From: an uncultured Chloroflexus sp.
GTDB taxonomy: Bacteria; Chloroflexota; Chloroflexia; Chloroflexales; Chloroflexaceae
NCBI RefSeq assembly: GCF_937129525.1
Contig: NZ_CAKZNK010000020.1
Coordinates: forward strand, 1 to 64,000
Direction of reading: 5' to 3'
DNA length: 64,000 nucleotides
This document shows positions 1-64,000 of this stretch, one piece after another. The notes below the pieces were generated by a model that was not told where the DNA came from, ran no database searches, and worked only from the letters and a program-made list of their open reading frames with translations. A program made the position numbers and the translations under genes. Each line of letters opens with the position of its first letter. The first letter of the stretch is position 1.

Positions 1-121
1 GGCGCGGGAGCGGAGCGAAGGGCGAAACTGGCGCGAGGAGGGGAGCCGTCCGGCGCGGGAGCGGAGCGAAGGGCGAAGCTGGCGCGAGGAGGGGAGCCGT
101 CCGGCGCGGGAGCGGAGCGAG
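1..121. repeat. GC-rich 51-bp tandem repeat, about 2.4 copies
   Basis: A 51-bp unit starts at 1 and recurs at 52 with one substitution, then breaks off inside a third copy (103-121). The strand shown is strongly purine-rich, with repeated GGAGC and GCGAGGAGGGG blocks. The array begins at the window edge, so its real copy number is unknown. No reading frame or hairpin explains it. Confidence 0.9.
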
Positions 122-176
122 GGTCGGGTAGGACGTGGAGGGCGTGAGCGAACCTCACCAACGCCGAAACAGGGCG

Positions 177-293
177 TCAGTCAGCCGCGCGGCTCAGCTT
201 CACGTAGTTCGACGCGACCGGATCGAGCCACATCGTCGCCGCGAACAGAGCGACCGCGCCGTAATAAAGATCAGGAATAATTTCAATCAGATT
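177..293 (-). pseudogene. possible 3' remnant of a protein gene
   Basis: On the minus strand, about 38 codons ending at a TGA at 177-179 have the GC-rich third positions typical of neighbouring genes (GCG, GTC, CTG, GAT-CCG). They encode a plausible hydrophobic tail including YYGAVALFAATMWLDP. Upstream of about 293 the same frame becomes low-complexity and runs into the promoter region of the auracyanin gene, so no full gene exists. I read it tentatively as the eroded end of a lost gene and cannot name a family. The rest of 122-393 holds the auracyanin upstream region and nothing else I recognise. Confidence 0.25.
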
Positions 294-393
294 AAGGTCT
301 TCATCTGCCTTCCTGAGCTGCTTGACAAGATTTGTGATAGTGGTATAAATGTTGCGACACAATCTTGTGATAGATGCCACAAGGAAGGACAAA

Positions 394-888
394 ATGATGA
401 AGATTTGGTTTCGACTAATGGCTCTTGCAGTACTGGCTGCGCTGGCAATGGCGCTGACAGCATGCGGTGGCGGTTCGAGCAGTGGTGGTGGTAGTGCAGG
501 TGGTGGCGCAAGCAGCGGGCCGGTAACGCTGGAGATCGGCTCAAAGGGTGAAGAACTGGCTTTTGACAAGACTGAACTGACTGTTGCTGCCGGCCAGCAG
601 GTTACGTTGCGGTTTAAGAACAACTCGGCGGTGCAGCAGCACAACTGGATCCTGGTGCGCGGTGGCGATGCTGAGGCAGCCGCGATTGCCAATGCTGGCA
701 TGAGCGCCGGGCCTGCGGCTAACTACCTGCCGGCTGACAAGAGCAATATCATTGCCGAGTCACCGCTGGCTAACGGCAATGAGACGGTGGAGGTGACCTT
801 CACTGCGCCGGCTGCCGGCACGTACCTTTACATCTGCACCGTGCCGGGTCACTATCCGTTGATGCAGGGCAAGCTGATTGTTAATTAA
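394..888 (+). CDS. auracyanin A, lipoprotein blue-copper electron carrier
   Basis: This small type I copper protein of Chloroflexus carries electrons in the photosynthetic and respiratory chain, tethered outside the membrane. The 164-residue product opens with a lipoprotein signal ending in LTAC (Cys24). A Gly/Ser-rich linker to about residue 42 is followed by a cupredoxin domain. The four copper ligands are visible: His83 in QQHNW, Cys148 in YICTVPGH, His153, and Met157 in YPLMQG. The start at 394 is chosen because AAGGAAGG lies 5 nt upstream; a second ATG follows at 397. From memory it closely resembles auracyanin A of C. aurantiacus, especially from KGEELAFDKTELTV onward, but is not identical, which suggests a sister species. 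It appears monocistronic, with a hairpin about 90 bp downstream. Confidence 0.93.
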   Translation: MMKIWFRLMALAVLAALAMALTACGGGSSSGGGSAGGGASSGPVTLEIGSKGEELAFDKTELTVAAGQQVTLRFKNNSAVQQHNWILVRGGDAEAAAIANAGMSAGPAANYLPADKSNIIAESPLANGNETVEVTFTAPAAGTYLYICTVPGHYPLMQGKLIVN

Positions 889-979
889 ACGCGGAAAAGT
901 TGAGCTATGCCTGTATTCGGAGACACAGTTTGCTGCGCCTCTGATGTCGTTCAGGCATAGTCCAGCAGGTGAATGATCG

Positions 980-1003
980 AAGGGCGCGGGTTGTCGCGCC
1001 CTT
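980..1003. terminator. terminator hairpin between convergent genes
   Basis: Perfect 9-bp arms (980-988 and 995-1003, AAGGGCGCG and its complement) enclose a 6-nt loop. It sits between the convergent auracyanin gene and the gene ending at 1023, so it could stop transcription from both sides. There is no long T-tract. Confidence 0.6.
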
Positions 1004-1022
1004 TACCGTTTCGCTTCTGGGA

Positions 1023-1466
1023 TTAGACGGCAACAGTGCGCTGGTGCGACTCTGTCGAACGGTAGAGACGGATCATCAAGGAGAGAAGATGTTGCTCAAC
1101 CTCAGCAGCCACGGCGCGAGCAGCGGGTGAAAGCGGCAGCCGCCCAACTTCTTCGAAGTACCAGCGAATCATCGTGGTGGTATGTTCGTAAGATACACCC
1201 CAGCGGGGCAGCACGCCGCGCGCCCAGCGCAGTTCAGTTTCAGCAATCTCCAGCGCGTTGAACAAAAGCATTGCCCGAATCAGATCACTAAGCGGACGAA
1301 CCGATACCTCGGCCATCCGCTCAACCGGGCCGTACTGTTCTTCGAGGCGCAGAGTATGAGCCAGTTCGGGAAATGCGCGTAAAAGGCGACCGGCAACTCG
1401 TTCGGCAATGGTTTGTCGGTGTTGTTCGATCTGGCGCGCAAGTTCGGTAGCGGAAATCTCATCCAT
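1023..1466 (-). CDS. conserved hypothetical protein, all-helical
   Basis: I do not recognise this 147-residue protein. It looks soluble and mostly alpha-helical, with many Arg, Glu and Leu residues, no signal peptide, no membrane segment and no cysteine. Residues 8-30 and 108-140 look like long amphipathic helices, and the overall look recalls small helical sensor domains found N-terminal to regulators. That is only a resemblance. GGAAGGAAGG lies just upstream of the ATG and supports the start. Codon use matches neighbouring genes. It is transcribed away from the Nudix gene upstream across a 159-bp spacer and appears to stand alone. Confidence 0.75.
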   Translation of the reverse strand: MDEISATELARQIEQHRQTIAERVAGRLLRAFPELAHTLRLEEQYGPVERMAEVSVRPLSDLIRAMLLFNALEIAETELRWARGVLPRWGVSYEHTTTMIRWYFEEVGRLPLSPAARAVAAEVEQHLLSLMIRLYRSTESHQRTVAV

Positions 1467-1625
1467 AGCCCGCCTTCCTTCCCGTTAATACAAGGATATT
1501 ATAGCACGCCGTTTTGACATAAGTTCTGTGCATAAGACATGAATTGACCGGGCATCTTTCGTGCAGCAGTTGAGGCATCGAACTTTCATCAGGTATTCAA
1601 TGTGTTGCCGGGCCTGTTTTAATGC

Positions 1626-2045
1626 TTAGCCGCTAAACCAAGACTGCGCTGCGCGCACAATCGCCCGCAAACGTGGACGTTGGAGACGTTCAATCGCCTC
1701 AGCCAGGGGCACCCACTCGACGGCCACAATCTGTTCGCTGCCGCCAGTAGGTCGAGCGTGACCTTTTGTCGCTCGCAGCAGATAGTAATCGACCATCTTG
1801 CGATGCTTTCCACGTGGCCCATTTATCAAATAATCGACATTTCCGATAATATCAATCACTTCAGCAGTGACGCGGGTCTCTTCATAAACTTCGCGCACTA
1901 TTGTCGAGAGTGGCGACTCATCCGGTTTTAGCTTACCTTTGGGCAATGACCAAAAGCCCTTTCGTTTACGGATGAGCAGAATCTCGATGGTTTGATCGGG
2001 GCGAAGACGGAATACCACGGCGCCAACGCCACGGATAGCTTTCAT
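1626..2045 (-). CDS. Nudix hydrolase
   Basis: The 139-residue product is a single Nudix domain, which hydrolyses a nucleoside diphosphate linked to another group, with a divalent metal. The Nudix box is complete: G at the start of GKLKPDESPLSTIVREVYEE, followed by the REVYEET core and a hydrophobic position. The N-terminal strand (AIRGVGAVVFRL) and the RKRKGFWSLPKG segment recall the Ap4A or MutT-like small hydrolases of bacteria. The substrate cannot be assigned from the sequence. The ribosome site is weak (GCAGG). The gene is monocistronic by spacing. Confidence 0.9.
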   Translation of the reverse strand: MKAIRGVGAVVFRLRPDQTIEILLIRKRKGFWSLPKGKLKPDESPLSTIVREVYEETRVTAEVIDIIGNVDYLINGPRGKHRKMVDYYLLRATKGHARPTGGSEQIVAVEWVPLAEAIERLQRPRLRAIVRAAQSWFSG

Positions 2046-2177
2046 ATGCGCCTGCTTTCACTTCACAGGCTCAAGTTAGCCTTGTCATGAATTTTGCCCA
2101 GTATCATACAACATTTAAGCTGGCTACTGAAGTGATCATTACTATAACGTTCAGGTTGTGTGTGTTGGGAAAAGCAG

Positions 2178-2215
2178 AGCCGGTCTATCGCCCGGTACGG
2201 TACGATAGACCGGCT
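2178..2215 (-). terminator. Rho-independent terminator of the peroxidase gene
   Basis: A perfect 13-bp inverted repeat (2178-2190 and 2203-2215) with a 12-nt loop lies about 25 bp beyond the glutathione peroxidase stop codon. On the minus strand it is followed by CTGCTTTTCCC, a short T-run. Confidence 0.75.
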
Positions 2216-2240
2216 GCGCGCCTGTCAGCGAGGGGTGGAT

Positions 2241-2738
2241 CTAGCTGACAGTGGCAGGTTTCTGGCGAAGCAAAGCGACAATATCGTCTTCGATCAGCGA
2301 TGGCAGATCGGTCGGCGCGTAGCGTCGGCGCGGCTTTCCATTGCGGTCAACCAGAAACTTGGTGAAGTTCCATTTGATCGCTGTGCTGCCGAATAGACCC
2401 GGCTGCTGAGTTTTGAGATAGGTAAACAGCGGATGTTCGTTGGGACCGTTTACATCAACTTTAGCGAAAAGCGGAAACGTGACCTGATACGTCCGCTCGC
2501 AGAATTGGGCTATCGACTCATTGCTGCCGGGTTCTTGCAGGAATTGATTGCTCGGAAAACCAAGCACGGCGAAGCCTTGATCGCGGTAGCGACGGTAGAG
2601 TTGTTCTAGCCCGGCGTATTGCGGTGACAGACCACACATACTGGCCACATTGACTATAAGCAGCACCTGACCGCGATAGTCGGCCAGTGATTGGAGGGTA
2701 CCATCGATCCGCTCGGCGGAGAATTGATATACTGGCAT
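2241..2738 (-). CDS. glutathione peroxidase-family thiol peroxidase
   Basis: This reduces hydrogen peroxide or lipid peroxides, in bacteria usually with thioredoxin rather than glutathione. The 165-residue product has the family signature NVASMCGLSPQY with the peroxidatic residue as Cys35 (TGC, not selenocysteine). It also has FPSNQF with Gln65 and KWNFTKF with Trp123 and Asn124, completing the catalytic tetrad. I start at 2738 because AGGGAG lies 8 nt upstream; a longer frame reaching 2834 adds 32 residues unlike the family. There is no signal peptide, so it should be cytoplasmic. It is single, with its own terminator. Confidence 0.93.
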   Translation of the reverse strand: MPVYQFSAERIDGTLQSLADYRGQVLLIVNVASMCGLSPQYAGLEQLYRRYRDQGFAVLGFPSNQFLQEPGSNESIAQFCERTYQVTFPLFAKVDVNGPNEHPLFTYLKTQQPGLFGSTAIKWNFTKFLVDRNGKPRRRYAPTDLPSLIEDDIVALLRQKPATVS

Positions 2739-3022
2739 ACTGGCAGCTCCCTGACGTATGGAATGGTAAGTTTCACATGTATTATGACTGCAAAATCCAA
2801 ATTGAACAAGGACGCAATTGCGCGGTTTGCCCACATTTCAGCCGGTCATAATCCGGCAGAAATACAACGTGCCGATGGAAGACCGGCAAAAGCAGAACCT
2901 TAATGCCAGTAAAGATCTGCGCGCTTGCCGTGAAGCTTTTGATCTTCCTGACTCGATGAGATTGCCCGGTCGAGCTTCCGAGTTGGTTTATGCGCTGGAT
3001 GCGGTGTATCGCACGCTATTTA

Positions 3023-3031
3023 TGTTATACT
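3023..3031 (+). promoter_or_regulatory. possible extended -10 promoter
   Basis: TGTTATACT (TG-N-TATACT) lies 40 bp before the Nudix gene start at 3072, in the divergent 333-bp spacer after the peroxidase gene. No good -35 is present at the usual distance. I see nothing else in 2739-3022. Confidence 0.4.
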
Positions 3032-3071
3032 ACAATACTTGTTGGAACCGTTGCTCGTTGCCCGGGAAGTC

Positions 3072-3581
3072 ATGTATCGCCAACACTCGTTTTGCTCATT
3101 CTGCGGTCATCCCTTTGTCGAACATCAGTCGTGGCCGCGTATATGTACCCATTGCGGCAGTACCACGTATCGCAATCCCTTGCCGGTAGTCTTACTGTTA
3201 CAGCCGGTTGATGAAGGACTGTTGTTGATTCGGCGGGCTGCTTATCCTCGACGTGGACAGTTAGCGTTACCCGGTGGGTTCATCGAAATGGGAGAACGCT
3301 GGCAAGATGCTGCGGCTCGTGAGTTGTACGAAGAGGCTGGAGTCGAGGTTGATCCCGATTTGATCAGCGATTTTGCTGCTCGGAGCACGCCGGATGGCTA
3401 TCTGCTAGTGTTTGGGATAGGTCCACACCTGCGCAACGAGGATCTACCAGTCTTTCTTCCCAACAGTGAAGCCGCCGAGCGCGTGATTATCAATGCGCCG
3501 GTTGAGCTGGCCTTTCCCCTCCACACTGAAATGGTGCATCGTTTCTTTTCACAGCTTCGCCAGTGGCGTCCATTGACATAA
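3072..3581 (+). CDS. zinc-ribbon Nudix hydrolase (NADH pyrophosphatase-like)
   Basis: Residues 8-28 of this 169-residue protein form a zinc ribbon with two CxxC pairs (C8/C11 and C25/C28), as in NudC and related enzymes. A Nudix domain follows, with GGFIEMGERWQDAAARELYE, then EAG and a hydrophobic residue. By family it should cleave a nucleotide pyrophosphate such as NADH or ADP-ribose, but the NudC-specific downstream motif is not obvious, so the substrate stays open. The ATG at 3072 is preferred because it begins just before the zinc ribbon and has GGGAAG upstream; a longer frame starts at 3039. The gene converges with the cobalt transporter operon, with only 2 bp between stop codons and no terminator. 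Confidence 0.88.
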   Translation: MYRQHSFCSFCGHPFVEHQSWPRICTHCGSTTYRNPLPVVLLLQPVDEGLLLIRRAAYPRRGQLALPGGFIEMGERWQDAAARELYEEAGVEVDPDLISDFAARSTPDGYLLVFGIGPHLRNEDLPVFLPNSEAAERVIINAPVELAFPLHTEMVHRFFSQLRQWRPLT

Positions 3582-3583
3582 TT

Positions 3584-4282
3584 TTATGCCAGTCCGAAGC
3601 GGGTCAGTCGGTCATGATCGGCGAGCAGCGTTGCTGTTGCTTCGTCGGCCACGACCTGACCTTCGGCCAGCACCACTGCGCGGGGGAAGGTGGCCTGCGC
3701 AAACGTGAGATCATGCGTGGAAACCAGCATTGTTTGCGGCAATGCTTGAAGGAGTTCGCTCAATTCGCGCCGCCCTCGCGGATCGAGACCGGCTGATGGT
3801 TCATCAAGCGCAAGCAGTTTGGGTTGCATTGACAACACGGTCGCCAGCGCCACACGCTTGCGTTGCCCAAGACTGAGCCGATGGGGCGGACGCCGTTCGT
3901 AGCCTTTCATATCCACTGCCGCTAATGCCTTCCGGACGCGCTGCTCGACTTCGGTGAGGGCGAGGCCCAAATGCAGCGGCCCAAAGGCTACATCTTCAAA
4001 TACGGTTGGCGAAAAGAGCTGGTCATCGGGATCTTGAAAGACAACTCCCACCAGTGACCGAATCCTTGGCAAGTTTCGCGGGATGACCGGCAGACCATCA
4101 ACAACCACCGTGCCGTTGGTGGGGCGCAGCGTGCCATTGAGATGGTGCAGGAGTGTGCTCTTACCGGCGCCGTTAACGCCGAGCAGGGCAACCTTTTCCC
4201 CGGCGTTGATGGTGAGGTCGATGCCACGCAGTGCCGGAGTGCCATCGGGATAGTGGTAGATGAGTTTAGCGATGGTAAGCAT
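3584..4282 (-). CDS. cbiO: cobalt ECF-type transporter ATPase CbiO
   Basis: This is the ATP-hydrolysing subunit of an energy-coupling factor importer for cobalt (or nickel), acting on the cytoplasmic face. The 232-residue product has Walker A GVNGAGKST, a Q-loop (VFQDPDDQLF), the ABC signature LSLGQRKRVA, Walker B LLALDEPSAGLD and the switch His in STHDL. The QDPDDQ form of the Q-loop is typical of CbiO/EcfA ATPases. The start at 4282 (MLTIAKLIYHYPDG) fits the family; a frame reaching 4327 would add 15 unrelated residues and overlap cbiQ. It is the last gene of the cbiMN-cbiQ-cbiO operon. Confidence 0.93.
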   Translation of the reverse strand: MLTIAKLIYHYPDGTPALRGIDLTINAGEKVALLGVNGAGKSTLLHHLNGTLRPTNGTVVVDGLPVIPRNLPRIRSLVGVVFQDPDDQLFSPTVFEDVAFGPLHLGLALTEVEQRVRKALAAVDMKGYERRPPHRLSLGQRKRVALATVLSMQPKLLALDEPSAGLDPRGRRELSELLQALPQTMLVSTHDLTFAQATFPRAVVLAEGQVVADEATATLLADHDRLTRFGLA

Positions 4283-4313
4283 AACTGATTGGTGACACGT
4301 TGCGATGCGTGTT

Positions 4314-5105
4314 TCAAGTGGCGGCAATGATCAGCAGAATGACAAACCAGACCCCGCCGCCAATCAAAAGCAGGTAGTCAGCGCGCTGGAGCGGTGGTCG
4401 CGCGGCAAGTGTTGGGTGACCGTTGTAGCCACGGGCCAGCATTGCGGCATAGATCCGTTCACTTCGCTCGTAGGCGCGAAGGAAGAGTGTCGCCGCCATG
4501 CGTCCGGTGATCATCGCCCGCCAGGCGATGCTGCGTCCGGCGCGCCGATCCGGTAAGGCCGCGCGGCGATTGTCGCGCGCGCGTAGCATCCGGATCGCTT
4601 CGTCTTGCAACACGAAGAGGTATCGGTAAGCGACACCGAGGATCATAATCAGTACATTTGGCACGCGCAAGGCGGCCAGTCCCAGCAAGAGTTCGCTGAA
4701 GTGAGTGGTAGCGATCAGGGCAGCGATGGCCTGCACTGATAACCATGCTTTCCCCAGTACAGTCGCGGCGGCGACGACCCCGGCATCGGTGATCGCAATC
4801 TCCTGGCCGGCGATGGTGATCTGAGCCAGTGGCGTGCCGGGGCGGGCGATGGTCAGGGTGAGCGCGGCAAGCATAAAGGGGAATGCCACCAGTGATCGCC
4901 TCCAGATGGCAATCAATCCTGGCCCACCCCAGCTTATCGCCAGCCAGAGCGCCAGTGCAGCGCCGAGCAGCGCGTCCCAGGCTCCCGCCGGAATCCAGGC
5001 CAGGGTAAACACAAATCCCAGTGCCAGCCATGTTTTGACCCGGCCATCGCGGGCCGCAAAGCCGGTTACGCTTGCCGGTGGTTCGATGACGACTTCCTCA
5101 ACCAT
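4314..5105 (-). CDS. cbiQ: cobalt ECF transporter membrane subunit CbiQ
   Basis: This is the coupling transmembrane subunit (T-component) joining the ATPase to the metal-binding subunit. The 263-residue product has about five hydrophobic segments (roughly residues 25-65, 72-86, 108-135, 148-170 and 243-262). The cytoplasmic Ala-Arg-Gly signature of T-components is visible near the C-terminal third as MLARGYNG, with RAYERSERIYAA before it. Its first codons overlap the end of the cbiM gene by 8 bp, so the two are probably translationally coupled. Cobalt rather than nickel is inferred from the CbiM partner and the B12-linked biology of the window. Confidence 0.92.
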   Translation of the reverse strand: MVEEVVIEPPASVTGFAARDGRVKTWLALGFVFTLAWIPAGAWDALLGAALALWLAISWGGPGLIAIWRRSLVAFPFMLAALTLTIARPGTPLAQITIAGQEIAITDAGVVAAATVLGKAWLSVQAIAALIATTHFSELLLGLAALRVPNVLIMILGVAYRYLFVLQDEAIRMLRARDNRRAALPDRRAGRSIAWRAMITGRMAATLFLRAYERSERIYAAMLARGYNGHPTLAARPPLQRADYLLLIGGGVWFVILLIIAAT

Positions 5106-6084
5106 TCGAGCGTTGGGTTGATTGCATGCGCAGGATGATGGCCAGACCCCAGATCAGCCCGATCAGCGCCATCACCCCGATGAGACCGGCAATGATGGTC
5201 GAGAGCGACGTTTCGCCGAGCCACGGAATGGTGTAATCGGGCAATAGCTGATAGGGCGCATCCGTTGCGCGTTCGATAAATCCGGTATCCTCAGCAACCC
5301 GCTCTAAGCCATCGGGATCCGATGAGGCAAGCGGCGCGCACGTGGCGAGGATTGCGGCCAAGATCGTGCCGACAACGATCGTTCGCCTGCCGGTATCGGC
5401 GGTCGGTGTGCCGGCGGTGAGCAGATCGGGTCGAGCGCCGACCAAAACGAGCACTGCTGCCGCTGTGATCAATCCTTCACCGATCCCGATGATGGCATGC
5501 ACACTCATCATCGCTGGAAAGACGATAGTGGCAGGCAGGTCAGAGAGCGCGAGCTGCGCGGAGGTAAGGGCTGCCGCAACCATCACCGAAAGCCAGCCGG
5601 CAATGCCGGCGACCAATCCGATGCGCGCCCGGTTTGTCGTCCATTCCCCATTGCGGATGAGGAGTGGCCGCGCCAGCCATCCGCCAATCGCTGCCGTGGC
5701 AACTCCCATGTTAAAGATGTTTGCGCCCATTGCGACAATTCCGCCATCTTGAAAGAGGATCGCTTGCAAGGCAATCACACAGGTCATCACGACCATCCCG
5801 GCCCACGGCCCCAACACGATGGCCGCCAGCGCGCCACCGAGGAGGTGACCGGAGGTGCCGCCGGCAATGGGGAAGTTGAGCATCTGCGCGGCGAAGATGC
5901 ACGCCGCCATGACACCCATGAATGGTACCGTTCGCTCATCGAATGAACGCTGCACGATCCGGGTGGCAACCCCGATCGCGATCACCGTCGGTACCCACCA
6001 GAGCAATGCAATCGGTGCATGCAAAAAGCCATCGGGGATGTGCAACCCTAAGGAGAGATGTTCCGCCAACCAGTACCACCACAT
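5098..6084 (-). CDS. cbiM: cobalt ECF substrate-binding subunit, CbiM-CbiN fusion
   Basis: This membrane protein captures cobalt outside the cell for the CbiQO module. Residues 15-21 are HIPDGFL, the metal-site motif that normally starts CbiM directly after Met1. About seven membrane segments follow, with the conserved AGGTSGHLLGG near residue 75. The C-terminal part contains SSDPDGLERVAEDTGF, the PDGLE motif of CbiN, followed by a last membrane helix, so both small subunits are fused. The ATG at 6084 has GGAGAGG 7 nt upstream. That start leaves 14 residues ahead of the essential histidine, which is odd; the TTG codon at 6043-6045 lies exactly before it. No cobalamin riboswitch is visible upstream. 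Confidence 0.92.
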   Translation of the reverse strand: MWWYWLAEHLSLGLHIPDGFLHAPIALLWWVPTVIAIGVATRIVQRSFDERTVPFMGVMAACIFAAQMLNFPIAGGTSGHLLGGALAAIVLGPWAGMVVMTCVIALQAILFQDGGIVAMGANIFNMGVATAAIGGWLARPLLIRNGEWTTNRARIGLVAGIAGWLSVMVAAALTSAQLALSDLPATIVFPAMMSVHAIIGIGEGLITAAAVLVLVGARPDLLTAGTPTADTGRRTIVVGTILAAILATCAPLASSDPDGLERVAEDTGFIERATDAPYQLLPDYTIPWLGETSLSTIIAGLIGVMALIGLIWGLAIILRMQSTQRSNG

Positions 6085-6162
6085 AACAAAGCCTCTCCAT
6101 GGTTCAAATGATGATAATCAACTCTCTCTGATGGAGATCTCTTAACATTATACGTTACCTGC

Positions 6163-6192
6163 TTCACAGCAATTGTTGCCATACGATATAAT
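6163..6192 (+). promoter_or_regulatory. promoter of the small gene at 6202 (leaderless)
   Basis: A near-consensus -35 TTCACA (6163-6168) and a perfect -10 TATAAT (6187-6192) are 18 bp apart. The ATG lies only 9 bp beyond the -10, so transcription should begin about at the start codon. No Shine-Dalgarno sequence precedes the ATG. Confidence 0.75.
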
Positions 6193-6201
6193 GCGCTTGT
6201 T

Positions 6202-6543
6202 ATGAGCGGACACTACACCATTCCAACTCGTATTCGGCTGACCGAAGCGCAGCGCGAGCACCTTTACTGGTTGCTTCGCGAGCGTGGGATTGAGCTGGAT
6301 GACCTGCTCACCGAGCTGGTCACCGATTATTTGTCCGGTCAGCCGTTGCCGCCGGCGCCGCAACCGGTAGATCGAGTGGCGACGATTCGGGAACAGTTGC
6401 GGATCCGGCGGAGCCAGTTACGCGCGTTACGCTCACAATTGCACGATCCTCACAATCCTCCACCCGAATGGTTGCAGGCAATGGTCGCCGAACTGGAAGA
6501 AGAGATTACCCGTCTCGAAGTTGAACTGCGGCGAGAAGCGTAG
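6202..6543 (+). CDS. small coiled-coil protein, function unknown
   Basis: I do not recognise this 113-residue protein. Residues 9-43 ([19 protein letters not shown] and on) could form a ribbon-helix-helix-like or short helical N-terminal domain. A Pro-rich hinge lies at about 48-55, and residues 60-113 form heptad-like helices rich in Arg, Glu and Leu ([15 protein letters not shown] and [20 protein letters not shown]), so it probably dimerises through a coiled coil. It is directly followed by tlyA with one base between stop and start, so the two are co-transcribed. The promoter geometry predicts a leaderless mRNA. Confidence 0.8.
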
Positions 6544-6544
6544 T

Positions 6545-7324
6545 ATGGCCCGGCAACGGCTTGATACCTTACTGGTAGAACGTGGCCTGGCCGAAACGCG
6601 AGCGCGAGCGCAAGCGTTGATTATGGCCGGGCAGGTACTGGTCAACGGTCATGTGCAGACCAAAGCCGGCACGATGGTCGATATTGGCGTTCAGATTGAG
6701 CTACGGAGTGGATTGCCCTACGTCAGTCGCGGCGGGTTCAAACTGGCCCATGCCCTTGATCAGTTTGCGCTTGATCCTGCCGGTCTGACGGCGTTAGATG
6801 CAGGCGCTTCGACTGGCGGTTTTACCGATGTGCTGTTGCAACGTGGCGCGACGCGCGTCTTTGCGGTTGATGTGGGGTACGGCATTCTCGATCAGCGGCT
6901 GCGGAACGATCCGCGCGTGATTGCGCTTGAGCGCACCAATATTCGCCATCTCACGGCGTTACCCGGCGGAGTGCTGGCCGATTGCGCCGTGATCGATGTG
7001 AGTTTCATCTCACTGCGGCTGGTCTTGCCGGCAGTGCAACGCCTGATTACGCCAACAGCATGGATTGTTGCGCTGATCAAGCCTCAGTTTGAAGCCGGCC
7101 CACAGCATGTAGGCAAAGGTGGCGTGGTGCGCGATCCGGCCATTCACGAGCAGGTCATCCGCGACATTCTCACATTTGCCGCAACTCTCCAGCTCAATCC
7201 AGCCGGTCTGACCCGCTCGCCGATTACTGGCCCGGCAGGAAATGTTGAATTTCTCGCCCTCTTTCACCCTGATCGTCCGCCACTCGATATGGCGCGCGCC
7301 ATTGCCGGTTGTGTTGCCCGGTGA
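6545..7324 (+). CDS. tlyA: TlyA-family rRNA 2'-O-methyltransferase
   Basis: TlyA proteins methylate the ribose of cytidines in 16S and/or 23S rRNA using S-adenosylmethionine. The 259-residue product begins with an S4 RNA-binding domain (residues 1-60, [20 protein letters not shown]). An FtsJ-type methyltransferase domain follows, with the SAM loop [18 protein letters not shown] and the catalytic-type segments around DVSFISL and LIKPQFEAG. Length matches the family. The start at 6545 is one base after the stop of the upstream coiled-coil gene. A leader of GCGAGAAG provides a modest ribosome site. Whether it has the dual 16S/23S or only 23S specificity cannot be told. Confidence 0.9.
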
Positions 7325-7484
7325 GTGGACGCATTCACCACCACCGCGCCCCAGGTTAATGACCGATCCACATTCCTTACCAAACCCTTACAAAACCCTC
7401 GTATGACCCTAACGTTTGTCAGGTATGCTACAGGTGAGCCAAAAAAGTGTAGTGGTTCACAAAAAACGAAAGGGTTTACGAGCA

Positions 7485-8666
7485 ATGACGTTCACACAAG
7501 ATCAATCGACTGTCACTGAGATTTCTCCCCGCGAACTGTATGCCCGCCTGTTGAGTGCGCAGCCGCTCTTCATCCTCGATGTGCGCAACGAAGACGAGTT
7601 CAAGCGCATGCCTGTTGAGGGGCATGCAACGCTCCGCACGCTCAACCTGCCCTACTACGACTTCATCGAAGACGAAGAGGCAGCGCTGGCCCGCTTGCCG
7701 AAGGATGTCGAGGAAGTAGTCGTGATTTGCGCCAAGGGGGGCGCATCGCAGTACGTGGCTGAGGTGCTCAACAACCACGGCTACCGCGCGGTCTCACTGA
7801 CGGATGGTATGATCGGTTGGGGCAACTACTACGATACGCGCGACGTGGTGAACGCAAGCTGGGGCCGGATCGTGCAGATTGCTCGTCCCGCTCGTGGCGA
7901 TCTCAGCTTTGCTATCATCAGCGATGGTCAGGCAGCGCTGGTCGATCCGCTCCGCCATATCAATGTCTACCGTGAACTAATCGAAAGCGCTGGCGCCAAA
8001 CTGACCACTATCCTCGATACTCACGTTCATGCCGATCACATCAGTGGTGGCCCGGCGTTGTCGAAAGAGACCGGCGCGCCCTACTACGTCCATCCCTACG
8101 ACGCCATTCACCCGATCGATATGTTGCCGGCTGTGATTGCCTACGAGCCGCTGCGCGACGGGCAGGTCTTCCAGATCGGACAGGTGCGGATCACGACCAT
8201 CTGGTATCCCGGTCACACCCTCGGTCAGGTCAATTTCCTCGCCGAAACGCCGGATGGTGGGCGCTATCTGTTCACCGGTGACGGTATCTTCCTGCGCTCG
8301 TTTGGACGCCCCGACCTTGGCGGCAAAGGCGAAGCGTGGACGCCCATTTTGTACCGCAGCATGTTCGAAAGATTGCCCCGCTACCTGACCGATGAGACGG
8401 TTATCTTGCCTGCCCACTTTAGCACGCTCGATGAGGATGCCGGTAACGGAATCTTTGCCGCTCCGTACAAGCAGGTGCTGAGCCAGAATGATAGCCTCAA
8501 GCCGCGCTCGCTGGAAGAGTTTACCAGCTTCGTGCTTAGCCATCTGCCCGTCTTCCCGCCAGAGTACGTTGAGATCAAGCGGGTGAATATCGGCCTGGTT
8601 GAGCCGTGTGAAGGCAAGGCAAGCGAGCTTGAATTGGGCAAGAATATCTGCGCATTGGCCGAGTAA
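7485..8666 (+). CDS. rhodanese - metallo-beta-lactamase fusion (persulfide dioxygenase-like)
   Basis: The 393-residue protein joins an N-terminal rhodanese domain (residues 1-120, active Cys82 in ICAKGGAS) to a metallo-beta-lactamase domain of the ETHE1/persulfide dioxygenase type (about 125-370). The iron ligands start with the THVHADHISGG motif (H180, H182, D184, H185) and continue in PGHTLG, GDGIF and LPAHFS. Such enzymes oxidise glutathione or low-molecular-weight persulfide to sulfite, and the rhodanese would load or unload sulfane sulfur. Characterised fusions usually carry the rhodanese at the C-terminus, so the order here is reversed. I chose 7485 as start because the rhodanese fold begins there; 7416 is possible. 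It heads the sulfur gene block. Confidence 0.88.
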   Translation: MTFTQDQSTVTEISPRELYARLLSAQPLFILDVRNEDEFKRMPVEGHATLRTLNLPYYDFIEDEEAALARLPKDVEEVVVICAKGGASQYVAEVLNNHGYRAVSLTDGMIGWGNYYDTRDVVNASWGRIVQIARPARGDLSFAIISDGQAALVDPLRHINVYRELIESAGAKLTTILDTHVHADHISGGPALSKETGAPYYVHPYDAIHPIDMLPAVIAYEPLRDGQVFQIGQVRITTIWYPGHTLGQVNFLAETPDGGRYLFTGDGIFLRSFGRPDLGGKGEAWTPILYRSMFERLPRYLTDETVILPAHFSTLDEDAGNGIFAAPYKQVLSQNDSLKPRSLEEFTSFVLSHLPVFPPEYVEIKRVNIGLVEPCEGKASELELGKNICALAE

Positions 8667-8690
8667 ATATAGTAAGATTGAGCATAGGAA

Positions 8691-8717
8691 TGGCGGCAGA
8701 GCTTCCTGCTGCCGCCA
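8691..8717 (+). terminator. hairpin between the sulfur fusion gene and tusA
   Basis: Perfect 9-bp arms (TGGCGGCAG and its complement) enclose a 9-nt loop 24 bp after the stop codon. There is no T-tract, so it may only attenuate transcription into tusA or protect the 3' end. Confidence 0.5.
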
Positions 8718-8742
8718 TCAGCAATAAGGAGGAGAACCTGAT

Positions 8743-8991
8743 ATGCCTCACTTTGATCAGACATTGGATGTGAAAGGCGCCAAGTGCCCGATGCCGCTGG
8801 TTAAGAGCCGCAAGGCGATTAGCGAGCTGCCGGTTGGGCAGGTTTTGCAGGTCATTTCGACCGATCGTGGTTCGGTGGCCGATTTTCAGGGTTGGGTAAA
8901 GACGGCTAAGAATGTAGAGTTGATCGCGCAGGAGACGGTGCAAGAAAACGGTCAGGAACTCTACGTTCACTATCTGCGCCGCACGGCGTAA
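8743..8991 (+). CDS. tusA: TusA/SirA-family sulfur carrier protein
   Basis: The 82-residue product carries the TusA signature KCPMP with the sulfur-bearing Cys15. TusA relays persulfide sulfur between proteins; in sulfur oxidisers it works with rhodanese and DsrE proteins. AAGGAGGAG lies upstream of the ATG. The neighbours are exactly those partners: a DsrE2-like protein 53 bp downstream and rhodaneses on both sides. This makes a role in sulfur-oxidation trafficking more likely than tRNA thiolation, though the latter cannot be excluded. Confidence 0.93.
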   Translation: MPHFDQTLDVKGAKCPMPLVKSRKAISELPVGQVLQVISTDRGSVADFQGWVKTAKNVELIAQETVQENGQELYVHYLRRTA

Positions 8992-9044
8992 GATAAACCG
9001 ATGGCTCCCGGATGGTAAAACTGGCAAGTAAAGGATGAAAAGCA

Positions 9045-9620
9045 ATGACAACACCGATGACGGAAGCCGTTGATACGCAGGCCCTGCTGGCACGGATTGC
9101 TGAACTCGAACAGCGGGTAGCCGCGCTCGAGCAGTCACCGGCGCAGGGGATTGAAGATCGGCTGGCGATGGTCGTCTTCTCCGGCGATCTCGACAAGGCG
9201 ATTGCCGCCTTTATCATCGCCACCGGCGCCGCCTCGATGGGTCTCGAAGTGAGCATGTTCTTTACCTTCTGGGGCATCAGCGCGGTCAAGAAGCAGAAGG
9301 TTTTCAGCGGCAAGAATCTGCTCGAACAGGGCTTCACGGCAATGCTTCCGGGCAAGCTGGGTGAACTGGGCCTGTCGCAGATGAACTTCTTTGGCGCTGG
9401 CGCGCAGATCATTCGTGGCTTGATGAAGAAGCACGATGTCGCTTCGCCAGAGGAGTTGTTTGCCATGGCGCGCGAGCTTGGCGTGCGCATGGTTGTTTGC
9501 GATATGTCGCGCGAGCTGCTTGGGATCAAAGACGAAGAGCTGGTGGAAGGGCTGGAAACGGGTGGCGTGGCAACCTTCCTCGGCGATGCCGCTCGCTCAA
9601 AGGTAACTCTGTTCATTTAA
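9045..9620 (+). CDS. DsrE2-like sulfur-transfer protein
   Basis: The 191-residue product resembles the DsrE/DsrF-like family sometimes annotated as peroxiredoxin-family (DsrE2). A short coiled coil at residues 12-31 precedes the DsrE fold. The fold has the VVFSGDLDKAIAAFIIATGAA segment and a single conserved-looking cysteine, Cys152 in VVCDMS, the expected sulfur carrier. Hydrophobic stretches at 52-80 suggest membrane association, which is typical of DsrE2 but is inferred. It follows tusA and precedes a rhodanese, the arrangement seen in rhd-tusA-dsrE2 sulfur trafficking clusters. The long hairpin at 9665-9702 follows it. Confidence 0.88.
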   Translation: MTTPMTEAVDTQALLARIAELEQRVAALEQSPAQGIEDRLAMVVFSGDLDKAIAAFIIATGAASMGLEVSMFFTFWGISAVKKQKVFSGKNLLEQGFTAMLPGKLGELGLSQMNFFGAGAQIIRGLMKKHDVASPEELFAMARELGVRMVVCDMSRELLGIKDEELVEGLETGGVATFLGDAARSKVTLFI

Positions 9621-9664
9621 ATCTGCAAAAGTCAGAGCCGACTAAAGAGGAAAGGTTGATCGGC

Positions 9665-9702
9665 GACGGCGCGATCACTCACGCAGGGATGAACGCGCCG
9701 TC
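9665..9702 (+). terminator. hairpin after the DsrE2-like gene
   Basis: GACGGCGCG (9665-9673) pairs with 9694-9702 across a 20-nt loop and is followed by ATTTATT. It could terminate part of the transcripts between dsrE2 and the downstream rhodanese. Confidence 0.45.
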
Positions 9703-9728
9703 ATTTATTGTGAAAGGATAATGAGACC

Positions 9729-10097
9729 ATGTTTCGACAACTGTTTCGTAATGTGCGTGAAGTGCAATCAAATCAGATTGGCACGATGACCGTGCAGGAA
9801 TTGAAAGCTCAACTGGATGCGCATACCTCAATGGTGCTGGTCGATGTTCGCCAGCCCGAAGAGTTTGCCTACGATGGCCACGTGTCTGGCGCGCGGTTGC
9901 TGCCGCTGCCGGTTTTGGCGATGCGCATGAATGAATTGCCGAAAGATCAGCCTATCGTCTGCATTTGCCGTTCGGGGAATCGCAGTCAAGTTGCGTGCGA
10001 GATGCTTCAGCGCCATGGCTTTACCAACGTAACCAATGTCGTGGGTGGGATGATTGCCTGGCAGCGCGCCGGTTATCCGGTTAATCGTCAGCGTTAA
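9729..10097 (+). CDS. single-domain rhodanese sulfurtransferase
   Basis: This 122-residue protein is one rhodanese domain, which moves sulfane sulfur through a cysteine persulfide. The DVRQPEEFAYDGH motif and the six-residue active loop CRSGNRS (Cys80) are intact. There is no signal peptide, but the N-terminal 15 residues are basic and extra to the domain. It lies in the sulfur block between the DsrE2-like gene and the BLH-type phosphatase gene, and its active loop is the same as in the lipoprotein rhodanese at 12532. That pair could act on the two sides of the membrane. Confidence 0.93.
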   Translation: MFRQLFRNVREVQSNQIGTMTVQELKAQLDAHTSMVLVDVRQPEEFAYDGHVSGARLLPLPVLAMRMNELPKDQPIVCICRSGNRSQVACEMLQRHGFTNVTNVVGGMIAWQRAGYPVNRQR

Positions 10098-10135
10098 GTG
10101 GAGGGCAGCGCGCTGCCTTCTCTGAGGATACATCT

Positions 10136-10633
10136 ATGCAACAGCAGACATCTTGCAATGCTCTACAACACCAGACCGAAGTCGCGCCACTGCGCAGCTA
10201 CGCGGTGACCGATACGGTCTTGCTGGCTGCGCAACCGCAGCCGGAAGACTGGCAACGCTTCGCCGAGGCCGGCTACAAAACCGTCTTGAATATTCGCAGC
10301 GATCCCGAACGGGCGGCAGTGCAGGCGGCCAACGCGCGCGCCGCCGGGTTGCGCTACATTCACGCGCCCTGGCCGGCCTACGAGCTTGAGCCGGAGCATC
10401 TGGCCGAGTTTGCTCGCATTGTCGAGGATCCGGAAACGGGTAAGCTGGTTTTCCACTGCCGTAGCGCTACCCGGGTCGGCCTGATCTGGATGCTTTACCG
10501 GATCGTGCATCAAGGCTGGACGCGCGAGCAGACTGAAGCTGAGCTGCGCGCTGCCGGGTATGATGAAGATGCCATGGAGACCTTTGAGTTCTGCGCCGGT
10601 GATTTCTTCGATCGCGCCGGTGACCAGATCTAG
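10136..10633 (+). CDS. BLH/DUF442-type tyrosine-phosphatase-like protein
   Basis: The 165-residue product fits the beta-lactamase-hydrolase-like (BLH, DUF442) branch of the dual-specificity phosphatase fold. Its active loop is HCRSATRVG with Cys108 and Arg113, a C-X4-R spacing as in BLH proteins rather than the classical C-X5-R. Upstream segments (TVLLAAQPQPEDWQRFAEAG, TVLNIRSDPE) match the family. BLH domains recur in sulfide-oxidation clusters next to persulfide dioxygenases and rhodaneses, as here. Their biochemical role is not settled, so I do not assign a substrate. A palindrome (10104-10117) sits in the 38-bp gap before it, and the sulP gene starts 10 bp after it. Confidence 0.82.
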   Translation: MQQQTSCNALQHQTEVAPLRSYAVTDTVLLAAQPQPEDWQRFAEAGYKTVLNIRSDPERAAVQAANARAAGLRYIHAPWPAYELEPEHLAEFARIVEDPETGKLVFHCRSATRVGLIWMLYRIVHQGWTREQTEAELRAAGYDEDAMETFEFCAGDFFDRAGDQI

Positions 10634-10643
10634 GGAGTGATGT

Positions 10644-12410
10644 ATGGCGCCCGTTTCTGCCCGTCATCCTGAGGTGCAGACAGCGCTGCTGGCAATGATC
10701 TATCGCTATTTGCCTGCTCTGCGCTGGCTGCGCTACTATCGACGCGAGCATTTACCCAGCGACGTGGTGGCTGGTATCGTAACCGCCATCATGCTCATTC
10801 CGCAGAGCATGGCCTATGCCCAACTGGCCGGTCTGCCACCGCAGATCGGCCTTTACGCCTCGGTTGCGCCATTGATCGTCTATGCGTTGCTTGGCACCTC
10901 AGGTCAGCTCTCGGTGGGTCCGGTAGCGATCACATCGCTCCTGGTCTTCCACGGTGTCAGCGCTTTGGCCACGCCGGGGAGTGAACGGTATATTCAGCTC
11001 GTTCTCTTGCTGGCTTTTATGGTTGGCGCGATCAAGCTTGCGCTGGGTGTTTTGCGGTTAGGCGTTATCCTCAATTTCATCTCGCACCCGGTGCTGGCTG
11101 CCTTTACCAGCGCCTCGGCGCTGATTATCGCTATCGGCCAGTTGAAATATATTCTTGGCTACCCTATTGGCGGCGAGCATCTGTACGAAACGATTGCTCA
11201 GGCTATCGCTGGGCTGAGTCAGACCAATCCGGTGACGCTCGCGATCGGCCTGGCCAGTATTGGCCTGCTGATCTTTTTCCGCCAAGGGCTGCGGCCATTG
11301 TTGCGCCGGGCCGGATTGCCGCCACTGGCCGTGACTCTGATTGTCAGCGGCGCTCCCTTGCTGTCCGTCATGCTTGGCATTATCGTCGCGTTGAGTTTCC
11401 AGCTCGATCAGACGGCAGGGTTGGCAATTGTGGGCGCAATTCCGGCGGGATTTTCGCCGATCAGTACGCCGGCGATGACAATGGCTGATGCGCAGGCATT
11501 GCTGCCCACGGCGCTGACGATTGTGCTGGTGAGCGTCGTCGAGTCGATTGCAGTGGCCAAAGCGCTGGCCAGCAAGCGCCGCCAGGCCATCGATCCCGAT
11601 CAGGAATTGGTGGCATTGGGAGCCGCTAACATCACCGCCAGCTTCTTCAGTGGCTATCCGGTGACGGGTGGCTTCGCCCGTTCAGTCGTCAACGCGCAGG
11701 CTGGCGCAATCACCGGTCTGGCCTCGCTGGTGACAGCGGCAGGCATCGCGCTCATCCTGCTCTTCTTCACGCCGGTCTTCTACTACCTGCCGCAGGCTGT
11801 GCTAGCGGCAACGGTGATCGTCGCCGTGATCGGCCTGGTTGATCTGCGGGAACCGCAACGTATCTGGCGCACCAATCGCGGCGATGCTTTTACGTGGCTG
11901 ATCACCTTCGTTTCCGTGCTTGCGCTCGGGATTGAGACCGGTATCTTTATCGGTGTCGCCACGGCGCTGGTACTCTACCTCTGGCGCACCAGCCGACCTC
12001 ACATCGCGATTGTTGGGCGGTTGGGAGATAGCGAAGTCTACCGCAATGTTGAGCGGCATCCGGTCAAGACGTGGCCGCACGTTGTGGCAGTGCGGGTTGA
12101 CGAGAGCCTCTACTTCGCTAATACGCGCTATCTCGAGCAGGCGCTGTTGCGGATCGTGGCCGAACGACCTGAAGTGAAGCATCTGGTTCTGATTGGTTCC
12201 GCAATCAATTTTATCGACTCCAGCGCCTTGCATACGCTCGATCACCTGATCGATGAGCTGCGTGACGCCGGTGTTGAGTTCCATCTGGCCGATATTAAAG
12301 GCCCGGTTATGGATCGGCTAAGTCAGTCGGAGTTGCTGACAAAGATCGGTCAGGATCATATTCATATCACGACCCATGCCGCTATGCTTGCGTTAGGTTG
12401 CCGGGATTAA
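10644..12410 (+). CDS. SulP-family anion permease with STAS domain
   Basis: The 588-residue product is a typical SulP/SLC26 transporter. About residues 25-440 form the membrane domain, with the SulP hallmark around MLIPQSMAYAQLAGLPPQ, SVGPVAITSL and VTGGFARSVVNAQAGAIT. A cytoplasmic STAS domain covers about 465-585 (VDESLYFANTRYLEQALL, FIDSSALHTLDHL). By family it moves sulfate, bicarbonate or a similar anion. Its place at the end of the sulfur block points to sulfate or sulfite export or import, but bicarbonate uptake for autotrophy is a fair alternative. It starts 10 bp after the BLH gene, so it should be co-transcribed. Confidence 0.92.
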   Translation: MAPVSARHPEVQTALLAMIYRYLPALRWLRYYRREHLPSDVVAGIVTAIMLIPQSMAYAQLAGLPPQIGLYASVAPLIVYALLGTSGQLSVGPVAITSLLVFHGVSALATPGSERYIQLVLLLAFMVGAIKLALGVLRLGVILNFISHPVLAAFTSASALIIAIGQLKYILGYPIGGEHLYETIAQAIAGLSQTNPVTLAIGLASIGLLIFFRQGLRPLLRRAGLPPLAVTLIVSGAPLLSVMLGIIVALSFQLDQTAGLAIVGAIPAGFSPISTPAMTMADAQALLPTALTIVLVSVVESIAVAKALASKRRQAIDPDQELVALGAANITASFFSGYPVTGGFARSVVNAQAGAITGLASLVTAAGIALILLFFTPVFYYLPQAVLAATVIVAVIGLVDLREPQRIWRTNRGDAFTWLITFVSVLALGIETGIFIGVATALVLYLWRTSRPHIAIVGRLGDSEVYRNVERHPVKTWPHVVAVRVDESLYFANTRYLEQALLRIVAERPEVKHLVLIGSAINFIDSSALHTLDHLIDELRDAGVEFHLADIKGPVMDRLSQSELLTKIGQDHIHITTHAAMLALGCRD

Positions 12411-12531
12411 GCGGGATTGCCGGTTTGGGCAGAAGGGGTTTCATCTGGCAGACAGGCCCGGACCGGCGTACCGCTGCCGCCATTTGCTATCACGCATGCA
12501 TCATATGGGTCGTTGAATGCGAGGTAAAACG

Positions 12532-12948
12532 ATGTATCGTTTCTTCCTGCTGGCAATGATCGTCTTGATTGGCGGATTAACTGCCTGTAGCGCAACAACA
12601 ACGACGACACCGGTTGCGTCTACTACGCTGCCGACCGACATCAACGTTGGTCAGCTCAGGACAATGCTCGATAACAGCGAGAACTTCTTTTTGCTTGATG
12701 TGCGCACACCGGAAGAGTTTGTCCAGGATGGACGGATCGCGCAAGCGACGCTCATTCCATTGCAAGAGCTGGAACAGCGCTTGCAGGAGTTGCCTGACGA
12801 TAAACCGATTGTCTGCATCTGCCGGTCGGGGAATCGAAGTGAAGTTGCTTGCGATTTGCTTCGATCGCGCGGTTTCGAGGCGGTGAATGTCGCGGGAGGC
12901 ATGCGGGCCTGGCGGGCCGCCGGGTATCCGATCGTGGTCGGACCGTGA
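12532..12948 (+). CDS. rhodanese-domain lipoprotein
   Basis: The 138-residue product has a lipoprotein signal (YRFFLLAMIVLIGGLTACSA, lipid-anchored Cys19), a short Thr-rich linker and one rhodanese domain. The active loop CICRSGNRSEVA has Cys97. It should therefore handle sulfane sulfur or act as a binding module outside the cytoplasmic membrane. The start at 12532 has GAGGT 6 nt upstream; an in-frame ATG at 12517 lacks one. The 121-bp spacer after sulP could hold its own promoter, but I see no strong element. It ends the co-directional sulfur block and converges with the histidine kinase gene. Confidence 0.9.
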   Translation: MYRFFLLAMIVLIGGLTACSATTTTTPVASTTLPTDINVGQLRTMLDNSENFFLLDVRTPEEFVQDGRIAQATLIPLQELEQRLQELPDDKPIVCICRSGNRSEVACDLLRSRGFEAVNVAGGMRAWRAAGYPIVVGP

Positions 12949-12997
12949 TCGCCATCGTAGCAAGACACGATGTCACATAAGCGGTTTGCGCCCAGAG

Positions 12998-13024
12998 CGA
13001 TGATGCGCTGATTGCGCATCATCG
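12998..13024. terminator. terminator hairpin between convergent genes
   Basis: An 11-bp perfect stem (CGATGATGCGC and its complement) with a 5-nt loop sits between the rhodanese lipoprotein and histidine kinase stop codons. It probably serves both directions. Confidence 0.6.
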
Positions 13025-13040
13025 GCAGCATCGCTGCTGG

Positions 13041-14966
13041 TTATACTGCGGTAAGCAGCGCGCGAATGCGTTGAAGTAGTTGTTGCAACGTAAACGGTTT
13101 AGCCAGCAGTGGCATATCTGCTGGAATTGTCGGCTCGATACCGGTGTGCGCTGAAATGAACAGTACCTTCAATTCAGGACGCAGGTCGAGCATCCGTTGA
13201 TACAGCTCTAAGCCGCTTATAACCGGCAACATCAAATCACTGATCAGCAGATGGATCGGGCCAGCATGGTTGGTGGCAAGCGCCAGACCGTGCTGTGGTT
13301 CAATCGCTTCCAGCACAAGATACCCATGGAGGCGTAGCGCGCTGCTGATCAGATGCAAAACTGCCGGTTCGTCTTCAACGACCAGTACCGTTTCGTGTCC
13401 ACCCGGCATGTGACCAATAGCAGGTGTCATTTCCGATTGAGGCTGGTCTTCACCAGGAGCCGGAAAATAGATGGTAAAGGTAGTGCCCTGGCCTGGCTTG
13501 CTCTGCACATCGATATGACCGCGGTGCTGTTTCACTATTCCGAAGACGGTCGATAGACCGAGACCGGTGCCTTTCCCGTGTGGTTTGGTGGTAAAGAAGG
13601 GTTCGAAAATGCGTGGCAAGAGCGCCGGGTCAATCCCGCAGCCGGTGTCGCTGACCTGCAAAGCGGCATAGGTGCCTGGCGCAAGATTGGGTAACAGGTG
13701 GATCTGTTCTGGATCGATCTGAACGGGCGAGGTAGCGATTGTAATTGCGCCTTGCCCTTCAATCGCATCGCGAGCATTGATCACCAGATTGAGCAGGATC
13801 TGTTCAATTTGCCCGGTATCGGCCAGGATTGTCGGCAAAGCCGGATTCAAATCGAGCAGGATCCGAATTCGTTCGCCGATCAGTCGCCGAAGAATCGATC
13901 CAAACTCGCTGATTATCTGATTCAGATGAACTGGTTTCAGCTCAAGCTGTTGTCGGCGACTAAAAGCCAAAATCTGGCGGGTCAGAGCAGTGGCCCGAAT
14001 ACCGGCAGCGCGAATCTGGTCGAAATCGTGGTACAACTCGCTCTCTGGTGGCGCTTCCAGGAGGCCCATTTCGGCGAAGCCAATGATCGGCACGAGCAGA
14101 TTGTTGAGATCGTGCGCAATACCGCTGGCCAGCGCGCCGATTGCCTCGAGTTTCTGTGATTGGAAAAGCTGCTCACTGAGATGTTGTCGTTCCTCTTCCA
14201 TCTGTTTGCGCTCGGTCAGATCGAGATGAGCGCCAAGCATATGGGTGATCCGTCCGTGCTGGTCATAAATAGCCGCAGCTTGCGACCGGATCCAGCGGTA
14301 GCTCCCGTCTTTATGGCGAAACCGATATTCAAGGGCAAAATTTGGCCATGGCTGGTTGAGGTATCGGCGCAAGGTGTCAAGACAACGCTCTCGATCATCT
14401 GGATGGAGTTGCTCTTCCCAGGTGGTGAAAGTGTCGGGCAGCTCATCGGCGGCATACCCGATCTGGGCTTTCCATTCTGGTGAGAAAAAGACCCTGTCGG
14501 TGGCCAGATCCCATTCCCACAACCCAATCTGCGCGGCCTGCACCGCCAGTTGCAACCAGGTTTGGGCATTGGTCAAAAGCGCTTGTTGCAACCGGTTGAC
14601 CTCTAGCGCCAGTCGCCGCGCGCGCAGCAGAATTTCGACTCGAGCCTGCAATTCCGCTTTCTGAATGGGACTGATCGCCAGTTCGTCGATTGTGCGCCAG
14701 AGATGGCGAGTGTACAGATGCACATCACTGCGTCCCGTAACGAGCAGAAAGGGGAGAAAGATGGGATGAGCCGCCGCGCGTCGTTCCTGGATGGCTGCTT
14801 CGTATCGGTCGAGGATGGGGCCATCAAGAATGCAGAGTTGAAAAGGCGACTTCAAATCTGCCTCACTCTGCCCATACGTGACCATGTAGTGTTGCTGCAA
14901 CCACTCGCCGAGTAGCCGCCGGTTAGAGGAATTGGCGAGGAAGAGCAGGATGGTATCTTTTACCAT
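13041..14966 (-). CDS. hybrid PAS sensor histidine kinase with receiver domain
   Basis: The 641-residue soluble kinase has an N-terminal region (1-115) resembling a degenerate receiver domain. A PAS domain follows (about 135-255, QIGLWEWDLATDRVFFSPEW and LEYRFRHKDGSYRWIRSQ). The HisKA helix holds phospho-acceptor His285 in SGIAHDLNNLL. The HATPase domain has NLVINARDA, DTGCGI and GTGLGLSTVFGIV. A C-terminal receiver has the acidic pair in VVEDEP, the phospho-Asp in LLISDLMLP and Lys in LAKPF. No membrane segment is seen, so the signal is cytoplasmic. The start at 14966 has AAGG upstream. It lies 64 bp downstream of the KaiC-like gene, on the same strand, and is probably co-transcribed with it. 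Confidence 0.9.
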   Translation of the reverse strand: MVKDTILLFLANSSNRRLLGEWLQQHYMVTYGQSEADLKSPFQLCILDGPILDRYEAAIQERRAAAHPIFLPFLLVTGRSDVHLYTRHLWRTIDELAISPIQKAELQARVEILLRARRLALEVNRLQQALLTNAQTWLQLAVQAAQIGLWEWDLATDRVFFSPEWKAQIGYAADELPDTFTTWEEQLHPDDRERCLDTLRRYLNQPWPNFALEYRFRHKDGSYRWIRSQAAAIYDQHGRITHMLGAHLDLTERKQMEEERQHLSEQLFQSQKLEAIGALASGIAHDLNNLLVPIIGFAEMGLLEAPPESELYHDFDQIRAAGIRATALTRQILAFSRRQQLELKPVHLNQIISEFGSILRRLIGERIRILLDLNPALPTILADTGQIEQILLNLVINARDAIEGQGAITIATSPVQIDPEQIHLLPNLAPGTYAALQVSDTGCGIDPALLPRIFEPFFTTKPHGKGTGLGLSTVFGIVKQHRGHIDVQSKPGQGTTFTIYFPAPGEDQPQSEMTPAIGHMPGGHETVLVVEDEPAVLHLISSALRLHGYLVLEAIEPQHGLALATNHAGPIHLLISDLMLPVISGLELYQRMLDLRPELKVLFISAHTGIEPTIPADMPLLAKPFTLQQLLQRIRALLTAV

Positions 14967-15030
14967 ATGATGGCCTTGCGGTTGCGAATGTAATAAAATG
15001 TGCTGCCTTGCGCGGAGCTGACAGGTATCG

Positions 15031-16479
15031 TCAGGTTTTATCATTCCATGTAGGAACGCCAATCAGAATACCGCGCAGATTTGTCAGTGGTTTCCCCACT
15101 TTAATGCCATATCGTGAAATAGCAAATTCACGCAACGATTTTTCAAAATCACCGAGACGCTTTTTCAGCACTCCAATAGCTTTGCGCAATTCGCCATTGA
15201 TCTCAAGAAAACGGAGAAAGATAATGTTATCGCCGAGATAACTGGCGCCGATGTCGGTCACCTGGAAATTTCCTACCACATCAGCCGTATCCATGATGAG
15301 AATCACGGTGACGCCGCGACTTTGCAGATACTTGCTGAGCGCATGGAGCTGACTGATCAGGTCTTCGCCTTTCATACAAAGGCGATACCCGGTGACGCTA
15401 TCAATCATCACCACTTTAATCTGCTCTCGATCAATGACATGGCGCGCGTATTGGGCAAACTCGTCGGGGTTGTAGCGCAGCGGTTCAATCTTTTCCACGA
15501 ATAACAGATGTTGACGCTGCATGGCTGTGACCGGAATGTTAACCGCTTCACAGCGTCGCAGCATGATTGAGACCTCTTCTTCAAACGAAAAGACGACCGA
15601 GCGTTCGCCGCGACTGGCGGCTTCCTTGACAAATTGAAATCCGAGCGTCGTTTTACCTACTCCAGAAGGACCGGTAATTATCGTAATGGTACCCCGCTCG
15701 ATGCCACCGTATAGCAGTTCATCCAGTTCAGGCACACCTGCCGGAATCAGGTCAAAGCTATGGTCGGGCGGCAAAGCAGATGGGATCAGGCGCGGGAAAA
15801 CCTGAAGCCCCTGATCGGATAGTCGCATTGCGTGGCGGCCACTCACGAATGCTGACCCTCGCATCTTGCTCACATTGAGATAGCGTCCGCTCTCAGTTAA
15901 TTCGAGATTAATGATTCCATCGGCAATATATTGCAAGTCATCGTCAGGGAAAGCGGCGCTATCTTCCGCCGAGAACACAACTGTCGTGCGCTGTTCGGCC
16001 AGAAAGCGGAGGAACGAAATGACCTGCTTGCGAAACTGAAAGAGATCGGGCGTGAGGTAACGAAACTGAGTAATCGGGTCGAGAAAGACTCGTTCGGGAC
16101 GCAGTTGCTCGATAGTGGTAACGATCTGGCGTGTGAGAGGTTCGCGTTCAACTTCTGCCGGAGAAAAGATGTCGTAGATTTCAGTCTGAGCAAAAAAGTT
16201 GGAGGAAGGGCTGAGATCGAGAATGTGGACGCGGCTGAGGTCAATACCAACTCTGGCCGCATTCCGCCGAATGTTGTTTTCAGCCTCTTCCAGACTGATG
16301 AAGAGTGACACTTCGTTGTTGTTTGCGCCGGCTGCCAGAAAGTGGAGGCCGAGTGTTGTCTTCCCTGTTCCAGGCCCACCGCGAACCAGATACGCGTAAT
16401 GCTGAACCAGACCACCACCGGTAATTTCGTCGAGACCCGGGATTCCGGTGGCGAGCCGGTTCACGGTTGCATTGTCCAT
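15031..16479 (-). CDS. KaiC-like RecA-superfamily ATPase, two domains
   Basis: The 482-residue protein is two tandem KaiC domains. The first has Walker A GGPGTGKT at 34-41 and the catalytic Glu pair in ISLEEAEN near 64-65. The second has GPSGVGKTT at 270-278 and FSFEEEVS. Length and architecture match the circadian-clock KaiC group or its non-clock relatives. No kaiA or kaiB is in the window. The start at 16479 has AGGAG 6 nt upstream; a longer frame to 16545 is not supported. Downstream lies a hybrid histidine kinase, an arrangement suggesting that the ATPase feeds a two-component output. Clock function is unproven. Confidence 0.88.
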   Translation of the reverse strand: MDNATVNRLATGIPGLDEITGGGLVQHYAYLVRGGPGTGKTTLGLHFLAAGANNNEVSLFISLEEAENNIRRNAARVGIDLSRVHILDLSPSSNFFAQTEIYDIFSPAEVEREPLTRQIVTTIEQLRPERVFLDPITQFRYLTPDLFQFRKQVISFLRFLAEQRTTVVFSAEDSAAFPDDDLQYIADGIINLELTESGRYLNVSKMRGSAFVSGRHAMRLSDQGLQVFPRLIPSALPPDHSFDLIPAGVPELDELLYGGIERGTITIITGPSGVGKTTLGFQFVKEAASRGERSVVFSFEEEVSIMLRRCEAVNIPVTAMQRQHLLFVEKIEPLRYNPDEFAQYARHVIDREQIKVVMIDSVTGYRLCMKGEDLISQLHALSKYLQSRGVTVILIMDTADVVGNFQVTDIGASYLGDNIIFLRFLEINGELRKAIGVLKKRLGDFEKSLREFAISRYGIKVGKPLTNLRGILIGVPTWNDKT

Positions 16480-16647
16480 GCGGTTCTCCTGTGCCCATAT
16501 TAGCGATGCTGAGAGTATCCTAACGACCAGACCGAAAAGCGTCAAGAGGGAGGGCGATATTTGAGCGATCAGATCTGGTCAAGCGATGATCCCGCACCAT
16601 CTGGTTGGTAACCGCTTGTCTGAAGGAAAATCGTTCTGGTAATGCAA

Positions 16648-16673
16648 ACGAGACGCCATTTCAGGCGTCTCGT
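16648..16673 (-). terminator. terminator of the HMG-CoA synthase operon
   Basis: A perfect 10-bp stem (ACGAGACGCC and its complement) with a 6-nt loop lies 28 bp beyond the DUF35 gene stop. It is flanked on its far side by GTTTGC on the minus strand. Confidence 0.65.
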
Positions 16674-16700
16674 CATGGCTGATCGTTCACTCAAAGTATG

Positions 16701-17096
16701 TTACCGCAAGCAAGGGCGAAATTTATAGCCGTACACCAACACGCCGTCTTCGCCAGTATCCATCAGGCGGCGTGTAACCATTTCGACGGGCATCCCAATC
16801 GCGAGATCGGCTTCGTCACAATCGGTCAACTGAGCCGTCACCAGCGGCCCCTCTGCCAGCCGCACCAGCGCAACCGGGTAGATGCCGAGACTGGCAAAAC
16901 CGGCTGGCGCCTGTCGGATAACGCTGAAACTGTAAATTTCGCCAAGACCGCTAAGCTGATAAGGTTCCCAGTCATTGGGATCTTCATCCAGCGCAGGGGG
17001 GCGGACCGGGAAGCGCACTTCGCCGGTGTGGCGATGGCGCTGACCTTCGAGACGATAACGAACAGTTCGTTCGCGCCAGTGTCGCGCAATGCTCAT
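16701..17096 (-). CDS. DUF35 OB-fold protein, zinc ribbon degenerate
   Basis: DUF35 proteins bind CoA thioesters through an OB fold and join thiolase-type enzymes; in archaea one bridges acetoacetyl-CoA thiolase and HMG-CoA synthase. The 131-residue product aligns by eye to this family: RYRLEG at 13-18, FPVRPP at 29-34 and an OB-fold core (GEIYSFSVI, LVRLAEGPLVTAQL, IGMPVEMV). The N-terminal ribbon region, which normally holds four cysteines, has none; the only cysteines are Cys93 and Cys129. His21 and His23 are the only likely metal ligands left there. Its ATG overlaps the upstream stop as ATGA, so translation is coupled to the Yip1-like gene. Confidence 0.85.
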   Translation of the reverse strand: MSIARHWRERTVRYRLEGQRHRHTGEVRFPVRPPALDEDPNDWEPYQLSGLGEIYSFSVIRQAPAGFASLGIYPVALVRLAEGPLVTAQLTDCDEADLAIGMPVEMVTRRLMDTGEDGVLVYGYKFRPCLR

Positions 17097-17725
17097 GGTG
17101 CAAAACCTCCGCCAAGCGCAATAGCAGCAAGTGCGAGTATTCCTGAAAGCAAGCAAACCGCTATAATGCTGATCACTGCCAGAATGATGGCAATATAGAG
17201 CGCTTTATTCGCGGGCAAATTCATGCCCGACTGAATTGCCAGATAGGTCAAATAGACGCCGTACAAGGCAAGACCCAGTGCGATGATCGGGCCGACAAAC
17301 GGAATGACATTCACAATGAATTGCCCGACAGACAATGGCGACGAGAAGAGAGAGAGACCCCACGCCAGCTCGCCAAAGCTGCCGGTGCCGCCGAACGCGC
17401 GCCCGAGCAAATAGATGAATCCCCAGACAACCAGCGAACCGATGATGGTGCCGAAAACACCGCCAAAGATTTGGCTGATTGGATTGGTTTGTTGGGCAAT
17501 TGTTTGCTCGATTGTTGCGCTATCGAAACCGAGTTGTTCCAAACTAGCGCGCATCTCATTCATCTGAAGCGGGATTGTCAGCACGTTGATGATACCATTG
17601 ATAATACTGGCAATCACAGCATAGATCAGCGCCCACACCAGGTTGTCGCGCTCGTGGCGCTCGAACGTTTGTACCGACGGTTGCGTAAGGACAGCAATAC
17701 TGCCATTGACCATTTCCTGGATCAC
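17093..17725 (-). CDS. Yip1-family membrane protein
   Basis: The 210-residue product has a short cytoplasmic N-terminus and about five membrane segments (near 30-55, 88-110, 118-145, 145-165 and 178-202), with the spacing and Gly/Pro-rich turns of the Yip1 domain. Bacterial Yip1-like proteins have no settled function. It lies between the thiolase-like gene (78 bp upstream) and the DUF35 gene, which it overlaps by 4 bp. That fixed placement inside an HMG-CoA synthase operon hints that it might attach the soluble complex to the membrane, but this is my inference. Confidence 0.82.
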   Translation of the reverse strand: MIQEMVNGSIAVLTQPSVQTFERHERDNLVWALIYAVIASIINGIINVLTIPLQMNEMRASLEQLGFDSATIEQTIAQQTNPISQIFGGVFGTIIGSLVVWGFIYLLGRAFGGTGSFGELAWGLSLFSSPLSVGQFIVNVIPFVGPIIALGLALYGVYLTYLAIQSGMNLPANKALYIAIILAVISIIAVCLLSGILALAAIALGGGFAP

Positions 17726-17803
17726 TGTAATGCTCCTTTGTTATCAAGAATGAGAAAGGCAGCCTTATTGTAGCTTACGCAACTATCGCTGTAAAGAGGT
17801 GAA

Positions 17804-18970
17804 TTACGACTCTCGTAGCAAGACATGGCTGACCGCTGTCGCGCCGATACCGCCAAGTGATTGGGCCAGGCCGACACGGGCATGAGCAACCTGGGTAGCG
17901 CCGGCAGTATGGCTCAACTGGCGCGCGATCTCGATCACCTGATAGACGCCGCTGGCTCCACCCACATCGCCGCGCGCCTTGTAGCCGCCTGCGGTGGCGA
18001 TAGGGGTTTTCCCGGTGGGTGCGATCGCGCCTTCAGCGGCGTGACGGGGGGCAGTGCCCGGCTCGTAGCAGCCAATCGCCTCGAGCGCAAGCGTGGCGGC
18101 AATGCCATGCGGATCGGTCAATTCCCAGACATGAACATCACCAACACCGAGATGGGCGCGCCCCAGCGCAATGTGCGCGCTGGCGCGAGCGGCGTTGAGG
18201 TCGAGCGGGTTGCGTCGGCGATGCAGCGCTGGCTGATCGGTTGCCACTGCCGAGCCGGCAACGCGAATGCGCGGGCCGGTGAATTCGCGGGCCAACTGTT
18301 CGCTAGCGATCAGCAACGCGGCAGCGCCGTCGGCCAGCGTGCTGCAATCGAGCAGGTTGAGCGGGGAAGCTACCATAGCAGCTTTCCGATACCTGGCAGC
18401 GTCAATTGCAAACCGGTAGAGCGCGAGCGGATTTTTTGCCCCGTTGGCGTGGGCATTAATTGGGAAAGGCGCGAAGGCGTCGGCGCTATAGCCGTATTCG
18501 TGCATGTAGCGCCGCATGAGCATCGCCCATTGGGCTGTCAGGGTAACGCCATGGAACGCTTCTTCGTTGCTGTCACTGGCCATTGCCTGCGCTGCTTCAA
18601 TTGCGTCTTCAAGCTGATCGGTGACCTTTTCGACTCCGATGACCAGCGCAAGCGGTAAACCATTCTGCACGGCCTGTACGGCCTGATAGATCGCCAGTCC
18701 ACCACTGGCGCCGGCTGCTTCGATGCGGAAGGCCGGTACCGAGGAGGCCAGCCCCAATACGCCGGCCAGATACGCGCCAAGCTGACTCTGCCCGTACAGC
18801 TCTTCGCTAAAGGCACTACCCACATAGAGCGCGCCGATCTGGTGGGGCGCAATTCCCGGCGCGCTGGCCAGCGCTGCGCGCGCCGCTTCGCTGGCCAGAT
18901 CGGCCAGACTGCGCTGGTAATGCTCGCCAACCGGGGTAGCGCCCATTCCGATAATGTAGACGTTGGTCAT
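17804..18970 (-). CDS. thiolase-fold protein lacking catalytic residues
   Basis: The 388-residue protein is clearly of the archaeal/SCP2-type thiolase family: YIIGMGATPVGEH at the start, the RRYMHEYGYSADAFAPFPIN segment, PLNLLDCSTLADGAAALLIAS, and GGIGATAVSHVL near the end. Yet every catalytic position I can place is changed. The nucleophilic Cys of the AACASGG motif is Gly87 (codon GGC at 18712-18710). The HDAF/HDCF position reads TDPH (285-288). GHP reads GDV (334-336). The HN before GGIG reads QS (370-371). It should therefore not make acetoacetyl-CoA by the normal mechanism. It could be a structural partner of HMG-CoA synthase or a thiolase-fold aldolase of the DUF35-dependent type. GAGGAG precedes the ATG. 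HMG-CoA synthase ends 53 bp upstream. Confidence 0.88.
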   Translation of the reverse strand: MTNVYIIGMGATPVGEHYQRSLADLASEAARAALASAPGIAPHQIGALYVGSAFSEELYGQSQLGAYLAGVLGLASSVPAFRIEAAGASGGLAIYQAVQAVQNGLPLALVIGVEKVTDQLEDAIEAAQAMASDSNEEAFHGVTLTAQWAMLMRRYMHEYGYSADAFAPFPINAHANGAKNPLALYRFAIDAARYRKAAMVASPLNLLDCSTLADGAAALLIASEQLAREFTGPRIRVAGSAVATDQPALHRRRNPLDLNAARASAHIALGRAHLGVGDVHVWELTDPHGIAATLALEAIGCYEPGTAPRHAAEGAIAPTGKTPIATAGGYKARGDVGGASGVYQVIEIARQLSHTAGATQVAHARVGLAQSLGGIGATAVSHVLLRES

Positions 18971-19023
18971 AGCGACTCCTCAAGTGATAAGTCGTTGTCG
19001 TTTCGTATCGCACCTTGCTTCGG

Positions 19024-20073
19024 TCATCCCATAACCAGTTTGCCGCGCCATTTGGCGTAGATGGCGTAGTCGATCATCACGGCGCGGGCGAGGTATGCCG
19101 CCGTCAATGGCGCTCGTTCGCGTCGGTCGCGAATCGCTTCGGTGACGGTGAGCGCGTAGGCATCAGAACCGGCCCCGCTCCCGTAGCTGGTGACAAAGAT
19201 GGTATCGCCCGGCTGCGCAACATCAAGGATGGCGCACAAGCCAAGCAAGGCCGATCCCGAGTAGGTATTGCCGATCTTCGGGCTGAGCAAACCCGGCCCG
19301 ATCTGGTTGTCGGTGAAACCAAGCCGTTTGGCGACAGTCTGAGGGAATTTGGCGTTTGGCTGATGGAAAACGGCGTAGGTAAAATCGGCGGGAGCGCGGT
19401 TGAGCTTGCGTAGCAACTCGCCGGCTGCCGACTGAATCTGATGGAAGTAAGCCGGCTCACCGGTAAAGCGGTTACCATGTACCGGATAGGGCCGGTCGGC
19501 GCGGCGGTAAAAGTCAGGTGTGTCGGTCACATACGAGATGGTGGCATCAATTGTTGCCAGCGCCTCTTCGGCGGGTCCAACGATCAGCGCTGCCGCGCCG
19601 GCGGAAGCGGTGTACTCGAGCGCGTCACCGGGACGACCCTGCGCAGTGTCGGCGCCGATCGCCAGCGCGTAGCGTTGCATGCCGCTGCCCACCAGCGCCA
19701 TTGCCGCCGTCAGCGCCTCTGAACCGGCTTTGCAGGCGAATTCCCAGTCGGCGGCACTGACCCAAGGACCGGCGCCGAGCGCCTCGGCCACCACGGTACC
19801 TGATGGTTTGACGCTGTACGGATGGCTCTCGCTACCCACCCAGACTGCGCCAAGCGCTTCGGCGGGTATGGCTGCGCGGGCCAGCGCATTGCGCGCAGCT
19901 TCAATCGCCATCGTGATCGTATCTTCATCAGGACCGGGCACGCTCTTGGCTTCTACCGGAACCCCATTTTGACCATCGGTCCAGATACGAGCAATCTCGC
20001 GGGCCGCAATGCGGTAACGCGGGATATAGACGCCATAGCCGATGATACCAGTCGGTTGTTGAGGTTTCATCAT
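19024..20073 (-). CDS. hydroxymethylglutaryl-CoA synthase, archaeal type
   Basis: This condenses acetoacetyl-CoA with acetyl-CoA to HMG-CoA, the committed entry to the mevalonate pathway. The 349-residue product matches the archaeal-type enzyme: [14 protein letters not shown] at the N-terminus, Glu82 in [14 protein letters not shown], nucleophile Cys114 in [11 protein letters not shown], His237 in [10 protein letters not shown], and [16 protein letters not shown]. All catalytic residues are intact, in contrast to the thiolase-like protein encoded next. The start at 20073 has AAGGAGAG 9 nt upstream and gives two Met codons in a row. It is the first gene of an operon running through the thiolase-like, Yip1-like and DUF35 genes. 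Confidence 0.93.
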
Positions 20074-20258
20074 GGGCAATTGCTCTCCTTCGTTATGGCG
20101 CAATAAAGACGGTATACAAACCTGCCCTCGTCGCGGCGCGACGAAGCTTAATAAGCCACAGGTTATAACCGTTTCTGCTCAGGAAGACAGCACAAACTTC
20201 TCCGCCTGGCAGCGGCAAAGGCAACCCTGCTGCGTTTCTGTGTCGCCAGTGACACAGA

Positions 20259-20290
20259 TGGCGGCCTGTTACGGTTTCAACAGGCCGCCA
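20259..20290 (-). terminator. terminator of the HMG-CoA reductase gene
   Basis: Perfect 12-bp arms (TGGCGGCCTGTT and its complement) with an 8-nt loop lie 14 bp after the reductase stop. A second small stem (20240-20245 with 20252-20257) follows. It separates HMG-CoA reductase from the HMG-CoA synthase operon. Confidence 0.75.
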
Positions 20291-20303
20291 GAGGCGTTTG
20301 CAT

Positions 20304-21626
20304 TTAGTTCTTCATGGGATTGCCAACGGTACGCCGGCCTTCCAGCTCGGCGATAATCTCTTCGGCGCGAGCTGGCTTGATATTGCGTTCGGCCACCATA
20401 CGGCGGGCTACTTCATCAACCAGAGTGCCGCTAGCGCCAGCGGCTAAGGCAATCTGGCGGGCATGCAGGCTCATATGACCTTGCTGGATACCTTCACAGG
20501 CCAGCGCTCGCATCGCGGCAAGATTGTTGGCCAGACCAGCGGCGACGCACACCTCAGCCAGTTCACTGGCGCTGCGCACACCCAGCAACTTCAGAGCGGC
20601 CTGCGCAGTTGGATGAACTTTGGTCGCGCCGCCAACAATCCCTACAGCCAGCGGCATTTCCAGGGTACCGACTAGATTCCCGTGCTCGTCACGCTCCCAA
20701 TGCGAGAGCGAAGTGTAGCGACCGTTACGGCTGGCGTAAGCGTGAGCGCCGGCCTCAACGGCTCGCCAGTCATTGCCGGTAGCGACCAGCACCGGGTCAA
20801 TCCCATTCATAATGCCTTTGTTGTGAGTAGCTGCCCGGTAAGGATCGACTGCCGCGAAGGCGTATGCCCAAAGAATACCTTCCACGACCTCTTCACCGCT
20901 CAGCCCGTCGCGCGCCAGTGAAGCTGCCGGCACCACGCAACGAGCGCGCGCCAACCGGCGATCGGTCAGGTTCGAGAGAATGCGCAGGTAGACCCGACCG
21001 CCGGTCATCTCGGCCAGCAAGGGGGCAACCGCTTCAGCCATCGTATTGACGGCGTTAGCGCCCATTGCATCGCGACAGTCAATGATCAAATGCACAACCA
21101 GCATCGGCCCCATTGGACTGGTAGGGAAGAACCGCACTTCAACATCGCGCGCGCCGCCGCCGAGCGTCACCAATGAGCGGCTTTGCCCATTCGCCAGGGC
21201 CAGAATCTCGGCTTTGCGCGACAGTATCGTCTCGCGAGCCTGATCGGGGTCGGCAACATTGACCAGTTGCACTTGCCCGATCATTAGCGGCTCGGTGCTG
21301 CTCGTCTCGAACCCACCACCATCGCGCGCCAGACGCGCAGCATAGCTCGCGCCGGCTACGATCGATGGCTCTTCGACCACCATCGGAATGAGGTAGTCGC
21401 GACCATTGATGCGAAAGTTGGTTGCAATACCCAGCGGCAGGTTATAAGTGCCAACCACATTCTCAATCATTTTATCGGCGCGCTCAAGCGTGAGGGCACC
21501 CCCACTGCCACCGTGGAGCGCGCGCAAATCTTCATCAACTAAACCATCAAACGACCTGACCATTTGCAGGCGCTCAAATGGGTTAAGCTGGTAAAATCCT
21601 TGCAGGCGAGAGTTCTTGGTCCCCAT
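20304..21626 (-). CDS. mvaA: hydroxymethylglutaryl-CoA reductase, class II
   Basis: This reduces HMG-CoA to mevalonate with NAD(P)H. The 440-residue product carries the class II bacterial signature: [17 protein letters not shown] near residue 55 with the catalytic Glu, [15 protein letters not shown] around 187, the Lys of [11 protein letters not shown] around 270, and [15 protein letters not shown] near 387 with the catalytic His. There is no membrane anchor. GAAGGAGGAG lies upstream of the ATG. It is encoded just upstream of the HMG-CoA synthase operon but separated from it by a strong terminator and a 230-bp gap, so it is probably a separate unit. Together they make mevalonate for isoprenoids including carotenoids. 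Confidence 0.95.
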
Positions 21627-21779
21627 ACGAGGACTCCTCCTTCACTCTAAGATTCTTCTCTTCCGCCTACTACGATACCACGATCACTGCTGAGAACAGT
21701 TGAAAATGACTGTCAAAACCTATCATGAGCCTGTCTTACGGCTGTCATGGCAGCTTCTGAACGGCATGAAGCCCGCTTG

Positions 21780-21788
21780 TGGTAGAAT
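21780..21788 (+). promoter_or_regulatory. extended -10 promoter of the lipoprotein gene (leaderless)
   Basis: TGGTAGAAT is a TG-N-TAGAAT extended -10 element ending 10 bp before the ATG at 21799. No ribosome site precedes that ATG. No clear -35 is visible. Confidence 0.5.
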
Positions 21789-21798
21789 AAAAGACGTG

Positions 21799-22491
21799 AT
21801 GAGCAAACATTTGTTCGTTTTTCTTATTGGTATAACACTGGTTGGATTGACGGCGTGCGCAGCAGCGACGCCATTGCCGTTGCCTGCCGATCTGGTAGTT
21901 ACATCACCGCGTGGAGATCAGCGGGTAATAGCCTTTCTCTACCGCGACGAACGCGGGGCGCGACTGGTCAACAGTCTCAGCATTGCGCGCGATCCGCCGG
22001 CGCCACTTGATCCACTTGATCGGCAAGTCTGGTTGGGTGATCTTGAGCTGCCGACCGATTTGAGTCTGGTCAAGGTAGCCGGAGTACAGTATGGATTGGT
22101 AGTTGCGCAGGGTGACTGGCTCCCTGAAGGTCAGTACGGGCCGGATGGGTTATGGTCGCGCGCGCTTGCATCCCCTCGTCTCAGCCCATTTGCGCCGGCA
22201 ATAGTCGATTTGGCGACCTTGTTGGCGACCGATCGGTACGAGAGCCAGATAGTGCAGGTGCGAGCCGCTTTGCTGACCAATGGTGATACTCATCTGCTGG
22301 TCGAGGAGATTGGTCCCGGTGGCGTGCCGGCAGCCAGCGCGCGCCAGATCAAGGTGAGCTTTGGTGAACCAGATCCGGCAGCGCTGGCGCATTTGCGCAC
22401 CAGCGGCTCGATTCAATTTGGCTATGTTGAAGTTATCGGTCGCTGGCGACAAGGGCGCCTGGAGTCGTTGCTGCTGACGCCACTGCCGTAG
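21799..22491 (+). CDS. predicted lipoprotein, function unknown
   Basis: I do not recognise this 230-residue protein beyond its lipoprotein signal (KHLFVFLIGITLVGLTACAA, lipid-anchored Cys about 20). The exported part is rich in beta-strand-like and Leu/Pro segments, with no cysteine and no repeated motif. The region around VVTSPRGDQRVIAFLYRDERG and VRAALLTNGDTHLLVEE may form OB- or beta-barrel-like domains, but that is only an impression. I start at 21799 because the signal peptide begins there; a longer frame from 21700 is not supported. The promoter spacing suggests a leaderless transcript. Confidence 0.75.
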   Translation: MSKHLFVFLIGITLVGLTACAAATPLPLPADLVVTSPRGDQRVIAFLYRDERGARLVNSLSIARDPPAPLDPLDRQVWLGDLELPTDLSLVKVAGVQYGLVVAQGDWLPEGQYGPDGLWSRALASPRLSPFAPAIVDLATLLATDRYESQIVQVRAALLTNGDTHLLVEEIGPGGVPAASARQIKVSFGEPDPAALAHLRTSGSIQFGYVEVIGRWRQGRLESLLLTPLP

Positions 22492-22891
22492 GCGCGAGCG
22501 GGTTGCTATGATCGAGAGATCTTCTCGTCTTGCCTGAGGCGTGAGTGGCATGAAGGGTCAGCGTTGATGTCATCCAACCAGGCCGGGCTGGCCGTATCAC
22601 GATGCGATGTCAGTTTCACCGCGCGCCAGATCTGGCCGGGAGCTGTCTCGCTCAGAAGCGTATTTCCCGATCTGTCAACCGCGCCAGATTGACAGTTCCA
22701 ATCCTCTATCACCTGGTTGAATTTGTGAACCGCAAAAGTTGTTTGATCGGTCTGCGCGCAGGAAAGATGATCGTCACGCTCAGGCTAACATACTCCGCCA
22801 GGAGTGGCTGGCGCTGTGTCATAGGGCAGCGGTCAGGTTGTGGTAGCATACGGAAGCGAATTGAATAGCTATGCATACTGAAAGGACATCA
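22492..22891. other. 400-bp intergenic region without a recognised gene
   Basis: Short open frames exist on both strands here, but none has a ribosome site, a recognisable family or consistent codon use. A weak extended -10, TGGTAGCAT at 22841-22849, sits about 43 bp before the peptidase start and resembles the element at 21780. I see nothing else. Confidence 0.5.
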
Positions 22892-23974
22892 ATGATGAAT
22901 GCCCGATTGCAGCGGCTGCGCGCTGCTATGGCAGCGCGCGCGTTACCGGCGATCCTGTTGACGGCGCCAACCAGTCGCCGGTACATTAGCGGTTTCACCG
23001 GTAGCGCCGGCGCTTTGTTGATTACTTCTGAGGCGGCTTTCTTGTTAACTGACGCTCGTTACACGGTGCGCGCCGCCGCTGAGGCGCCAGATTTTACTCT
23101 CCGCGAAGTGCAGTCAGCAGCGTTGCCACTGCCGAAGCTGGTCGCCGAACTTACGGTTGAGTTAGGGGTGACCAGCCTGGGTTTTGAAGCGGCGGCAATG
23201 ACGGTGGCCGAGTATCGGCAGTTTGCCAAAGCGTTGGGAGCAGCGGTTGAGCTGGTCGCAACTGAGAATCTCGTTGAAGATTTGCGGATTATAAAAGATG
23301 CTGATGAGATTGAACGGTTGCGCCGGGCAGCGTCCATCACCGATGCCGCATTTGCCGCAGTCTTGCCGGTGCTTTCTCCCGATATGACCGAACGTGAAGC
23401 GGCGTGGCGATTTGAAGTGGCTTTGCACGATCTGGGAGCGGAGGGGGCATCGTTTCCGATCATCGTTGCCGCCGGTCGCAACAGCGCTCGTCCACACCAC
23501 GCGCCGGGTGACGATCGATTGGGAGAGGGGCAGCCCATCATTATCGATATGGGTGCCCGGTTTGATGGCTATCACGCCGATCTGACCCGGACAATTGTGC
23601 TTGGTCAATCCGACGATACCTTCCGCGCCGTCTACGCGGCAACCCTGGCAGCGCAACAAGCGGCAATATGCGCTCTGCGCCCCGGTCTGCCCTGGTCGGA
23701 AGCCGATCTGATTGCGCGCCGGCAGATCGAAGAAGCTGGCTATGCCCGTGGGATTGCGCATAGCCTTGGCCATGGGGTCGGACTGGTCGTCCATGAAGCG
23801 CCCTGGTTGCGGATCACTGCGCCCGATGCGCCACCCGCGCCGCCGTTGCAGGCCGGTATGGTCACATCAGTTGAGCCGGGCATTTATTTGCCGGAATGGG
23901 GCGGCGCGCGGATTGAAGATCTGGTTTTGATTACCGCTGACGGGTGTGAAGTGCTGTCGCGCGCGGCGAAGTGA
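22892..23974 (+). CDS. Xaa-Pro aminopeptidase, M24 family
   Basis: This metallopeptidase removes the N-terminal residue ahead of proline. The 360-residue product has the creatinase-type N-terminal domain (1-125, TSRRYISGFTGSAGALLIT) and a pita-bread catalytic domain. The five metal ligands are visible: two Asp in IIDMGARFDGYHADLTRT, His in HSLGHGVGL, Glu in SVEPGIYLPEW, and Glu in GARIEDLV. The start at 22892 has AAAGGA 5 nt upstream; an in-frame ATG at 22871 has none. It converges with the cyclophilin gene across a shared hairpin. No signal peptide, so cytoplasmic. Confidence 0.93.
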   Translation: MMNARLQRLRAAMAARALPAILLTAPTSRRYISGFTGSAGALLITSEAAFLLTDARYTVRAAAEAPDFTLREVQSAALPLPKLVAELTVELGVTSLGFEAAAMTVAEYRQFAKALGAAVELVATENLVEDLRIIKDADEIERLRRAASITDAAFAAVLPVLSPDMTEREAAWRFEVALHDLGAEGASFPIIVAAGRNSARPHHAPGDDRLGEGQPIIIDMGARFDGYHADLTRTIVLGQSDDTFRAVYAATLAAQQAAICALRPGLPWSEADLIARRQIEEAGYARGIAHSLGHGVGLVVHEAPWLRITAPDAPPAPPLQAGMVTSVEPGIYLPEWGGARIEDLVLITADGCEVLSRAAK

Positions 23975-23990
23975 TAGTGCAACAAGCAGC

Positions 23991-24017
23991 AAGGGCACGG
24001 CTACAAAACGTGCCCTT
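23991..24017. terminator. terminator hairpin between convergent genes
   Basis: Perfect 9-bp arms (AAGGGCACG and its complement) with a 9-nt loop lie between the peptidase and cyclophilin stop codons, and could work in both directions. Confidence 0.65.
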
Positions 24018-24046
24018 ACTGCGAAAAGATTTAGCCGTATATCACC

Positions 24047-24529
24047 TTACAATTCGCGCACCGTCACCTTAGTCATCTTGTCACCCTGCTGGATGGCGTA
24101 GACGACATCCATGCCCGCCACAACCTTGCCGAATACAGTATGGCGACCATCGAGATGGGGTTGAGGCGTGTGCGTAATAAAGAACTGGCTGCCATTCGTG
24201 TTGGGGCCGGCATTAGCCATCGAGATAACGCCAGCCTCGTGTTTCAGCGGGTTGCCCATGACCTCATCGCGAAAACGGTAGCCAGGGCCGCCGCTGCCTC
24301 GCCCAGTCGGATCGCCACCCTGGATCACAAAGTCCTTGATGACGCGGTGGAAGGTCAGACCATCGTAGAACCCTTCACGAGTCAGAAAGACGAAGTTGTT
24401 AACGGTCAGCGGAGCATGCTGTGGGTAGAGATCGATCTCGATTGTCCCCTTCGTCGTCTCCATCGTGACGCGATAAGTTTTGCTCGTGTCGATAGCCATT
24501 GCTGGCGGGCTATTCCACTGTTTCGCCAC
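24047..24529 (-). CDS. cyclophilin-type peptidyl-prolyl isomerase
   Basis: This speeds cis-trans isomerisation of prolyl bonds. The 160-residue product is a full cyclophilin domain: [27 protein letters not shown] with the catalytic Arg, [20 protein letters not shown], and [19 protein letters not shown]. No signal peptide, so cytoplasmic. I accept the GTG start at 24529 because AAGGAG lies 9 nt upstream; an internal ATG at 24499 lacks a site. It is monocistronic by spacing. Confidence 0.94.
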
Positions 24530-24624
24530 TGCCCTTCTCCTTGATCTGGTGCGGTTGTCAAAGCTTCACCTGGATTATAGCAAAGTGTATGAATTGACGC
24601 GCAGGGAATGGGAGCCGGTTCGCG

Positions 24625-25959
24625 TTATTCGGTGCCCAATCGCCGGGTAGCGTAGGAGAGTTCTTTAGCTCCAAACGAAGGATGCGGGTTTTGCTGGAGT
24701 GATGCTGCCTCGCTCAGCGCGAGTCGAGCAAGTTCACCTTCGCCCACTGCGCGCAGATAGCCGGCAAGTTGGGTAAGCGCGTGGCCGGCGGCTGCCAGAT
24801 CACCTCGCTGGCGGGCAACGGTAGCGCGGTGATGGAGTCGGGCGATGATTGCCCGCGTGATGGTTGGGATCAGTGATGGCGGTGGATTGACTGCATCGTT
24901 GGTGTACTGACCGATAATGTCATGCTGGATCAGATCTGTGCCATCAGTGATATGCATCTGCGCTAGCCGGCGCTGGCTATTGGCAGCGCCCGGAGACACC
25001 AAAAATTCACAGAGGAGGCGCACTTCTTCTCCACGCTGTAGCTCGCCGAGGTAGAGCGTCACCCGTCGCCCGCGCTCGGCGCTGATCGGTTCGAGCACTG
25101 TTAACGCTGGCGTTAGTCGGGTCACGCGCCGAAGTGTTACCGTTTGTGGCAGGAATAGCTGAACGGTTATCGATTGGGTTGTGGCGCGGCGAGCGGTATC
25201 GAGTTCGGCGGCTATTGCTGCTGGTATTTCACTGGCGTCGCGCGCGAAACTGGCCCGACCGCCGCTGAGATCGGCCAGTTGGGTCAGGAGTGCCTCTTCA
25301 AATGCGCTGCCAAGACCGATTGTGCTGATCGTGATACCGTGCGCAGCGGCTTCACGGGCCAGACTTACACAAAGCACCGGATCGGTGGTAAACCCGTCGG
25401 TAAGGAGGACAATGCGCCGTACCGCTTCTTCACCGCTATCGATAAATTGGGCCAGCGCAAGCTGAAGACCCTGTGCCAGATTGGTCGTTTCACCAAGGCG
25501 CAGGCTGTGAAGGCGGCTGAGGGCTGCAATCAGTTCAGTGCGTCGGTTGCCAGCAATGGCCGGAGTCAGCGCGATAGCATCACTAGCACACGCGATCAGG
25601 GCCAGGTGATCGGCATTATCGAGTCGCTCGATCAGACTGTGAAGAGCGCGGGTTGTGTAATCGAGTGGGCTGGGATATTGAGCGCGGCTCTCTGCCGTGA
25701 GCGGTGTCGCGAGTTGCCAGACCGGAACACCATCAACCAGCACTTCATGCGCCCCGCCAATGCGGGCCAGCTCGCGAAACTGCTGCTCATCAACGATCGG
25801 GATCCGCATTGAACGACTGGCATCGGCTACGATTGCCAGGCGCAATGGCAGATGACTGCCGGCGCCAGCCGCAATCGTCAAATGGACATACGCTACCTGC
25901 GGCTGTGACAGCACAGGCAACGCGACCGGTTGAGGGGTACAGCGCACCTGTAACGTCAT
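24625..25959 (-). CDS. von Willebrand factor A domain protein
   Basis: The 444-residue cytoplasmic protein has a VWA domain at about 38-245 with the MIDAS motif DASRS in IVADASRSM, the Thr of GETTNLAQGL and the Asp of LLTDGFTTD. A beta-rich region follows (about 255-345) and then a helical C-terminus rich in Ala and Arg (370-430) that looks like a TPR-like bundle. Chloroflexi and actinobacterial relatives of this layout have no assigned role. It begins 10 bp after the stop of the small membrane protein gene and has AAAGGG upstream, so it ends a four-gene operon. Protein binding through the MIDAS metal is the only function I would infer. Confidence 0.85.
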   Translation of the reverse strand: MTLQVRCTPQPVALPVLSQPQVAYVHLTIAAGAGSHLPLRLAIVADASRSMRIPIVDEQQFRELARIGGAHEVLVDGVPVWQLATPLTAESRAQYPSPLDYTTRALHSLIERLDNADHLALIACASDAIALTPAIAGNRRTELIAALSRLHSLRLGETTNLAQGLQLALAQFIDSGEEAVRRIVLLTDGFTTDPVLCVSLAREAAAHGITISTIGLGSAFEEALLTQLADLSGGRASFARDASEIPAAIAAELDTARRATTQSITVQLFLPQTVTLRRVTRLTPALTVLEPISAERGRRVTLYLGELQRGEEVRLLCEFLVSPGAANSQRRLAQMHITDGTDLIQHDIIGQYTNDAVNPPPSLIPTITRAIIARLHHRATVARQRGDLAAAGHALTQLAGYLRAVGEGELARLALSEAASLQQNPHPSFGAKELSYATRRLGTE

Positions 25960-25969
25960 ATCAATCCCT

Positions 25970-26341
25970 TTAGCGACAGTCTGCCGGCAAGGGTGGATCG
26001 CTGAAGATCAATTCCAGTACAGCGCCGTTGTTGTACGTTGTGACCCGACGGGTGCGGGTTACCGATTGCAACTCGTTTGAGCCGGCTACGCGAATGCACG
26101 AATCAACACTGGTGGTCTGTACCGTCTCGCGGATGCCGCCGCGGGTAATGCCAATGATATACTCTTGCGCGATTGCCAGCCGCAACGGTTGAAGAAAACC
26201 GAGACCGAGCAAGCTGATTGTCAGCATAACCAAAACAAACAGCCAGAGTGTGCAACCAGATCGGCGACGTTTTACGGGTGGTTTGCTCTGCGCCTGGGCA
26301 GGTGGTTGGCTACGCTGTGCAGGTTGTTGTGGTGCTGTCAT
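25970..26341 (-). CDS. small single-pass membrane protein, unknown
   Basis: I do not recognise this 123-residue protein. It has a Pro/Gln-rich cytoplasmic N-terminus (1-25), a basic KRRRSG patch, one membrane helix (about 30-55) and an outer domain of about 65 residues with two cysteines (in DSCIR and ADCR) that could form a disulfide. It is 31 bp after the biotin carboxylase gene and 10 bp before the VWA gene, both on the same strand, so it belongs to their operon. Its neighbours do not explain its role. Confidence 0.78.
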   Translation of the reverse strand: MTAPQQPAQRSQPPAQAQSKPPVKRRRSGCTLWLFVLVMLTISLLGLGFLQPLRLAIAQEYIIGITRGGIRETVQTTSVDSCIRVAGSNELQSVTRTRRVTTYNNGAVLELIFSDPPLPADCR

Positions 26342-26372
26342 ACGGATTTCTCGTTGCCAAAAGGTTACTCAG

Positions 26373-28337
26373 CTATTCGGTTACCGCGAGAGGCTCAATC
26401 TCGACCAATTGCGCTCCGGCAGCGACACTTGCGCCGGTTGAGTACGGCAATCGGCGCACAACTCCCGGATACGGAGCAACGACAGTGTGTTCCATCTTCA
26501 TCGCTTCCAGCACCAGCAGGGGCTGACCTTCGCGCACCTGCTCGCCGACTGCGACATGCAGCCGCACAATTGTGCCTGGCATCGGCGCATTAAAGCTGGC
26601 CGCATGCTGATCGACAGCGTGGGTAACGCTATCGGCAGTGAGGGGCGCCGGTCGGCGCAGATGATGCGATTCACCACGCCAGGCGATCAGCCAGCCATCA
26701 TCGGCCCTGGCGAAGAAGAACTGGCAGCATTGGTTATCGAGCATCAGCGCCAGCTCGTAATCACCGCGATGAATGAGTTTCACCGACACGCTCCATTTGT
26801 CACCGGCTACCCGCCATCCCTCAGTTTGCGGTATCACTCGCAGTCGATGTTCACCGCGCGCATTGAAGGTCAAGGGAATAGCATCACCTCCTAGCCGCCA
26901 GACCGTTGCCAGCGGATCACGGGGTGGAGGATCGGTAGTAACGCTCAAGATGGCTGCTGCAATCAGTACTTCACGCGGCGGTGGGCCAGGTGGCGGCACG
27001 ATCCCCTCGTGCTCGGCGAGGAAGCCGGTATGAGTGGCACCATCGGTAAACGCCGGATGTTCGGCTATCGCCTGCAAGAGGGGCAGGTTGGTTGTTGGTC
27101 CAAGCACCACCATCTCGCGCAACGCGCGCCGCAATCGGGTTACGGCCTGTTGACGGTTAGCGCCGGCAACAATGATTTTGGCAATCATTGGATCGTAATG
27201 TACTGTCACTTCATCGCCACTGCTTAAGCCGGCATCAACCCGCACGCCTGGACCCTGCGGTGGCACGAACAGCAATACCTTGCCCGCCGCCGGCAAAAAC
27301 GCGCGCGGATCCTCGGCGTAAAGCCGAACCTCAATCGCATGACCGCGCGCAGTAATCTCTTCCTGGTGGAAAGGCAGCGGCTCACCGGCAGCAATGGCAA
27401 TCTGGAGATGCACCAGATCGTAACCGCACACCAGCTCGGTCACCGGGTGTTCGACCTGGAGCCGCGTGTTCATTTCAAGAAAATAGAATTCACCATCAGG
27501 AGTAAGGATAAATTCAACTGTGCCGGCATTGACATAACCGGCAGCGCGCGCCACAGAAACAGCGGCCCGTCCCATCGCCTCGCGCAGCGCCGGGGTGAGC
27601 GCCGGAGATGGCGCTTCTTCAACCACTTTTTGGTGACGACGCTGGATCGAACAATCACGCTCCCCGAGATGAACCACGTTGCCGTAACGGTCGGCCAGCA
27701 CCTGAATTTCAACGTGGCGTGGCCGCAGCACCAGCCGTTCGATAATCAACCGGTCATCGCCAAAAGCGGCGCGGGCTTCGCGGCGGGCGCCTTCCAGGGC
27801 TGCCGGAACGTCGGCCAGATCCCCGACTGAACGCATACCCTTCCCACCGCCACCAGCGCTAGCTTTGATCAGCAGGGGAGGACCAATCCGGCGCGCCTCG
27901 GCCAGCAGTCGTTCATCGCTCTGATCATCGCCATCGTATCCCGGCACAACCGGCACGCCGGCAGCCTGGGCCAACGCGCGCGCTTCGGCTTTGCCACCCA
28001 TAGCGGCAATTGCCGCAGGTGGCGGACCGATGAAAGTGACTCCGGCGGCAGCGCACTGTTCGGCAAGTTTCACACTCTCGCTGAGGAACCCATAGCCCGG
28101 ATGAATGGCCTGCGCATTCAATTGCAAGGCCGCCTCGACAATGGCTTCAGCGCGCAGATAACTCTGCGTGGCAGCCGGTGGCCCAATCAAAACCGCTTCA
28201 TCGGCCATCCGCACGTGTAACGCTTTCGCATCAGCCTCTGAATAAACAACGACCGGGCTAATTCCTAGCTCACGGCAGGCGCGAATGATTCGCGCAGCAA
28301 TTTCGCCACGGTTGGCGATCAGGATGCGTTTGAACAT
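26373..28337 (-). CDS. acyl-CoA carboxylase alpha subunit (biotin carboxylase + BCCP)
   Basis: The 654-residue product fuses biotin carboxylase (1-445: FKRILIANRGEIAARIIRAC, the ATP loop KASAGGGGKGMR, RLQVEHPVTE) with a linker domain and a C-terminal biotinyl domain. The biotin-accepting Lys is in LEAMKMEH. This arrangement is that of 3-methylcrotonyl-CoA, propionyl-CoA or acetyl-CoA carboxylase alpha subunits. No carboxyltransferase beta subunit is adjacent, so the substrate stays open. Its start overlaps the upstream LLM oxidoreductase gene by 19 bp. The main 3-hydroxypropionate-pathway carboxylase need not be this one. Confidence 0.92.
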   Translation of the reverse strand: MFKRILIANRGEIAARIIRACRELGISPVVVYSEADAKALHVRMADEAVLIGPPAATQSYLRAEAIVEAALQLNAQAIHPGYGFLSESVKLAEQCAAAGVTFIGPPPAAIAAMGGKAEARALAQAAGVPVVPGYDGDDQSDERLLAEARRIGPPLLIKASAGGGGKGMRSVGDLADVPAALEGARREARAAFGDDRLIIERLVLRPRHVEIQVLADRYGNVVHLGERDCSIQRRHQKVVEEAPSPALTPALREAMGRAAVSVARAAGYVNAGTVEFILTPDGEFYFLEMNTRLQVEHPVTELVCGYDLVHLQIAIAAGEPLPFHQEEITARGHAIEVRLYAEDPRAFLPAAGKVLLFVPPQGPGVRVDAGLSSGDEVTVHYDPMIAKIIVAGANRQQAVTRLRRALREMVVLGPTTNLPLLQAIAEHPAFTDGATHTGFLAEHEGIVPPPGPPPREVLIAAAILSVTTDPPPRDPLATVWRLGGDAIPLTFNARGEHRLRVIPQTEGWRVAGDKWSVSVKLIHRGDYELALMLDNQCCQFFFARADDGWLIAWRGESHHLRRPAPLTADSVTHAVDQHAASFNAPMPGTIVRLHVAVGEQVREGQPLLVLEAMKMEHTVVAPYPGVVRRLPYSTGASVAAGAQLVEIEPLAVTE

Positions 28338-29317
28338 GGGCGTAGTTTCGGCAAGACTACTTCACCGTAGGCCTTGATCCACTCTACCTGATTGCGACCG
28401 ACATTGTGGACATAAATTTCATCAAAACCGAGGTCAATAAACTGCTGGAGATGGACGCGATGCTGTTCGAGATCGGACGAGATCAGCACGCGACCACGAA
28501 AATCTTCCGGGCGCACCAGTCGGGCCATTGCGGCAAAATCTTCCGGCGATCGAATGTCTTGTTTGGGGAAGTTCATACCGCCGTTGGGCCACTGATCGAG
28601 CGCATTCTGAAGCGCTTCTTCGTCAGTTGTCGCCCATGAAACGTGCAATTGAAGCAGTTTCGGCATCTGGGCAGGATCCTTCCCCGCTTCGCGCGCGCCG
28701 GCTGCAAAGTCGGCCAGAATCCGGCGCAGCTTGTCGGGAGCCGCGCCCGGCGTGATCAAGCCATCGCAAGTGCGTCCAGCCCAGCGCAGCGTCTGGGGGC
28801 CGGTGGCGGCAATGTAGATCGGTACCGGCTGTTCGGGCAGCGTCCATAGCCGCACTTTATTCATCTGAAAATAGCGTCCTCGATAACGGGTCTCTTTGCC
28901 GCTCAGCAATTTCTGAATAATTTCAGTTGCTTCTTGCAGCATCTCGAAACGTGTGAGCGGTTCTGGCCAGACGCTAGCGACCACATTTTCATTAAGCAAC
29001 TCACCGCTCCCTAATCCCAACCAGAAGCGACCTGGAAACATTGCGCCCAACGTTGCTGCTGCTTGCGCAATCACCGCCGGATGGGTGCGGAACGATGGAC
29101 AGGTTACCCCTGGGCCGAAGCGGTGGCCGGTCACAACACCTAAAGCTCCCATCCAGCTATAGACAAAGGCATTGTGCCCCTGCGCAGGAACCCAGGGCTG
29201 AAAGTGATCAGCGGCCATCACACCGCGAAATCCGTACTGTTCGGCCAGCCGGCAATGTTCGAGTAATTCGTTTGGGTGGAACTGCTCCAGTGCTGCTGAT
29301 AGGCCAATCGTTGCCAC
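28319..29317 (-). CDS. LLM-class flavin/F420-dependent oxidoreductase
   Basis: The 332-residue product is a luciferase-like TIM-barrel enzyme of the subgroup related to F420-dependent glucose-6-phosphate dehydrogenase. The segments YGFRGVMAADHFQPWVPAQG, FGPGVTCPSFRTHPA, FPGRFWLGLGSGELLNE and IYIAATGPQTLRWAGR are characteristic. Whether it uses F420 or FMN cannot be read from the sequence. The start is GTG at 29317 with GAAGGG 9 nt upstream. It overlaps the carboxylase gene by 19 bp and leads an operon that also holds the small membrane and VWA genes. Confidence 0.88.
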   Translation of the reverse strand: MATIGLSAALEQFHPNELLEHCRLAEQYGFRGVMAADHFQPWVPAQGHNAFVYSWMGALGVVTGHRFGPGVTCPSFRTHPAVIAQAAATLGAMFPGRFWLGLGSGELLNENVVASVWPEPLTRFEMLQEATEIIQKLLSGKETRYRGRYFQMNKVRLWTLPEQPVPIYIAATGPQTLRWAGRTCDGLITPGAAPDKLRRILADFAAGAREAGKDPAQMPKLLQLHVSWATTDEEALQNALDQWPNGGMNFPKQDIRSPEDFAAMARLVRPEDFRGRVLISSDLEQHRVHLQQFIDLGFDEIYVHNVGRNQVEWIKAYGEVVLPKLRPCSNAS

Positions 29318-29669
29318 GCGATCTACCCTTCATAGCTACAGATGAGGTCTACGGCATAGTATACCACGGTGTCAGGTTTGTTTGTCATGAATGCCTTTCC
29401 CGGTGTCGTTGTCGCGTTGCGGAACACCTGCCGCAAATCTCCTGATCCCTGCCCGCAAGCAGAGTGCTTCAGTTTTGTGTGGTTGCTGAGACGCGGGATG
29501 AAAAGAGTGGGCATGGTCGGCCAGTGCCGACCGCGAGAGCGAGTTCGCCTCATTCCCAGATCGTTGCGTTCCTGCGGTGGCGCGCAGCGGTTCGGAGACG
29601 ACAGAGCGCCACAGCGCCGTGCCTTTGTCTGTGGCGCGCGCTGACAGGCGGTTGCTGATCTCACCCTGC
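29318..29669. other. 350-bp intergenic region with an inverted repeat
   Basis: No supported gene lies here; overlapping short frames on both strands look like chance. An inverted repeat, GCGCCACAG (29606-29614) with its complement (29629-29637), has a 14-nt loop and lies 33 bp beyond the sortase stop, so it may end that transcript, though it lacks a T-tract. Confidence 0.45.
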
Positions 29670-30389
29670 CTATGGCGCCGGCACGGCAATCGTAATCAGA
29701 CGGTGCGTAAGCTCGACGTTGCCTTCCACAATCACCCGATCACCTATGCATGATACCAGAGTCAAACGTTCGTCACCGGTAGGAAGGATGTACTCTACCT
29801 GATCGGGCGTTACCCGTTCTTTGCGCGCAACTACGTAGCGAAAAACGGCGCCATCGGCGCTGTAGAGCAAGATTTCGCTCCCGATTGCAAGCCGGTCGAC
29901 AAGCGCAAAGGGCGCGGGAATGTGAGGCGCTTTGCGGAAACGCAGGACATGCCCCCACAGCACGATGTTTTCACCCTCTCCTGGTTTGGCGCTGTAGATG
30001 TACCAGCCCACGTCGTGATCGAGCACTACCGGTACATTGTTCTGGTCAAGCCCTACCGGATATAGCTTACGGTCGAGATTGATCGCCGGAATCACCAGCC
30101 GCACCGGTGTCTGGTCGCCGGTTGCCGGCGAGGTGGCTGTGGGTGGGGGAATGGGTGTCATGGTTGGTAATGCCGTCGGGGTGGCAGTAGGGCTGACAGT
30201 GGCCGAGGCGGCAGGCGCGAGCGTGGCTGTGACCGAGGGTGTTGCGGTGGGGGGTGGTTCCGATACTGGCGTAACAGTTGGGGTTGCGGTTTGAGCAGGC
30301 GGTGATTGCGCTGGTGTGGAAAGCGGGTTTGCCGTGGTAGCTCCGCATGCACTGAGCAGAAGACACGTGATCATCAAAAGCAAACGCAT
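29670..30389 (-). CDS. sortase-domain lipoprotein
   Basis: Sortases are cysteine transpeptidases that attach exported proteins to the cell envelope. The 239-residue product has a lipoprotein signal with LLSAC (Cys15), a low-complexity Pro/Thr/Ala-rich linker (about 20-90) and a sortase fold of the class E/F type. The catalytic triad is visible: His147 in LWGHV, Cys214 in TLVSCIGDR and Arg218. Lipid anchoring instead of a membrane helix is unusual for sortases. No LPxTG-like substrate gene lies in the window. GAGGT precedes the ATG. It is divergent from lipB. Confidence 0.88.
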   Translation of the reverse strand: MRLLLMITCLLLSACGATTANPLSTPAQSPPAQTATPTVTPVSEPPPTATPSVTATLAPAASATVSPTATPTALPTMTPIPPPTATSPATGDQTPVRLVIPAINLDRKLYPVGLDQNNVPVVLDHDVGWYIYSAKPGEGENIVLWGHVLRFRKAPHIPAPFALVDRLAIGSEILLYSADGAVFRYVVARKERVTPDQVEYILPTGDERLTLVSCIGDRVIVEGNVELTHRLITIAVPAP

Positions 30390-30460
30390 TGCCCATACCT
30401 CGTCGCATCGTCAGAATTCTATTGGTAGCCTACCACAACTCGCGTTTGTCGATTATGGGC

Positions 30461-30466
30461 TATACT
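30461..30466 (+). promoter_or_regulatory. -10 element of the lipB operon
   Basis: TATACT ends 14 bp before the lipB ATG at 30481, in the 91-bp divergent spacer with the sortase gene. A -35 is not obvious. The implied leader is about 8-10 nt. Confidence 0.45.
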
Positions 30467-30480
30467 AACGTAAAGAAAAA

Positions 30481-31170
30481 ATGATGCCATTGCCGAAGCT
30501 TATGCGCGCGCTAACAATCTACCATCTTGGCTACATGGAATATACTGCTGCATGGGATAAACAACGCGAGTTTGCCCGCGCTCGTTCGAGTGGCCAGATC
30601 GGCGACACGTTGCTGCTGGTCGAGCATCCACCGACAATTACTCTTGGCAATAAAGCCCGACCCGATCACGTCCTGGCTTCGCCGGCAGAACTGGCTGCGC
30701 GTGGTATTGCCGTTGTGCAGAGTGATCGCGGCGGCGAAGTGACCTATCACGCGCCCGGTCAGCTCGTCGCCTACCCGATTTTCAAACTTTCGCAACATGG
30801 CAGCGATGTCGGTCGCTATGTGCGCGGATTGGAAGAGAGCGTCATTCAAGTGCTGGCCGGCTACGGCATCAGTGGAGAGCGGGTACCCGGTCTGACCGGG
30901 GTGTGGGTGCGCGGCGGCGCAGCCAAAATTTGCGCTATCGGCGTCAAATTGAGCGCGAGCGGCGTTACTACCCACGGCCTGGCATTGAACGTCGATCCTG
31001 ATCTGAGCGGCTTTGAGCTGATCGTTCCCTGTGGGATTAGCGATCGCGGTGTTACCTCGCTGGCTGCCGAGCTTGGCTATGCGCCGCCGTTGGCCGAGGT
31101 TGCCGGGCGACTGATCGAGCAGATATGCGCCGTGTTTGCGTTGCAGGTGGTGGCAACCCCGGTACGATAA
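30481..31170 (+). CDS. lipB: lipoyl (octanoyl) transferase LipB
   Basis: LipB moves an octanoyl group from acyl-carrier protein to the lipoyl domains of dehydrogenase complexes. The 229-residue product has HPPTITLGNKA, SDRGGEVTYHAPGQLVAYPI, the Lys of AAKICAIGVKLS and the acyl-bearing Cys of VPCGISDRGVTSL. The first ATG at 30481 has no real ribosome site; an ATG at 30502 is a possible alternative that still keeps the whole domain. It heads lipB-lipA-lpd, with 85 bp to lipA. Confidence 0.94.
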   Translation: MMPLPKLMRALTIYHLGYMEYTAAWDKQREFARARSSGQIGDTLLLVEHPPTITLGNKARPDHVLASPAELAARGIAVVQSDRGGEVTYHAPGQLVAYPIFKLSQHGSDVGRYVRGLEESVIQVLAGYGISGERVPGLTGVWVRGGAAKICAIGVKLSASGVTTHGLALNVDPDLSGFELIVPCGISDRGVTSLAAELGYAPPLAEVAGRLIEQICAVFALQVVATPVR

Positions 31171-31255
31171 GAGCGTATCATGCGGTACAATATCATTATC
31201 AATTGAATGATCGTTTATCGCCTTCACAGGTGATAACTGGAATGCGAGAACGCCA

Positions 31256-32176
31256 ATGGCAGAACTAATTCCGCTGAGCGATGTAGGTGTCGCAAATAGT
31301 GCGCCTGCCGCAACCAATCGGCCCCGGCGGCCCGAATGGTTGAAGGCTCGCGCGCCGGGTGGCGTTAATTATCACGATGTGCTGCGCCTGATGCGCGAGA
31401 AGAACCTCAACACAGTCTGTGAAGAGGCTCGTTGTCCCAACATCGGCGAGTGCTGGAATCATCGCACGGCAACGTTTTTGTTGCTTGGTGATATTTGTAC
31501 CCGCGGCTGTCGCTATTGCGCAATCGGCAAGGGTAAGCCGAAACCAATCGACGAACACGAGCCAGAGCGAGTTGCCGAGTCGGTCGCTCATCTGAAACTC
31601 AAGTTCGCCGTTCTTACCTCGGTCAATCGCGATGATGTGCCCGATGGCGGCGCTCATATCTTTGCCCGCACCATCGAGCTGATCCGGCAGAAGGTTCCCG
31701 ATTGCAAGGTTGAGGTGCTCATTCCCGACTTCGACGGCAACTGGGACGCGCTGGCGACGGTGCTGGCGGCTGAGCCAGATGTGCTGAACCACAACATCGA
31801 GACGGTGCCGCGCCTGTTCCGCCGTTTCCGTCCACGAGCGAAGTTCGAGCAGAGCATCGAATTGCTGGCGCGCGCCCGCGCGGCGAAACCACATCTGGTC
31901 ACTAAAAGCGGGATGATGGTCGGGGCCGGTGAGACGAACGATGAGATATACGAAGTCATCGACCGTTTGCGCGCGGTTGATGTCAATGTGTTGACCATTG
32001 GGCAATACCTCGCGCCCGACGCCAGTTACTGGCCTGTCCATCGCTACGTGACGCCGGCTGAATTTGCCGGGTTTCGGGCTTATGCGCTGGCGCGCGGCTT
32101 CCGCCACGTTGAGAGCGGGCCGCTTGTGCGGTCGAGCTACAACGCGCATCTGCACGTTGGCGCAGCCCAACATTAG
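31256..32176 (+). CDS. lipA: lipoyl synthase LipA
   Basis: LipA is a radical-SAM enzyme that inserts two sulfur atoms into octanoyl-lipoyl domains. The 306-residue product has both iron-sulfur motifs. The auxiliary cluster is in CEEARCPNIGECW (three Cys, CX4CX5C) and the radical-SAM cluster is in TRGCRYCAIG, whose first Cys lies five residues earlier in the usual CX3CX2C pattern (DICTRGCRYC). The C-terminal Ser ligand is in RSSYNAH. Length fits the family. It follows lipB and precedes lpd on the same strand. Confidence 0.96.
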   Translation: MAELIPLSDVGVANSAPAATNRPRRPEWLKARAPGGVNYHDVLRLMREKNLNTVCEEARCPNIGECWNHRTATFLLLGDICTRGCRYCAIGKGKPKPIDEHEPERVAESVAHLKLKFAVLTSVNRDDVPDGGAHIFARTIELIRQKVPDCKVEVLIPDFDGNWDALATVLAAEPDVLNHNIETVPRLFRRFRPRAKFEQSIELLARARAAKPHLVTKSGMMVGAGETNDEIYEVIDRLRAVDVNVLTIGQYLAPDASYWPVHRYVTPAEFAGFRAYALARGFRHVESGPLVRSSYNAHLHVGAAQH

Positions 32177-32298
32177 TCGTTCCGGCGCAGGTGGTTGACA
32201 TCCCCCTGCGCCGTTGCCTATCATTTCGTTGGTGTTGTAAGGCTGGTAAGCACATTTGGATCGCTTGCCGCCTGTACAGGAAATGAAAGGATTGTTCC

Positions 32299-33711
32299 GT
32301 GAGCGAGCAAGTGTATGACCTTGTCATTCTCGGTTCAGGGCCGGGCGGTTATGTTGCCGCTATTCGCGCTGCGCAACTGGGAATGAAAGTAGCGGTTGTA
32401 GAAGTCAATGCGCTGGGTGGTGTCTGTCTAAATATCGGCTGTATCCCTACCAAAGCTCTCCTCCACAGTGCCGACCTGCTCGAAGAGGTCAAAGAGGCAA
32501 AACGATTCGGGATTACGGTCGAGCAAGTTGCGTTCGATCTAGCTGGGGCAATGAAGCACAAAGATACCGTCGTCAAGCAGAGCACTGACGGTGTCGCCTT
32601 CTTGATGAAGAAGAATAAGATCGAAGTGGTGGCCGGGCGTGGTCGTCTGGCTGGACGCGGGCAGGTGCATGTTCAGTTGAACGAAGGCGGCGAGCGTGTG
32701 CTGACCGCCAAACAGATCATTGTCGCTACCGGTGGCCGTCCGCGCCCCTTCCCCGGCGTGCCGTTCGATGGCGAGCGCGTGCTCTCCTCTACCGATATGC
32801 TCTACCTGAAACAGGTGCCGACCAGTCTGCTGGCGATTGGCGCTGGCGCGATTGGGGTCGAGTTTGCCTCGATGTTCCGCTCGTTTGGCAGCGAAGTGAC
32901 GATTGTGGAAGCATTGCCGCGGATTGTGCCCAACGAAGACGAGGAAGTAAGCGCAGAACTTGCGAAAGCGTTTCAGCGTCGTGGCATTAAGACTCTGGCC
33001 GGGGCGAAGGTAGAAGGTGTCGATATTGGTGGCGAGAAGGTAGTGGTTACCGTTGTTGATAGTGCCGGTAAACCGCATCAGATCGCCGTTGAGAAGTTGC
33101 TGGTTTCAATCGGCATCGCGCCCAATACCGACAATATCGGTCTGGAAGAAGCTGGAGTCAAGGTTAACAACCGCGGTTTTATCGAGACCGATGGTTTCCT
33201 GCGCACCAGCGCCGAGGGTGTCTACGCAATTGGCGACTGCACTGCCAACACGCCGTGGCTGGCACACAAAGCCAGCGCTGAGGGAATCCTGGCGGTCGAA
33301 CACATTGCCGGCCATCACGTCACGCCGATCGACTACGGCAAGATTGCTGCCTGCACCTACTGCAACCCTGAAATCGCCAGCGTTGGCCTTACCGAAGCTA
33401 AGGCGCGCGAACGCGGCTACCAGGTGAAGGTCGGTAAGTTCCCCTTCTCGGCTAATGGCAAGGCCCGTGTGCTGGGGCAAACCCGCTTCGGGTTCGTCAA
33501 GCTGGTGGCTGATGCTCAGTACGACGAGATTCTGGGTGTTCACATGATCGGCCCACGGGTGACCGAGATGATCGCCGAGGGTGGGATTGCGTTGAGCCAC
33601 GAAGCAACTGGCGAGAGTATGATGCAGACGATCCATGCTCACCCGACACTCTATGAAGCGATCGGTGAAGCGGCGCACGCGCTCGTGCATGGCGCGCCGA
33701 TCCATCTCTGA
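32299..33711 (+). CDS. lpd: dihydrolipoyl dehydrogenase
   Basis: This E3 flavoprotein reoxidises dihydrolipoamide in the 2-oxoacid dehydrogenase and glycine cleavage complexes. The 470-residue product has the FAD loop ILGSGPGGYVAAIRA, the redox disulfide in GGVCLNIGCIPTKAL, the NAD loop IGAGAIGVEFASMF, YAIGDC, and the catalytic His-Glu pair in HAHPTLYEAIGEA. The GTG start at 32299 has AAAGGA 7 nt upstream. It closes the lipoate group, with a strong terminator after it. No E1 or E2 gene lies nearby. Confidence 0.96.
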   Translation: MSEQVYDLVILGSGPGGYVAAIRAAQLGMKVAVVEVNALGGVCLNIGCIPTKALLHSADLLEEVKEAKRFGITVEQVAFDLAGAMKHKDTVVKQSTDGVAFLMKKNKIEVVAGRGRLAGRGQVHVQLNEGGERVLTAKQIIVATGGRPRPFPGVPFDGERVLSSTDMLYLKQVPTSLLAIGAGAIGVEFASMFRSFGSEVTIVEALPRIVPNEDEEVSAELAKAFQRRGIKTLAGAKVEGVDIGGEKVVVTVVDSAGKPHQIAVEKLLVSIGIAPNTDNIGLEEAGVKVNNRGFIETDGFLRTSAEGVYAIGDCTANTPWLAHKASAEGILAVEHIAGHHVTPIDYGKIAACTYCNPEIASVGLTEAKARERGYQVKVGKFPFSANGKARVLGQTRFGFVKLVADAQYDEILGVHMIGPRVTEMIAEGGIALSHEATGESMMQTIHAHPTLYEAIGEAAHALVHGAPIHL

Positions 33712-33720
33712 TGGCGCGAA

Positions 33721-33748
33721 GCGGGGGCGCAAACGATCGCGCCCCCGC
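33721..33748 (+). terminator. terminator after lpd
   Basis: A 10-bp GC-rich stem (GCGGGGGCGC and its complement) with an 8-nt loop starts 10 bp after the lpd stop. No T-tract follows. Confidence 0.65.
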
Positions 33749-33890
33749 CCACTGTAAGAGTGCGTGAAGCCCTGGTCATGGGTCGTATGATGGGATGAAC
33801 AGACGTTCATTCCAGCTCGTTGCATTGTGCTAAAGAACCGGAAAGACCTCACCGCTCACCCGACCATCTTTACGAGAGTTCCACAATCCT

Positions 33891-34382
33891 ATGCGTCAGA
33901 TCTTTCTGCTTATCACCTTGCTCGTGCTTACCGGCTGCGCCGGTCGCTCGTTCATCCCTGAACCAACCCTCGCCCCTGCCGGTGAACGCATCAACGTGCA
34001 ATATCTGCTCCCGCCTTCGCTGACTGAGAGCTACGAAGTGCTCCCCGATCCGGCCCCCTTTGCCGACGATCAGGGTTTTCAGGTCACGCTCCGTCCCCGT
34101 GGCGCCACAACCACCATCACTATCGCGGGTGGCAACCCGGCTCGTCCGGTATGGGAACAGCATCAACCGGTCGCCGGCAGCGATCGAGTGAAAGCTACGC
34201 TCCTGCGCGGCGCGCAGGGAGTGATGATAACCGATCCCGACTTGATCACCATGGCCTGGGTCGAGCAGGGTGTTCCCTACTTCGTTTCGGTCACCACTGC
34301 CGACAACAGAACTGTCCAGATCTTTGTCAATGCGCTGGCCGTCTACGATCTGAGTGGGTGGAAGGATCGCGTTGGGTTGTAA
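33891..34382 (+). CDS. predicted lipoprotein, function unknown
   Basis: I do not recognise this 163-residue protein. It starts with a clear lipoprotein signal (RQIFLLITLLVLTGCAG, lipid-anchored Cys16). The exported domain looks mainly beta-stranded (FQVTLRPRGATTTITIAGG, VKATLLRGAQGVMITDPD) with no cysteine apart from the anchor. It stands alone between two hairpins, so it is probably its own transcript. No ribosome site of good quality is seen. Confidence 0.78.
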   Translation: MRQIFLLITLLVLTGCAGRSFIPEPTLAPAGERINVQYLLPPSLTESYEVLPDPAPFADDQGFQVTLRPRGATTTITIAGGNPARPVWEQHQPVAGSDRVKATLLRGAQGVMITDPDLITMAWVEQGVPYFVSVTTADNRTVQIFVNALAVYDLSGWKDRVGL

Positions 34383-34388
34383 CGCGGC

Positions 34389-34415
34389 CACGACCGGCAT
34401 TCATCGCCGGTCGTG
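34389..34415. terminator. terminator hairpin between convergent genes
   Basis: A 10-bp stem (CACGACCGGC and its complement) with a 7-nt loop lies between the lipoprotein gene and the decarboxylase gene, and may serve both. Confidence 0.65.
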
Positions 34416-34434
34416 GGATTGAAGTGGTTCGACC

Positions 34435-35856
34435 TCAACCGATCATCTGGCGGGCTGTGTGCTGCATCAACTCCCACAATGCCGCTACATCGGCATGCTC
34501 AGTTGGTTCGGCGCCAATGCTGATCCGCGCCATCCAGCGTCCCTCAAGGATTGCCGGAGTCAGGTAGGCAGCGCCGCTGGCGTTAATCGCTCCCACCCAG
34601 CGCAGTGTATGACGATCCAGCTCTTCACCGGTCAGTCCGGCAGGCTCATGGCGGACGCACACCGTTTGCAGCGGGGTCGGGGCCAGACGGCGCCAGTCTG
34701 GCGCGGCATCGATCTGCGCCGCCAGCCAGCGCGCATTGGCCAGATCGCGTCGCAAGCGGGCGCGCAACCCTTCAGCGCCTTCACAGCGCAAGAGAAAATA
34801 GAGCTTGAGCGCGCGGAAGCGTCGTCCGAGAGGAATGCCCCAGTCGCGGTAATTGGTCACGGCGCCATCGGCGCTGGTTTGCAGATAGCTGGGATTGGTT
34901 GACATAACCCTGATAAGGTGTTGCGGATCGCGCGCGTAGTAGAGCGAGCAGTCGAAGGCTGCGCCCAGCCATTTATGCGGATTGAGCACCAGACTATCGG
35001 CCTGTTCGATTCCCTGCCAGAGGTATCGACACTCCGGCAAGATCATGGCTGAACCGGCCATTGCTGCATCAACATGCAGCCAGACTCCCTCGCGCTGGCA
35101 GATCGCGCCAATCGGCTCAAGCGGGTCGCATGCGGTTGTAGCGGTGGCGCCAATGCTGGCAACCACCGCGCACGGCACATTTCCGGCGGCCCGGTCGGCG
35201 GCAATCGCCGCTTCAAGCGCATCGACGCGCAATGCAAAAGTTTCATCAACCGGGAGCAGGCGCAGGTTATCGCGGCCAAAGCCGGCCAGCAACGCGGCTT
35301 TTTCAACCGAGCTATGGCTTTGCGCTGAAGTGTAGACAATCAGTGGTCGCGGGAGCGCCTGCATTCCACCGCGGGTCTGGCTATGGTCACTGGCCCGTTC
35401 GCGGGCGCAAAGCAAGGCCACCAGCGTGCTGGTGCTGGCTGTATCTTGAATGACACCGCGCCATACCGCGCTCAGACCCAGTAGTTGGCGCATCCAATCG
35501 GTTGTCAGTTCTTCGAGTTCGGTGAGCGGTGGACTGGCCTGCCAGTTCAGGCCGAGTTGACCGAGACCACCGCTCAGCATATCACCCAACAGCGAGGCCA
35601 GACTGGCGTTCGCCGGGAAATAGCCAAAGAAGCGCGGATGCTGCCAGTTCGACAGCGCAGGCATGATGATCCGTTCGACATCGGCCAGAATTGCGTCTGG
35701 AGGTTCAGGTTGTTCTGGCGGCGTGGCCGGGAACTGACTGCGCACCTCGCCAGGTTGTGCCTGTGACCAGACCGGTCGGTCGGCAATCGAAGCTCGATAC
35801 TCAGCAATCAGATCAACGACTCGGTAGCCGAGACGACGAAACTCATCGGGATGCAT
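34435..35856 (-). CDS. PLP-dependent group II (aromatic-type) amino acid decarboxylase
   Basis: The 473-residue product is a fold-type I pyridoxal-phosphate decarboxylase of the aromatic-L-amino-acid/tyrosine/tryptophan group. The N-terminus MHPDEFRRLGYRVVDLIAEY, the HPRFFGYFPANASL segment, DTASTSTLVALLCARE, HVDAAMAGSA and the PLP-binding Lys in NPHKWLGAAFDCS are diagnostic. It releases CO2 from an aromatic amino acid to give an amine, but the exact substrate cannot be fixed by eye. It is monocistronic, with tRNA-Asn 85 bp upstream on the same strand. Confidence 0.9.
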   Translation of the reverse strand: MHPDEFRRLGYRVVDLIAEYRASIADRPVWSQAQPGEVRSQFPATPPEQPEPPDAILADVERIIMPALSNWQHPRFFGYFPANASLASLLGDMLSGGLGQLGLNWQASPPLTELEELTTDWMRQLLGLSAVWRGVIQDTASTSTLVALLCARERASDHSQTRGGMQALPRPLIVYTSAQSHSSVEKAALLAGFGRDNLRLLPVDETFALRVDALEAAIAADRAAGNVPCAVVASIGATATTACDPLEPIGAICQREGVWLHVDAAMAGSAMILPECRYLWQGIEQADSLVLNPHKWLGAAFDCSLYYARDPQHLIRVMSTNPSYLQTSADGAVTNYRDWGIPLGRRFRALKLYFLLRCEGAEGLRARLRRDLANARWLAAQIDAAPDWRRLAPTPLQTVCVRHEPAGLTGEELDRHTLRWVGAINASGAAYLTPAILEGRWMARISIGAEPTEHADVAALWELMQHTARQMIG

Positions 35857-35940
35857 AGAGTTGCTCCATCACGCTAGCAGAATTTTTTGCATGATAGCAG
35901 ACAAAAAACGATGAGGGGCTGAGCAATGCTCAGCCCCTGT

Positions 35941-36015
35941 TGGCTCCCCAACCTGGATTCGAACCAGGAACCCGCTGATTAACAGTCAGCTGCTCTACCG
36001 TTGAGCTATTGGGGA
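35941..36015 (-). tRNA. tRNA-Asn (anticodon GTT), CCA encoded
   Basis: On the minus strand a full cloverleaf can be drawn. The 7-bp acceptor stem pairs TCCCCAA with TTGGGGA, and the D arm holds AGCTCAACGGTAGAGC. The anticodon stem-loop is GCTGA-CTGTTAA-TCAGC with GTT at the centre. The T arm contains GGTTCGAATCC. It ends with discriminator G and an encoded CCA at 35943-35941. Confidence 0.96.
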
Positions 36016-36306
36016 TTGATTTCGGCTGAGAGTATAGCACAGGTTGCCAAAACGTGCAAGTGGGGTGTTAAAGGAAGGTTGAAAGATGGTTTTGCGTTGA
36101 TCTGAAGCCATAAAAGCCGGATTGACAGGCTTGTTAGAAAAGTGCTAGAAGGGGTTGAAGGTGTCTCTGAATCACATACGAATCGCTTGCTGGAAATGAT
36201 CTGGCAGTCGGGGCTTGCCGCCGGTAACGGTGTACAGGTGGGCAATCTTCTGACAAACAGCGTCGCAACAGCCTGGAGCAACATCTATATCGTCGCGCAT
36301 AACAAA

Positions 36307-36336
36307 TGTGCAGTCGCGTCTGCTTGCGACTGCACA
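36307..36336 (-). terminator. terminator hairpin after the antitoxin gene
   Basis: An 11-bp perfect stem (TGTGCAGTCGC and its complement) with an 8-nt loop lies 28 bp beyond the antitoxin stop. The rest of 36016-36306 shows no supported gene. Confidence 0.65.
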
Positions 36337-36363
36337 CTCGTATGGTAAGATACCGGTAATAAC

Positions 36364-36609
36364 TTACTTTACGCTATCGCTCTTGCCGTTATGCTCGGCT
36401 TCATAGCGTTCCGCCAGCTCGCGCAGAGCCGTAAACAGCTCGACATCGAGCAGCACTCCCGCCGGGTAACCCTTTTGTGTCACTACAATCGGTTGATGAG
36501 TGGCTTGTGAGCGCTTGATTAGCGCCGCAAGCGATGATGCCGCCTTCGAGATGGGCACAACGCCCTGGCGAAGATCGACATTAAGCAAGTTTTTGGTGAT
36601 GTCGGACAT
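36364..36609 (-). CDS. Phd/YefM-family antitoxin, no adjacent toxin
   Basis: The 81-residue product looks like a Phd/YefM antitoxin. It has an N-terminal beta-helix part (VPISKAASSLAALIKRSQAT), the QPIVVTQKGYPAGVLLDVELFTAL core typical of the fold, and a charged disordered tail (ERYEAEHNGKSDSVK) that would normally wrap a toxin. GGAG lies 7 nt before the ATG at 36609; a frame extending to 36621 adds four residues. No RelE, ParE or Doc-type toxin frame is found on either side. It may be an orphan transcriptional repressor or a decayed module. Confidence 0.85.
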   Translation of the reverse strand: MSDITKNLLNVDLRQGVVPISKAASSLAALIKRSQATHQPIVVTQKGYPAGVLLDVELFTALRELAERYEAEHNGKSDSVK

Positions 36610-36827
36610 TGAACACTCCATTCTGTCACTGAGAAATCTTTTTGCCTTTGATGCCCTGTTTACGTTCGGTCATGCCAATGCCGAAAAATAATATATATCT
36701 ACAAACACTGCATGCAGGGCAGAGCAAACCGAATTAAACAGGTATCAGATGTAATATGCCTCTGTGATAGTATAGCGCATTATATAACAAGTTTCAACTC
36801 TCAAGCTTAGCATATTTGTTGGGGAAT

Positions 36828-38003
36828 ATGGTCAATTCATTAACGCTCAATCATGGCCAACTGATCTTGCCGGTTTTTTTGCCTGATGCAACATTTGGCG
36901 CTGTGCGCTCGGTCGATAGCCGCGATCTGGCCGAAGCCGGGATTACTGCACTGGTGATGAACGTCTTTCACCTGATGCAGCGTCCTGGTAGTTCGACGAT
37001 TGCAGTCCTCGGCGGGTTGCATCGCATGGCAGCCTGGAATGGGCCAATTGTCACCGATAGCGGTGGATTTCAGGCTTACTCTCTGATTCGCAATAATCCA
37101 AAACAGGGGCGTATTTCCGACCAGGGTCTGACTTTTCAGCCGGAAGGGGCGGAACGTCGCTTTCAATTGACCCCTGAAAAGAGCATTCAATTGCAGTTGA
37201 GTTATGGCGCTGATATTGTCATCTGTCTCGATGATTGCACCCATGTGACCGACTCGCCGACAGAGCAACGTCGCTCGGTTGAGCGAACGATCCGATGGGC
37301 GCGACGGTGCCGCGATGAGTTTGATCGGCAATTGGAACGCCAGAAACGTTTCACGCAACCGCCGCTCCTCTTTGCGGTTGTGCAAGGTGGGGGCGATCTG
37401 ACGCTGCGCGCCGAGTGCGCCGCAGCCCTGCTTGAGATCGGCTTCGATGGCTTCGGTTTCGGGGGATGGCCGCTTGACGATCAGGGCCAGTTGTTGAGCG
37501 AGATTCTGGCCTTTACTCGCGCGCAGATCCCGGCCCGCTTCCCCATGCATGCGCTTGGCGTCGGTCATCCGGTTAGCGTAGTGACCTGCGCCCGGATGGG
37601 CTATGACATTTTCGATAGCGCCCTGCCAACCCGTGATGCCCGGCAGGGCAGATTGCTGGCCTTTACTGCCGATCCGCAACGGCCCGGGTTTCAGTTAGCC
37701 GGTGACTGGTTTACCTATGTCTATCTGCCTGATCGCAAACACATCAAAGCCGACACCACAATTTCACCCGGTTGTACCTGCTTCACCTGTCGTCACTATA
37801 GCCTGGGTTATCTGCATCACCTGCACAAGCTTGGTGAGACATTAGCGTTGCGGCTGGCAACTATCCACAATCTGCACTTCATGGCGCGGGTGATGGATCT
37901 CATCCGCCGTGAACGGGAGACGCTGCATGACCACTCCACGCGAGACAAAGCTGGCCGAACTGATGGCAATCGTGCAGGCGAGCGCCCGCTATCGTTCGAT
38001 TGA
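36828..38003 (+). CDS. divergent tRNA-guanine transglycosylase-family enzyme
   Basis: TGT enzymes exchange a guanine in tRNA for a 7-deazaguanine. The 391-residue product has the family scaffold: the base-binding VTDSGGFQAYSLI, LTPEKSIQLQLSYGADIVICLDDC, the nucleophile Asp in DIFDSALPTRDARQG and the zinc motif CTCFTCRHYSLGYLHHL. It departs from canonical bacterial TGT at several places: VMNVFHLM replaces the usual GNTYHL, and GFGFGGW replaces the GLxxGE segment. It could be a paralogue with another base or RNA target. GGGG lies 3 nt before the ATG at 36828. Its end overlaps the rRNA methyltransferase gene by 77 bp, so the two are co-expressed. Confidence 0.85.
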   Translation: MVNSLTLNHGQLILPVFLPDATFGAVRSVDSRDLAEAGITALVMNVFHLMQRPGSSTIAVLGGLHRMAAWNGPIVTDSGGFQAYSLIRNNPKQGRISDQGLTFQPEGAERRFQLTPEKSIQLQLSYGADIVICLDDCTHVTDSPTEQRRSVERTIRWARRCRDEFDRQLERQKRFTQPPLLFAVVQGGGDLTLRAECAAALLEIGFDGFGFGGWPLDDQGQLLSEILAFTRAQIPARFPMHALGVGHPVSVVTCARMGYDIFDSALPTRDARQGRLLAFTADPQRPGFQLAGDWFTYVYLPDRKHIKADTTISPGCTCFTCRHYSLGYLHHLHKLGETLALRLATIHNLHFMARVMDLIRRERETLHDHSTRDKAGRTDGNRAGERPLSFD

Positions 38004-38736
38004 TCCGCGCCTGATCGAGCGAGTAGGGCGTGAGGCGTTGCAACGGTATCCGTCGTTGAAAGCAGCCGTAAAGGCTACCAAGACGGCGTTGCACCAGATG
38101 ATCGGGGCGTATGACGGGCGCGCGCTACCCTACTCGCAGTGGCTTGAACAATTGCGGCAAGCGCCAGATATGGCAGCGCGCGCAGCGGTCTGTCGTCGCC
38201 TGATGGCCGAACATGCCTCGACTCGCGAACGGTTGCCTGCGCTGACTGACCTTTATCCGGCCTGTTTTGGCGCGCAGCCGCCGCAGCGCGTGCTCGATCT
38301 TGGCTGTGGCCTCAACCCACTGGCGATCCCATGGATGAATTTGCCGCCCCACGCCTGCTACATCGCTTGCGACATTGACACAGCGCTCTGCGCGTTTCTC
38401 AATGCGGCAATCCCCTTGTTAGGCGTTCATGGTGAGGCCGGTATTTGCGATCTGACCGCCAGTCTGCCGCCGGTGGTCGCCGATGTTGCGCTGGCGCTCA
38501 AGGTTGTGCCCTTGCTCGAACAACAACGCCGTGGCGCTGGCGCCGATCTGCTTCGCGCAATTCAGGCGCCGCGCCTGATCGTTTCATTTCCAACCCGCAG
38601 TCTGGGTGGGCGAAATGTCGGTATGGCGACAACTTATCGCGGCTATATGACTGCGCTCGCCGCCGCTGAAGGCTGGTCGCCGCAAGTCATTGAATTGCCG
38701 AATGAGCTGGTGTTTGTGATTGATCGCAACGTTTGA
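37927..38736 (+). CDS. 16S rRNA (m7G1405-type) methyltransferase, ArmA/Rmt/FmrO family
   Basis: The family methylates N7 of G1405 in the decoding site of 16S rRNA and blocks gentamicin- and kanamycin-type aminoglycosides. The 269-residue product matches RmtB-like enzymes closely along its length. A helical N-terminal RNA-binding domain (11-110) has ARYRSIDPRLIERVGREAL and AEHASTRERL. The SAM motif is DLGCGLNPLA (124-133), followed by ACDID (147-151), KVVPLLEQ (192-199), VSFPTRSLGGR (219-229) and NELVFVI near the end. GGGAG lies 7 nt before the ATG at 37927, which lies inside the TGT-like gene. Resistance function is inferred from family, not shown. Confidence 0.92.
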   Translation: MTTPRETKLAELMAIVQASARYRSIDPRLIERVGREALQRYPSLKAAVKATKTALHQMIGAYDGRALPYSQWLEQLRQAPDMAARAAVCRRLMAEHASTRERLPALTDLYPACFGAQPPQRVLDLGCGLNPLAIPWMNLPPHACYIACDIDTALCAFLNAAIPLLGVHGEAGICDLTASLPPVVADVALALKVVPLLEQQRRGAGADLLRAIQAPRLIVSFPTRSLGGRNVGMATTYRGYMTALAAAEGWSPQVIELPNELVFVIDRNV

Positions 38737-38796
38737 TGGTTCAGGTGCGCCGTAACGGTTGCGCAAATGTCGGCGCCATGCTCCATCATTCCGCCA

Positions 38797-39273
38797 CTAT
38801 ATCCCCTCGCGCTGACGAATGTAAGCCAGTAAATTGCGGCAGGCCGTCTCGATGAGATGGTACACCTCATCGAAGCGTCCATTGTAGTAGGGATCGGGCA
38901 CTTCATCGACACCCAATTCTGGCGCAAAGCTGAGCAACAACTTTGCCCGTTCGCGGGCTTTAGGGTGGAATCGGCTCAGATCGGCCAGGTTTTCGCGATC
39001 CATTACCAGAATGTAATCGAACCGGTCAATGTCGGTAGCGCGTACCTGCCGCGCCTGCATGCCGGCAGTCGAGATATTGCGGCTTGCCAGCACGCGCTGC
39101 GTTCCCCAATGTGGCGGTTCGCCGACGTGCCAGCCGCCAGTGCCGGCTGAGTCGATCTCGAACCGCTCGCTGAGACCAGCCTGGTTGACCAGATGGCGAA
39201 AGACTGCTTCCGCCATTGGCGAACGACAGATATTTCCCATACAGACAAAGAGCACGCGAATGTTACGTTGCAT
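38797..39273 (-). CDS. low-molecular-weight protein tyrosine phosphatase
   Basis: The 158-residue product has the LMW-PTP active loop VCMGNICRSP near the N-terminus (C-X5-R-S) and the general-acid Asp in VPDPYYNG. Length fits the family. It dephosphorylates phosphotyrosine, arginine or small substrates, in bacteria often linked to exopolysaccharide control. GAGGAAGG immediately precedes the ATG at 39273; the frame to 39315 is not supported. The phosphomutase-like gene ends 78 bp upstream on the same strand, so they may share a transcript. Confidence 0.94.
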   Translation of the reverse strand: MQRNIRVLFVCMGNICRSPMAEAVFRHLVNQAGLSERFEIDSAGTGGWHVGEPPHWGTQRVLASRNISTAGMQARQVRATDIDRFDYILVMDRENLADLSRFHPKARERAKLLLSFAPELGVDEVPDPYYNGRFDEVYHLIETACRNLLAYIRQREGI

Positions 39274-39351
39274 ACCTTCCTCTAGTTCGTGTGTAAGCCT
39301 TGCTATCGATGCCACGATGATTTGTGTGAACCGTTGCAGCGGATTTGATCT

Positions 39352-40263
39352 TCAGCCCTGCTCTCTGGCCAATGCAGCGATAACGGCATCAGCTACCTGA
39401 TCGATCCGGCGCAAGTGACGAAACTGAGCGGCCAGCGGCCCGATCACCAGCAGCGGCGCCGGCGCCGTCGTATGACCGGTTGTGTCCGCCTGTTCGATAT
39501 TGCCATGATCTGACGTAATCAGCAAGCTGTCACCGGGACGGCGCGCGCTCAACCAGCCGGCAAGCAAACCATCGATGCGGGAAAGCGCTATGCCTGCGCC
39601 GGTTGGTCCGAGGCGGCCATGGCCGGCAAGATCGGGCAAAAAACTTTCAAAGAAGACCAGATCGTAGTCAGCCGCCATACGTGCCAGTCGTTCGCCCGCC
39701 AGTTGGGGCGTGATCGGCGGAATAGTTGCCGCAGCCGGATCGCGCGCGGACAGACCCTCGCCGGTAATATCCCAGCTCAGCGCTTGCCCGACGCGCAGAT
39801 CGTGCAGATCGCGCAAGCGGAGACCGGCGCCTTCAGCCGCAATCACGCTCGCCGAGCGCCGTAACCGTCGCGTTGCCAGCGCCTGCCAATAGCCTTCGGT
39901 GAAGACATTCGCGAAGGCAACCCGTTTTCCTTGCAACTGCGCTCGCCGAAAGATCGACTGTTCGGCCAGCAGTGGACGCAACGCCACCGGTGGGAAGTGA
40001 GGCTGGTGGCGTCCGTGCAAAGCCGGCGCATTAACGCCAGCCAGCAGCGCCACGTGGTTGGTGCCACTTTGCGGCAACCCCTCTACGCCGAGGCATGTAT
40101 CAAGCGACGCCAGAAGCAACTCGTCGCGATAGCCGATCTGCTCGCTAGTCAGCGGCCCGCCTAATAGCGACTGTACCGCTGGCATCGGCGTATGGGCCAG
40201 CGGATTGGTACGGGTAGCCGGCGCTAAGCCAATACCATCGAGAAAGACAAATATCAACGTCAT
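39352..40263 (-). CDS. alkaline-phosphatase-superfamily metalloenzyme (iPGM-like)
   Basis: The 303-residue product belongs to the metalloenzyme superfamily that includes cofactor-independent phosphoglycerate mutase and phosphopentomutase. The metal motifs are LDGIGLAP at the start and TSDHGNIEQ near 250, and LPQSGTNHVALL near 65 carries the likely nucleophile region. At about 300 residues it lacks the inserted domain of full iPGM (about 510), so it is a short stand-alone member with an unknown phosphate- or sulfate-ester substrate. It precedes the tyrosine phosphatase gene on the same strand. Confidence 0.85.
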   Translation of the reverse strand: MTLIFVFLDGIGLAPATRTNPLAHTPMPAVQSLLGGPLTSEQIGYRDELLLASLDTCLGVEGLPQSGTNHVALLAGVNAPALHGRHQPHFPPVALRPLLAEQSIFRRAQLQGKRVAFANVFTEGYWQALATRRLRRSASVIAAEGAGLRLRDLHDLRVGQALSWDITGEGLSARDPAAATIPPITPQLAGERLARMAADYDLVFFESFLPDLAGHGRLGPTGAGIALSRIDGLLAGWLSARRPGDSLLITSDHGNIEQADTTGHTTAPAPLLVIGPLAAQFRHLRRIDQVADAVIAALAREQG

Positions 40264-40318
40264 ACAGCAACTGCTCTTCGTTATCGGGCAAATACCTGTT
40301 ATCTAGCTTGTGAAAATG

Positions 40319-40347
40319 TTGACAGGTTCATCATCATCGCCTATAAT
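40319..40347 (+). promoter_or_regulatory. consensus sigma-70 type promoter of the S1 gene
   Basis: TTGACA (40319-40324) and TATAAT (40342-40347) are both perfect consensus hexamers with exactly 17 bp between them. It is the strongest promoter I see in the window. Confidence 0.88.
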
Positions 40348-40353
40348 TGCCAG

Positions 40354-40590
40354 CATTGTAAAACACGTTTCGCTTTCCGCGACGGTCGCACTCCACAGAC
40401 TGAAACGGTTACGACGGCCCAGGAGCACTTGCTATCAGGCGGAGCTGGTGGCTCGCGCTGACGCGGCATCCTGTTTGCAGCGTGGGTTATGCGCATTTAA
40501 GAGGTGTTATTGGGCGCTTGCAAAAGTTCTTTCCGGCGCCGCAGCGGAAGCTGAAACGAAACGAAATCTCTTTTGAGGAGGCTTTGTAGC
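40354..40590 (+). promoter_or_regulatory. long 5' leader of the S1-domain gene
   Basis: Between the predicted start of transcription and the ATG at 40591 lie about 235 nt without a supported gene. The stretch has several GC-rich segments that can pair (around 40375-40480) and ends in an AC/GA-rich tract followed by GAGGAGG. A leader of this size before a ribosomal S1-like gene suggests autogenous control, as known for rpsA in other bacteria, but no known structure was identified. Confidence 0.45.
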
Positions 40591-41763
40591 ATGTCTGTCC
40601 AGCCCGACCCTGTGACCCGGCAGAATGAGGAAGATCTGGATTGGACCCAATTGCTCGATGAGTATGATTATGCCCGCCCCCAGCGTGGTGAATTGCGTGA
40701 AGGTCTAATCATGCACATCGAAGAGAGCGGGGTTCTGGTCTCGATTGGCACTAAGCGGGAAGGTATCATTCCGGCTAACGATTTGCGCCAAATGGGCGAG
40801 AATTTTATCAATTCGCTGAAGGTTGGCGATACGGTTCAGGTTTACGTGCAAGAGCCGGAGAACCGCGATGGTGACCTGATCCTCTCGCTTACGATGGTGC
40901 AGGTGGCGAAGGACTGGGAAGTTGCCGAACAGCTCTTCCACGATGGCGGCATCACCCGCTGCAAGGTGATCGGCTTCAACAAAGGCGGTTTGCTGGTGCA
41001 GTTCAACCGCATTCGCGGCTTTGTGCCGGCGTCGCAGGTGGCGCAATTGCACGGGCGCACCGCTGCTGATGAGCGGCAGCAGGCCTTGCAAAAGATGGTA
41101 AATCAGGAGATTCCGCTCAAAGTGATTGAGGTTGATCGCGAGCGCAATCGACTGGTGCTCTCAGAGCGGGCAGCCACCCAAGAGTGGCGCAAGGCGCAGA
41201 AGCAGCGCTTGCTTACTGAGTTGCAGCCGGGCGATGTTCTGGTTGGTCGCGTGAATCAGCTTACCAACTTCGGCGCATTCATCGATTTGGGTGGCGCCGA
41301 TGGGCTGGCTCACATTTCCGAACTGAGCTGGCAGCGGGTTAATCATCCGCGTGAAGTGCTCCAACCCGGCCAGGAAGTCAAGGTGGTGGTGGTTGAGATT
41401 GACCGCGAGCGCGAGCGGATCGGCCTTTCCATCCGCCAGTTGCAGAACAATCCCTGGGAAACGATCGATCAGCGCTACACACTTGGCCAACTGGTGACCG
41501 GCCCGGTAACGAATGTCACTCCATTCGGCGCCTTCGTGCAGGTGGAAGAGGCGGTTGAGGGCTTGATCCACGCCAGTGAACTTGATGCTGACCCACAGGC
41601 GCAGCCGCGCGATGTTTTGCAGCCTGGTCAGATTGTGACAGCGCGTGTCATTAGCCTCGATCGGCAACGCCAGCGCATGGGCTTGTCGTTGCGCCGGATG
41701 AACGATAACGAGCCGTCTGCTCCTGTCGCTGAAACCGAGGTCGATCAGCCTGCACAAGCGTAA
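40591..41763 (+). CDS. ribosomal protein S1-like, four S1 domains
   Basis: The 390-residue product contains four S1 RNA-binding domains (about 30-105, 112-190, 207-282 and 290-368), each with the GxVxxxxxFGAFVxL-type core. The best are VNQLTNFGAFIDLGGADGLAHISEL and VTNVTPFGAFVQVEEAVEGLIHASEL (separate domains 3 and 4). It binds mRNA and helps translation initiation as a form of ribosomal protein S1. Domains 3 and 4 are the best preserved. GAGGAGG precedes the ATG at 40591; a TTG at 40573 is not needed. A consensus promoter and long leader lie upstream, and a terminator follows. Confidence 0.9.
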   Translation: MSVQPDPVTRQNEEDLDWTQLLDEYDYARPQRGELREGLIMHIEESGVLVSIGTKREGIIPANDLRQMGENFINSLKVGDTVQVYVQEPENRDGDLILSLTMVQVAKDWEVAEQLFHDGGITRCKVIGFNKGGLLVQFNRIRGFVPASQVAQLHGRTAADERQQALQKMVNQEIPLKVIEVDRERNRLVLSERAATQEWRKAQKQRLLTELQPGDVLVGRVNQLTNFGAFIDLGGADGLAHISELSWQRVNHPREVLQPGQEVKVVVVEIDRERERIGLSIRQLQNNPWETIDQRYTLGQLVTGPVTNVTPFGAFVQVEEAVEGLIHASELDADPQAQPRDVLQPGQIVTARVISLDRQRQRMGLSLRRMNDNEPSAPVAETEVDQPAQA

Positions 41764-41800
41764 TTGCCTGCGAATGTTCGGCCTTCTTCTGCATCTTCTG

Positions 41801-41830
41801 AACCGGCATGGATCGCTTTCCGTGCCGGTT
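41801..41830 (+). terminator. terminator of the S1 gene
   Basis: AACCGGCA pairs with TGCCGGTT across a 14-nt loop (further pairs extend the stem) and is followed by a TTTTG run, 37 bp after the stop codon. Confidence 0.7.
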
Positions 41831-41882
41831 TTGTCGTATGATAGGAATGGCATGGCAGTTGCAGGCTAACGAGGAGGTGGGC

Positions 41883-42869
41883 ATGCGGTTTCTTTCAGCG
41901 GCTGATGTCAGGCAGGCCGCGCCGATGGCCGCAGCAATTGATGCGGTTGCGCAGGCGTTTGGCATGCTATCGCGTGGTGAAGCTGATATTCCCCTTCGCA
42001 CCGCGATTGCAACCCCAATCTATCAGGCGACAACCTTCTTTATGCCTGGTCGTCTCGGCGGTGAGACACCGGCTCTCGGTCTGAAAACCGTCTCAGTCTT
42101 CCCCCAAAATATCTATCGCGCCGAACCAACCATCTACGCCCTGGTGACATTGTTTGATCCGACCAGCGGGCGACCGCTGGCTGTGCTTGATGGGACGTAT
42201 CTCACTGCATTACGCACCGGCGCCGCTTCTGGTGTGGCTACCCGGTTGCTGGCCCGCGCCGATGCGCGCGTGCTGGTTGTGTTCGGCGCCGGCGCGCAGG
42301 CGTTGCCACAGATTCAGGCTGTGCTGGTAGCGCGACCAACGATTAATAATCTCTGGATCGTAAATCGCACTCGCGACCGGGCCGCTCTGCTGGCCGCGCA
42401 GGTGCGCAGTGAAGGGTTTCGCGGCGATATTCGCATTGCTACCGATCCGACTGTGCCGCTGGCCGAAGCCGATGTGGTATGCACGGCCACGAGCAGCCCT
42501 ACCCCTCTCTTCGCCGCCGAACTGGTGCGGCCAGGAACGCATATCAATGCCATTGGCGCTTATCGGCCTGATATGGCAGAGATTCCGCCGGCCCTGGTGG
42601 CGCAGAGCCGGGTCTTCGTCGATCAACGCCACGCTGCCTGGGCCGAAGCTGGCGATCTGATCCAGGCTCGCGCTGCCGGTCTCATCGATGAACAGCACAT
42701 TGCCGGTGAGCTGGGTGAGCTGGTCAATGGCGCTGTGCCTGGTCGCGCCACCAATGATGAGATTACCCTTTTCAAGTCGGTTGGCAATGCCGCGCAAGAT
42801 CTGGCTGTCGCTGCGCTGGTCTTACAGCGGGCAACTGAAGCAGGTCTCGGCGCGGAAGTTACACTCTGA
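41883..42869 (+). CDS. ornithine cyclodeaminase / mu-crystallin family dehydrogenase
   Basis: The 328-residue product is an OCD/mu-crystallin family NAD(P)-dependent enzyme: RFLSAADVRQAAPMAAAIDAV at the start, TALRTGAASGVATRLLARADA, the Rossmann loop VFGAGAQALPQIQAVL, and VCTATSSPTPLF. Family members include ornithine cyclodeaminase, alanine dehydrogenase and imine reductases; the substrate cannot be fixed. GAGGAGGTGGG lies directly upstream of the ATG at 41883, which is why I reject a longer frame from 41808. It stands alone between the S1 and ugd genes. Confidence 0.9.
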   Translation: MRFLSAADVRQAAPMAAAIDAVAQAFGMLSRGEADIPLRTAIATPIYQATTFFMPGRLGGETPALGLKTVSVFPQNIYRAEPTIYALVTLFDPTSGRPLAVLDGTYLTALRTGAASGVATRLLARADARVLVVFGAGAQALPQIQAVLVARPTINNLWIVNRTRDRAALLAAQVRSEGFRGDIRIATDPTVPLAEADVVCTATSSPTPLFAAELVRPGTHINAIGAYRPDMAEIPPALVAQSRVFVDQRHAAWAEAGDLIQARAAGLIDEQHIAGELGELVNGAVPGRATNDEITLFKSVGNAAQDLAVAALVLQRATEAGLGAEVTL

Positions 42870-42987
42870 GTTTTGTCATCAGTCGAAACGGCATTATTCA
42901 TCAAAATGTCACGCCTGTCGCGTACAACGATGATCAAACCGCGATGGATAGTGCCTCTATCCACGGTCACGTCAAGGAGAAGCTATC

Positions 42988-44328
42988 GTGAAAAACATTT
43001 GTGTCGTCGGTACCGGCTACGTTGGTTTGACAACCGGCGTGTGCTTCGCCGATCTCGGCCACTCAGTTACCTGCATCGAAATCGATCTGCACAAGCTTGA
43101 ATTGCTCCGCAGTGGCAAATCCCCGATCTTTGAACCGGGTCTCGAAGAGGTGCAAGAACGAAATATGCGCGCCGGACGGTTGCGCTTTACCGATGATTAT
43201 GCGGTCGGCATTCCTGAGGCCGAATTTATCTTCATTACAGTTGGCACGCCGATGGGCGAAGACGGCGCTGCCGATCTGACCTATGTCAAGGCTGCGGCGC
43301 GCAGTATTGGTAAATATCTGCGCTCAGGATCGATTATTATCGACAAGAGCACTGTGCCGGTTGGCACCGGCGATATGGTTGAAAACATTATTGCCGAACA
43401 CGTCGGCCCTGACGTGAAGTTTGATGTGGTCTCGAATCCCGAATTTCTGCGCGAAGGCAGCGCGTTGAGCGATTTCTTCAAGCCTGACCGAATTGTGTTG
43501 GGGGCCAAGAATCGCGAAGCGGCCCAGCGCGTGGCCGCGCTGCACGAAACCCTCGGTGCGCCGATCATCATCACCGATCTGCGCACTGCTGAGATGATCA
43601 AGTACGCTTCCAACGCCTTCCTGGCTACCCGCATTTCGTTCATCAATGAGATTGCCCAGATTTGTGAGCGACTCGGCGCCGATGTGCGCGAGGTCGCGCG
43701 GGGCATGGGTGCCGATAAGCGCATTGGTCCTCACTTTCTGGAGGCCGGCGTTGGTTACGGTGGCTCCTGTTTCCCGAAGGATGTGCTGGCCCTCTACCAT
43801 ATGGCTGCGTCAGCCGGCTGTCATCCTCAACTGCTTCAGGCCGTGATGGATATTAACAGCGATGCGCGCAAGCGGTTTGTGAAGAAGGTCGAGACTGTGC
43901 TAGGCGATCTCACCGGTCGCTTGATCGGTGTGCTCGGTCTGTCGTTTAAGCCAAACACTGATGATATGCGCGAAGCACCGAGCGTTGATATTATCAATGC
44001 TTTGTTGAAGAAGGGAGCGCGCGTCAAAGCGTATGACCCGGTGGCAATGCCACGAGCTGAAGAGTTACTGCCGACAGTAACCTTCACTGCAACCGCTTAT
44101 GATGTCGCCAAAGATGCCGATGCGCTCTTGCTGGTGACTGAATGGAATGAGTTTAAGCAGTTGGACTGGCAACGGATCAAGCGCTATATGCGTCAGCCGG
44201 TTGTGATCGATGGCCGTAATCTGTACGATCCGCGCGAGATGCGTAGCCTCGGCTTTATTTACTGGGGTGTCGGGCGCGGCGAAGCGCCGGTGCCAATCGC
44301 GGAAGAGGCTGCGAATATTGGCGATTAG
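42988..44328 (+). CDS. UDP-glucose 6-dehydrogenase
   Basis: This oxidises UDP-glucose twice to UDP-glucuronate for envelope polysaccharide. The 446-residue product has the NAD loop [20 protein letters not shown], the [11 protein letters not shown] segment and the catalytic Cys in [12 protein letters not shown]. The C-terminal domain begins with [16 protein letters not shown]. The GTG start at 42988 has AAGGAG 8 nt upstream. It could also act as a UDP-mannosamine-type dehydrogenase, but the motifs favour UDP-glucose. A hairpin terminates it about 120 bp downstream. Confidence 0.94.
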
Positions 44329-44444
44329 ACTGCTGTCGATTGGGATCGTCGTATTGCGCAGACAGGAAAACGTTAACCCGCTGCGACATCGACGCTTACC
44401 GTTACGTTTACGCTCGTCGTAACTGCATGGCGTGATTTTGAGGA

Positions 44445-44471
44445 ACAGCGACGCACATCGCGCGTCGCTGT
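44445..44471 (+). terminator. terminator after the UDP-glucose dehydrogenase gene
   Basis: A 10-bp stem (ACAGCGACGC and its complement) with a 7-nt loop is followed by TTGCTTTGC. It lies between the dehydrogenase gene and ilvD. The rest of 44329-44572 shows no gene and no T-box or attenuator that I recognise. Confidence 0.6.
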
Positions 44472-44572
44472 TTGCTTTGCTGCGAAATTCCCAATGCTTT
44501 GCGGCGAAGCTGACAAATAGCGTTACAATAGGCTATGGGTTCCGGTTCAGATACGATGTGAGGAGGCTCATA

Positions 44573-46258
44573 ATGAGCGAAAACCGCCGCAGTCGCTTGA
44601 TTACCGAAGGGCCGCAGCGCTCACCCAACCGGGCAATGTTGCGCGCTGTTGGTTTCGGCGACGACGATTTTACCAAGCCGATCGTAGGAGTTGCCAACGC
44701 TCACAGCACACTGACGCCGTGCAATTCCGGGTTAGGCGCGCTTGCTGCGCGCGCCGAAGCTGCTATCCGCGCAGTTGGTGGCATGCCGCAAGTCTTTGGC
44801 ACGATTACCGTCAGTGACGGGATCTCGATGGGCACGGAAGGCATGAAGTATTCCCTGGTCAGCCGGGAAGTAATTGCCGATTCCATCGAAACGGTTGTCA
44901 ATGCCCAGCGTATGGACGGTATCCTTGCGGTGGGAGGCTGCGACAAGAATATGCCCGGCGCGCTGATCGCGATGGCGCGTCTCGATATTCCGGCGATCTT
45001 CGTCTACGGCGGTACGATCAAGCCTGGTCATTACAAAGGGCGCGATTTAACCATCGTCAGCGCCTTCGAGGCGGTTGGCGAGTATAGCGCGGGCCGGATC
45101 GATGAGCACGAATTGCTTGAGATCGAGCGACATGCGTGTCCTGGCGCCGGTTCGTGTGGCGGCATGTATACTGCCAACACGATGTCATCGGCTATTGAAG
45201 CGTTAGGGCTGAGCCTGCCCGGCTCGTCAACGATGGCCGCTGAAGATGAAGAGAAAGCGATCAGCGCTGCGCGTTCGGGCGAGGTGTTGGTCGAGGCCAT
45301 TCGCGCCAATCGCACTGCGCGTCAGATGCTGACACGCAAGTCGTTCGAGAATGCGATTGCGGTAGTTATGGCGCTGGGCGGTTCAACGAACGCCGTCCTG
45401 CATTTGCTGGCTATTGCCCATGCTGCCGAAGTGCCGCTGACCATCGATGATTTTGAGACCATCCGCCAGCGCGTGCCGGTGCTCTGTGACCTGAAACCGT
45501 CGGGCCGCTATGTGGCCACAGATTTGCATCGCGTTGGTGGCGTTCCGCAGGTGATGAAGATGCTGCTGAATGCCGGCTTGATCCACGGCGATTGTATGAC
45601 GATCACCGGTCAGACGATTGCCGAGGTGCTGGCCGATGTGCCTGACCAGCCACCGGCCAATCAAGACGTAATTCGCCCCTTCGAGCAGCCGCTTTACCCG
45701 CAAGGGCATCTGGCAATTCTGCGCGGCAATCTGGCTGAAGAGGGTTGCGTAGCCAAGATCACCGGAATCAAGCAACGCCGGATCACCGGCCCGGCTCGCG
45801 TCTTCGATGCTGAAGAGGAGTGTCTGGAGGCAATCTTGAGCGGTAAGATCAAGGCTGGCGATGTGGTAGTCATCCGCTACGAAGGCCCGAAGGGTGGTCC
45901 TGGAATGCGCGAGATGCTGGCGCCAACCTCGGCGATTATCGGCGCCGGTCTCGGTGATAGCGTCGGTCTGATCACGGATGGTCGCTTCTCGGGCGGTACG
46001 TATGGCCTGGTTGTCGGCCATGTGGCGCCAGAAGCGGCAGTTGGCGGTACCATTGCGCTGGTGGAAGAGGGTGATAGCATCACGATTGATGCCGATGCCC
46101 GGCTTTTGCAGCTCAACGTCTCTGATGAAGAGCTGGCCCGCCGCCGCGCTGCCTGGCAACCACGTCCGCCGCGCTACAATCGCGGCGTGCTGGCCAAGTA
46201 CGCGAAACTGGTTTCGTCGGCCAGTCTGGGGGCAGTGACCGATCGATTTGCCGAATAG
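44573..46258 (+). CDS. ilvD: dihydroxy-acid dehydratase IlvD
   Basis: IlvD makes the 2-oxo acid precursors of valine and isoleucine. The 561-residue product has the iron-sulfur cysteines in [19 protein letters not shown] and [20 protein letters not shown], with a first one in TPCNSG, as in the usual three-cysteine arrangement. [12 protein letters not shown] and [10 protein letters not shown] complete the signature. GAGGAGG lies 7 nt before the ATG at 44573. No other branched-chain biosynthetic genes flank it, so it is a solitary locus. Confidence 0.96.
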
Positions 46259-46346
46259 AGCGGCCATGTCGCTGCTGCTCCCACTCGATGCGTCGGAGCA
46301 GCAGGAAAACCGCAAACGCGGTTGACGAACGACAGAAACTTTGAGT

Positions 46347-46369
46347 GGGTCGCAGCGCTGCTGCGACCC
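46347..46369. terminator. terminator hairpin after ilvD
   Basis: GGGTCGCAGC (46347-46356) pairs with 46360-46369 over a 3-nt loop. Confidence 0.6.
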
Positions 46370-46398
46370 GTCTTGTGCGTAGAAGCGCATCTCAGACA

Positions 46399-46422
46399 GC
46401 CGGGCCACGAAGGTGGCCCGGC
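46399..46422. terminator. second hairpin between convergent genes
   Basis: GCCGGGCCAC (46399-46408) pairs perfectly with 46413-46422 over a GAAG tetraloop. It lies 20 bp beyond the stop of the minus-strand gene at 46442 and probably terminates it. Confidence 0.65.
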
Positions 46423-46441
46423 GATCTGTCGTTATCAGTCC

Positions 46442-46891
46442 TTACCAGTCATCTTTGGCTGGCTCGGCTACCTGCACCTCGATGCTGGCCTGAGCCGGGT
46501 CGATCTGTTCGGGCAGATGTTCTCGCAGCAATCGTTCCAGCAGCGCCTGATCACTCTCGATTGGCACGGGTGTCTTGCTCGTATCGTAAATGACAATCAC
46601 CTGTGGTCTGGCGCTGTCTGATTGCGCGGTCAGCTTCTTCAGTTCATTCAGTAGTTGCACAACGACAAGTGAGAAGCTTGCCAGTGGCAGCAAAGATTGA
46701 GCTACGGTAGACGCTGTGACGAGCCATTGATAGACTTCGCCGCTGCGTAACGCGATGTACGCCGGTTTTATCTCCTGCTGCTGACTGCGTAAACCGTCAA
46801 TGACCTGACGGGCGACCTGATTAACCAGCGCCGGGCTGGCGCCATCCGTCTCTGCCGGACGAAAGCTGATAAGGATTCCTGTCTGAGTCAT
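46442..46891 (-). CDS. hypothetical protein, one hydrophobic segment
   Basis: I do not recognise this 149-residue protein. It begins with a beta-like segment (TGILISFRPAETDG). Residues 50-90 are hydrophobic (YQWLVTASTVAQSLLPLASF, SLVVVQLLNELKKL) and could be a membrane helix. The C-terminal half has a beta strand (PQVIVIYDTS) and an acidic helix. The layout faintly recalls small effector-associated constant components near conflict systems, but no such system is here. GAGG lies 8 nt before the ATG. It is 39 bp after the gene at 46931 on the same strand, so they may form an operon. Confidence 0.7.
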   Translation of the reverse strand: MTQTGILISFRPAETDGASPALVNQVARQVIDGLRSQQQEIKPAYIALRSGEVYQWLVTASTVAQSLLPLASFSLVVVQLLNELKKLTAQSDSARPQVIVIYDTSKTPVPIESDQALLERLLREHLPEQIDPAQASIEVQVAEPAKDDW

Positions 46892-46930
46892 GGCAGACAC
46901 CTCTTCGAAAACTCGTCACTGCTTCACCGG

Positions 46931-47656
46931 TCACACTGCGATCTCCAGCCATTGGGCTTCCGCGCAGGCACGTACACCCCACCCCAGTCGTCCGGTAGGT
47001 CGCACAATTGCGTACTGATTGTCAATCCAGATCACGAGACTGAGCGGGCCGCGCGGCGAGGGACCGCGTAACGCAACGGCGCCATCGACCAGCAGCTCAC
47101 TTTCGTTCGGCTCCCAGCGGATCTCGTAGTCGTGCCATTGGGTAAGGTCAACATCAATGATTGCCTCGGCGACACCGGTGGCGCGTTGAATATACGGCCA
47201 TAGCCACCGGTAGAAGGCAGGAATGTTGAGTAATGGCACGATCAGCGGCGCTACGCTCAACCAGCGCAGCGCCGCCGGCTTGCCGGTATCGACCATAGCT
47301 GCCTTCCAGCCGTATCCCGGCACATCCATCGCCAGTCGCATATCGTGTGGAGGGGCGCCGAAAAAGAACCAGACTGCTCGCGGCATCTGCGGTGGCCTGG
47401 CCCAGGGATAGCTCCACAGACCGAACCCGGCTGTGCCGATCAAGCGGTCGGCAGGATGCGAGAAGCGGGCTTGGAAGCGCAACGTCATTGGGGGAACCAG
47501 CGCTCGCGCTCTGCCGGGTCGCCGCCCGAAGTCGTCGAGCTGAGCGTTACGGTAGCGATTGGCCGGTCCGGGTGGACGGATGAGACGCAGGCCAGTCGCC
47601 GCGCGAATGATCCCCGCGCCGCCACTGCATCGTGGTTGTAGACATAATTCTTTCAT
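46931..47656 (-). CDS. hypothetical protein with beta-sandwich-like domain
   Basis: I do not recognise this protein of about 241 residues. The C-terminal 180 residues have the Trp/Gly-rich alternating pattern of a concanavalin-like or GH16-like beta-sandwich (IGTAGFGLWSYPW, DLTQWHDYEIRWEPNESEL, LVIWIDNQYAIVRPTGRLGW). The EIRWEP segment resembles the substrate-cleft strands of that fold, but catalytic residues of GH16 (ExDxE) are not seen. No signal peptide is evident. The start is uncertain: 47656 or 47686, neither with a ribosome site. It leads the possible pair with 46442-46891. Confidence 0.65.
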   Translation of the reverse strand: MKELCLQPRCSGGAGIIRAATGLRLIRPPGPANRYRNAQLDDFGRRPGRARALVPPMTLRFQARFSHPADRLIGTAGFGLWSYPWARPPQMPRAVWFFFGAPPHDMRLAMDVPGYGWKAAMVDTGKPAALRWLSVAPLIVPLLNIPAFYRWLWPYIQRATGVAEAIIDVDLTQWHDYEIRWEPNESELLVDGAVALRGPSPRGPLSLVIWIDNQYAIVRPTGRLGWGVRACAEAQWLEIAV

Positions 47657-47878
47657 GCTGGCCAGTTGTAGACTCTGTCCGGGCATACGGTTGGTTATCC
47701 TGGCGCCACAGTCATACTGGCATCGAAATGGCTCTGGTGAATTCGAATACTACTGTGTGGATGACATTGTATGTGATGCAGCATGCTGGTGTCAATGGCG
47801 AGTGCTGGTCGTCGTATTGACTGCCGATAACGCGCTACTGATTGCATCGGCCAGGCGTAATCGCTCTTGCCGCTAACA

Positions 47879-47912
47879 ACGGTAGCCTGTGTCTGATGAC
47901 ACAGGCTACCGT
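47879..47912 (-). terminator. strong terminator of ileS
   Basis: A perfect 15-bp stem with a TGAT tetraloop lies 31 bp beyond the ileS stop codon. The rest of 47687-47942 shows no gene. Confidence 0.8.
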
Positions 47913-47942
47913 CAGCGGTGAAATTCTCGTCAGCCGATGCTT

Positions 47943-50900
47943 TTATACCGTTGCCTTCACGATCCCCACGGTCACCATTCCATCGCCGAACTCATCAGTT
48001 TCGGTGTAGGCATCAGCAGGCGGGTTACCTACTGTTAACTCAACCGACAAGGTTTCCGAGCTAATGTAATCGCGGTACCTGGCTAAGGTTGCTGTCAGCA
48101 GCCCGGTCTCATCTGCGCTGTTGAGGAAGAGGTGGATGCGGTCGCTGATGGCAAGACCGGCGCTCTTGCGCGCATCTTGCACGTAGCGCACCAGATCGCG
48201 CGCTGCCCCCTCCAGTCGTAGTTCCTCGGTGACGGTTGTGTTGAGCGCAACCAGCATGCCGTCGGCTTCAGCCACTGCATACCCTTCAGGAGCGCTGCTT
48301 TCAACCAGAACCTCATCAGGCAGCAACTCCACATCTTGCCCATCAACCGGCAGGCGTAGCGGTTGACCGGCTTCCACGGCCTGCGCTGCCGCTCGCGCGG
48401 CAGCGCCGCTCAGATCGCGCAGCGCTGCGGTCAATGCCGGTACCAGCTTGCCAAATTTTTTGCCAACCAGGCGCAAATTCGGTTTCAGGCGATACTCGAC
48501 GACAGTGCTGCTGGCATCGAGATAGCGGACTGCTTTGACATTCAGCTCATCACGTAGCTCGGCCTCGAAGCGACGCACACCGTTGAGTACAGACGTAGTG
48601 CTGGCTCGCAACCACAGTTCGCTCAGAGGCTGTCGCACCTTGAGATTGGCCTGCTTCCGCGCAGCGCGACCCAACGACACGGCGGTCAGCAGCGCTTCGG
48701 TGTCGGCAACCAGTTGCGGGTCGAGCAATGTTTGATCAACCTGCGGCCAGCGCGCGAGATGGACGCTCTCCGGCGCGGAGGGATCGCGCTCGGCGACCAG
48801 GTTGCGGTACATCACCTCGCTGACGAACGGAGTAAACGGCGCTGCCAGTTTAGCGACCGTCACCAGACAGGTGTAAAGCGTTTGATAAGCGGCCTCTTTA
48901 TCGGCGTCACCTTCGCTCTTCCAGAAGCGTCGGCGATTGCGCCGCACGTACCAGTTCGACAGTTCATCAACGAAGTGCTCGATAGCGTTAGCCGCCGTGT
49001 AGACATCGTAGTCCTCAAAGGCTGCGGTTACCTGCTGCACAAGCTGGTTGAGGGCAGCCAGTGCCCAGCGGTCGATTGGTTGCAATTCGGCGGTGCGCCC
49101 ATTATTGGGCTGCCACTGATCGAGATTGGCGTAAGTCACGAAGAAGGCATACGTATTCCAGAGCGTGAGCAAGAATTTGCGCATGCTCTCGCTGACCAGC
49201 GCCATACTGAAGCGACGGGCATTGCCGGGCGGCGCCGCAGTGAACAGGTACCAGCGCAACGCATCGACACCGTAGGCGCTAATGACCTCTTCCGGCTCGA
49301 TCACGTTGCCCTTACTCTTGCTCATCTTGATGCCGTGTTCATCGAGAATGTGTCCCAAACAGATCACATTCTTGAACGCTGGCCGGTCAAAGAGCAGTGT
49401 GCTCACAGCGTGCAGGGTGTAAAACCAGCCGCGCGTCTGATCTACCGCCTCACAGATGTAATCGGCGGGATGGGCCATCTCGAAAATCTCGCGATGTTCA
49501 AACGGGTAGTGCCACTGCGCGACCGGCATCGAGCCGCTATCAAACCAGCAATCGGCCACATCGGGAATGCGGCGCATCAGGCCATGTTGTGGATCTTCCC
49601 AGACAACTTCATCGATATAGGGCCGATGCAGATCGAGATCGCGCAGCGAGCGGCCAACCTTCGCTTCCAGCTCGGCCAGCGAGCCGATGCAGACCATGTG
49701 CGATCCGTCGGCGTTCGTCCAGATTGGGATCGGCGTGCCCCAGTAGCGTTCGCGACTGATCGCCCAGTCGATATTGTTTTCGAGCCAGTTACCGAACCGT
49801 CCGTCGCGGATATGTTCGGGCACCCAGTGAATTTGCTGATTGTTGGCGACCAGATCGGCTTTGAAGGCAGTAGTGCGAATATACCACGAGCGTTTGGCGT
49901 AATAGAGCAACGGAGTGCCACACCGCCAGCAGAAGGGGTAGTAGTGGCGCACTCGTCCACTGCGCAAGAGCAGGCCCCGCGCTTTGAGATTGCGGGTGAT
50001 GTCAGGATCGGCCTCTTTGAAGAACTTACCGGCAAAGCCGAGTTCACTAAACTGAGGCAGCACCTTGCCATCGAGACCGACTGAAAAGAGGGTCGGCAGG
50101 CCGTGCTTGCGCCCAACTTCGAGGTCGCCATACGCCGGCGCGATATGAACAATACCGGTACCATCATCGAGGCTAACGATCTCATCGGCGATCACGCGGT
50201 AGGTCGTCTCCCAATCAACTGTATCGCCGTCGCCGGGCACTCCCCGGAAGAGCGGCTCGTAGCGCAGGCCGACCAGATCGTTGCCGCGGAAGTGTCGCAA
50301 CACAGTAAAGCTATCGGCGGGCAAGACACTCTGCGCCAGTGCCGCTGCCATCACCAGCCGCTCGCCCTGATGCTCAACTTCAACGTATTCGGCGTCGTGC
50401 TTGACCGCCAGGGCAACGTTGGCCGGCAATGTCCAGGGGGTCGTTGTCCAGGCGACCAGAAACGCGCCATTGAGCGTGCCATCGACTGCCGGTGGTGGCG
50501 TGGTGAAACCGGTCACACGGAACTTGACATAGACACTCGGATCATCAACATCATCGCGAGCGCCGAGGCTCACTTCGTGGTCGCTGAGGCTGGTGCCGCA
50601 GCGCGGACAATGCATCGTCACCTTATAATCACGGAAGAGCAAGCCGCGATCCCACAGTTGGCGGAAGATCCACCAGGTTGACTCGATGTAATCATTCTCG
50701 TAGGTGATGTAAGCATCTTCGCTCAACCAGAAGGCGATGCGCTTGGTAAAAGCCTTCCACTCTTGAATGTACTCCCAAACACTTTCACGGCAGAGACGGT
50801 TAAACTCGGCGATCCCGAAGCGCTCGATGTCAGGTTTACCGCTGAAACCGAGCTTCTTCTCGATCTCGATCTCAACCGGCAAGCCATGGGTATCCCAACC

Positions 50901-51146
50901 TTCGCGACGACCAATGATGCGATACCCCTGCATCGAGCGATAGCGCAGGATCACATCTTTGAAGCTCCGCGAGATGGTATGGTGGAGACCAGGGCGACCG
51001 TTGGCAGTTGGCGGGCCTTCGTAAAAGACAAACGGCTTCTCGCCGGAAGCCAGCGCCTTGGCGACGATATTGTTGGCGTCCCACCACGCCAGCACTTCTT
51101 CTTCCAGTTGAGGAAACTTGACATTTGGGTCAACCGATTTAAACAT
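47943..51146 (-). CDS. ileS: isoleucyl-tRNA synthetase, type 2
   Basis: IleRS charges tRNA-Ile and edits valine. The 1067-residue product has the class I ATP motifs: the HIGH-equivalent GLHH at 53-56 within GPPTANGRPGLHH, and KMSKSKGN. The NGRPGLHH form instead of ANGHIHLGH marks the eukaryote-like type 2 IleRS, a form known to tolerate mupirocin. A CP1 editing domain (about 180-390, AWTTTPWTLPANVALAV and DDGTGIVHIAPAYGD) is intact. GGAGG lies 4 nt before the ATG. It is preceded by a T-box leader that reads Ile codons, so uncharged tRNA-Ile should switch it on. Confidence 0.95.
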   Translation of the reverse strand: MFKSVDPNVKFPQLEEEVLAWWDANNIVAKALASGEKPFVFYEGPPTANGRPGLHHTISRSFKDVILRYRSMQGYRIIGRREGWDTHGLPVEIEIEKKLGFSGKPDIERFGIAEFNRLCRESVWEYIQEWKAFTKRIAFWLSEDAYITYENDYIESTWWIFRQLWDRGLLFRDYKVTMHCPRCGTSLSDHEVSLGARDDVDDPSVYVKFRVTGFTTPPPAVDGTLNGAFLVAWTTTPWTLPANVALAVKHDAEYVEVEHQGERLVMAAALAQSVLPADSFTVLRHFRGNDLVGLRYEPLFRGVPGDGDTVDWETTYRVIADEIVSLDDGTGIVHIAPAYGDLEVGRKHGLPTLFSVGLDGKVLPQFSELGFAGKFFKEADPDITRNLKARGLLLRSGRVRHYYPFCWRCGTPLLYYAKRSWYIRTTAFKADLVANNQQIHWVPEHIRDGRFGNWLENNIDWAISRERYWGTPIPIWTNADGSHMVCIGSLAELEAKVGRSLRDLDLHRPYIDEVVWEDPQHGLMRRIPDVADCWFDSGSMPVAQWHYPFEHREIFEMAHPADYICEAVDQTRGWFYTLHAVSTLLFDRPAFKNVICLGHILDEHGIKMSKSKGNVIEPEEVISAYGVDALRWYLFTAAPPGNARRFSMALVSESMRKFLLTLWNTYAFFVTYANLDQWQPNNGRTAELQPIDRWALAALNQLVQQVTAAFEDYDVYTAANAIEHFVDELSNWYVRRNRRRFWKSEGDADKEAAYQTLYTCLVTVAKLAAPFTPFVSEVMYRNLVAERDPSAPESVHLARWPQVDQTLLDPQLVADTEALLTAVSLGRAARKQANLKVRQPLSELWLRASTTSVLNGVRRFEAELRDELNVKAVRYLDASSTVVEYRLKPNLRLVGKKFGKLVPALTAALRDLSGAAARAAAQAVEAGQPLRLPVDGQDVELLPDEVLVESSAPEGYAVAEADGMLVALNTTVTEELRLEGAARDLVRYVQDARKSAGLAISDRIHLFLNSADETGLLTATLARYRDYISSETLSVELTVGNPPADAYTETDEFGDGMVTVGIVKATV

Positions 51147-51169
51147 GCAACCTCCGTGCGCACTCGATC

Positions 51170-51455
51170 AAAAAACCCCGTCCCCAAAAGGGGACGAGGC
51201 CGATAAACCCCGCGGTACCACCCCGATTCGACGGCGCTACGATGCAAGCGCTCATCGCACTCTGCAAGCGTCTACCAACGCTCTGCCCTGATAACGGTGG
51301 GCGATCCGGGCGCAGCTACTACGCAAGGCATACAGCCAGGCGGTTCACCTGCCGGCTCAGGGGTGATTTTCACTGCCACCGGTTCCACCCGGCTTCCACC
51401 GCCCCGGGCTCGCTGGCGGGCAAGCGGCAGTTACTCGTCCCCGTCATCGCCGTTA
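51170..51455 (-). promoter_or_regulatory. T-box leader controlling ileS (Ile specifier ATC)
   Basis: On the minus strand the leader carries the conserved T-box GGGGTGGTACCGCG (51224-51211), which pairs with the CCA end of uncharged tRNA. It is followed by a terminator: CGTCCCC-TTTT-GGGGACG (51195-51180) with further pairs and a run of six T. Stem I starts with GACGAGTA (plus coordinates about 51434-51441), and an ATC triplet (51367-51365) within AAAATCACC is the likely specifier for isoleucine. Uncharged tRNA-Ile would stabilise the antiterminator and allow ileS expression. Confidence 0.9.
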
Positions 51456-51461
51456 GATGAC

Positions 51462-51490
51462 AGTATACGCCGGGAATATGGTTGCGTCAA
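51462..51490 (-). promoter_or_regulatory. promoter of the T-box leader and ileS
   Basis: On the minus strand TTGACG (51490-51485) and TATACT (51467-51462) are separated by 17 bp. Transcription would begin near 51455. Confidence 0.82.
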
Positions 51491-51571
51491 GGTAGGGGTG
51501 AGGCGGGACGGAATTCAGTGTGGTGATCGTTCATCCAGGCAGCGTTGATACTTACTCGGATTTGCCGAAAA

Positions 51572-51603
51572 CAGCGAAGCGACCCGAATGGGCCGCTTCG
51601 CTG
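51572..51603 (-). terminator. terminator of the EF-G paralogue gene
   Basis: A 10-bp stem (CAGCGAAGCG and its complement) with a 12-nt loop lies 22 bp after the stop, and on the minus strand is followed by TTTTCGG. Confidence 0.78.
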
Positions 51604-51625
51604 AAAGGGGATAGGGGGCAGTGAG

Positions 51626-53737
51626 CTAATGGCTATGTGCCGCTTCCAGCTCTTTCTTGTGCGCCTCGACGATCTGGTTCACGAGATGCGGTGGCACCTC
51701 CTCGTAACCGGCGAAGCTGATCGAGAACCGACCGCGACCCTGCGTCATTCCGCGCAGATCGGTGGCGTAACGCTGAATTTCGGCCAATGGCGCCTGGGCA
51801 TGAATCACCGTCTTGCCGTTGCCGTAGGGCATCATTCCCTGAACTCGACCGCGGCGAGTGCTCATATCGCTCATAATATCGCCGGCATACTGGTCGGGCA
51901 CGATAATCTCCATGTTGTAGATCGGTTCGAGAATAATCACACCGGCCTTTTGGGCTGCGAGACGGAACGCCTCTTTTGCCGCTGTCTTAAAGGCGATCTC
52001 TTTCGAGTCAACCGGATGCTCTTTACCATCGAAGACAGCAGCGCGCACATCAACGACCGGGTTGCCAGAGATGATACCCTCTTCCATTGCCTCGCGAATA
52101 CCCTTCTCGATTGCCGGCATAAACCCGCGCGAGATAACGCCGCCGACGATCTCATTAACGAACTCGAGCGGGTCGGCGCGGTTTGGATCGGGGGGCAAAG
52201 GCTCGACGCGCAGGGCAACATCGGCAAACTGACCGGCGCCACCGGTTTGCTTCTTGTGGCGGTACTGCGCCGTCGCAATGCTGCGAATCGTCTCGCGATA
52301 GGGGATGCGCGGCAATTCGAGGTCAATGTTCACATCGAACTTACGCTTCATCCGCTCGGCGATAATTTGCAGATGAGTCTCGCTGAGGCCGCTGAGCAAT
52401 GCTTCACCCGTGCGGGCATCGCGCGAGACCTGGAGCGATGGATCTTCTTCGATCATACGGCTCAAAGCCGAGCTAAGCTTGTCGAGGTCGGCGCGGCTGC
52501 GCGGTTTGACGGTCGCGATGAAGGCTGGAGCCGGAAACTCAATCGGGCTAAGTTTCAACGGGCGCGACGACAGACAGAGTGTATCGTTCGTTTGCGTCTC
52601 ACCGAGCTTTGTGAGCAAACCAATATCGCCCGGCCCAACCGCCTCGACTTCAATCTGCTCTTTGCCGCGCACAATATAGACGTGAGCGATCCGATCCTCT
52701 TTGCGGGTACGGGCATTCATCAGCGTCATGCCGGCGCGCACTTCACCTGCAAAGACCCGGAAGTAGCTCAGCTTGCCGTAAGTGTCAGATACGGTCTTAA
52801 ACACCAGCGCCGCGAGCGGCTCATTGCGATCGGGGCGCAATTCGATGTCTGTTTCGGTATTAAGATCGATAGCCGTCGTCGTCTTGCGTCCGGCGGAGGG
52901 AATCGAGTCGATAATTCCGTTGAGAAGCTGGGCAATCCCCACCACTTCAGTTGCTGAGCCGCAGAAGACCGGCACGATCGAGCCGTCGGCAATCCCGGTG
53001 CGCAGGCCGAGCAACAATTCTTCGCGGGTCAGCGCATCTTCACCGCCTTCCAGGTAGCGTTCAATCAGGTGATCGTTGGTTGCAGCGATTTTATCAATCA
53101 GGGCTGTGCGCCACTCGTGCATCAGTGCATCGAGCTCTGCCGGCACATCAGCCTCGATATAGCCACCATCGTGTTTCGGGCTGGTCAACCATGCCCGTTG
53201 CTGACGCAGCGAGATGATACCCTTGAAATCTTTTCCTGACCCAATTGGAATCTGAAGTGGGATGACCGCAGCGTCGAGCACTTCGCGGGCCTGTTCGATC
53301 ACGCGGTAGAAGTTAGCATTTTCGCGGTCAAGTTTATTGACGAACAGTATGCGGGGCACGCGGTGTTGTACCGCCATCTCCCAGAAGAGTTCTGTGCCGA
53401 CCTCAACGCCGGCGCTGGCGTCGAGCACAAGTACCGCGCCATCGATCACGCGCATTGCTGCCGCAGCCTCGCCGGCAAAATCGGCTGCGCCGGGCACGTC
53501 GATTAGATTGATCTTGTCGCCATTCCATTCCAGGGGCAAAACGCTCAGCGAAATAGACATCCCGCGTCGGTGCTCGTCGGGGTCGTAGTCACTCGTGGTT
53601 GACCCGTCCTCGACGCGCCCCATCCGCGGGATGGCGTGGGCGGTCATCAGCATTGCCTCGGCCAGCGTTGTCTTCCCGCTGCCGAGGTGACCGAATATGC
53701 CGATGTTGTGAATCCTTTCCGGTTCGAACGCTCGCAT
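51626..53737 (-). CDS. elongation factor G-like translational GTPase
   Basis: The 703-residue product has the full five-domain EF-G layout. The G1 loop is GHLGSGKTTL (instead of the usual GHVDAGKTT). The G3 segment is DVPGAADF, G4 is NKLD, and the C-terminal domains IV-V include RRGRVQGMMPYGNGKTVIHAQAPLAE. The changed P-loop and PGAADF mark it as an EF-G paralogue (EF-G2/FusA2-like) rather than the housekeeping EF-G. These paralogues act in ribosome recycling, stress or are uncharacterised. AAGGAGG lies upstream of the ATG. It is a single gene with its own terminator. Confidence 0.92.
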   Translation of the reverse strand: MRAFEPERIHNIGIFGHLGSGKTTLAEAMLMTAHAIPRMGRVEDGSTTSDYDPDEHRRGMSISLSVLPLEWNGDKINLIDVPGAADFAGEAAAAMRVIDGAVLVLDASAGVEVGTELFWEMAVQHRVPRILFVNKLDRENANFYRVIEQAREVLDAAVIPLQIPIGSGKDFKGIISLRQQRAWLTSPKHDGGYIEADVPAELDALMHEWRTALIDKIAATNDHLIERYLEGGEDALTREELLLGLRTGIADGSIVPVFCGSATEVVGIAQLLNGIIDSIPSAGRKTTTAIDLNTETDIELRPDRNEPLAALVFKTVSDTYGKLSYFRVFAGEVRAGMTLMNARTRKEDRIAHVYIVRGKEQIEVEAVGPGDIGLLTKLGETQTNDTLCLSSRPLKLSPIEFPAPAFIATVKPRSRADLDKLSSALSRMIEEDPSLQVSRDARTGEALLSGLSETHLQIIAERMKRKFDVNIDLELPRIPYRETIRSIATAQYRHKKQTGGAGQFADVALRVEPLPPDPNRADPLEFVNEIVGGVISRGFMPAIEKGIREAMEEGIISGNPVVDVRAAVFDGKEHPVDSKEIAFKTAAKEAFRLAAQKAGVIILEPIYNMEIIVPDQYAGDIMSDMSTRRGRVQGMMPYGNGKTVIHAQAPLAEIQRYATDLRGMTQGRGRFSISFAGYEEVPPHLVNQIVEAHKKELEAAHSH

Positions 53738-53880
53738 GGCTGTCCTCCTTGACGCAAGCCCGCGCCCGATGGGCGTGTGCTGGAAAGGAAATAAAAAGAA
53801 ATATTGTTAAGAACAGATTATCAGGATGCAGGGGTTGCGTCAATAGTTGAACCCGCAACACAACTTTTGCACAGGCAATT

Positions 53881-53962
53881 CAAAGGGTGACCGGGGAAAA
53901 ACAGGTAGTCTTGTTGACCTGTCAAAGGGTGACAGGGAAAGACCGGCGGTCTTGTTGACCTG
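53881..53962. repeat. imperfect 41-bp direct duplication
   Basis: Two adjacent copies (53881-53922 and 53923-53962) begin CAAAGGGTGAC and end GTCTTGTTGACCTG, with differences in the middle. They lie between the EF-G-like and stress-protein genes, about 150 bp before the EF-G-like ATG. No gene lies in 53738-54040. Confidence 0.8.
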
Positions 53963-54040
53963 CTATCGAGAGACACAGCCAAACAGGGCGAGGAAAAGAT
54001 CCCTCGCCCACTCATTTTGGCAACCTGTGCTACGCCTTAA

Positions 54041-54493
54041 TCAGCCCTTTTCTTTGGGGCGGATGACCAGTACCGGCGTAGGCGCGACCTGCACCACCTT
54101 TTGGGTAACGCTACCAAAGACCCAGCGACTGATACCGCTACGCCCATGAGTGGCAATGACGATCAGGTCAACGTCATGGTTTTCGGCGTACTCGATAATC
54201 GCTTCGGCGGGCGGTAATGCGCTAATCTCGGTATGCACCTGATAACCCTCACTCTGGAACTGTTTGGCAACCTGCTGGAGATACTCGAGCGCCTCTTGTT
54301 CCATGGTTGAGATGGTATCGGCGGTCGTCGCCAGCATACCGCTATAATCGACACTGGTTGTAAAAATCGGTGGCACAGCGCGCAGCAACGTGATCTTGAC
54401 CGTGCCTTCATTGGCGGCCAGCGCGTGAACATGGGGTAGAACTTGCTCAGCCAGCGCCGAGCCGTCAAGCGGAACGAGAATATGGCGGTACAT
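54041..54493 (-). CDS. universal stress protein UspA family
   Basis: The 150-residue product is a single ATP-binding-type USP domain: YRHILVPLDGS at the start, ending with VIATHGRSGISRWVFGSVTQ, the G-2X-G-9X-G(S/T) ATP motif. It is thought to bind ATP and help survival under stress; no further role can be inferred. It is 32 bp after the gene at 54526 on the same strand, so the two form an operon. Upstream of that pair lies a near-perfect 24-bp palindrome that may be an operator. Confidence 0.94.
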   Translation of the reverse strand: MYRHILVPLDGSALAEQVLPHVHALAANEGTVKITLLRAVPPIFTTSVDYSGMLATTADTISTMEQEALEYLQQVAKQFQSEGYQVHTEISALPPAEAIIEYAENHDVDLIVIATHGRSGISRWVFGSVTQKVVQVAPTPVLVIRPKEKG

Positions 54494-54525
54494 CGCAACC
54501 TCCTTGTTGCTTCACTACGGCGTGT

Positions 54526-54855
54526 TTACGGTCCCGTATCATCGAGCGGACGCGGATTCCAGCGTCGGTGACCTTCAATCACCTGCGCCAGACTGCCATC
54601 GGCGTTGAGCAGGAGGCGAAGCGAACGACGCAGGTCACAACTTGGCACAGTGCAGACCGAAGGATCGGCCATATCATACGGGCATTCACCGACATTCTGG
54701 CAACGGGCCACCGAGACGGCATAGCGCGGACTACCCGGTGGCCCGTCGAGCGTGCGCAGGATTAGCGGCGCATATTGCAAATCCGGCGCAATCGCGCGTA
54801 GATGCGCGCGCGCGCGGGCAATCATCGGATGTGGCGGTCGTTTTGGTCGTGCCAT
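54526..54855 (-). CDS. small cysteine-containing protein, unknown
   Basis: I do not recognise this 109-residue protein. It has an Arg/Pro-rich N-terminus and a central segment with four cysteines (CQNVGECPYDMADPSVC, then PSCDLRR), spaced in a way that could bind a metal or an iron-sulfur cluster. No signal peptide or membrane helix. GGGAAGG lies 7 nt before the ATG. It precedes the universal stress protein gene by 32 bp and its likely promoter overlaps a palindrome. Confidence 0.75.
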   Translation of the reverse strand: MARPKRPPHPMIARARAHLRAIAPDLQYAPLILRTLDGPPGSPRYAVSVARCQNVGECPYDMADPSVCTVPSCDLRRSLRLLLNADGSLAQVIEGHRRWNPRPLDDTGP

Positions 54856-54891
54856 AGCCTGGCCTTCCCAGCTAGAATCTTGCTTCCAGCA

Positions 54892-54915
54892 GTGATACTA
54901 TGTACACAGTATCAC
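54892..54915 (-). promoter_or_regulatory. 24-bp palindromic operator candidate
   Basis: GTGATACT (54892-54899) and AGTATCAC (54908-54915) are perfect 8-bp arms. The 8-nt centre contains TGTACA and is itself nearly symmetrical, so only two positions break full symmetry. It lies 37 bp upstream of the ATG at 54855. On the minus strand a TTGGCC -35-like hexamer lies about 17 bp before its first arm, so it may overlap the -10 region. Confidence 0.6.
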
Positions 54916-55082
54916 AAATTCTGTCTGTGAGAGGCCAATAGCTCACAACCGTGTGTGAAGATTTTTGGACTAATGTTCAATTGTTGAGATACCGGTCTTT
55001 CTCTCTAAGGCGTAATTGCAGTAGAGGGTAGTAAATCTGATTATAGCAAAATCCATGGGTTTGGCGCAGATAAGGGGGATGT

Positions 55083-55508
55083 ATGTACAAGGAATTTCGT
55101 GAATTTATCAGCCGAGGGAATGTCCTGGATCTGGCCGTTGGCGTCATTATCGGAGCGGCATTTACAGCCATCATCAATGCATTGGTCAACGATATTATCA
55201 ACCCGATCATCGGCTTGCTGTTTGGCGGGCGGGCCGATTTCAGTAACTATTTTCTTCCGCTGGCCGGTCAGACTGCAACCACGCTGGCCGAGGCGCAGGC
55301 AGCCGGGCCGGTACTGGCGTATGGTTCATTCCTGACAGCCGTGATCAATTTCTTGCTGGTTTCTTTTCTACTCTTCCTGATAATGCGCGCCGCCAATCGT
55401 ATGCTGACCAGGCCGGTTGAGCCGGCAACGCCGCCTGCGCCAACGCCGAGCGAGCAGTTACTGACCGAGATTCGCGATCTACTGGCCCGGCGATGGTCGT
55501 CTGAATAA
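55083..55508 (+). CDS. mscL: large-conductance mechanosensitive channel MscL
   Basis: MscL opens under membrane tension to release solutes. The 141-residue product has the N-terminal amphipathic helix ([21 protein letters not shown]), two membrane helices (about 16-45 and 80-105) and a C-terminal cytoplasmic helix (about 125-141). TAAGGGGGAT precedes the ATG. The periplasmic loop is normal in length. It stands alone in a 226-bp divergent spacer from the gene at 54855. A strong hairpin follows. Confidence 0.95.
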
Positions 55509-55540
55509 GGCCGGTGATGTTTTATCAGCAATACATCTCA

Positions 55541-55564
55541 GAGGGCGCATTGCAATGCGCCCTC
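55541..55564. terminator. terminator hairpin between convergent genes
   Basis: A perfect 10-bp stem (GAGGGCGCAT and its complement) with a TGCA loop lies between mscL and the nucleotidyltransferase gene and should serve both. Confidence 0.75.
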
Positions 55565-55593
55565 ATCTAACCGATCTGATCACACTGCGCGTT

Positions 55594-56706
55594 CTAGAAC
55601 GAAATTGCCCGATCGCCTAACGCTGTGCCCGGCCAAATCCTGATGCCATGTTCGAGGCGGTTTTCCTGCCCGATCCGACACTCGTCGCTAATGATAGCGC
55701 CATCAACAATGTGTGAGCGCTCGCCGATGCGGTTACCGGTACCCAAAACACAATTGCGGAGTGTCACGCCCTCCTCGATCACGTTGTGATCCCACATCAC
55801 TACGCCTTCGACCTGACATTCTGGGCCAATCTCGCACTGCGCTCCGATCACGGTGGGGCCAACAATACGGGAACCACGACCGATTCGAGTGCCGTGACCG
55901 AGCACGACCGGCCCAACGATCTGGGCGCTGGAATGAATCTCAGCTTCGCCTTCGATCCAGATCCGTTCACCGACCTGCTGGCCCCGGAAATGGTACTGTA
56001 CTTTGCCGATCAGAATATCGTGGTGAACATCTAAATAGGTTTGTGGTTTGCCAATATCGGTCCAGTAGGCGCGGGAAGGAAACCCGTACATCGGGTCGCC
56101 GGTCTGCAACACCACCGGGAAGAGACCACGCTCAAACATGTAGAACTGGTCAGGTGGCACGTAGCGGAAAATCTCCGGCTCGATCAGGTACGTGCCGGCA
56201 TTGACGAGATTGGTGGTAATGTCTTCAAGGCGTGGTTTTTCCAGGAAGCGGCGGACGCGACCATCGCGGTCGGTTTCCACCAGGCCAAACTGAGTGGGAT
56301 CATCGACCGGCGTGAGCGAGATGGTTACCTTACTGCCTCGTTCGCGGTGAAAATCCAGCATCGCCTGAAGGTCAAGATCGGTCATCACATCGCCGTTGAA
56401 GACAAAGGTGGTGCCATCAAGCAGATGCTCAACGTGCTTCACAGCGCCGGCGGTGCCGCGTGGTTCCGGTTCTTCGACGATGTGCAGGCGCATTCCCAGC
56501 CGCGAGCCGTCGCCGAGCGCGCTGCGGAAGCGGTCGGCCAGGTATTGCACAGCCAGAATGACCTCGTTAATACCGTAATCGCGCAGCCGGAGCAACATCC
56601 ACTCGATGAACGGTTGATTGACCAGCGGCAGCATTGGCTTAGGCGTGCGGCAGGTGAGTGGGCGCAATCGCGTGCCCTGGCCGCCTACAAGAATAACAGC
56701 TTTCAT
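55594..56706 (-). CDS. sugar-phosphate nucleotidyltransferase (mannose-1-phosphate guanylyltransferase-like)
   Basis: The 370-residue product has the nucleotidyltransferase signature VILVGGQGTRLRPLTCRTPKPMLP, the metal Asp in FNGDVMTD, and the FLEKP and NAGTYLIEPEIF segments. A C-terminal left-handed beta-helix of hexapeptide repeats follows (about 255-365, PTVIGAQCEIGPECQVEG and onward). By resemblance it is GDP-mannose pyrophosphorylase-like, but glucose-1-phosphate thymidylyl- or cytidylyl-transferases look alike. Upstream on the same strand lies a GDP-6-deoxy-mannose reductase-like gene (116 bp away), which favours GDP-mannose. Confidence 0.9.
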   Translation of the reverse strand: MKAVILVGGQGTRLRPLTCRTPKPMLPLVNQPFIEWMLLRLRDYGINEVILAVQYLADRFRSALGDGSRLGMRLHIVEEPEPRGTAGAVKHVEHLLDGTTFVFNGDVMTDLDLQAMLDFHRERGSKVTISLTPVDDPTQFGLVETDRDGRVRRFLEKPRLEDITTNLVNAGTYLIEPEIFRYVPPDQFYMFERGLFPVVLQTGDPMYGFPSRAYWTDIGKPQTYLDVHHDILIGKVQYHFRGQQVGERIWIEGEAEIHSSAQIVGPVVLGHGTRIGRGSRIVGPTVIGAQCEIGPECQVEGVVMWDHNVIEEGVTLRNCVLGTGNRIGERSHIVDGAIISDECRIGQENRLEHGIRIWPGTALGDRAISF

Positions 56707-56822
56707 AGCGATACTTCAGTGATCACAGTTGTAAACGAGCGACTCCGGTAAGAATGAGCTTAGTATAGCACTCGCAGACCACAATGCGCTTACGAGGCGC
56801 TAACGGATAGGTGACGATTTTC

Positions 56823-57794
56823 TCAGCCAGCGGCGTATGCTTCGGCCTGCACTCGTTGCCGCCAATAACTCAAAATATCGCGCAGTGTTTCAGGCAGGGT
56901 ATAGCGAGGTTGCCAGCCAGTGCGAGCGCGCAGGCGGCTGGCGTCACACACCACCAGGGGAATATCGATCGGGCGCATCAATTCGGGGTTGAGACGCACC
57001 TCCACCGGCGCCGTACATTCAGCCAGCAACATATCAAGCAGTTCGCGCACCATCACCGCTCGACCTGAACCGACATTGTAAACGGCGCCACTCTCGCCAT
57101 GTTCGGCCAGCAAAGCGTATGCCGCCACTACGTCGCGCACATCAGAAAAATCGCGCTGAGCTGCCAGATTTCCAACCTGAACAACCGGTGGTTGCAGACC
57201 GAGTTCAATGCGGGCAATCTGGCGCGCAAAGGCTGCGGTCACGAATCGCTCGTTCTGGCGCGGGCCGATGTGCGTGAAAGGACGAACCCGCACCAGATCG
57301 AGGCCGTGACTGTAGTGATATTGGAGAGCCAGTAAACTCTGCGCAGCTTTGCTCACCCCATACGGGCTGGTTGGACGCAGCGGTGTGTCTTCGTCGATCG
57401 GCAAGTCTTCCGGCTCGATTTTGCCGTATTCTTCGTTGGTGCCGACTACCAGCACGCGCGTTGACAGCCGGTATTCGATCAAGGCGAGAAAGATATGCAA
57501 TGCGCCCAGGGTATTGGCAGCCAGGGTTCCCGCCGGATCGCGGAACGACTCGGGCACGAAGGGTTGACCGGCGAGATGGAAGATAACGTTGGGCCGTACC
57601 TTCACGATTGCCCGCGCCGTTGCCTCGGCATCGGCCAGGTCGGCCTGCACTAACTGGACATTGCCGACCAGTTCAGGCAGGGCGAGGGTCGCAGATCGTG
57701 ATAGTCCCCATACTTCCCAACGTCCATCGGCCAGCAAATATTCGGCAAGGTGGCCGCCAACAAAGCCATTAATTCCGGTGATGAGAACCCGCAT
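56823..57794 (-). CDS. NAD-dependent sugar epimerase, GDP-6-deoxy-D-mannose reductase-like
   Basis: The 323-residue product is a short-chain extended epimerase: NAD loop ITGINGFVGGHLAEYL, the Thr/Ser-Tyr-Lys catalytic set in SPYGVSKAAQSLLA, and VRPFTHIGPRQNERFV. The last segment is typical of GDP-4-dehydro-6-deoxy-D-mannose reductase (Rmd), making GDP-rhamnose. Epimerases of this group are hard to separate by eye. It is divergent from the CarH-like gene and precedes the nucleotidyltransferase gene. It should serve envelope polysaccharide synthesis. Confidence 0.87.
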   Translation of the reverse strand: MRVLITGINGFVGGHLAEYLLADGRWEVWGLSRSATLALPELVGNVQLVQADLADAEATARAIVKVRPNVIFHLAGQPFVPESFRDPAGTLAANTLGALHIFLALIEYRLSTRVLVVGTNEEYGKIEPEDLPIDEDTPLRPTSPYGVSKAAQSLLALQYHYSHGLDLVRVRPFTHIGPRQNERFVTAAFARQIARIELGLQPPVVQVGNLAAQRDFSDVRDVVAAYALLAEHGESGAVYNVGSGRAVMVRELLDMLLAECTAPVEVRLNPELMRPIDIPLVVCDASRLRARTGWQPRYTLPETLRDILSYWRQRVQAEAYAAG

Positions 57795-57857
57795 AGTGGT
57801 AAACGCTGCATTTGCCTCGATGCGATGGGATTACATCGCGTTTGATTGTGCATTTCA

Positions 57858-57924
57858 TTGACAGTGATTGTGCAACATGCTACAATGTTCATGACATTGT
57901 ACCACGCCTGGCACAATGTTCATG
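57858..57924 (+). promoter_or_regulatory. promoter and operator of the CarH-like gene
   Basis: TTGACA (57858-57863) and TACAAT (57881-57886) are 17 bp apart. The -10 lies inside a perfect inverted repeat, TACAATGT-TCATG-ACATTGTA (57881-57901). The element ACAATGTTCATG then recurs as a direct copy at 57913-57924, 31 bp away. A regulator bound here would block the promoter; MerR-family CarH proteins bind repeated elements overlapping their promoters in the same way. Confidence 0.7.
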
Positions 57925-58020
57925 CAGCTAAACAAGCGCTCATTTAGCGCATGAAAGATTGTGAACCGTGGCACTATATAGATCGAGTGTAAAGACTATG
58001 CGACATCGTTGCAAAATAAT

Positions 58021-58995
58021 ATGAGCGTTGGGAAGGGTCGCGAAACGATGGCGCCGCAACATTTTCTCTCCCAGTTTTCCGACAAGCCGCGATACAATAC
58101 CAAGGCGGTCGCTCAGGAGACAGGTGTACCGGCAGATACCTTCCGCGCATGGGAGCGTCGTTACGGTGTGCCGCGTCCACAGCGTACCGAAGGTGGTCAC
58201 CGTCTCTATTCCGAGCGTGACATTGCGACAATCCGTTGGCTGCGTGACCGCACTGCGGAAGGGTTGACGATCAGTCAGGCGATCGCGTTAATGATCGACG
58301 GGAGCGAGACGAGCCTCTCGTGGCTCAACACGGCTGTCGATACTGAGCCGCACACCTGGGAACGAATGCAGGCGCGGATGATTAGCGCGCTGGTCGATTT
58401 TGATGCCACGCGCGCTGAGCAGATTCTGGGTGAAGCGTTTGCGCTCTACCCGCTTGAGGATGTCTTTCTCAAGCTGATCCAGCCAGCGATGGTTGAGATT
58501 GGTGAACAGTGGCACGCCGGGCGGATCTCGGTCACGGCAGAGCATTTTGCTACCCAGTTTATCCGGCGCAAGCTGTCCAGCCTGTTTAATACCTATAACG
58601 TGACCGAAGGGCGCGGCCTGATTGTAGTTGGGTGTGCGCCGAGCGAACAACACGATCTTGGCGCGTTGATGCTGGCTGTGTTTCTTGTTCGGCATGGCTG
58701 GCAGGTGATCTATCTCGGTCCTGAAGTACCGGTAAAGGATCTGCTCGATGCCGTGCGCCATATCCAGCCCGATCTGGTCTGTCTGTCAGCGTCAACGACT
58801 GAGACGGCAACGCAACTGCTGGAAATTGGTCGCGCGTTACAGCAATTGCCACCACCAACACCGCTCTTCGGCTACGGCGGGCGGGCATTCAATCTTAATC
58901 CGATCTTGACCCACAAGATGCCAGGCACATTTCTAGGCCGTGATGCACAGGAAGCTGTCGAAAACGTCGCGTCACTCCTGAGTCGCAGTCGCTAG
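58021..58995 (+). CDS. CarH-like B12-dependent MerR regulator (candidate light sensor)
   Basis: CarH proteins bind adenosylcobalamin, form tetramers that repress carotenoid genes in the dark, and fall apart in light. The 324-residue product (numbered from 58021) has a MerR helix-turn-helix (about 26-95, VPADTFRAWERRYGVPRPQR). A helical cap holds EQWHAGRISVTAEHFATQF (Trp164, His165, Glu174, His175), and the Rossmann domain has PSEQHDLGAL with axial ligand His211. These match the residues used by known CarH photoreceptors. The start is uncertain: 58021 lacks a ribosome site, and 58048 has a distant AAGGG. crtB follows 127 bp downstream. Confidence 0.88.
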   Translation: MSVGKGRETMAPQHFLSQFSDKPRYNTKAVAQETGVPADTFRAWERRYGVPRPQRTEGGHRLYSERDIATIRWLRDRTAEGLTISQAIALMIDGSETSLSWLNTAVDTEPHTWERMQARMISALVDFDATRAEQILGEAFALYPLEDVFLKLIQPAMVEIGEQWHAGRISVTAEHFATQFIRRKLSSLFNTYNVTEGRGLIVVGCAPSEQHDLGALMLAVFLVRHGWQVIYLGPEVPVKDLLDAVRHIQPDLVCLSASTTETATQLLEIGRALQQLPPPTPLFGYGGRAFNLNPILTHKMPGTFLGRDAQEAVENVASLLSRSR

Positions 58996-59056
58996 CAGTT
59001 TACGGAAGTGTGGCAGGCGTTACTGGCAAGCGGAGCCGGTGACGCTTGATTCAGTC

Positions 59057-59085
59057 TTGCCTGCGCGCGCAATTTTGCGTATAGT
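59057..59085 (+). promoter_or_regulatory. promoter of crtB
   Basis: TTGCCT (59057-59062) and TATAGT (59080-59085) are 17 bp apart, with ACAAAT directly after the -10. It gives crtB its own start 38 bp before the GTG. Confidence 0.65.
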
Positions 59086-59122
59086 ACAAATAAGCCTGAA
59101 TATGTGACAAAAGGAGTGCGGT

Positions 59123-60127
59123 GTGTCGCTGAATTCGATCTCGATTCTCACACGCGAGAGCGGATTGCCGGTGAGCCAGGCTCTGCCGGCTGATGAGCAG
59201 CTCGCCCAACTCTTTCATCTCAGCGATTTACCCACCCCGTTGCACGCCGATGAAGTACCGCCACCGCCAGCTCATTCGCTGGCTGAGGCGTATGCGATCT
59301 GCGATCAAATCATTCGCCGCTATTCCAAGAGTTTCTTTTTCAGTACCCAATTTTTGCCGCCACCGCAGCGGCGGGCAGTGCGGGCGCTCTACGCTTTTTG
59401 CCGCACGACCGACGATACGGTTGATATGGCTACATCTGATCCGGCGCGCGCACTGGCCGAATGGGTGCTCGTTGCCCGTCGTCCGCGCCTCGATACCTCG
59501 CATCCTGTTTTGCTGGCGTGGGCCGATACCTGTCTGCGCTACAATCTAGCGCCGCACCTGATTGACGAGTTGCTGGCCGGCGTGGCGATGGATCTCACCA
59601 TTTCACGCTATGCAACCTTTGCCGATCTCTGGCTGTACTGTTACCGCGTGGCATCAGTCGTTGGCCTGCTGGTGATCGGCATTACCGGCGCTGCGCCCGG
59701 TGCGACACCGTATGCGATTAAGCTTGGCGTGGCGTTACAGTTGACTAATATTTTGCGCGACATTGGCGAAGATGCCGACCGGCAGCGAGTGTATTTGCCG
59801 GAAGATGAGCTGGCCCGTTTTGGCCTGACCGCTGACGATATTTTGGCCCGGGTGTACGACGAGCGTTTTATTGCGCTGATGAAGTTTCAAATCGAACGCG
59901 CGCATCGCTTGTATGATGAGAGCTGGCCTGGGATTGCCCTGTTGCCGGCTGAGGTGCGCCTGGCCGTCGCTGCGGCAGCGCGCGTTTACCGTGGCATTCT
60001 TGATAAAATCGTTGCTAACCAGTATGATTCATATACCCGGCGCGCCTATTTGCCGCTGCGTGAAAAACTGGCCCGTCTGCCCGGCATCTGGTGGGATGTG
60101 CGCCGACTGGCAAGGCAGTCACGTTGA
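59123..60127 (+). CDS. crtB: phytoene synthase
   Basis: Phytoene synthase joins two geranylgeranyl diphosphates in the first step to C40 carotenoids. The 334-residue product has the two Asp-rich motifs (FCRTTDDTVDMA and ILRDIGEDADRQRVYLPEDEL), YSKSFFFSTQFLP and the YCYRVASVVGLL segment. Squalene synthase is the alternative, but bacterial synteny with a CarH-like gene favours phytoene. The start is GTG at 59123 with AAAGGAG 6 nt upstream. The N-terminal 45 residues are an extra low-complexity extension. Its products rely on isoprenoids from the mevalonate genes at 19-21.6 kb. Confidence 0.92.
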   Translation: MSLNSISILTRESGLPVSQALPADEQLAQLFHLSDLPTPLHADEVPPPPAHSLAEAYAICDQIIRRYSKSFFFSTQFLPPPQRRAVRALYAFCRTTDDTVDMATSDPARALAEWVLVARRPRLDTSHPVLLAWADTCLRYNLAPHLIDELLAGVAMDLTISRYATFADLWLYCYRVASVVGLLVIGITGAAPGATPYAIKLGVALQLTNILRDIGEDADRQRVYLPEDELARFGLTADDILARVYDERFIALMKFQIERAHRLYDESWPGIALLPAEVRLAVAAAARVYRGILDKIVANQYDSYTRRAYLPLREKLARLPGIWWDVRRLARQSR

Positions 60128-60234
60128 ATGTGGCTGCGGGTTGCGTCGATTTGATGTCAGGTGAAGTCTGGCATGCGCCTCGTGGCCTGACGCTTACCTA
60201 TATCTCGTTCGCATATTCGTGTTCAGGTGAGTTT

Positions 60235-60762
60235 ATGACCTCATATGCCCTACCGACTCCGCAAACGATCAGGCCATGGCCGCGCTGGATCTTCGATCTG
60301 CTGCTGTGGATCCTGTTTCTCGGTCCGATCGCTTCCCCATTGCTGCGCGCTACTGGTCTGCCGCTGGTCAGTGATGCCGGTACGCTGGCCCGCGATTTGC
60401 TGGCGGTATATGTCTGCCCAACACCCGATCGTTCGTTATGGTTGCTGGGCTGGCCGATGGCAGTCTGTGCCCGATGCTGGGGAGCAACTATCGGTCTCTG
60501 GCTGGCGCGCCTGAGTATTGGCAACCGCGCGCCGGCGCTCTTGCAGCGTTATCGTGAGCTGGTCTGGCCGTTGCGGTTGCTGCTCGCGGCTATTCCGTTC
60601 TTGCTTTGGCCACTTGAAATCATCGGTCACGCGAGTGGCTGGTGGTTCGCGCCGCTCTGGCTCTTGCTGCTCAATGGTGTGCAGGCCGGTTTCGCCGCCG
60701 GTGTCTTTTTTGCTTCTGTCTGGCCTGGCTTCTGGCCAAATCAAGCGCGGCAATCACGTTAA
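60235..60762 (+). CDS. DUF2085 membrane protein
   Basis: The 175-residue product has the DUF2085 signature: a CPTPDRSLWLLGWPMAVCARCWG segment with the spaced cysteines and aromatic residues of the family, between membrane helices (about 20-40, 85-103, 112-135 and 140-165). The role of the family is unknown. Start at 60235: AGGTGAG lies 3 nt upstream; a much longer frame from 60091 overlaps crtB and is rejected. It follows crtB by 107 bp and may be co-transcribed. A terminator follows. Confidence 0.85.
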   Translation: MTSYALPTPQTIRPWPRWIFDLLLWILFLGPIASPLLRATGLPLVSDAGTLARDLLAVYVCPTPDRSLWLLGWPMAVCARCWGATIGLWLARLSIGNRAPALLQRYRELVWPLRLLLAAIPFLLWPLEIIGHASGWWFAPLWLLLLNGVQAGFAAGVFFASVWPGFWPNQARQSR

Positions 60763-60788
60763 CGCAGGCTACGACGAATGGGGTTGCG

Positions 60789-60827
60789 ACCGGCGAGAGT
60801 GGTGTAGTGTAACGACCTCTCGCCGGT
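60789..60827 (+). terminator. terminator after the DUF2085 gene
   Basis: ACCGGCGAGAG (60789-60799) pairs perfectly with 60817-60827 over a 17-nt loop and is followed by TTTT. The rest of 60763-61016 holds a possible extended -10, TGTTATATA at 60953-60961, before the protease gene. Confidence 0.75.
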
Positions 60828-61016
60828 TTTGCTGCCGAAGACGGTGAGGTAGTTGCTACGTTAAGGCAGCTCACTCTACCGAGAGTGCAACGATCTACGG
60901 TCTACGGTCACCTGCCTTCGGTTGATCCCGGCGCAATGGAGATTTAGCGTTCTGTTATATAGTTTGAAGCAAATCATATACACGCTCACCTCGCTGCCGT
61001 TACGGAGAATATCGCT

Positions 61017-62219
61017 ATGCGCCGCTTCATGATAGTCTTCCTCGTCATCCTGCTAACCGGTTGTGCCCGCGCCGATTTGCCGGTGGCACCGATGTCTGGC
61101 GTCCCGACGCCGACTGCGCCACCGGTGCGACCGACTGATGCGCCACTACCGCCGCTGGCAGCCGCGCCGTCAGTTTCAACTGACGCGGCTGCATTTACCG
61201 AGTACGAGCAACAATTAATTGCCCTCTACCGGCGCGCCAGTCAGGCTGTCGTCAGTCTCGACGTAGTGGTTGACCAGAGCGCCAGTCTGCCACCTGGCCA
61301 TCCACCGATCACACCCGATGGCCCAACCGGTCAGGGATCCGGGTTTCTCTACGATGATCAGGGGCATATCATCACCAATCATCATGTGGTCAACGGCGCG
61401 TTACAAATTCAGGTCCGCTTTGCCAATGGCGCAACGGTGATCGCCGATCTGGTGGGTAGCGATCCTGATAGCGATCTGGCGGTGATCAGGGTAACCAGTC
61501 TGCCGGAAGGCATTACGCCCTTGCCGCTGGGTGATAGTCAGGCGGTGCAGGTCGGGCAAACGGCGGTAGCTATTGGCAGCCCGTTTGGCGAGCAGAACAC
61601 GCTCACCGTGGGGGTGATCAGTGGTCTTGGACGCGCGTTGCGCGGACGAACCAGCCTTGCCGGTAGTTTCAGTATTCCGAACGTGATCCAGACCGATGCT
61701 GCAATCAATCCGGGTAATTCTGGTGGGCCGTTGTTGAATTTACGCGGTGAGGTGATTGGGATCAATACAGCCATCGCTGTCAGTTTAGGCGGACGTGACT
61801 TCGAGGGGGTTGGCTATGCAGTGCCGGCCCAGACGATTGCGCGGGTTGCGCCGGCCCTGATTCGCGAGGGTCGTTATGACCATCCCTGGCTTGGCGTCAG
61901 TATGACGACAATTGATACCCTCTTTGCCAACCGCTTTGGGTTGCCGATTAATCGGGGAGTGATGGTAGGTTCGGTTCAGCCGAACAGTCCGGCGGCGCAA
62001 GCCGGATTGCGTGGCGGTACCACTACTGAGACCTACCGCGGGCTACCAGTGCAAATTGGCGGCGACATCATTCTGGCCTGTAACGGCATACCAATCTTCT
62101 CGAGCGATCAACTTATCGGCCTGCTCGACCAATTTACCGTTGGTGACCGGGTGACACTTACTCTTCAGCGCGGCAATCAGCAACTCGAGGTTGAAGTAAC
62201 TCTGGCAGCGCGACCATAA
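61017..62219 (+). CDS. HtrA/DegP-type serine protease lipoprotein with PDZ domain
   Basis: This envelope protease degrades or refolds misfolded exported proteins. The 400-residue product has a lipoprotein signal ending in LTGC (Cys16) and a Pro/Ala-rich linker to about residue 58. A trypsin-like domain follows with His123 in NHHVV, Asp153 in DSDLAVI and Ser235 in NPGNSGGPLL, then one PDZ domain (about 285-395, GLPINRGVMVGSVQPNSPAAQ). The lipid anchor replaces the usual signal helix. GGAG lies about 10 nt before the ATG. It is 93 bp from hisD. Confidence 0.94.
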   Translation: MRRFMIVFLVILLTGCARADLPVAPMSGVPTPTAPPVRPTDAPLPPLAAAPSVSTDAAAFTEYEQQLIALYRRASQAVVSLDVVVDQSASLPPGHPPITPDGPTGQGSGFLYDDQGHIITNHHVVNGALQIQVRFANGATVIADLVGSDPDSDLAVIRVTSLPEGITPLPLGDSQAVQVGQTAVAIGSPFGEQNTLTVGVISGLGRALRGRTSLAGSFSIPNVIQTDAAINPGNSGGPLLNLRGEVIGINTAIAVSLGGRDFEGVGYAVPAQTIARVAPALIREGRYDHPWLGVSMTTIDTLFANRFGLPINRGVMVGSVQPNSPAAQAGLRGGTTTETYRGLPVQIGGDIILACNGIPIFSSDQLIGLLDQFTVGDRVTLTLQRGNQQLEVEVTLAARP

Positions 62220-62312
62220 GTGTAAGGTGCGGTAGAATGACGATACAGAGAGGTCAGTTCGCCGTTTCCGACGCGCGGAAAGAGGCTGATAGTGTGTAGC
62301 AGGTAAGTAGCC

Positions 62313-63620
62313 ATGACAATTCCAATCATCAGCGATCTTGCGGCAGCTCGCGCGGGTATCCTTCGACGCATGCCGCTCGATGACGACGCCGCAACCACTC
62401 GTGTCGTCGCCGAGATTCTTGCCGCGGTGCGACAGCGCGGCGATGCTGCATTGCGAGAGTACACGTTACGCTTGGATGGCGTTGATCGTGACGCAATCGA
62501 GATACCACGCGAGCGTTGGGCTGCTGCCGCTGCCGATCTTGATCCGGCGCTACGTCGGGCGCTGCTGCTGGCAATTGGCGAGATTCGCCGCTTTCACGAA
62601 CGGCAAGTACGCAACTCATGGATTGAATTTGGCGTCGAAGGAGCATTGGGTCAGATTGTGCGCCCACTCGATCGGGTAGGGATTTATGTGCCCGGTGGAG
62701 CTGCGCCATTGCCGTCGTCGTTGATCCACGCGGCTGTGCCGGCCAGGGTAGCCGGAGTGCGTGAGATTGTGGTCTGCTCGCCACCACAGCGCGCAACCGG
62801 TGAACCGGCAGCCGTGGTGATGGCAGCGGCGCATCTCGCCGGAGTCGACCGCCTCTTTGCAGCAGGTGGCGCGCAGGCAATTGCGGCGCTGGCCTACGGC
62901 ACCGAGAGTATCCCGCAGGTCGATACGGTAGCCGGGCCGGGTAACCGTTACGTGATCCAGGCGATGCGGATGGTTTACGGCACAGTGGGTGTGGTCAGCC
63001 TGCCCGGGCCGACCGAGACGCTTATTATCGCCGATCAGACGGCGCATCCGCGCGCGGTGGCCGCCGATCTGCTGGCGCAGGCCGAGCATGTTGAAGCGAG
63101 CGCGATTTTGCTCACGCCTGATCTGGCGCTAGCTGAACAGGTGCAGCGCGAGGTGGAACGGCAACTGGCCGCTTTGCCTGAACCAAATGCGCGCGCTGCG
63201 CGCGAGGCGGTCTCTATGCGCGGTGGCATTGTGATTGTGCCCGATCTGGCAACGGCGTTTGCGTTGGCCAATGATTACGGGCCGGAACATCTCTGTTTGT
63301 TAATTGCCGATCCATGGGCGTATGTCGGCGAAGTGCGCAACGCCGGCGGTGTGTTTCTGGGTGAAGAATCGTTTGAGGTATTGGGTGACTATGTCGCCGG
63401 GCCATCGCACATCATGCCCACTGAAGGCACTGCTCGCTACACTTCGCCGGTCAATGTTGATAGCTTCCGAAAGGTGATCTCACTGGTTAGTCTGAACCGC
63501 GCCGGTTTAAACCGGATCGGCCCGGCGGCGATTCAACTCGCCGAAGCGGAAGGTCTTTTTGCGCATGCGGCAGCAGTGCGGGCGCGATTTGACACATTTG
63601 ACACTGATGGGAGGGAATAA
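62313..63620 (+). CDS. hisD: histidinol dehydrogenase
   Basis: HisD does the last two oxidations of histidine biosynthesis with NAD and zinc. The 435-residue product has DRVGIYVPGGAAPLPSSLIHA, the FAAGGAQAIAALAYGTESI and VAGPGNRYV segments, PGPTETLIIADQTA, and GPSHIMPTEGTARYTSPV, with its zinc-binding and catalytic His/Glu residues. A GGTAGAAT -10-like element lies at 62231-62238. It overlaps nothing, but the YggT gene starts one base after its stop, so they are coupled. No other his genes flank it. Confidence 0.95.
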   Translation: MTIPIISDLAAARAGILRRMPLDDDAATTRVVAEILAAVRQRGDAALREYTLRLDGVDRDAIEIPRERWAAAAADLDPALRRALLLAIGEIRRFHERQVRNSWIEFGVEGALGQIVRPLDRVGIYVPGGAAPLPSSLIHAAVPARVAGVREIVVCSPPQRATGEPAAVVMAAAHLAGVDRLFAAGGAQAIAALAYGTESIPQVDTVAGPGNRYVIQAMRMVYGTVGVVSLPGPTETLIIADQTAHPRAVAADLLAQAEHVEASAILLTPDLALAEQVQREVERQLAALPEPNARAAREAVSMRGGIVIVPDLATAFALANDYGPEHLCLLIADPWAYVGEVRNAGGVFLGEESFEVLGDYVAGPSHIMPTEGTARYTSPVNVDSFRKVISLVSLNRAGLNRIGPAAIQLAEAEGLFAHAAAVRARFDTFDTDGRE

Positions 63621-63621
63621 G

Positions 63622-63879
63622 ATGTCAGGGTTTTTGGTCAGTTTTGTCAGTATTCTTTTCACCGTGTTGTTTTACGCCATCTTAGGTCGGGTATTGGCTT
63701 CGTGGATTGATCCGCAGGGTAATTTTCCGGCTACCCGGTTTCTGCACGAAATTACGGAACCGATCCTGGGGCCAATTCGCAGCATTATGCCCAATTTTGG
63801 CATGTTTGACCTTTCGCCGATTGTGGCAATGCTGGTCTTACAATTGCTCGAGCGCCTGATCGTCAGCGCGATTCGATAA
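63622..63879 (+). CDS. YggT-family membrane protein
   Basis: The 85-residue product has the YggT pattern: a first membrane helix (about 5-27), the conserved SWIDPQGNFPATRFLHEITEP... turn with Pro-rich partner PILGPIRSIMP, and a second helix (about 62-80). YggT proteins are linked to cell division and osmotic shock but not well defined. GGGAGGG precedes the ATG at 63622, one base after the hisD stop. From 63880 to the window end I see no gene. Confidence 0.9.
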   Translation: MSGFLVSFVSILFTVLFYAILGRVLASWIDPQGNFPATRFLHEITEPILGPIRSIMPNFGMFDLSPIVAMLVLQLLERLIVSAIR

Positions 63880-64000
63880 TGGCAGGTGAGAGTGCCTCTC
63901 GCGATGGCATTTGTGATCTGTCCATAGCAGCATCGATCCTATACCTTAATATTGCAATCGCCGGCAAAGAGCCGGGCAAACCAGCCGGCTTTGTCGGCGT

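Follow-up and report, generated by a model that had tools for sequence, protein, structure and literature searches.

Background

For the archaeal complex of Methanothermococcus thermolithotrophicus (PDB 6ESQ/6ET9), a DUF35 protein was described as holding a thiolase and HMG-CoA synthase together, with CoA located at the interface of all three proteins (PMC6392133, PMC12329534). The CoA site was common to the thiolase and the synthase, so that acetoacetyl-CoA was handed over without release. A three-subunit architecture that retained one dead subunit has also been described for the Friedel-Crafts acylase PhlACB (5M3K), where the Cys and Glu of the HMGCS-like PhlA were lost, yet the complex still required this subunit (PMC6392133). 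Moreover, several thiolase-fold proteins with a small partner were related to these systems. Namely, the steroid aldolases Ltp2 and Sal had the thiolase fold and a DUF35 partner, and Sal carried Gly at the position of the Cys (PMC12329534), and the haloarchaeal beta-ketothiolase BktB/PhaA had its Cys replaced and needed a second small (OB-fold) subunit (PMC7137286).

The gene cluster in Chloroflexus

The window, that is, the whole stretch of 64,000 nucleotides analysed from an uncultured Chloroflexus sp., contained the same three gene families as the archaeal complex side by side. The clustered genes for HMGCS, the thiolase-fold protein (THL) and DUF35 were part of the order HMGR–HMGCS–thiolase–Yip1–DUF35:

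20304..21626, minus strand: HMG-CoA reductase (HMGR), first gene of the cluster; PF00368, TIGR00532
19024..20070, minus strand: archaeal-type HMG-CoA synthase (HMGCS); TIGR00748 at 500 bits with a cut-off of 353; catalytic Glu81, Cys113 and His236 intact
17804..18970, minus strand: Cys-less thiolase-fold protein (THL), 388 aa; G87, W148, T285-D286-P287-H288, G334-D335-V336, Q370-S371
17093..17725, minus strand: Yip1-family membrane protein between the THL and DUF35 genes; 4-nt overlap with the DUF35 start
16701..17096, minus strand: DUF35/OB-fold protein; PF01796; closest solved structure 6esq chain E

All five genes were co-directional with short gaps, and AGGAG-like sites preceded HMGR, HMGCS, THL and Yip1. 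Similar to the DUF35 protein, HMGCS had its best structural match in a chain of 6ESQ, and its Glu, Cys and His were kept in every complete copy that we collected.

The Yip1 gene was found at the THL/DUF35 junction in Chloroflexus, Oscillochloris and Chloroploca (several Chloroflexaceae and Oscillochloridaceae) and was absent from Roseiflexus and Herpetosiphon-type genomes. It is possible that its product is a membrane link for an HMGCS/THL/DUF35 complex. Directly downstream of the DUF35 gene (13041-16545, minus strand) there were genes for a PAS-type sensor kinase with a receiver domain and for a KaiC-like double ATPase, both named by reading the translations only.

Altered catalytic residues

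The THL reading frame was intact, with an ATG start and an AGGAG upstream, and Pfam recognized both Thiolase_N and Thiolase_C_1 in its product. The AlphaFold model reached a pLDDT of 93.3 (49-sequence alignment), and Foldseek superposed it on the archaeal complex's thiolase chain (TM-score 0.95, 1.4 A, 35% identity). These data agreed with the first-pass annotation, made from the sequence alone, which had described a full-length thiolase scaffold kept inside an operon. Judging from the model, the scaffold was intact and only the catalytic residues were gone. The match to the NCBIfam equivalog NF053570 (282.6 bits) was below the 600-bit cut-off, as was that of a Cys-type Chloroflexota copy (421 bits).

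The residues were mapped by alignment to the archaeal thiolases 7yvy and 6esq, and the following sites differed:

18710..18712, minus strand: codon GGC for Gly87, in place of the nucleophilic Cys
18527..18529, minus strand: codon for Trp148; the Cys-type relatives all have Asn, the non-redundant Chloroflexales Trp (45/45) and other Cys-less forms mostly Ala or Gly
18107..18118, minus strand: TDPH (285-288), replacing HDAF; no variation at His288 within the order
17963..17971, minus strand: GDV (334-336), replacing GHP; position 335 is Asp in 42/45 and Asn in 3/45 of the order

The Asp of HDxF and the glycines around the motifs were retained. The three replacements reported by the first-pass annotation (Cys87 to Gly, HDAF to TDPH, GHP to GDV) were thus reproduced, and every catalytic motif was altered in the comparison with archaeal acetoacetyl-CoA thiolases that it had proposed. 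It had also read the last motif as HN changed to QS. Here Ser371 was real, but Cys-type relatives had QN (7yvy and Chloroflexota) or AN (6esq) rather than HN, so that Q370 was retained and just the Asn was replaced by Ser.

In contrast to the archaeal complex, the thiolase Cys and both His were gone at this locus, and the zinc-ligand Cys of DUF35 were gone in Chloroflexales. Channelling could not work here as it does in archaea. The closest solved structure by sequence, the Pyrococcus furiosus thiolase PFC_04095 (7YVY, 256 bits), differed from THL in keeping C, HDAF, GHP and QN. PhlACB looked like a mirror image: its thiolase-like PhlC was active and PhlA was dead, whereas in Chloroflexus the synthase residues were intact and the thiolase was apparently dead. 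The active Cys and His of a PhlACB-type thiolase-like subunit were missing from THL (Gly87, Asp335). BktB/PhaA kept a Ser-His-His set, unlike THL with Gly87, Thr285 and Asp335. Ltp2 and Sal required YD[HC][FY], whereas THL had T/S-D-P-H with no Tyr in the first position, and its neighbourhood was that of mevalonate and not of steroid metabolism; an Ltp2/Sal-type aldolase was therefore rejected by the absence of the motif Tyr. By descent THL belonged to the archaeal-type HMGCS/thiolase/DUF35 system, but it lacked the catalytic features by which a thiolase is defined.

Fixation in Chloroflexales

Relatives of THL were detected at E<1e-20 in 74/82 genomes of the order Chloroflexales, and the altered pocket was fixed in about 70 orthologues. 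Every full-length orthologue located in an HMGCS cluster had altered motifs. Among 45 non-redundant members, position 87 was Gly in 43 (with one Thr and one gap), both Asp286 and His288 were invariant (45/45 each), and position 285 was Thr or Ser in 41 (T, S, C and H were seen). Chance would fall far short of producing such uniform replacements. The first-pass annotation had asked if Gly87, GDV and QS were fixed in other Chloroflexota. Within the order this was nearly so for Gly87 and Asp335 and did not hold for QS, which was mostly QC.

It was hardly credible that the changes came from recent decay, a pseudogene or an assembly error in this genome. Other, independent genomes of the order had the same motifs, among them Chloroflexus islandicus and genomes of the same genus on a single contig, and we found no point in favour of such an origin. 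The first-pass annotation had named homologues in close relatives with Cys and GHP as a sign of error or recent decay; a search for them in the order's HMGCS-linked orthologues gave none. THL was under purifying selection, with a median dN/dS within the genus of 0.053 in comparison to 0.029 for HMGCS.

The position of residue 371 raised the possibility that THL was still a thiolase with another nucleophile, either Ser/Cys371 or the nearby Ser89. By motif, residue 371 aligned with the Cys of the classical thiolase CxG, and it was Cys in 32/45 Chloroflexales. However, Ser, Thr and Val also occurred at this position, indicating that no particular residue was required, and the loss of both catalytic His positions left no residue to activate a nucleophile. 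Thus, a nucleophile relocated to 371 was rejected for want of conservation, and we regard continued thiolase activity by such a route as very improbable.

Loss of the Cys across Chloroflexota

The set of 184 distinct THLs came from Chloroflexota, plus a few MAGs that carried the label Myxococcales. Cys-type proteins accounted for 56 of them and always had HDAF, GHP and Q[NS]; 31 adjoined HMGCS, and 25 were free-standing or at contig edges. The other 128 were Cys-less, and 124 of these adjoined HMGCS. For two of the remaining four, this was just because HMGCS was on another contig or past the contig end. When 400 Chloroflexota genomes were sampled evenly, 91 encoded archaeal-type HMGCS, and all 91 also encoded a THL. 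The THL was Cys-less in 39/39 of the HMGCS genomes inside the order, while the 52 outside it had 15 Cys-type and 37 Cys-less proteins (25 Gly, 8 Asp, 3 Glu and 1 Gln). Thus, HMGCS was paired with a Cys-less thiolase in 76/91 HMGCS genomes of the sample.

In the maximum-likelihood tree all Cys-less THLs formed one clade (bootstrap 98, SH-aLRT 96) with Chloroflexales nested inside it (100/100). For this tree we removed the motif columns and excluded three long rows (L206, L075 and L076); the outgroup 6esq was a long branch. Since the Cys-less proteins were monophyletic even with the motif columns removed, the Cys was lost once. Several independent losses, suggested by the varied substituents, were rejected because a single change in the tree separated Cys from non-Cys (residue changes overall numbered at least 7), and a larger quick tree gave the same single change. 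The loss was therefore single and ancient; it is older than the order and extends over much of Chloroflexota.

Across the Cys-less clade the nucleophile position was occupied by G, D, E, N or Q and the His position of GHP by F, N, H, D or Y. This variety looked like relaxed constraint after the loss. Three Asp-type THLs still kept HD and GHP; thus, loss of the Cys can come before loss of the catalytic histidines. We found no description of this thiolase Cys loss in the open-access literature searched.

In addition, four fen MAGs labelled Myxococcales carried a Cys-type HMGCS-THL-DUF35 cluster and were nested among Chloroflexota in the tree, which could represent either horizontal transfer or mis-binning.

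Evolutionary rates

The slowest positions of the Cys clade included the catalytic ones (about 2nd-23rd percentile, the nucleophile at the 10th). For the Cys-less forms outside the order, the rates at positions 87, 287, 288 and 335 ranked at percentiles 75, 89, 54 and 37, respectively, whereas the scaffold residues stayed fixed; 43 positions, including H174, N176, N180, K331 and R333, were conserved in all three groups (Cys clade, Cys-less forms outside the order and Chloroflexales). The median ratio of THL to HMGCS distances rose from 1.03 for the Cys forms to 1.58 for Cys-less proteins outside Chloroflexales and 1.59 for those within. At the same time, the distances of the two proteins co-varied (Mantel r 0.79, 0/999 permutations). 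Such a pattern of rates is the signature expected of a protein that no longer catalyses but on which a partner continues to depend.

Probable role as a pseudoenzyme in an HMGCS complex

We consider it probable, at roughly two chances in three, that THL is a pseudoenzyme, a former acetoacetyl-CoA thiolase subunit kept as a structural part of an HMGCS/thiolase/DUF35 complex. We infer that the three proteins form a complex in which thiolase activity is zero and the role of THL is structural. The thiolase chemistry would have been lost and the protein retained since HMGCS and DUF35 need it as a structural wall; in the HMGCS complex, THL would complete the assembly and, probably, the CoA site that the subunits share. 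The first-pass annotation had proposed either a retained scaffold or new chemistry, and the evidence favoured the scaffold. A slight argument against a tight complex came from some Anaerolineae-type genomes with HMGCS and THL 1-2 kb apart or with DUF35 out of the cluster.

The spacing was seen in five members of one Anaerolineae-type family, where the Cys-less THL was 1-2 kb from HMGCS and DUF35 was often outside the cluster. We read this as loosening of the operon after loss of the Cys. Absence of DUF35 from some Cys-less genomes was rejected: the gene was relocated in 21/22, and the zinc Cys were kept in 20/20 of the proteins fetched.

An objection to a pure scaffold was that the Chloroflexales pocket was not drifting. 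Residues fixed in Chloroflexales and absent from the Cys clade were Ala53 (Met), Gly87 (Cys), Trp148 (Asn), Tyr185, His288 (Phe), Asp335 (His) and the conservative Leu348, three of which were catalytic-motif positions. His288 and Trp148 were invariant and Asp335 and Gly87 nearly so, and such fixity exceeds the needs of a pure scaffold unless the new residues pack the core. Moreover, the four Cys that serve as zinc ligands in the 6esq DUF35 were replaced in Chloroflexales (RCKTCG..VCPDC in 6esq, RHRHTG..PPALDED here), whereas other Chloroflexota DUF35s kept C-x2-C/C-x2-C in almost all cases. The pocket was thus re-fixed in this order (M53A, C87G, N148W, F288H, H335D). We read this re-fixation, which went along with the loss of the zinc site of DUF35, as a refilling or plugging of the former acyl pocket, with Trp148 presumably packed into the vacated space.

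On the other hand, the same residues could mean that the protein was neo-functionalised, and that Gly87, Trp148, Thr/Ser285, His288 and Asp335 run another CoA-ester reaction inside the HMGCS complex, e.g., decarboxylation, hydrolysis or an aldol-type step. The lineage-specific fixed residues were few and included catalytic-motif positions (A53, W148, G87, H288 and D335), and active Cys-less DUF35-linked thiolase-fold enzymes are known, such as Sal with its Gly (PMC12329534). However, the Cys-less clade had no common set of replacements, the neighbourhood belonged to the mevalonate pathway only and no known dyad fitted. We consider new chemistry unlikely and keep it in consideration because the Chloroflexales pocket is conserved. 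It is equally doubtful that the lost thiolase site was rebuilt in this order as a distinct conserved CoA-ester site (Gly87/Trp148/His288/Asp335) that performs or gates a non-thiolase step in the complex.

The dead thiolase might also bind CoA or acetoacetyl-CoA and regulate or gate HMGCS. The CoA site shared at the thiolase/HMGCS/DUF35 interface of the archaeal complex (PMC6392133, PMC12329534) and the 43 positions conserved in all three groups were consistent with such sensing. However, present evidence fitted the scaffold equally well, and we regard a sensing subunit as a rather improbable alternative.

Acetoacetyl-CoA supply and the isoprenoid route

The Chloroflexus genome encoded three canonical thiolases outside the cluster with C, NEAF, GHP and CxGGG, bearing out the earlier suggestion that the real thiolase was encoded elsewhere. 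Similarly, a separate free-standing THL with Cys, HDAF and GHP was present in 8/8 of the Cys-less relatives checked. Judging by these motifs, canonical thiolases elsewhere in the genome can supply acetoacetyl-CoA. If THL is a pseudoenzyme, the substrate would be made by such stand-alone enzymes and diffuse in from outside, and direct thiolase-to-synthase channelling would therefore have been given up.

It has previously been reported that the class Chloroflexi lacked homologues of the DXP pathway (PMC3857490), and a survey listed two Chloroflexi representatives, Chloroflexus aurantiacus J-10-fl among them, that relied solely on the mevalonate pathway (PMC3847144). The genome studied here encoded mevalonate kinase, and DXR had no match in it at 99.97% completeness; therefore, mevalonate appeared to be the only isoprenoid route. 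A large bacterial lineage with this apparent sole route has lost the thiolase half and kept the protein. This offers a natural experiment on the question whether structure, rather than chemistry, is what makes the thiolase subunit necessary. The THL genes match thiolase families in databases and should not be counted as the first enzyme of the mevalonate pathway in Chloroflexota.

A few Chloroflexaceae genomes also had a second, free-standing thiolase of a Thr type (L075 and L076), with EAATATG at the nucleophile motif, HDAF and GHP kept and a long branch near the Cys-less clade.
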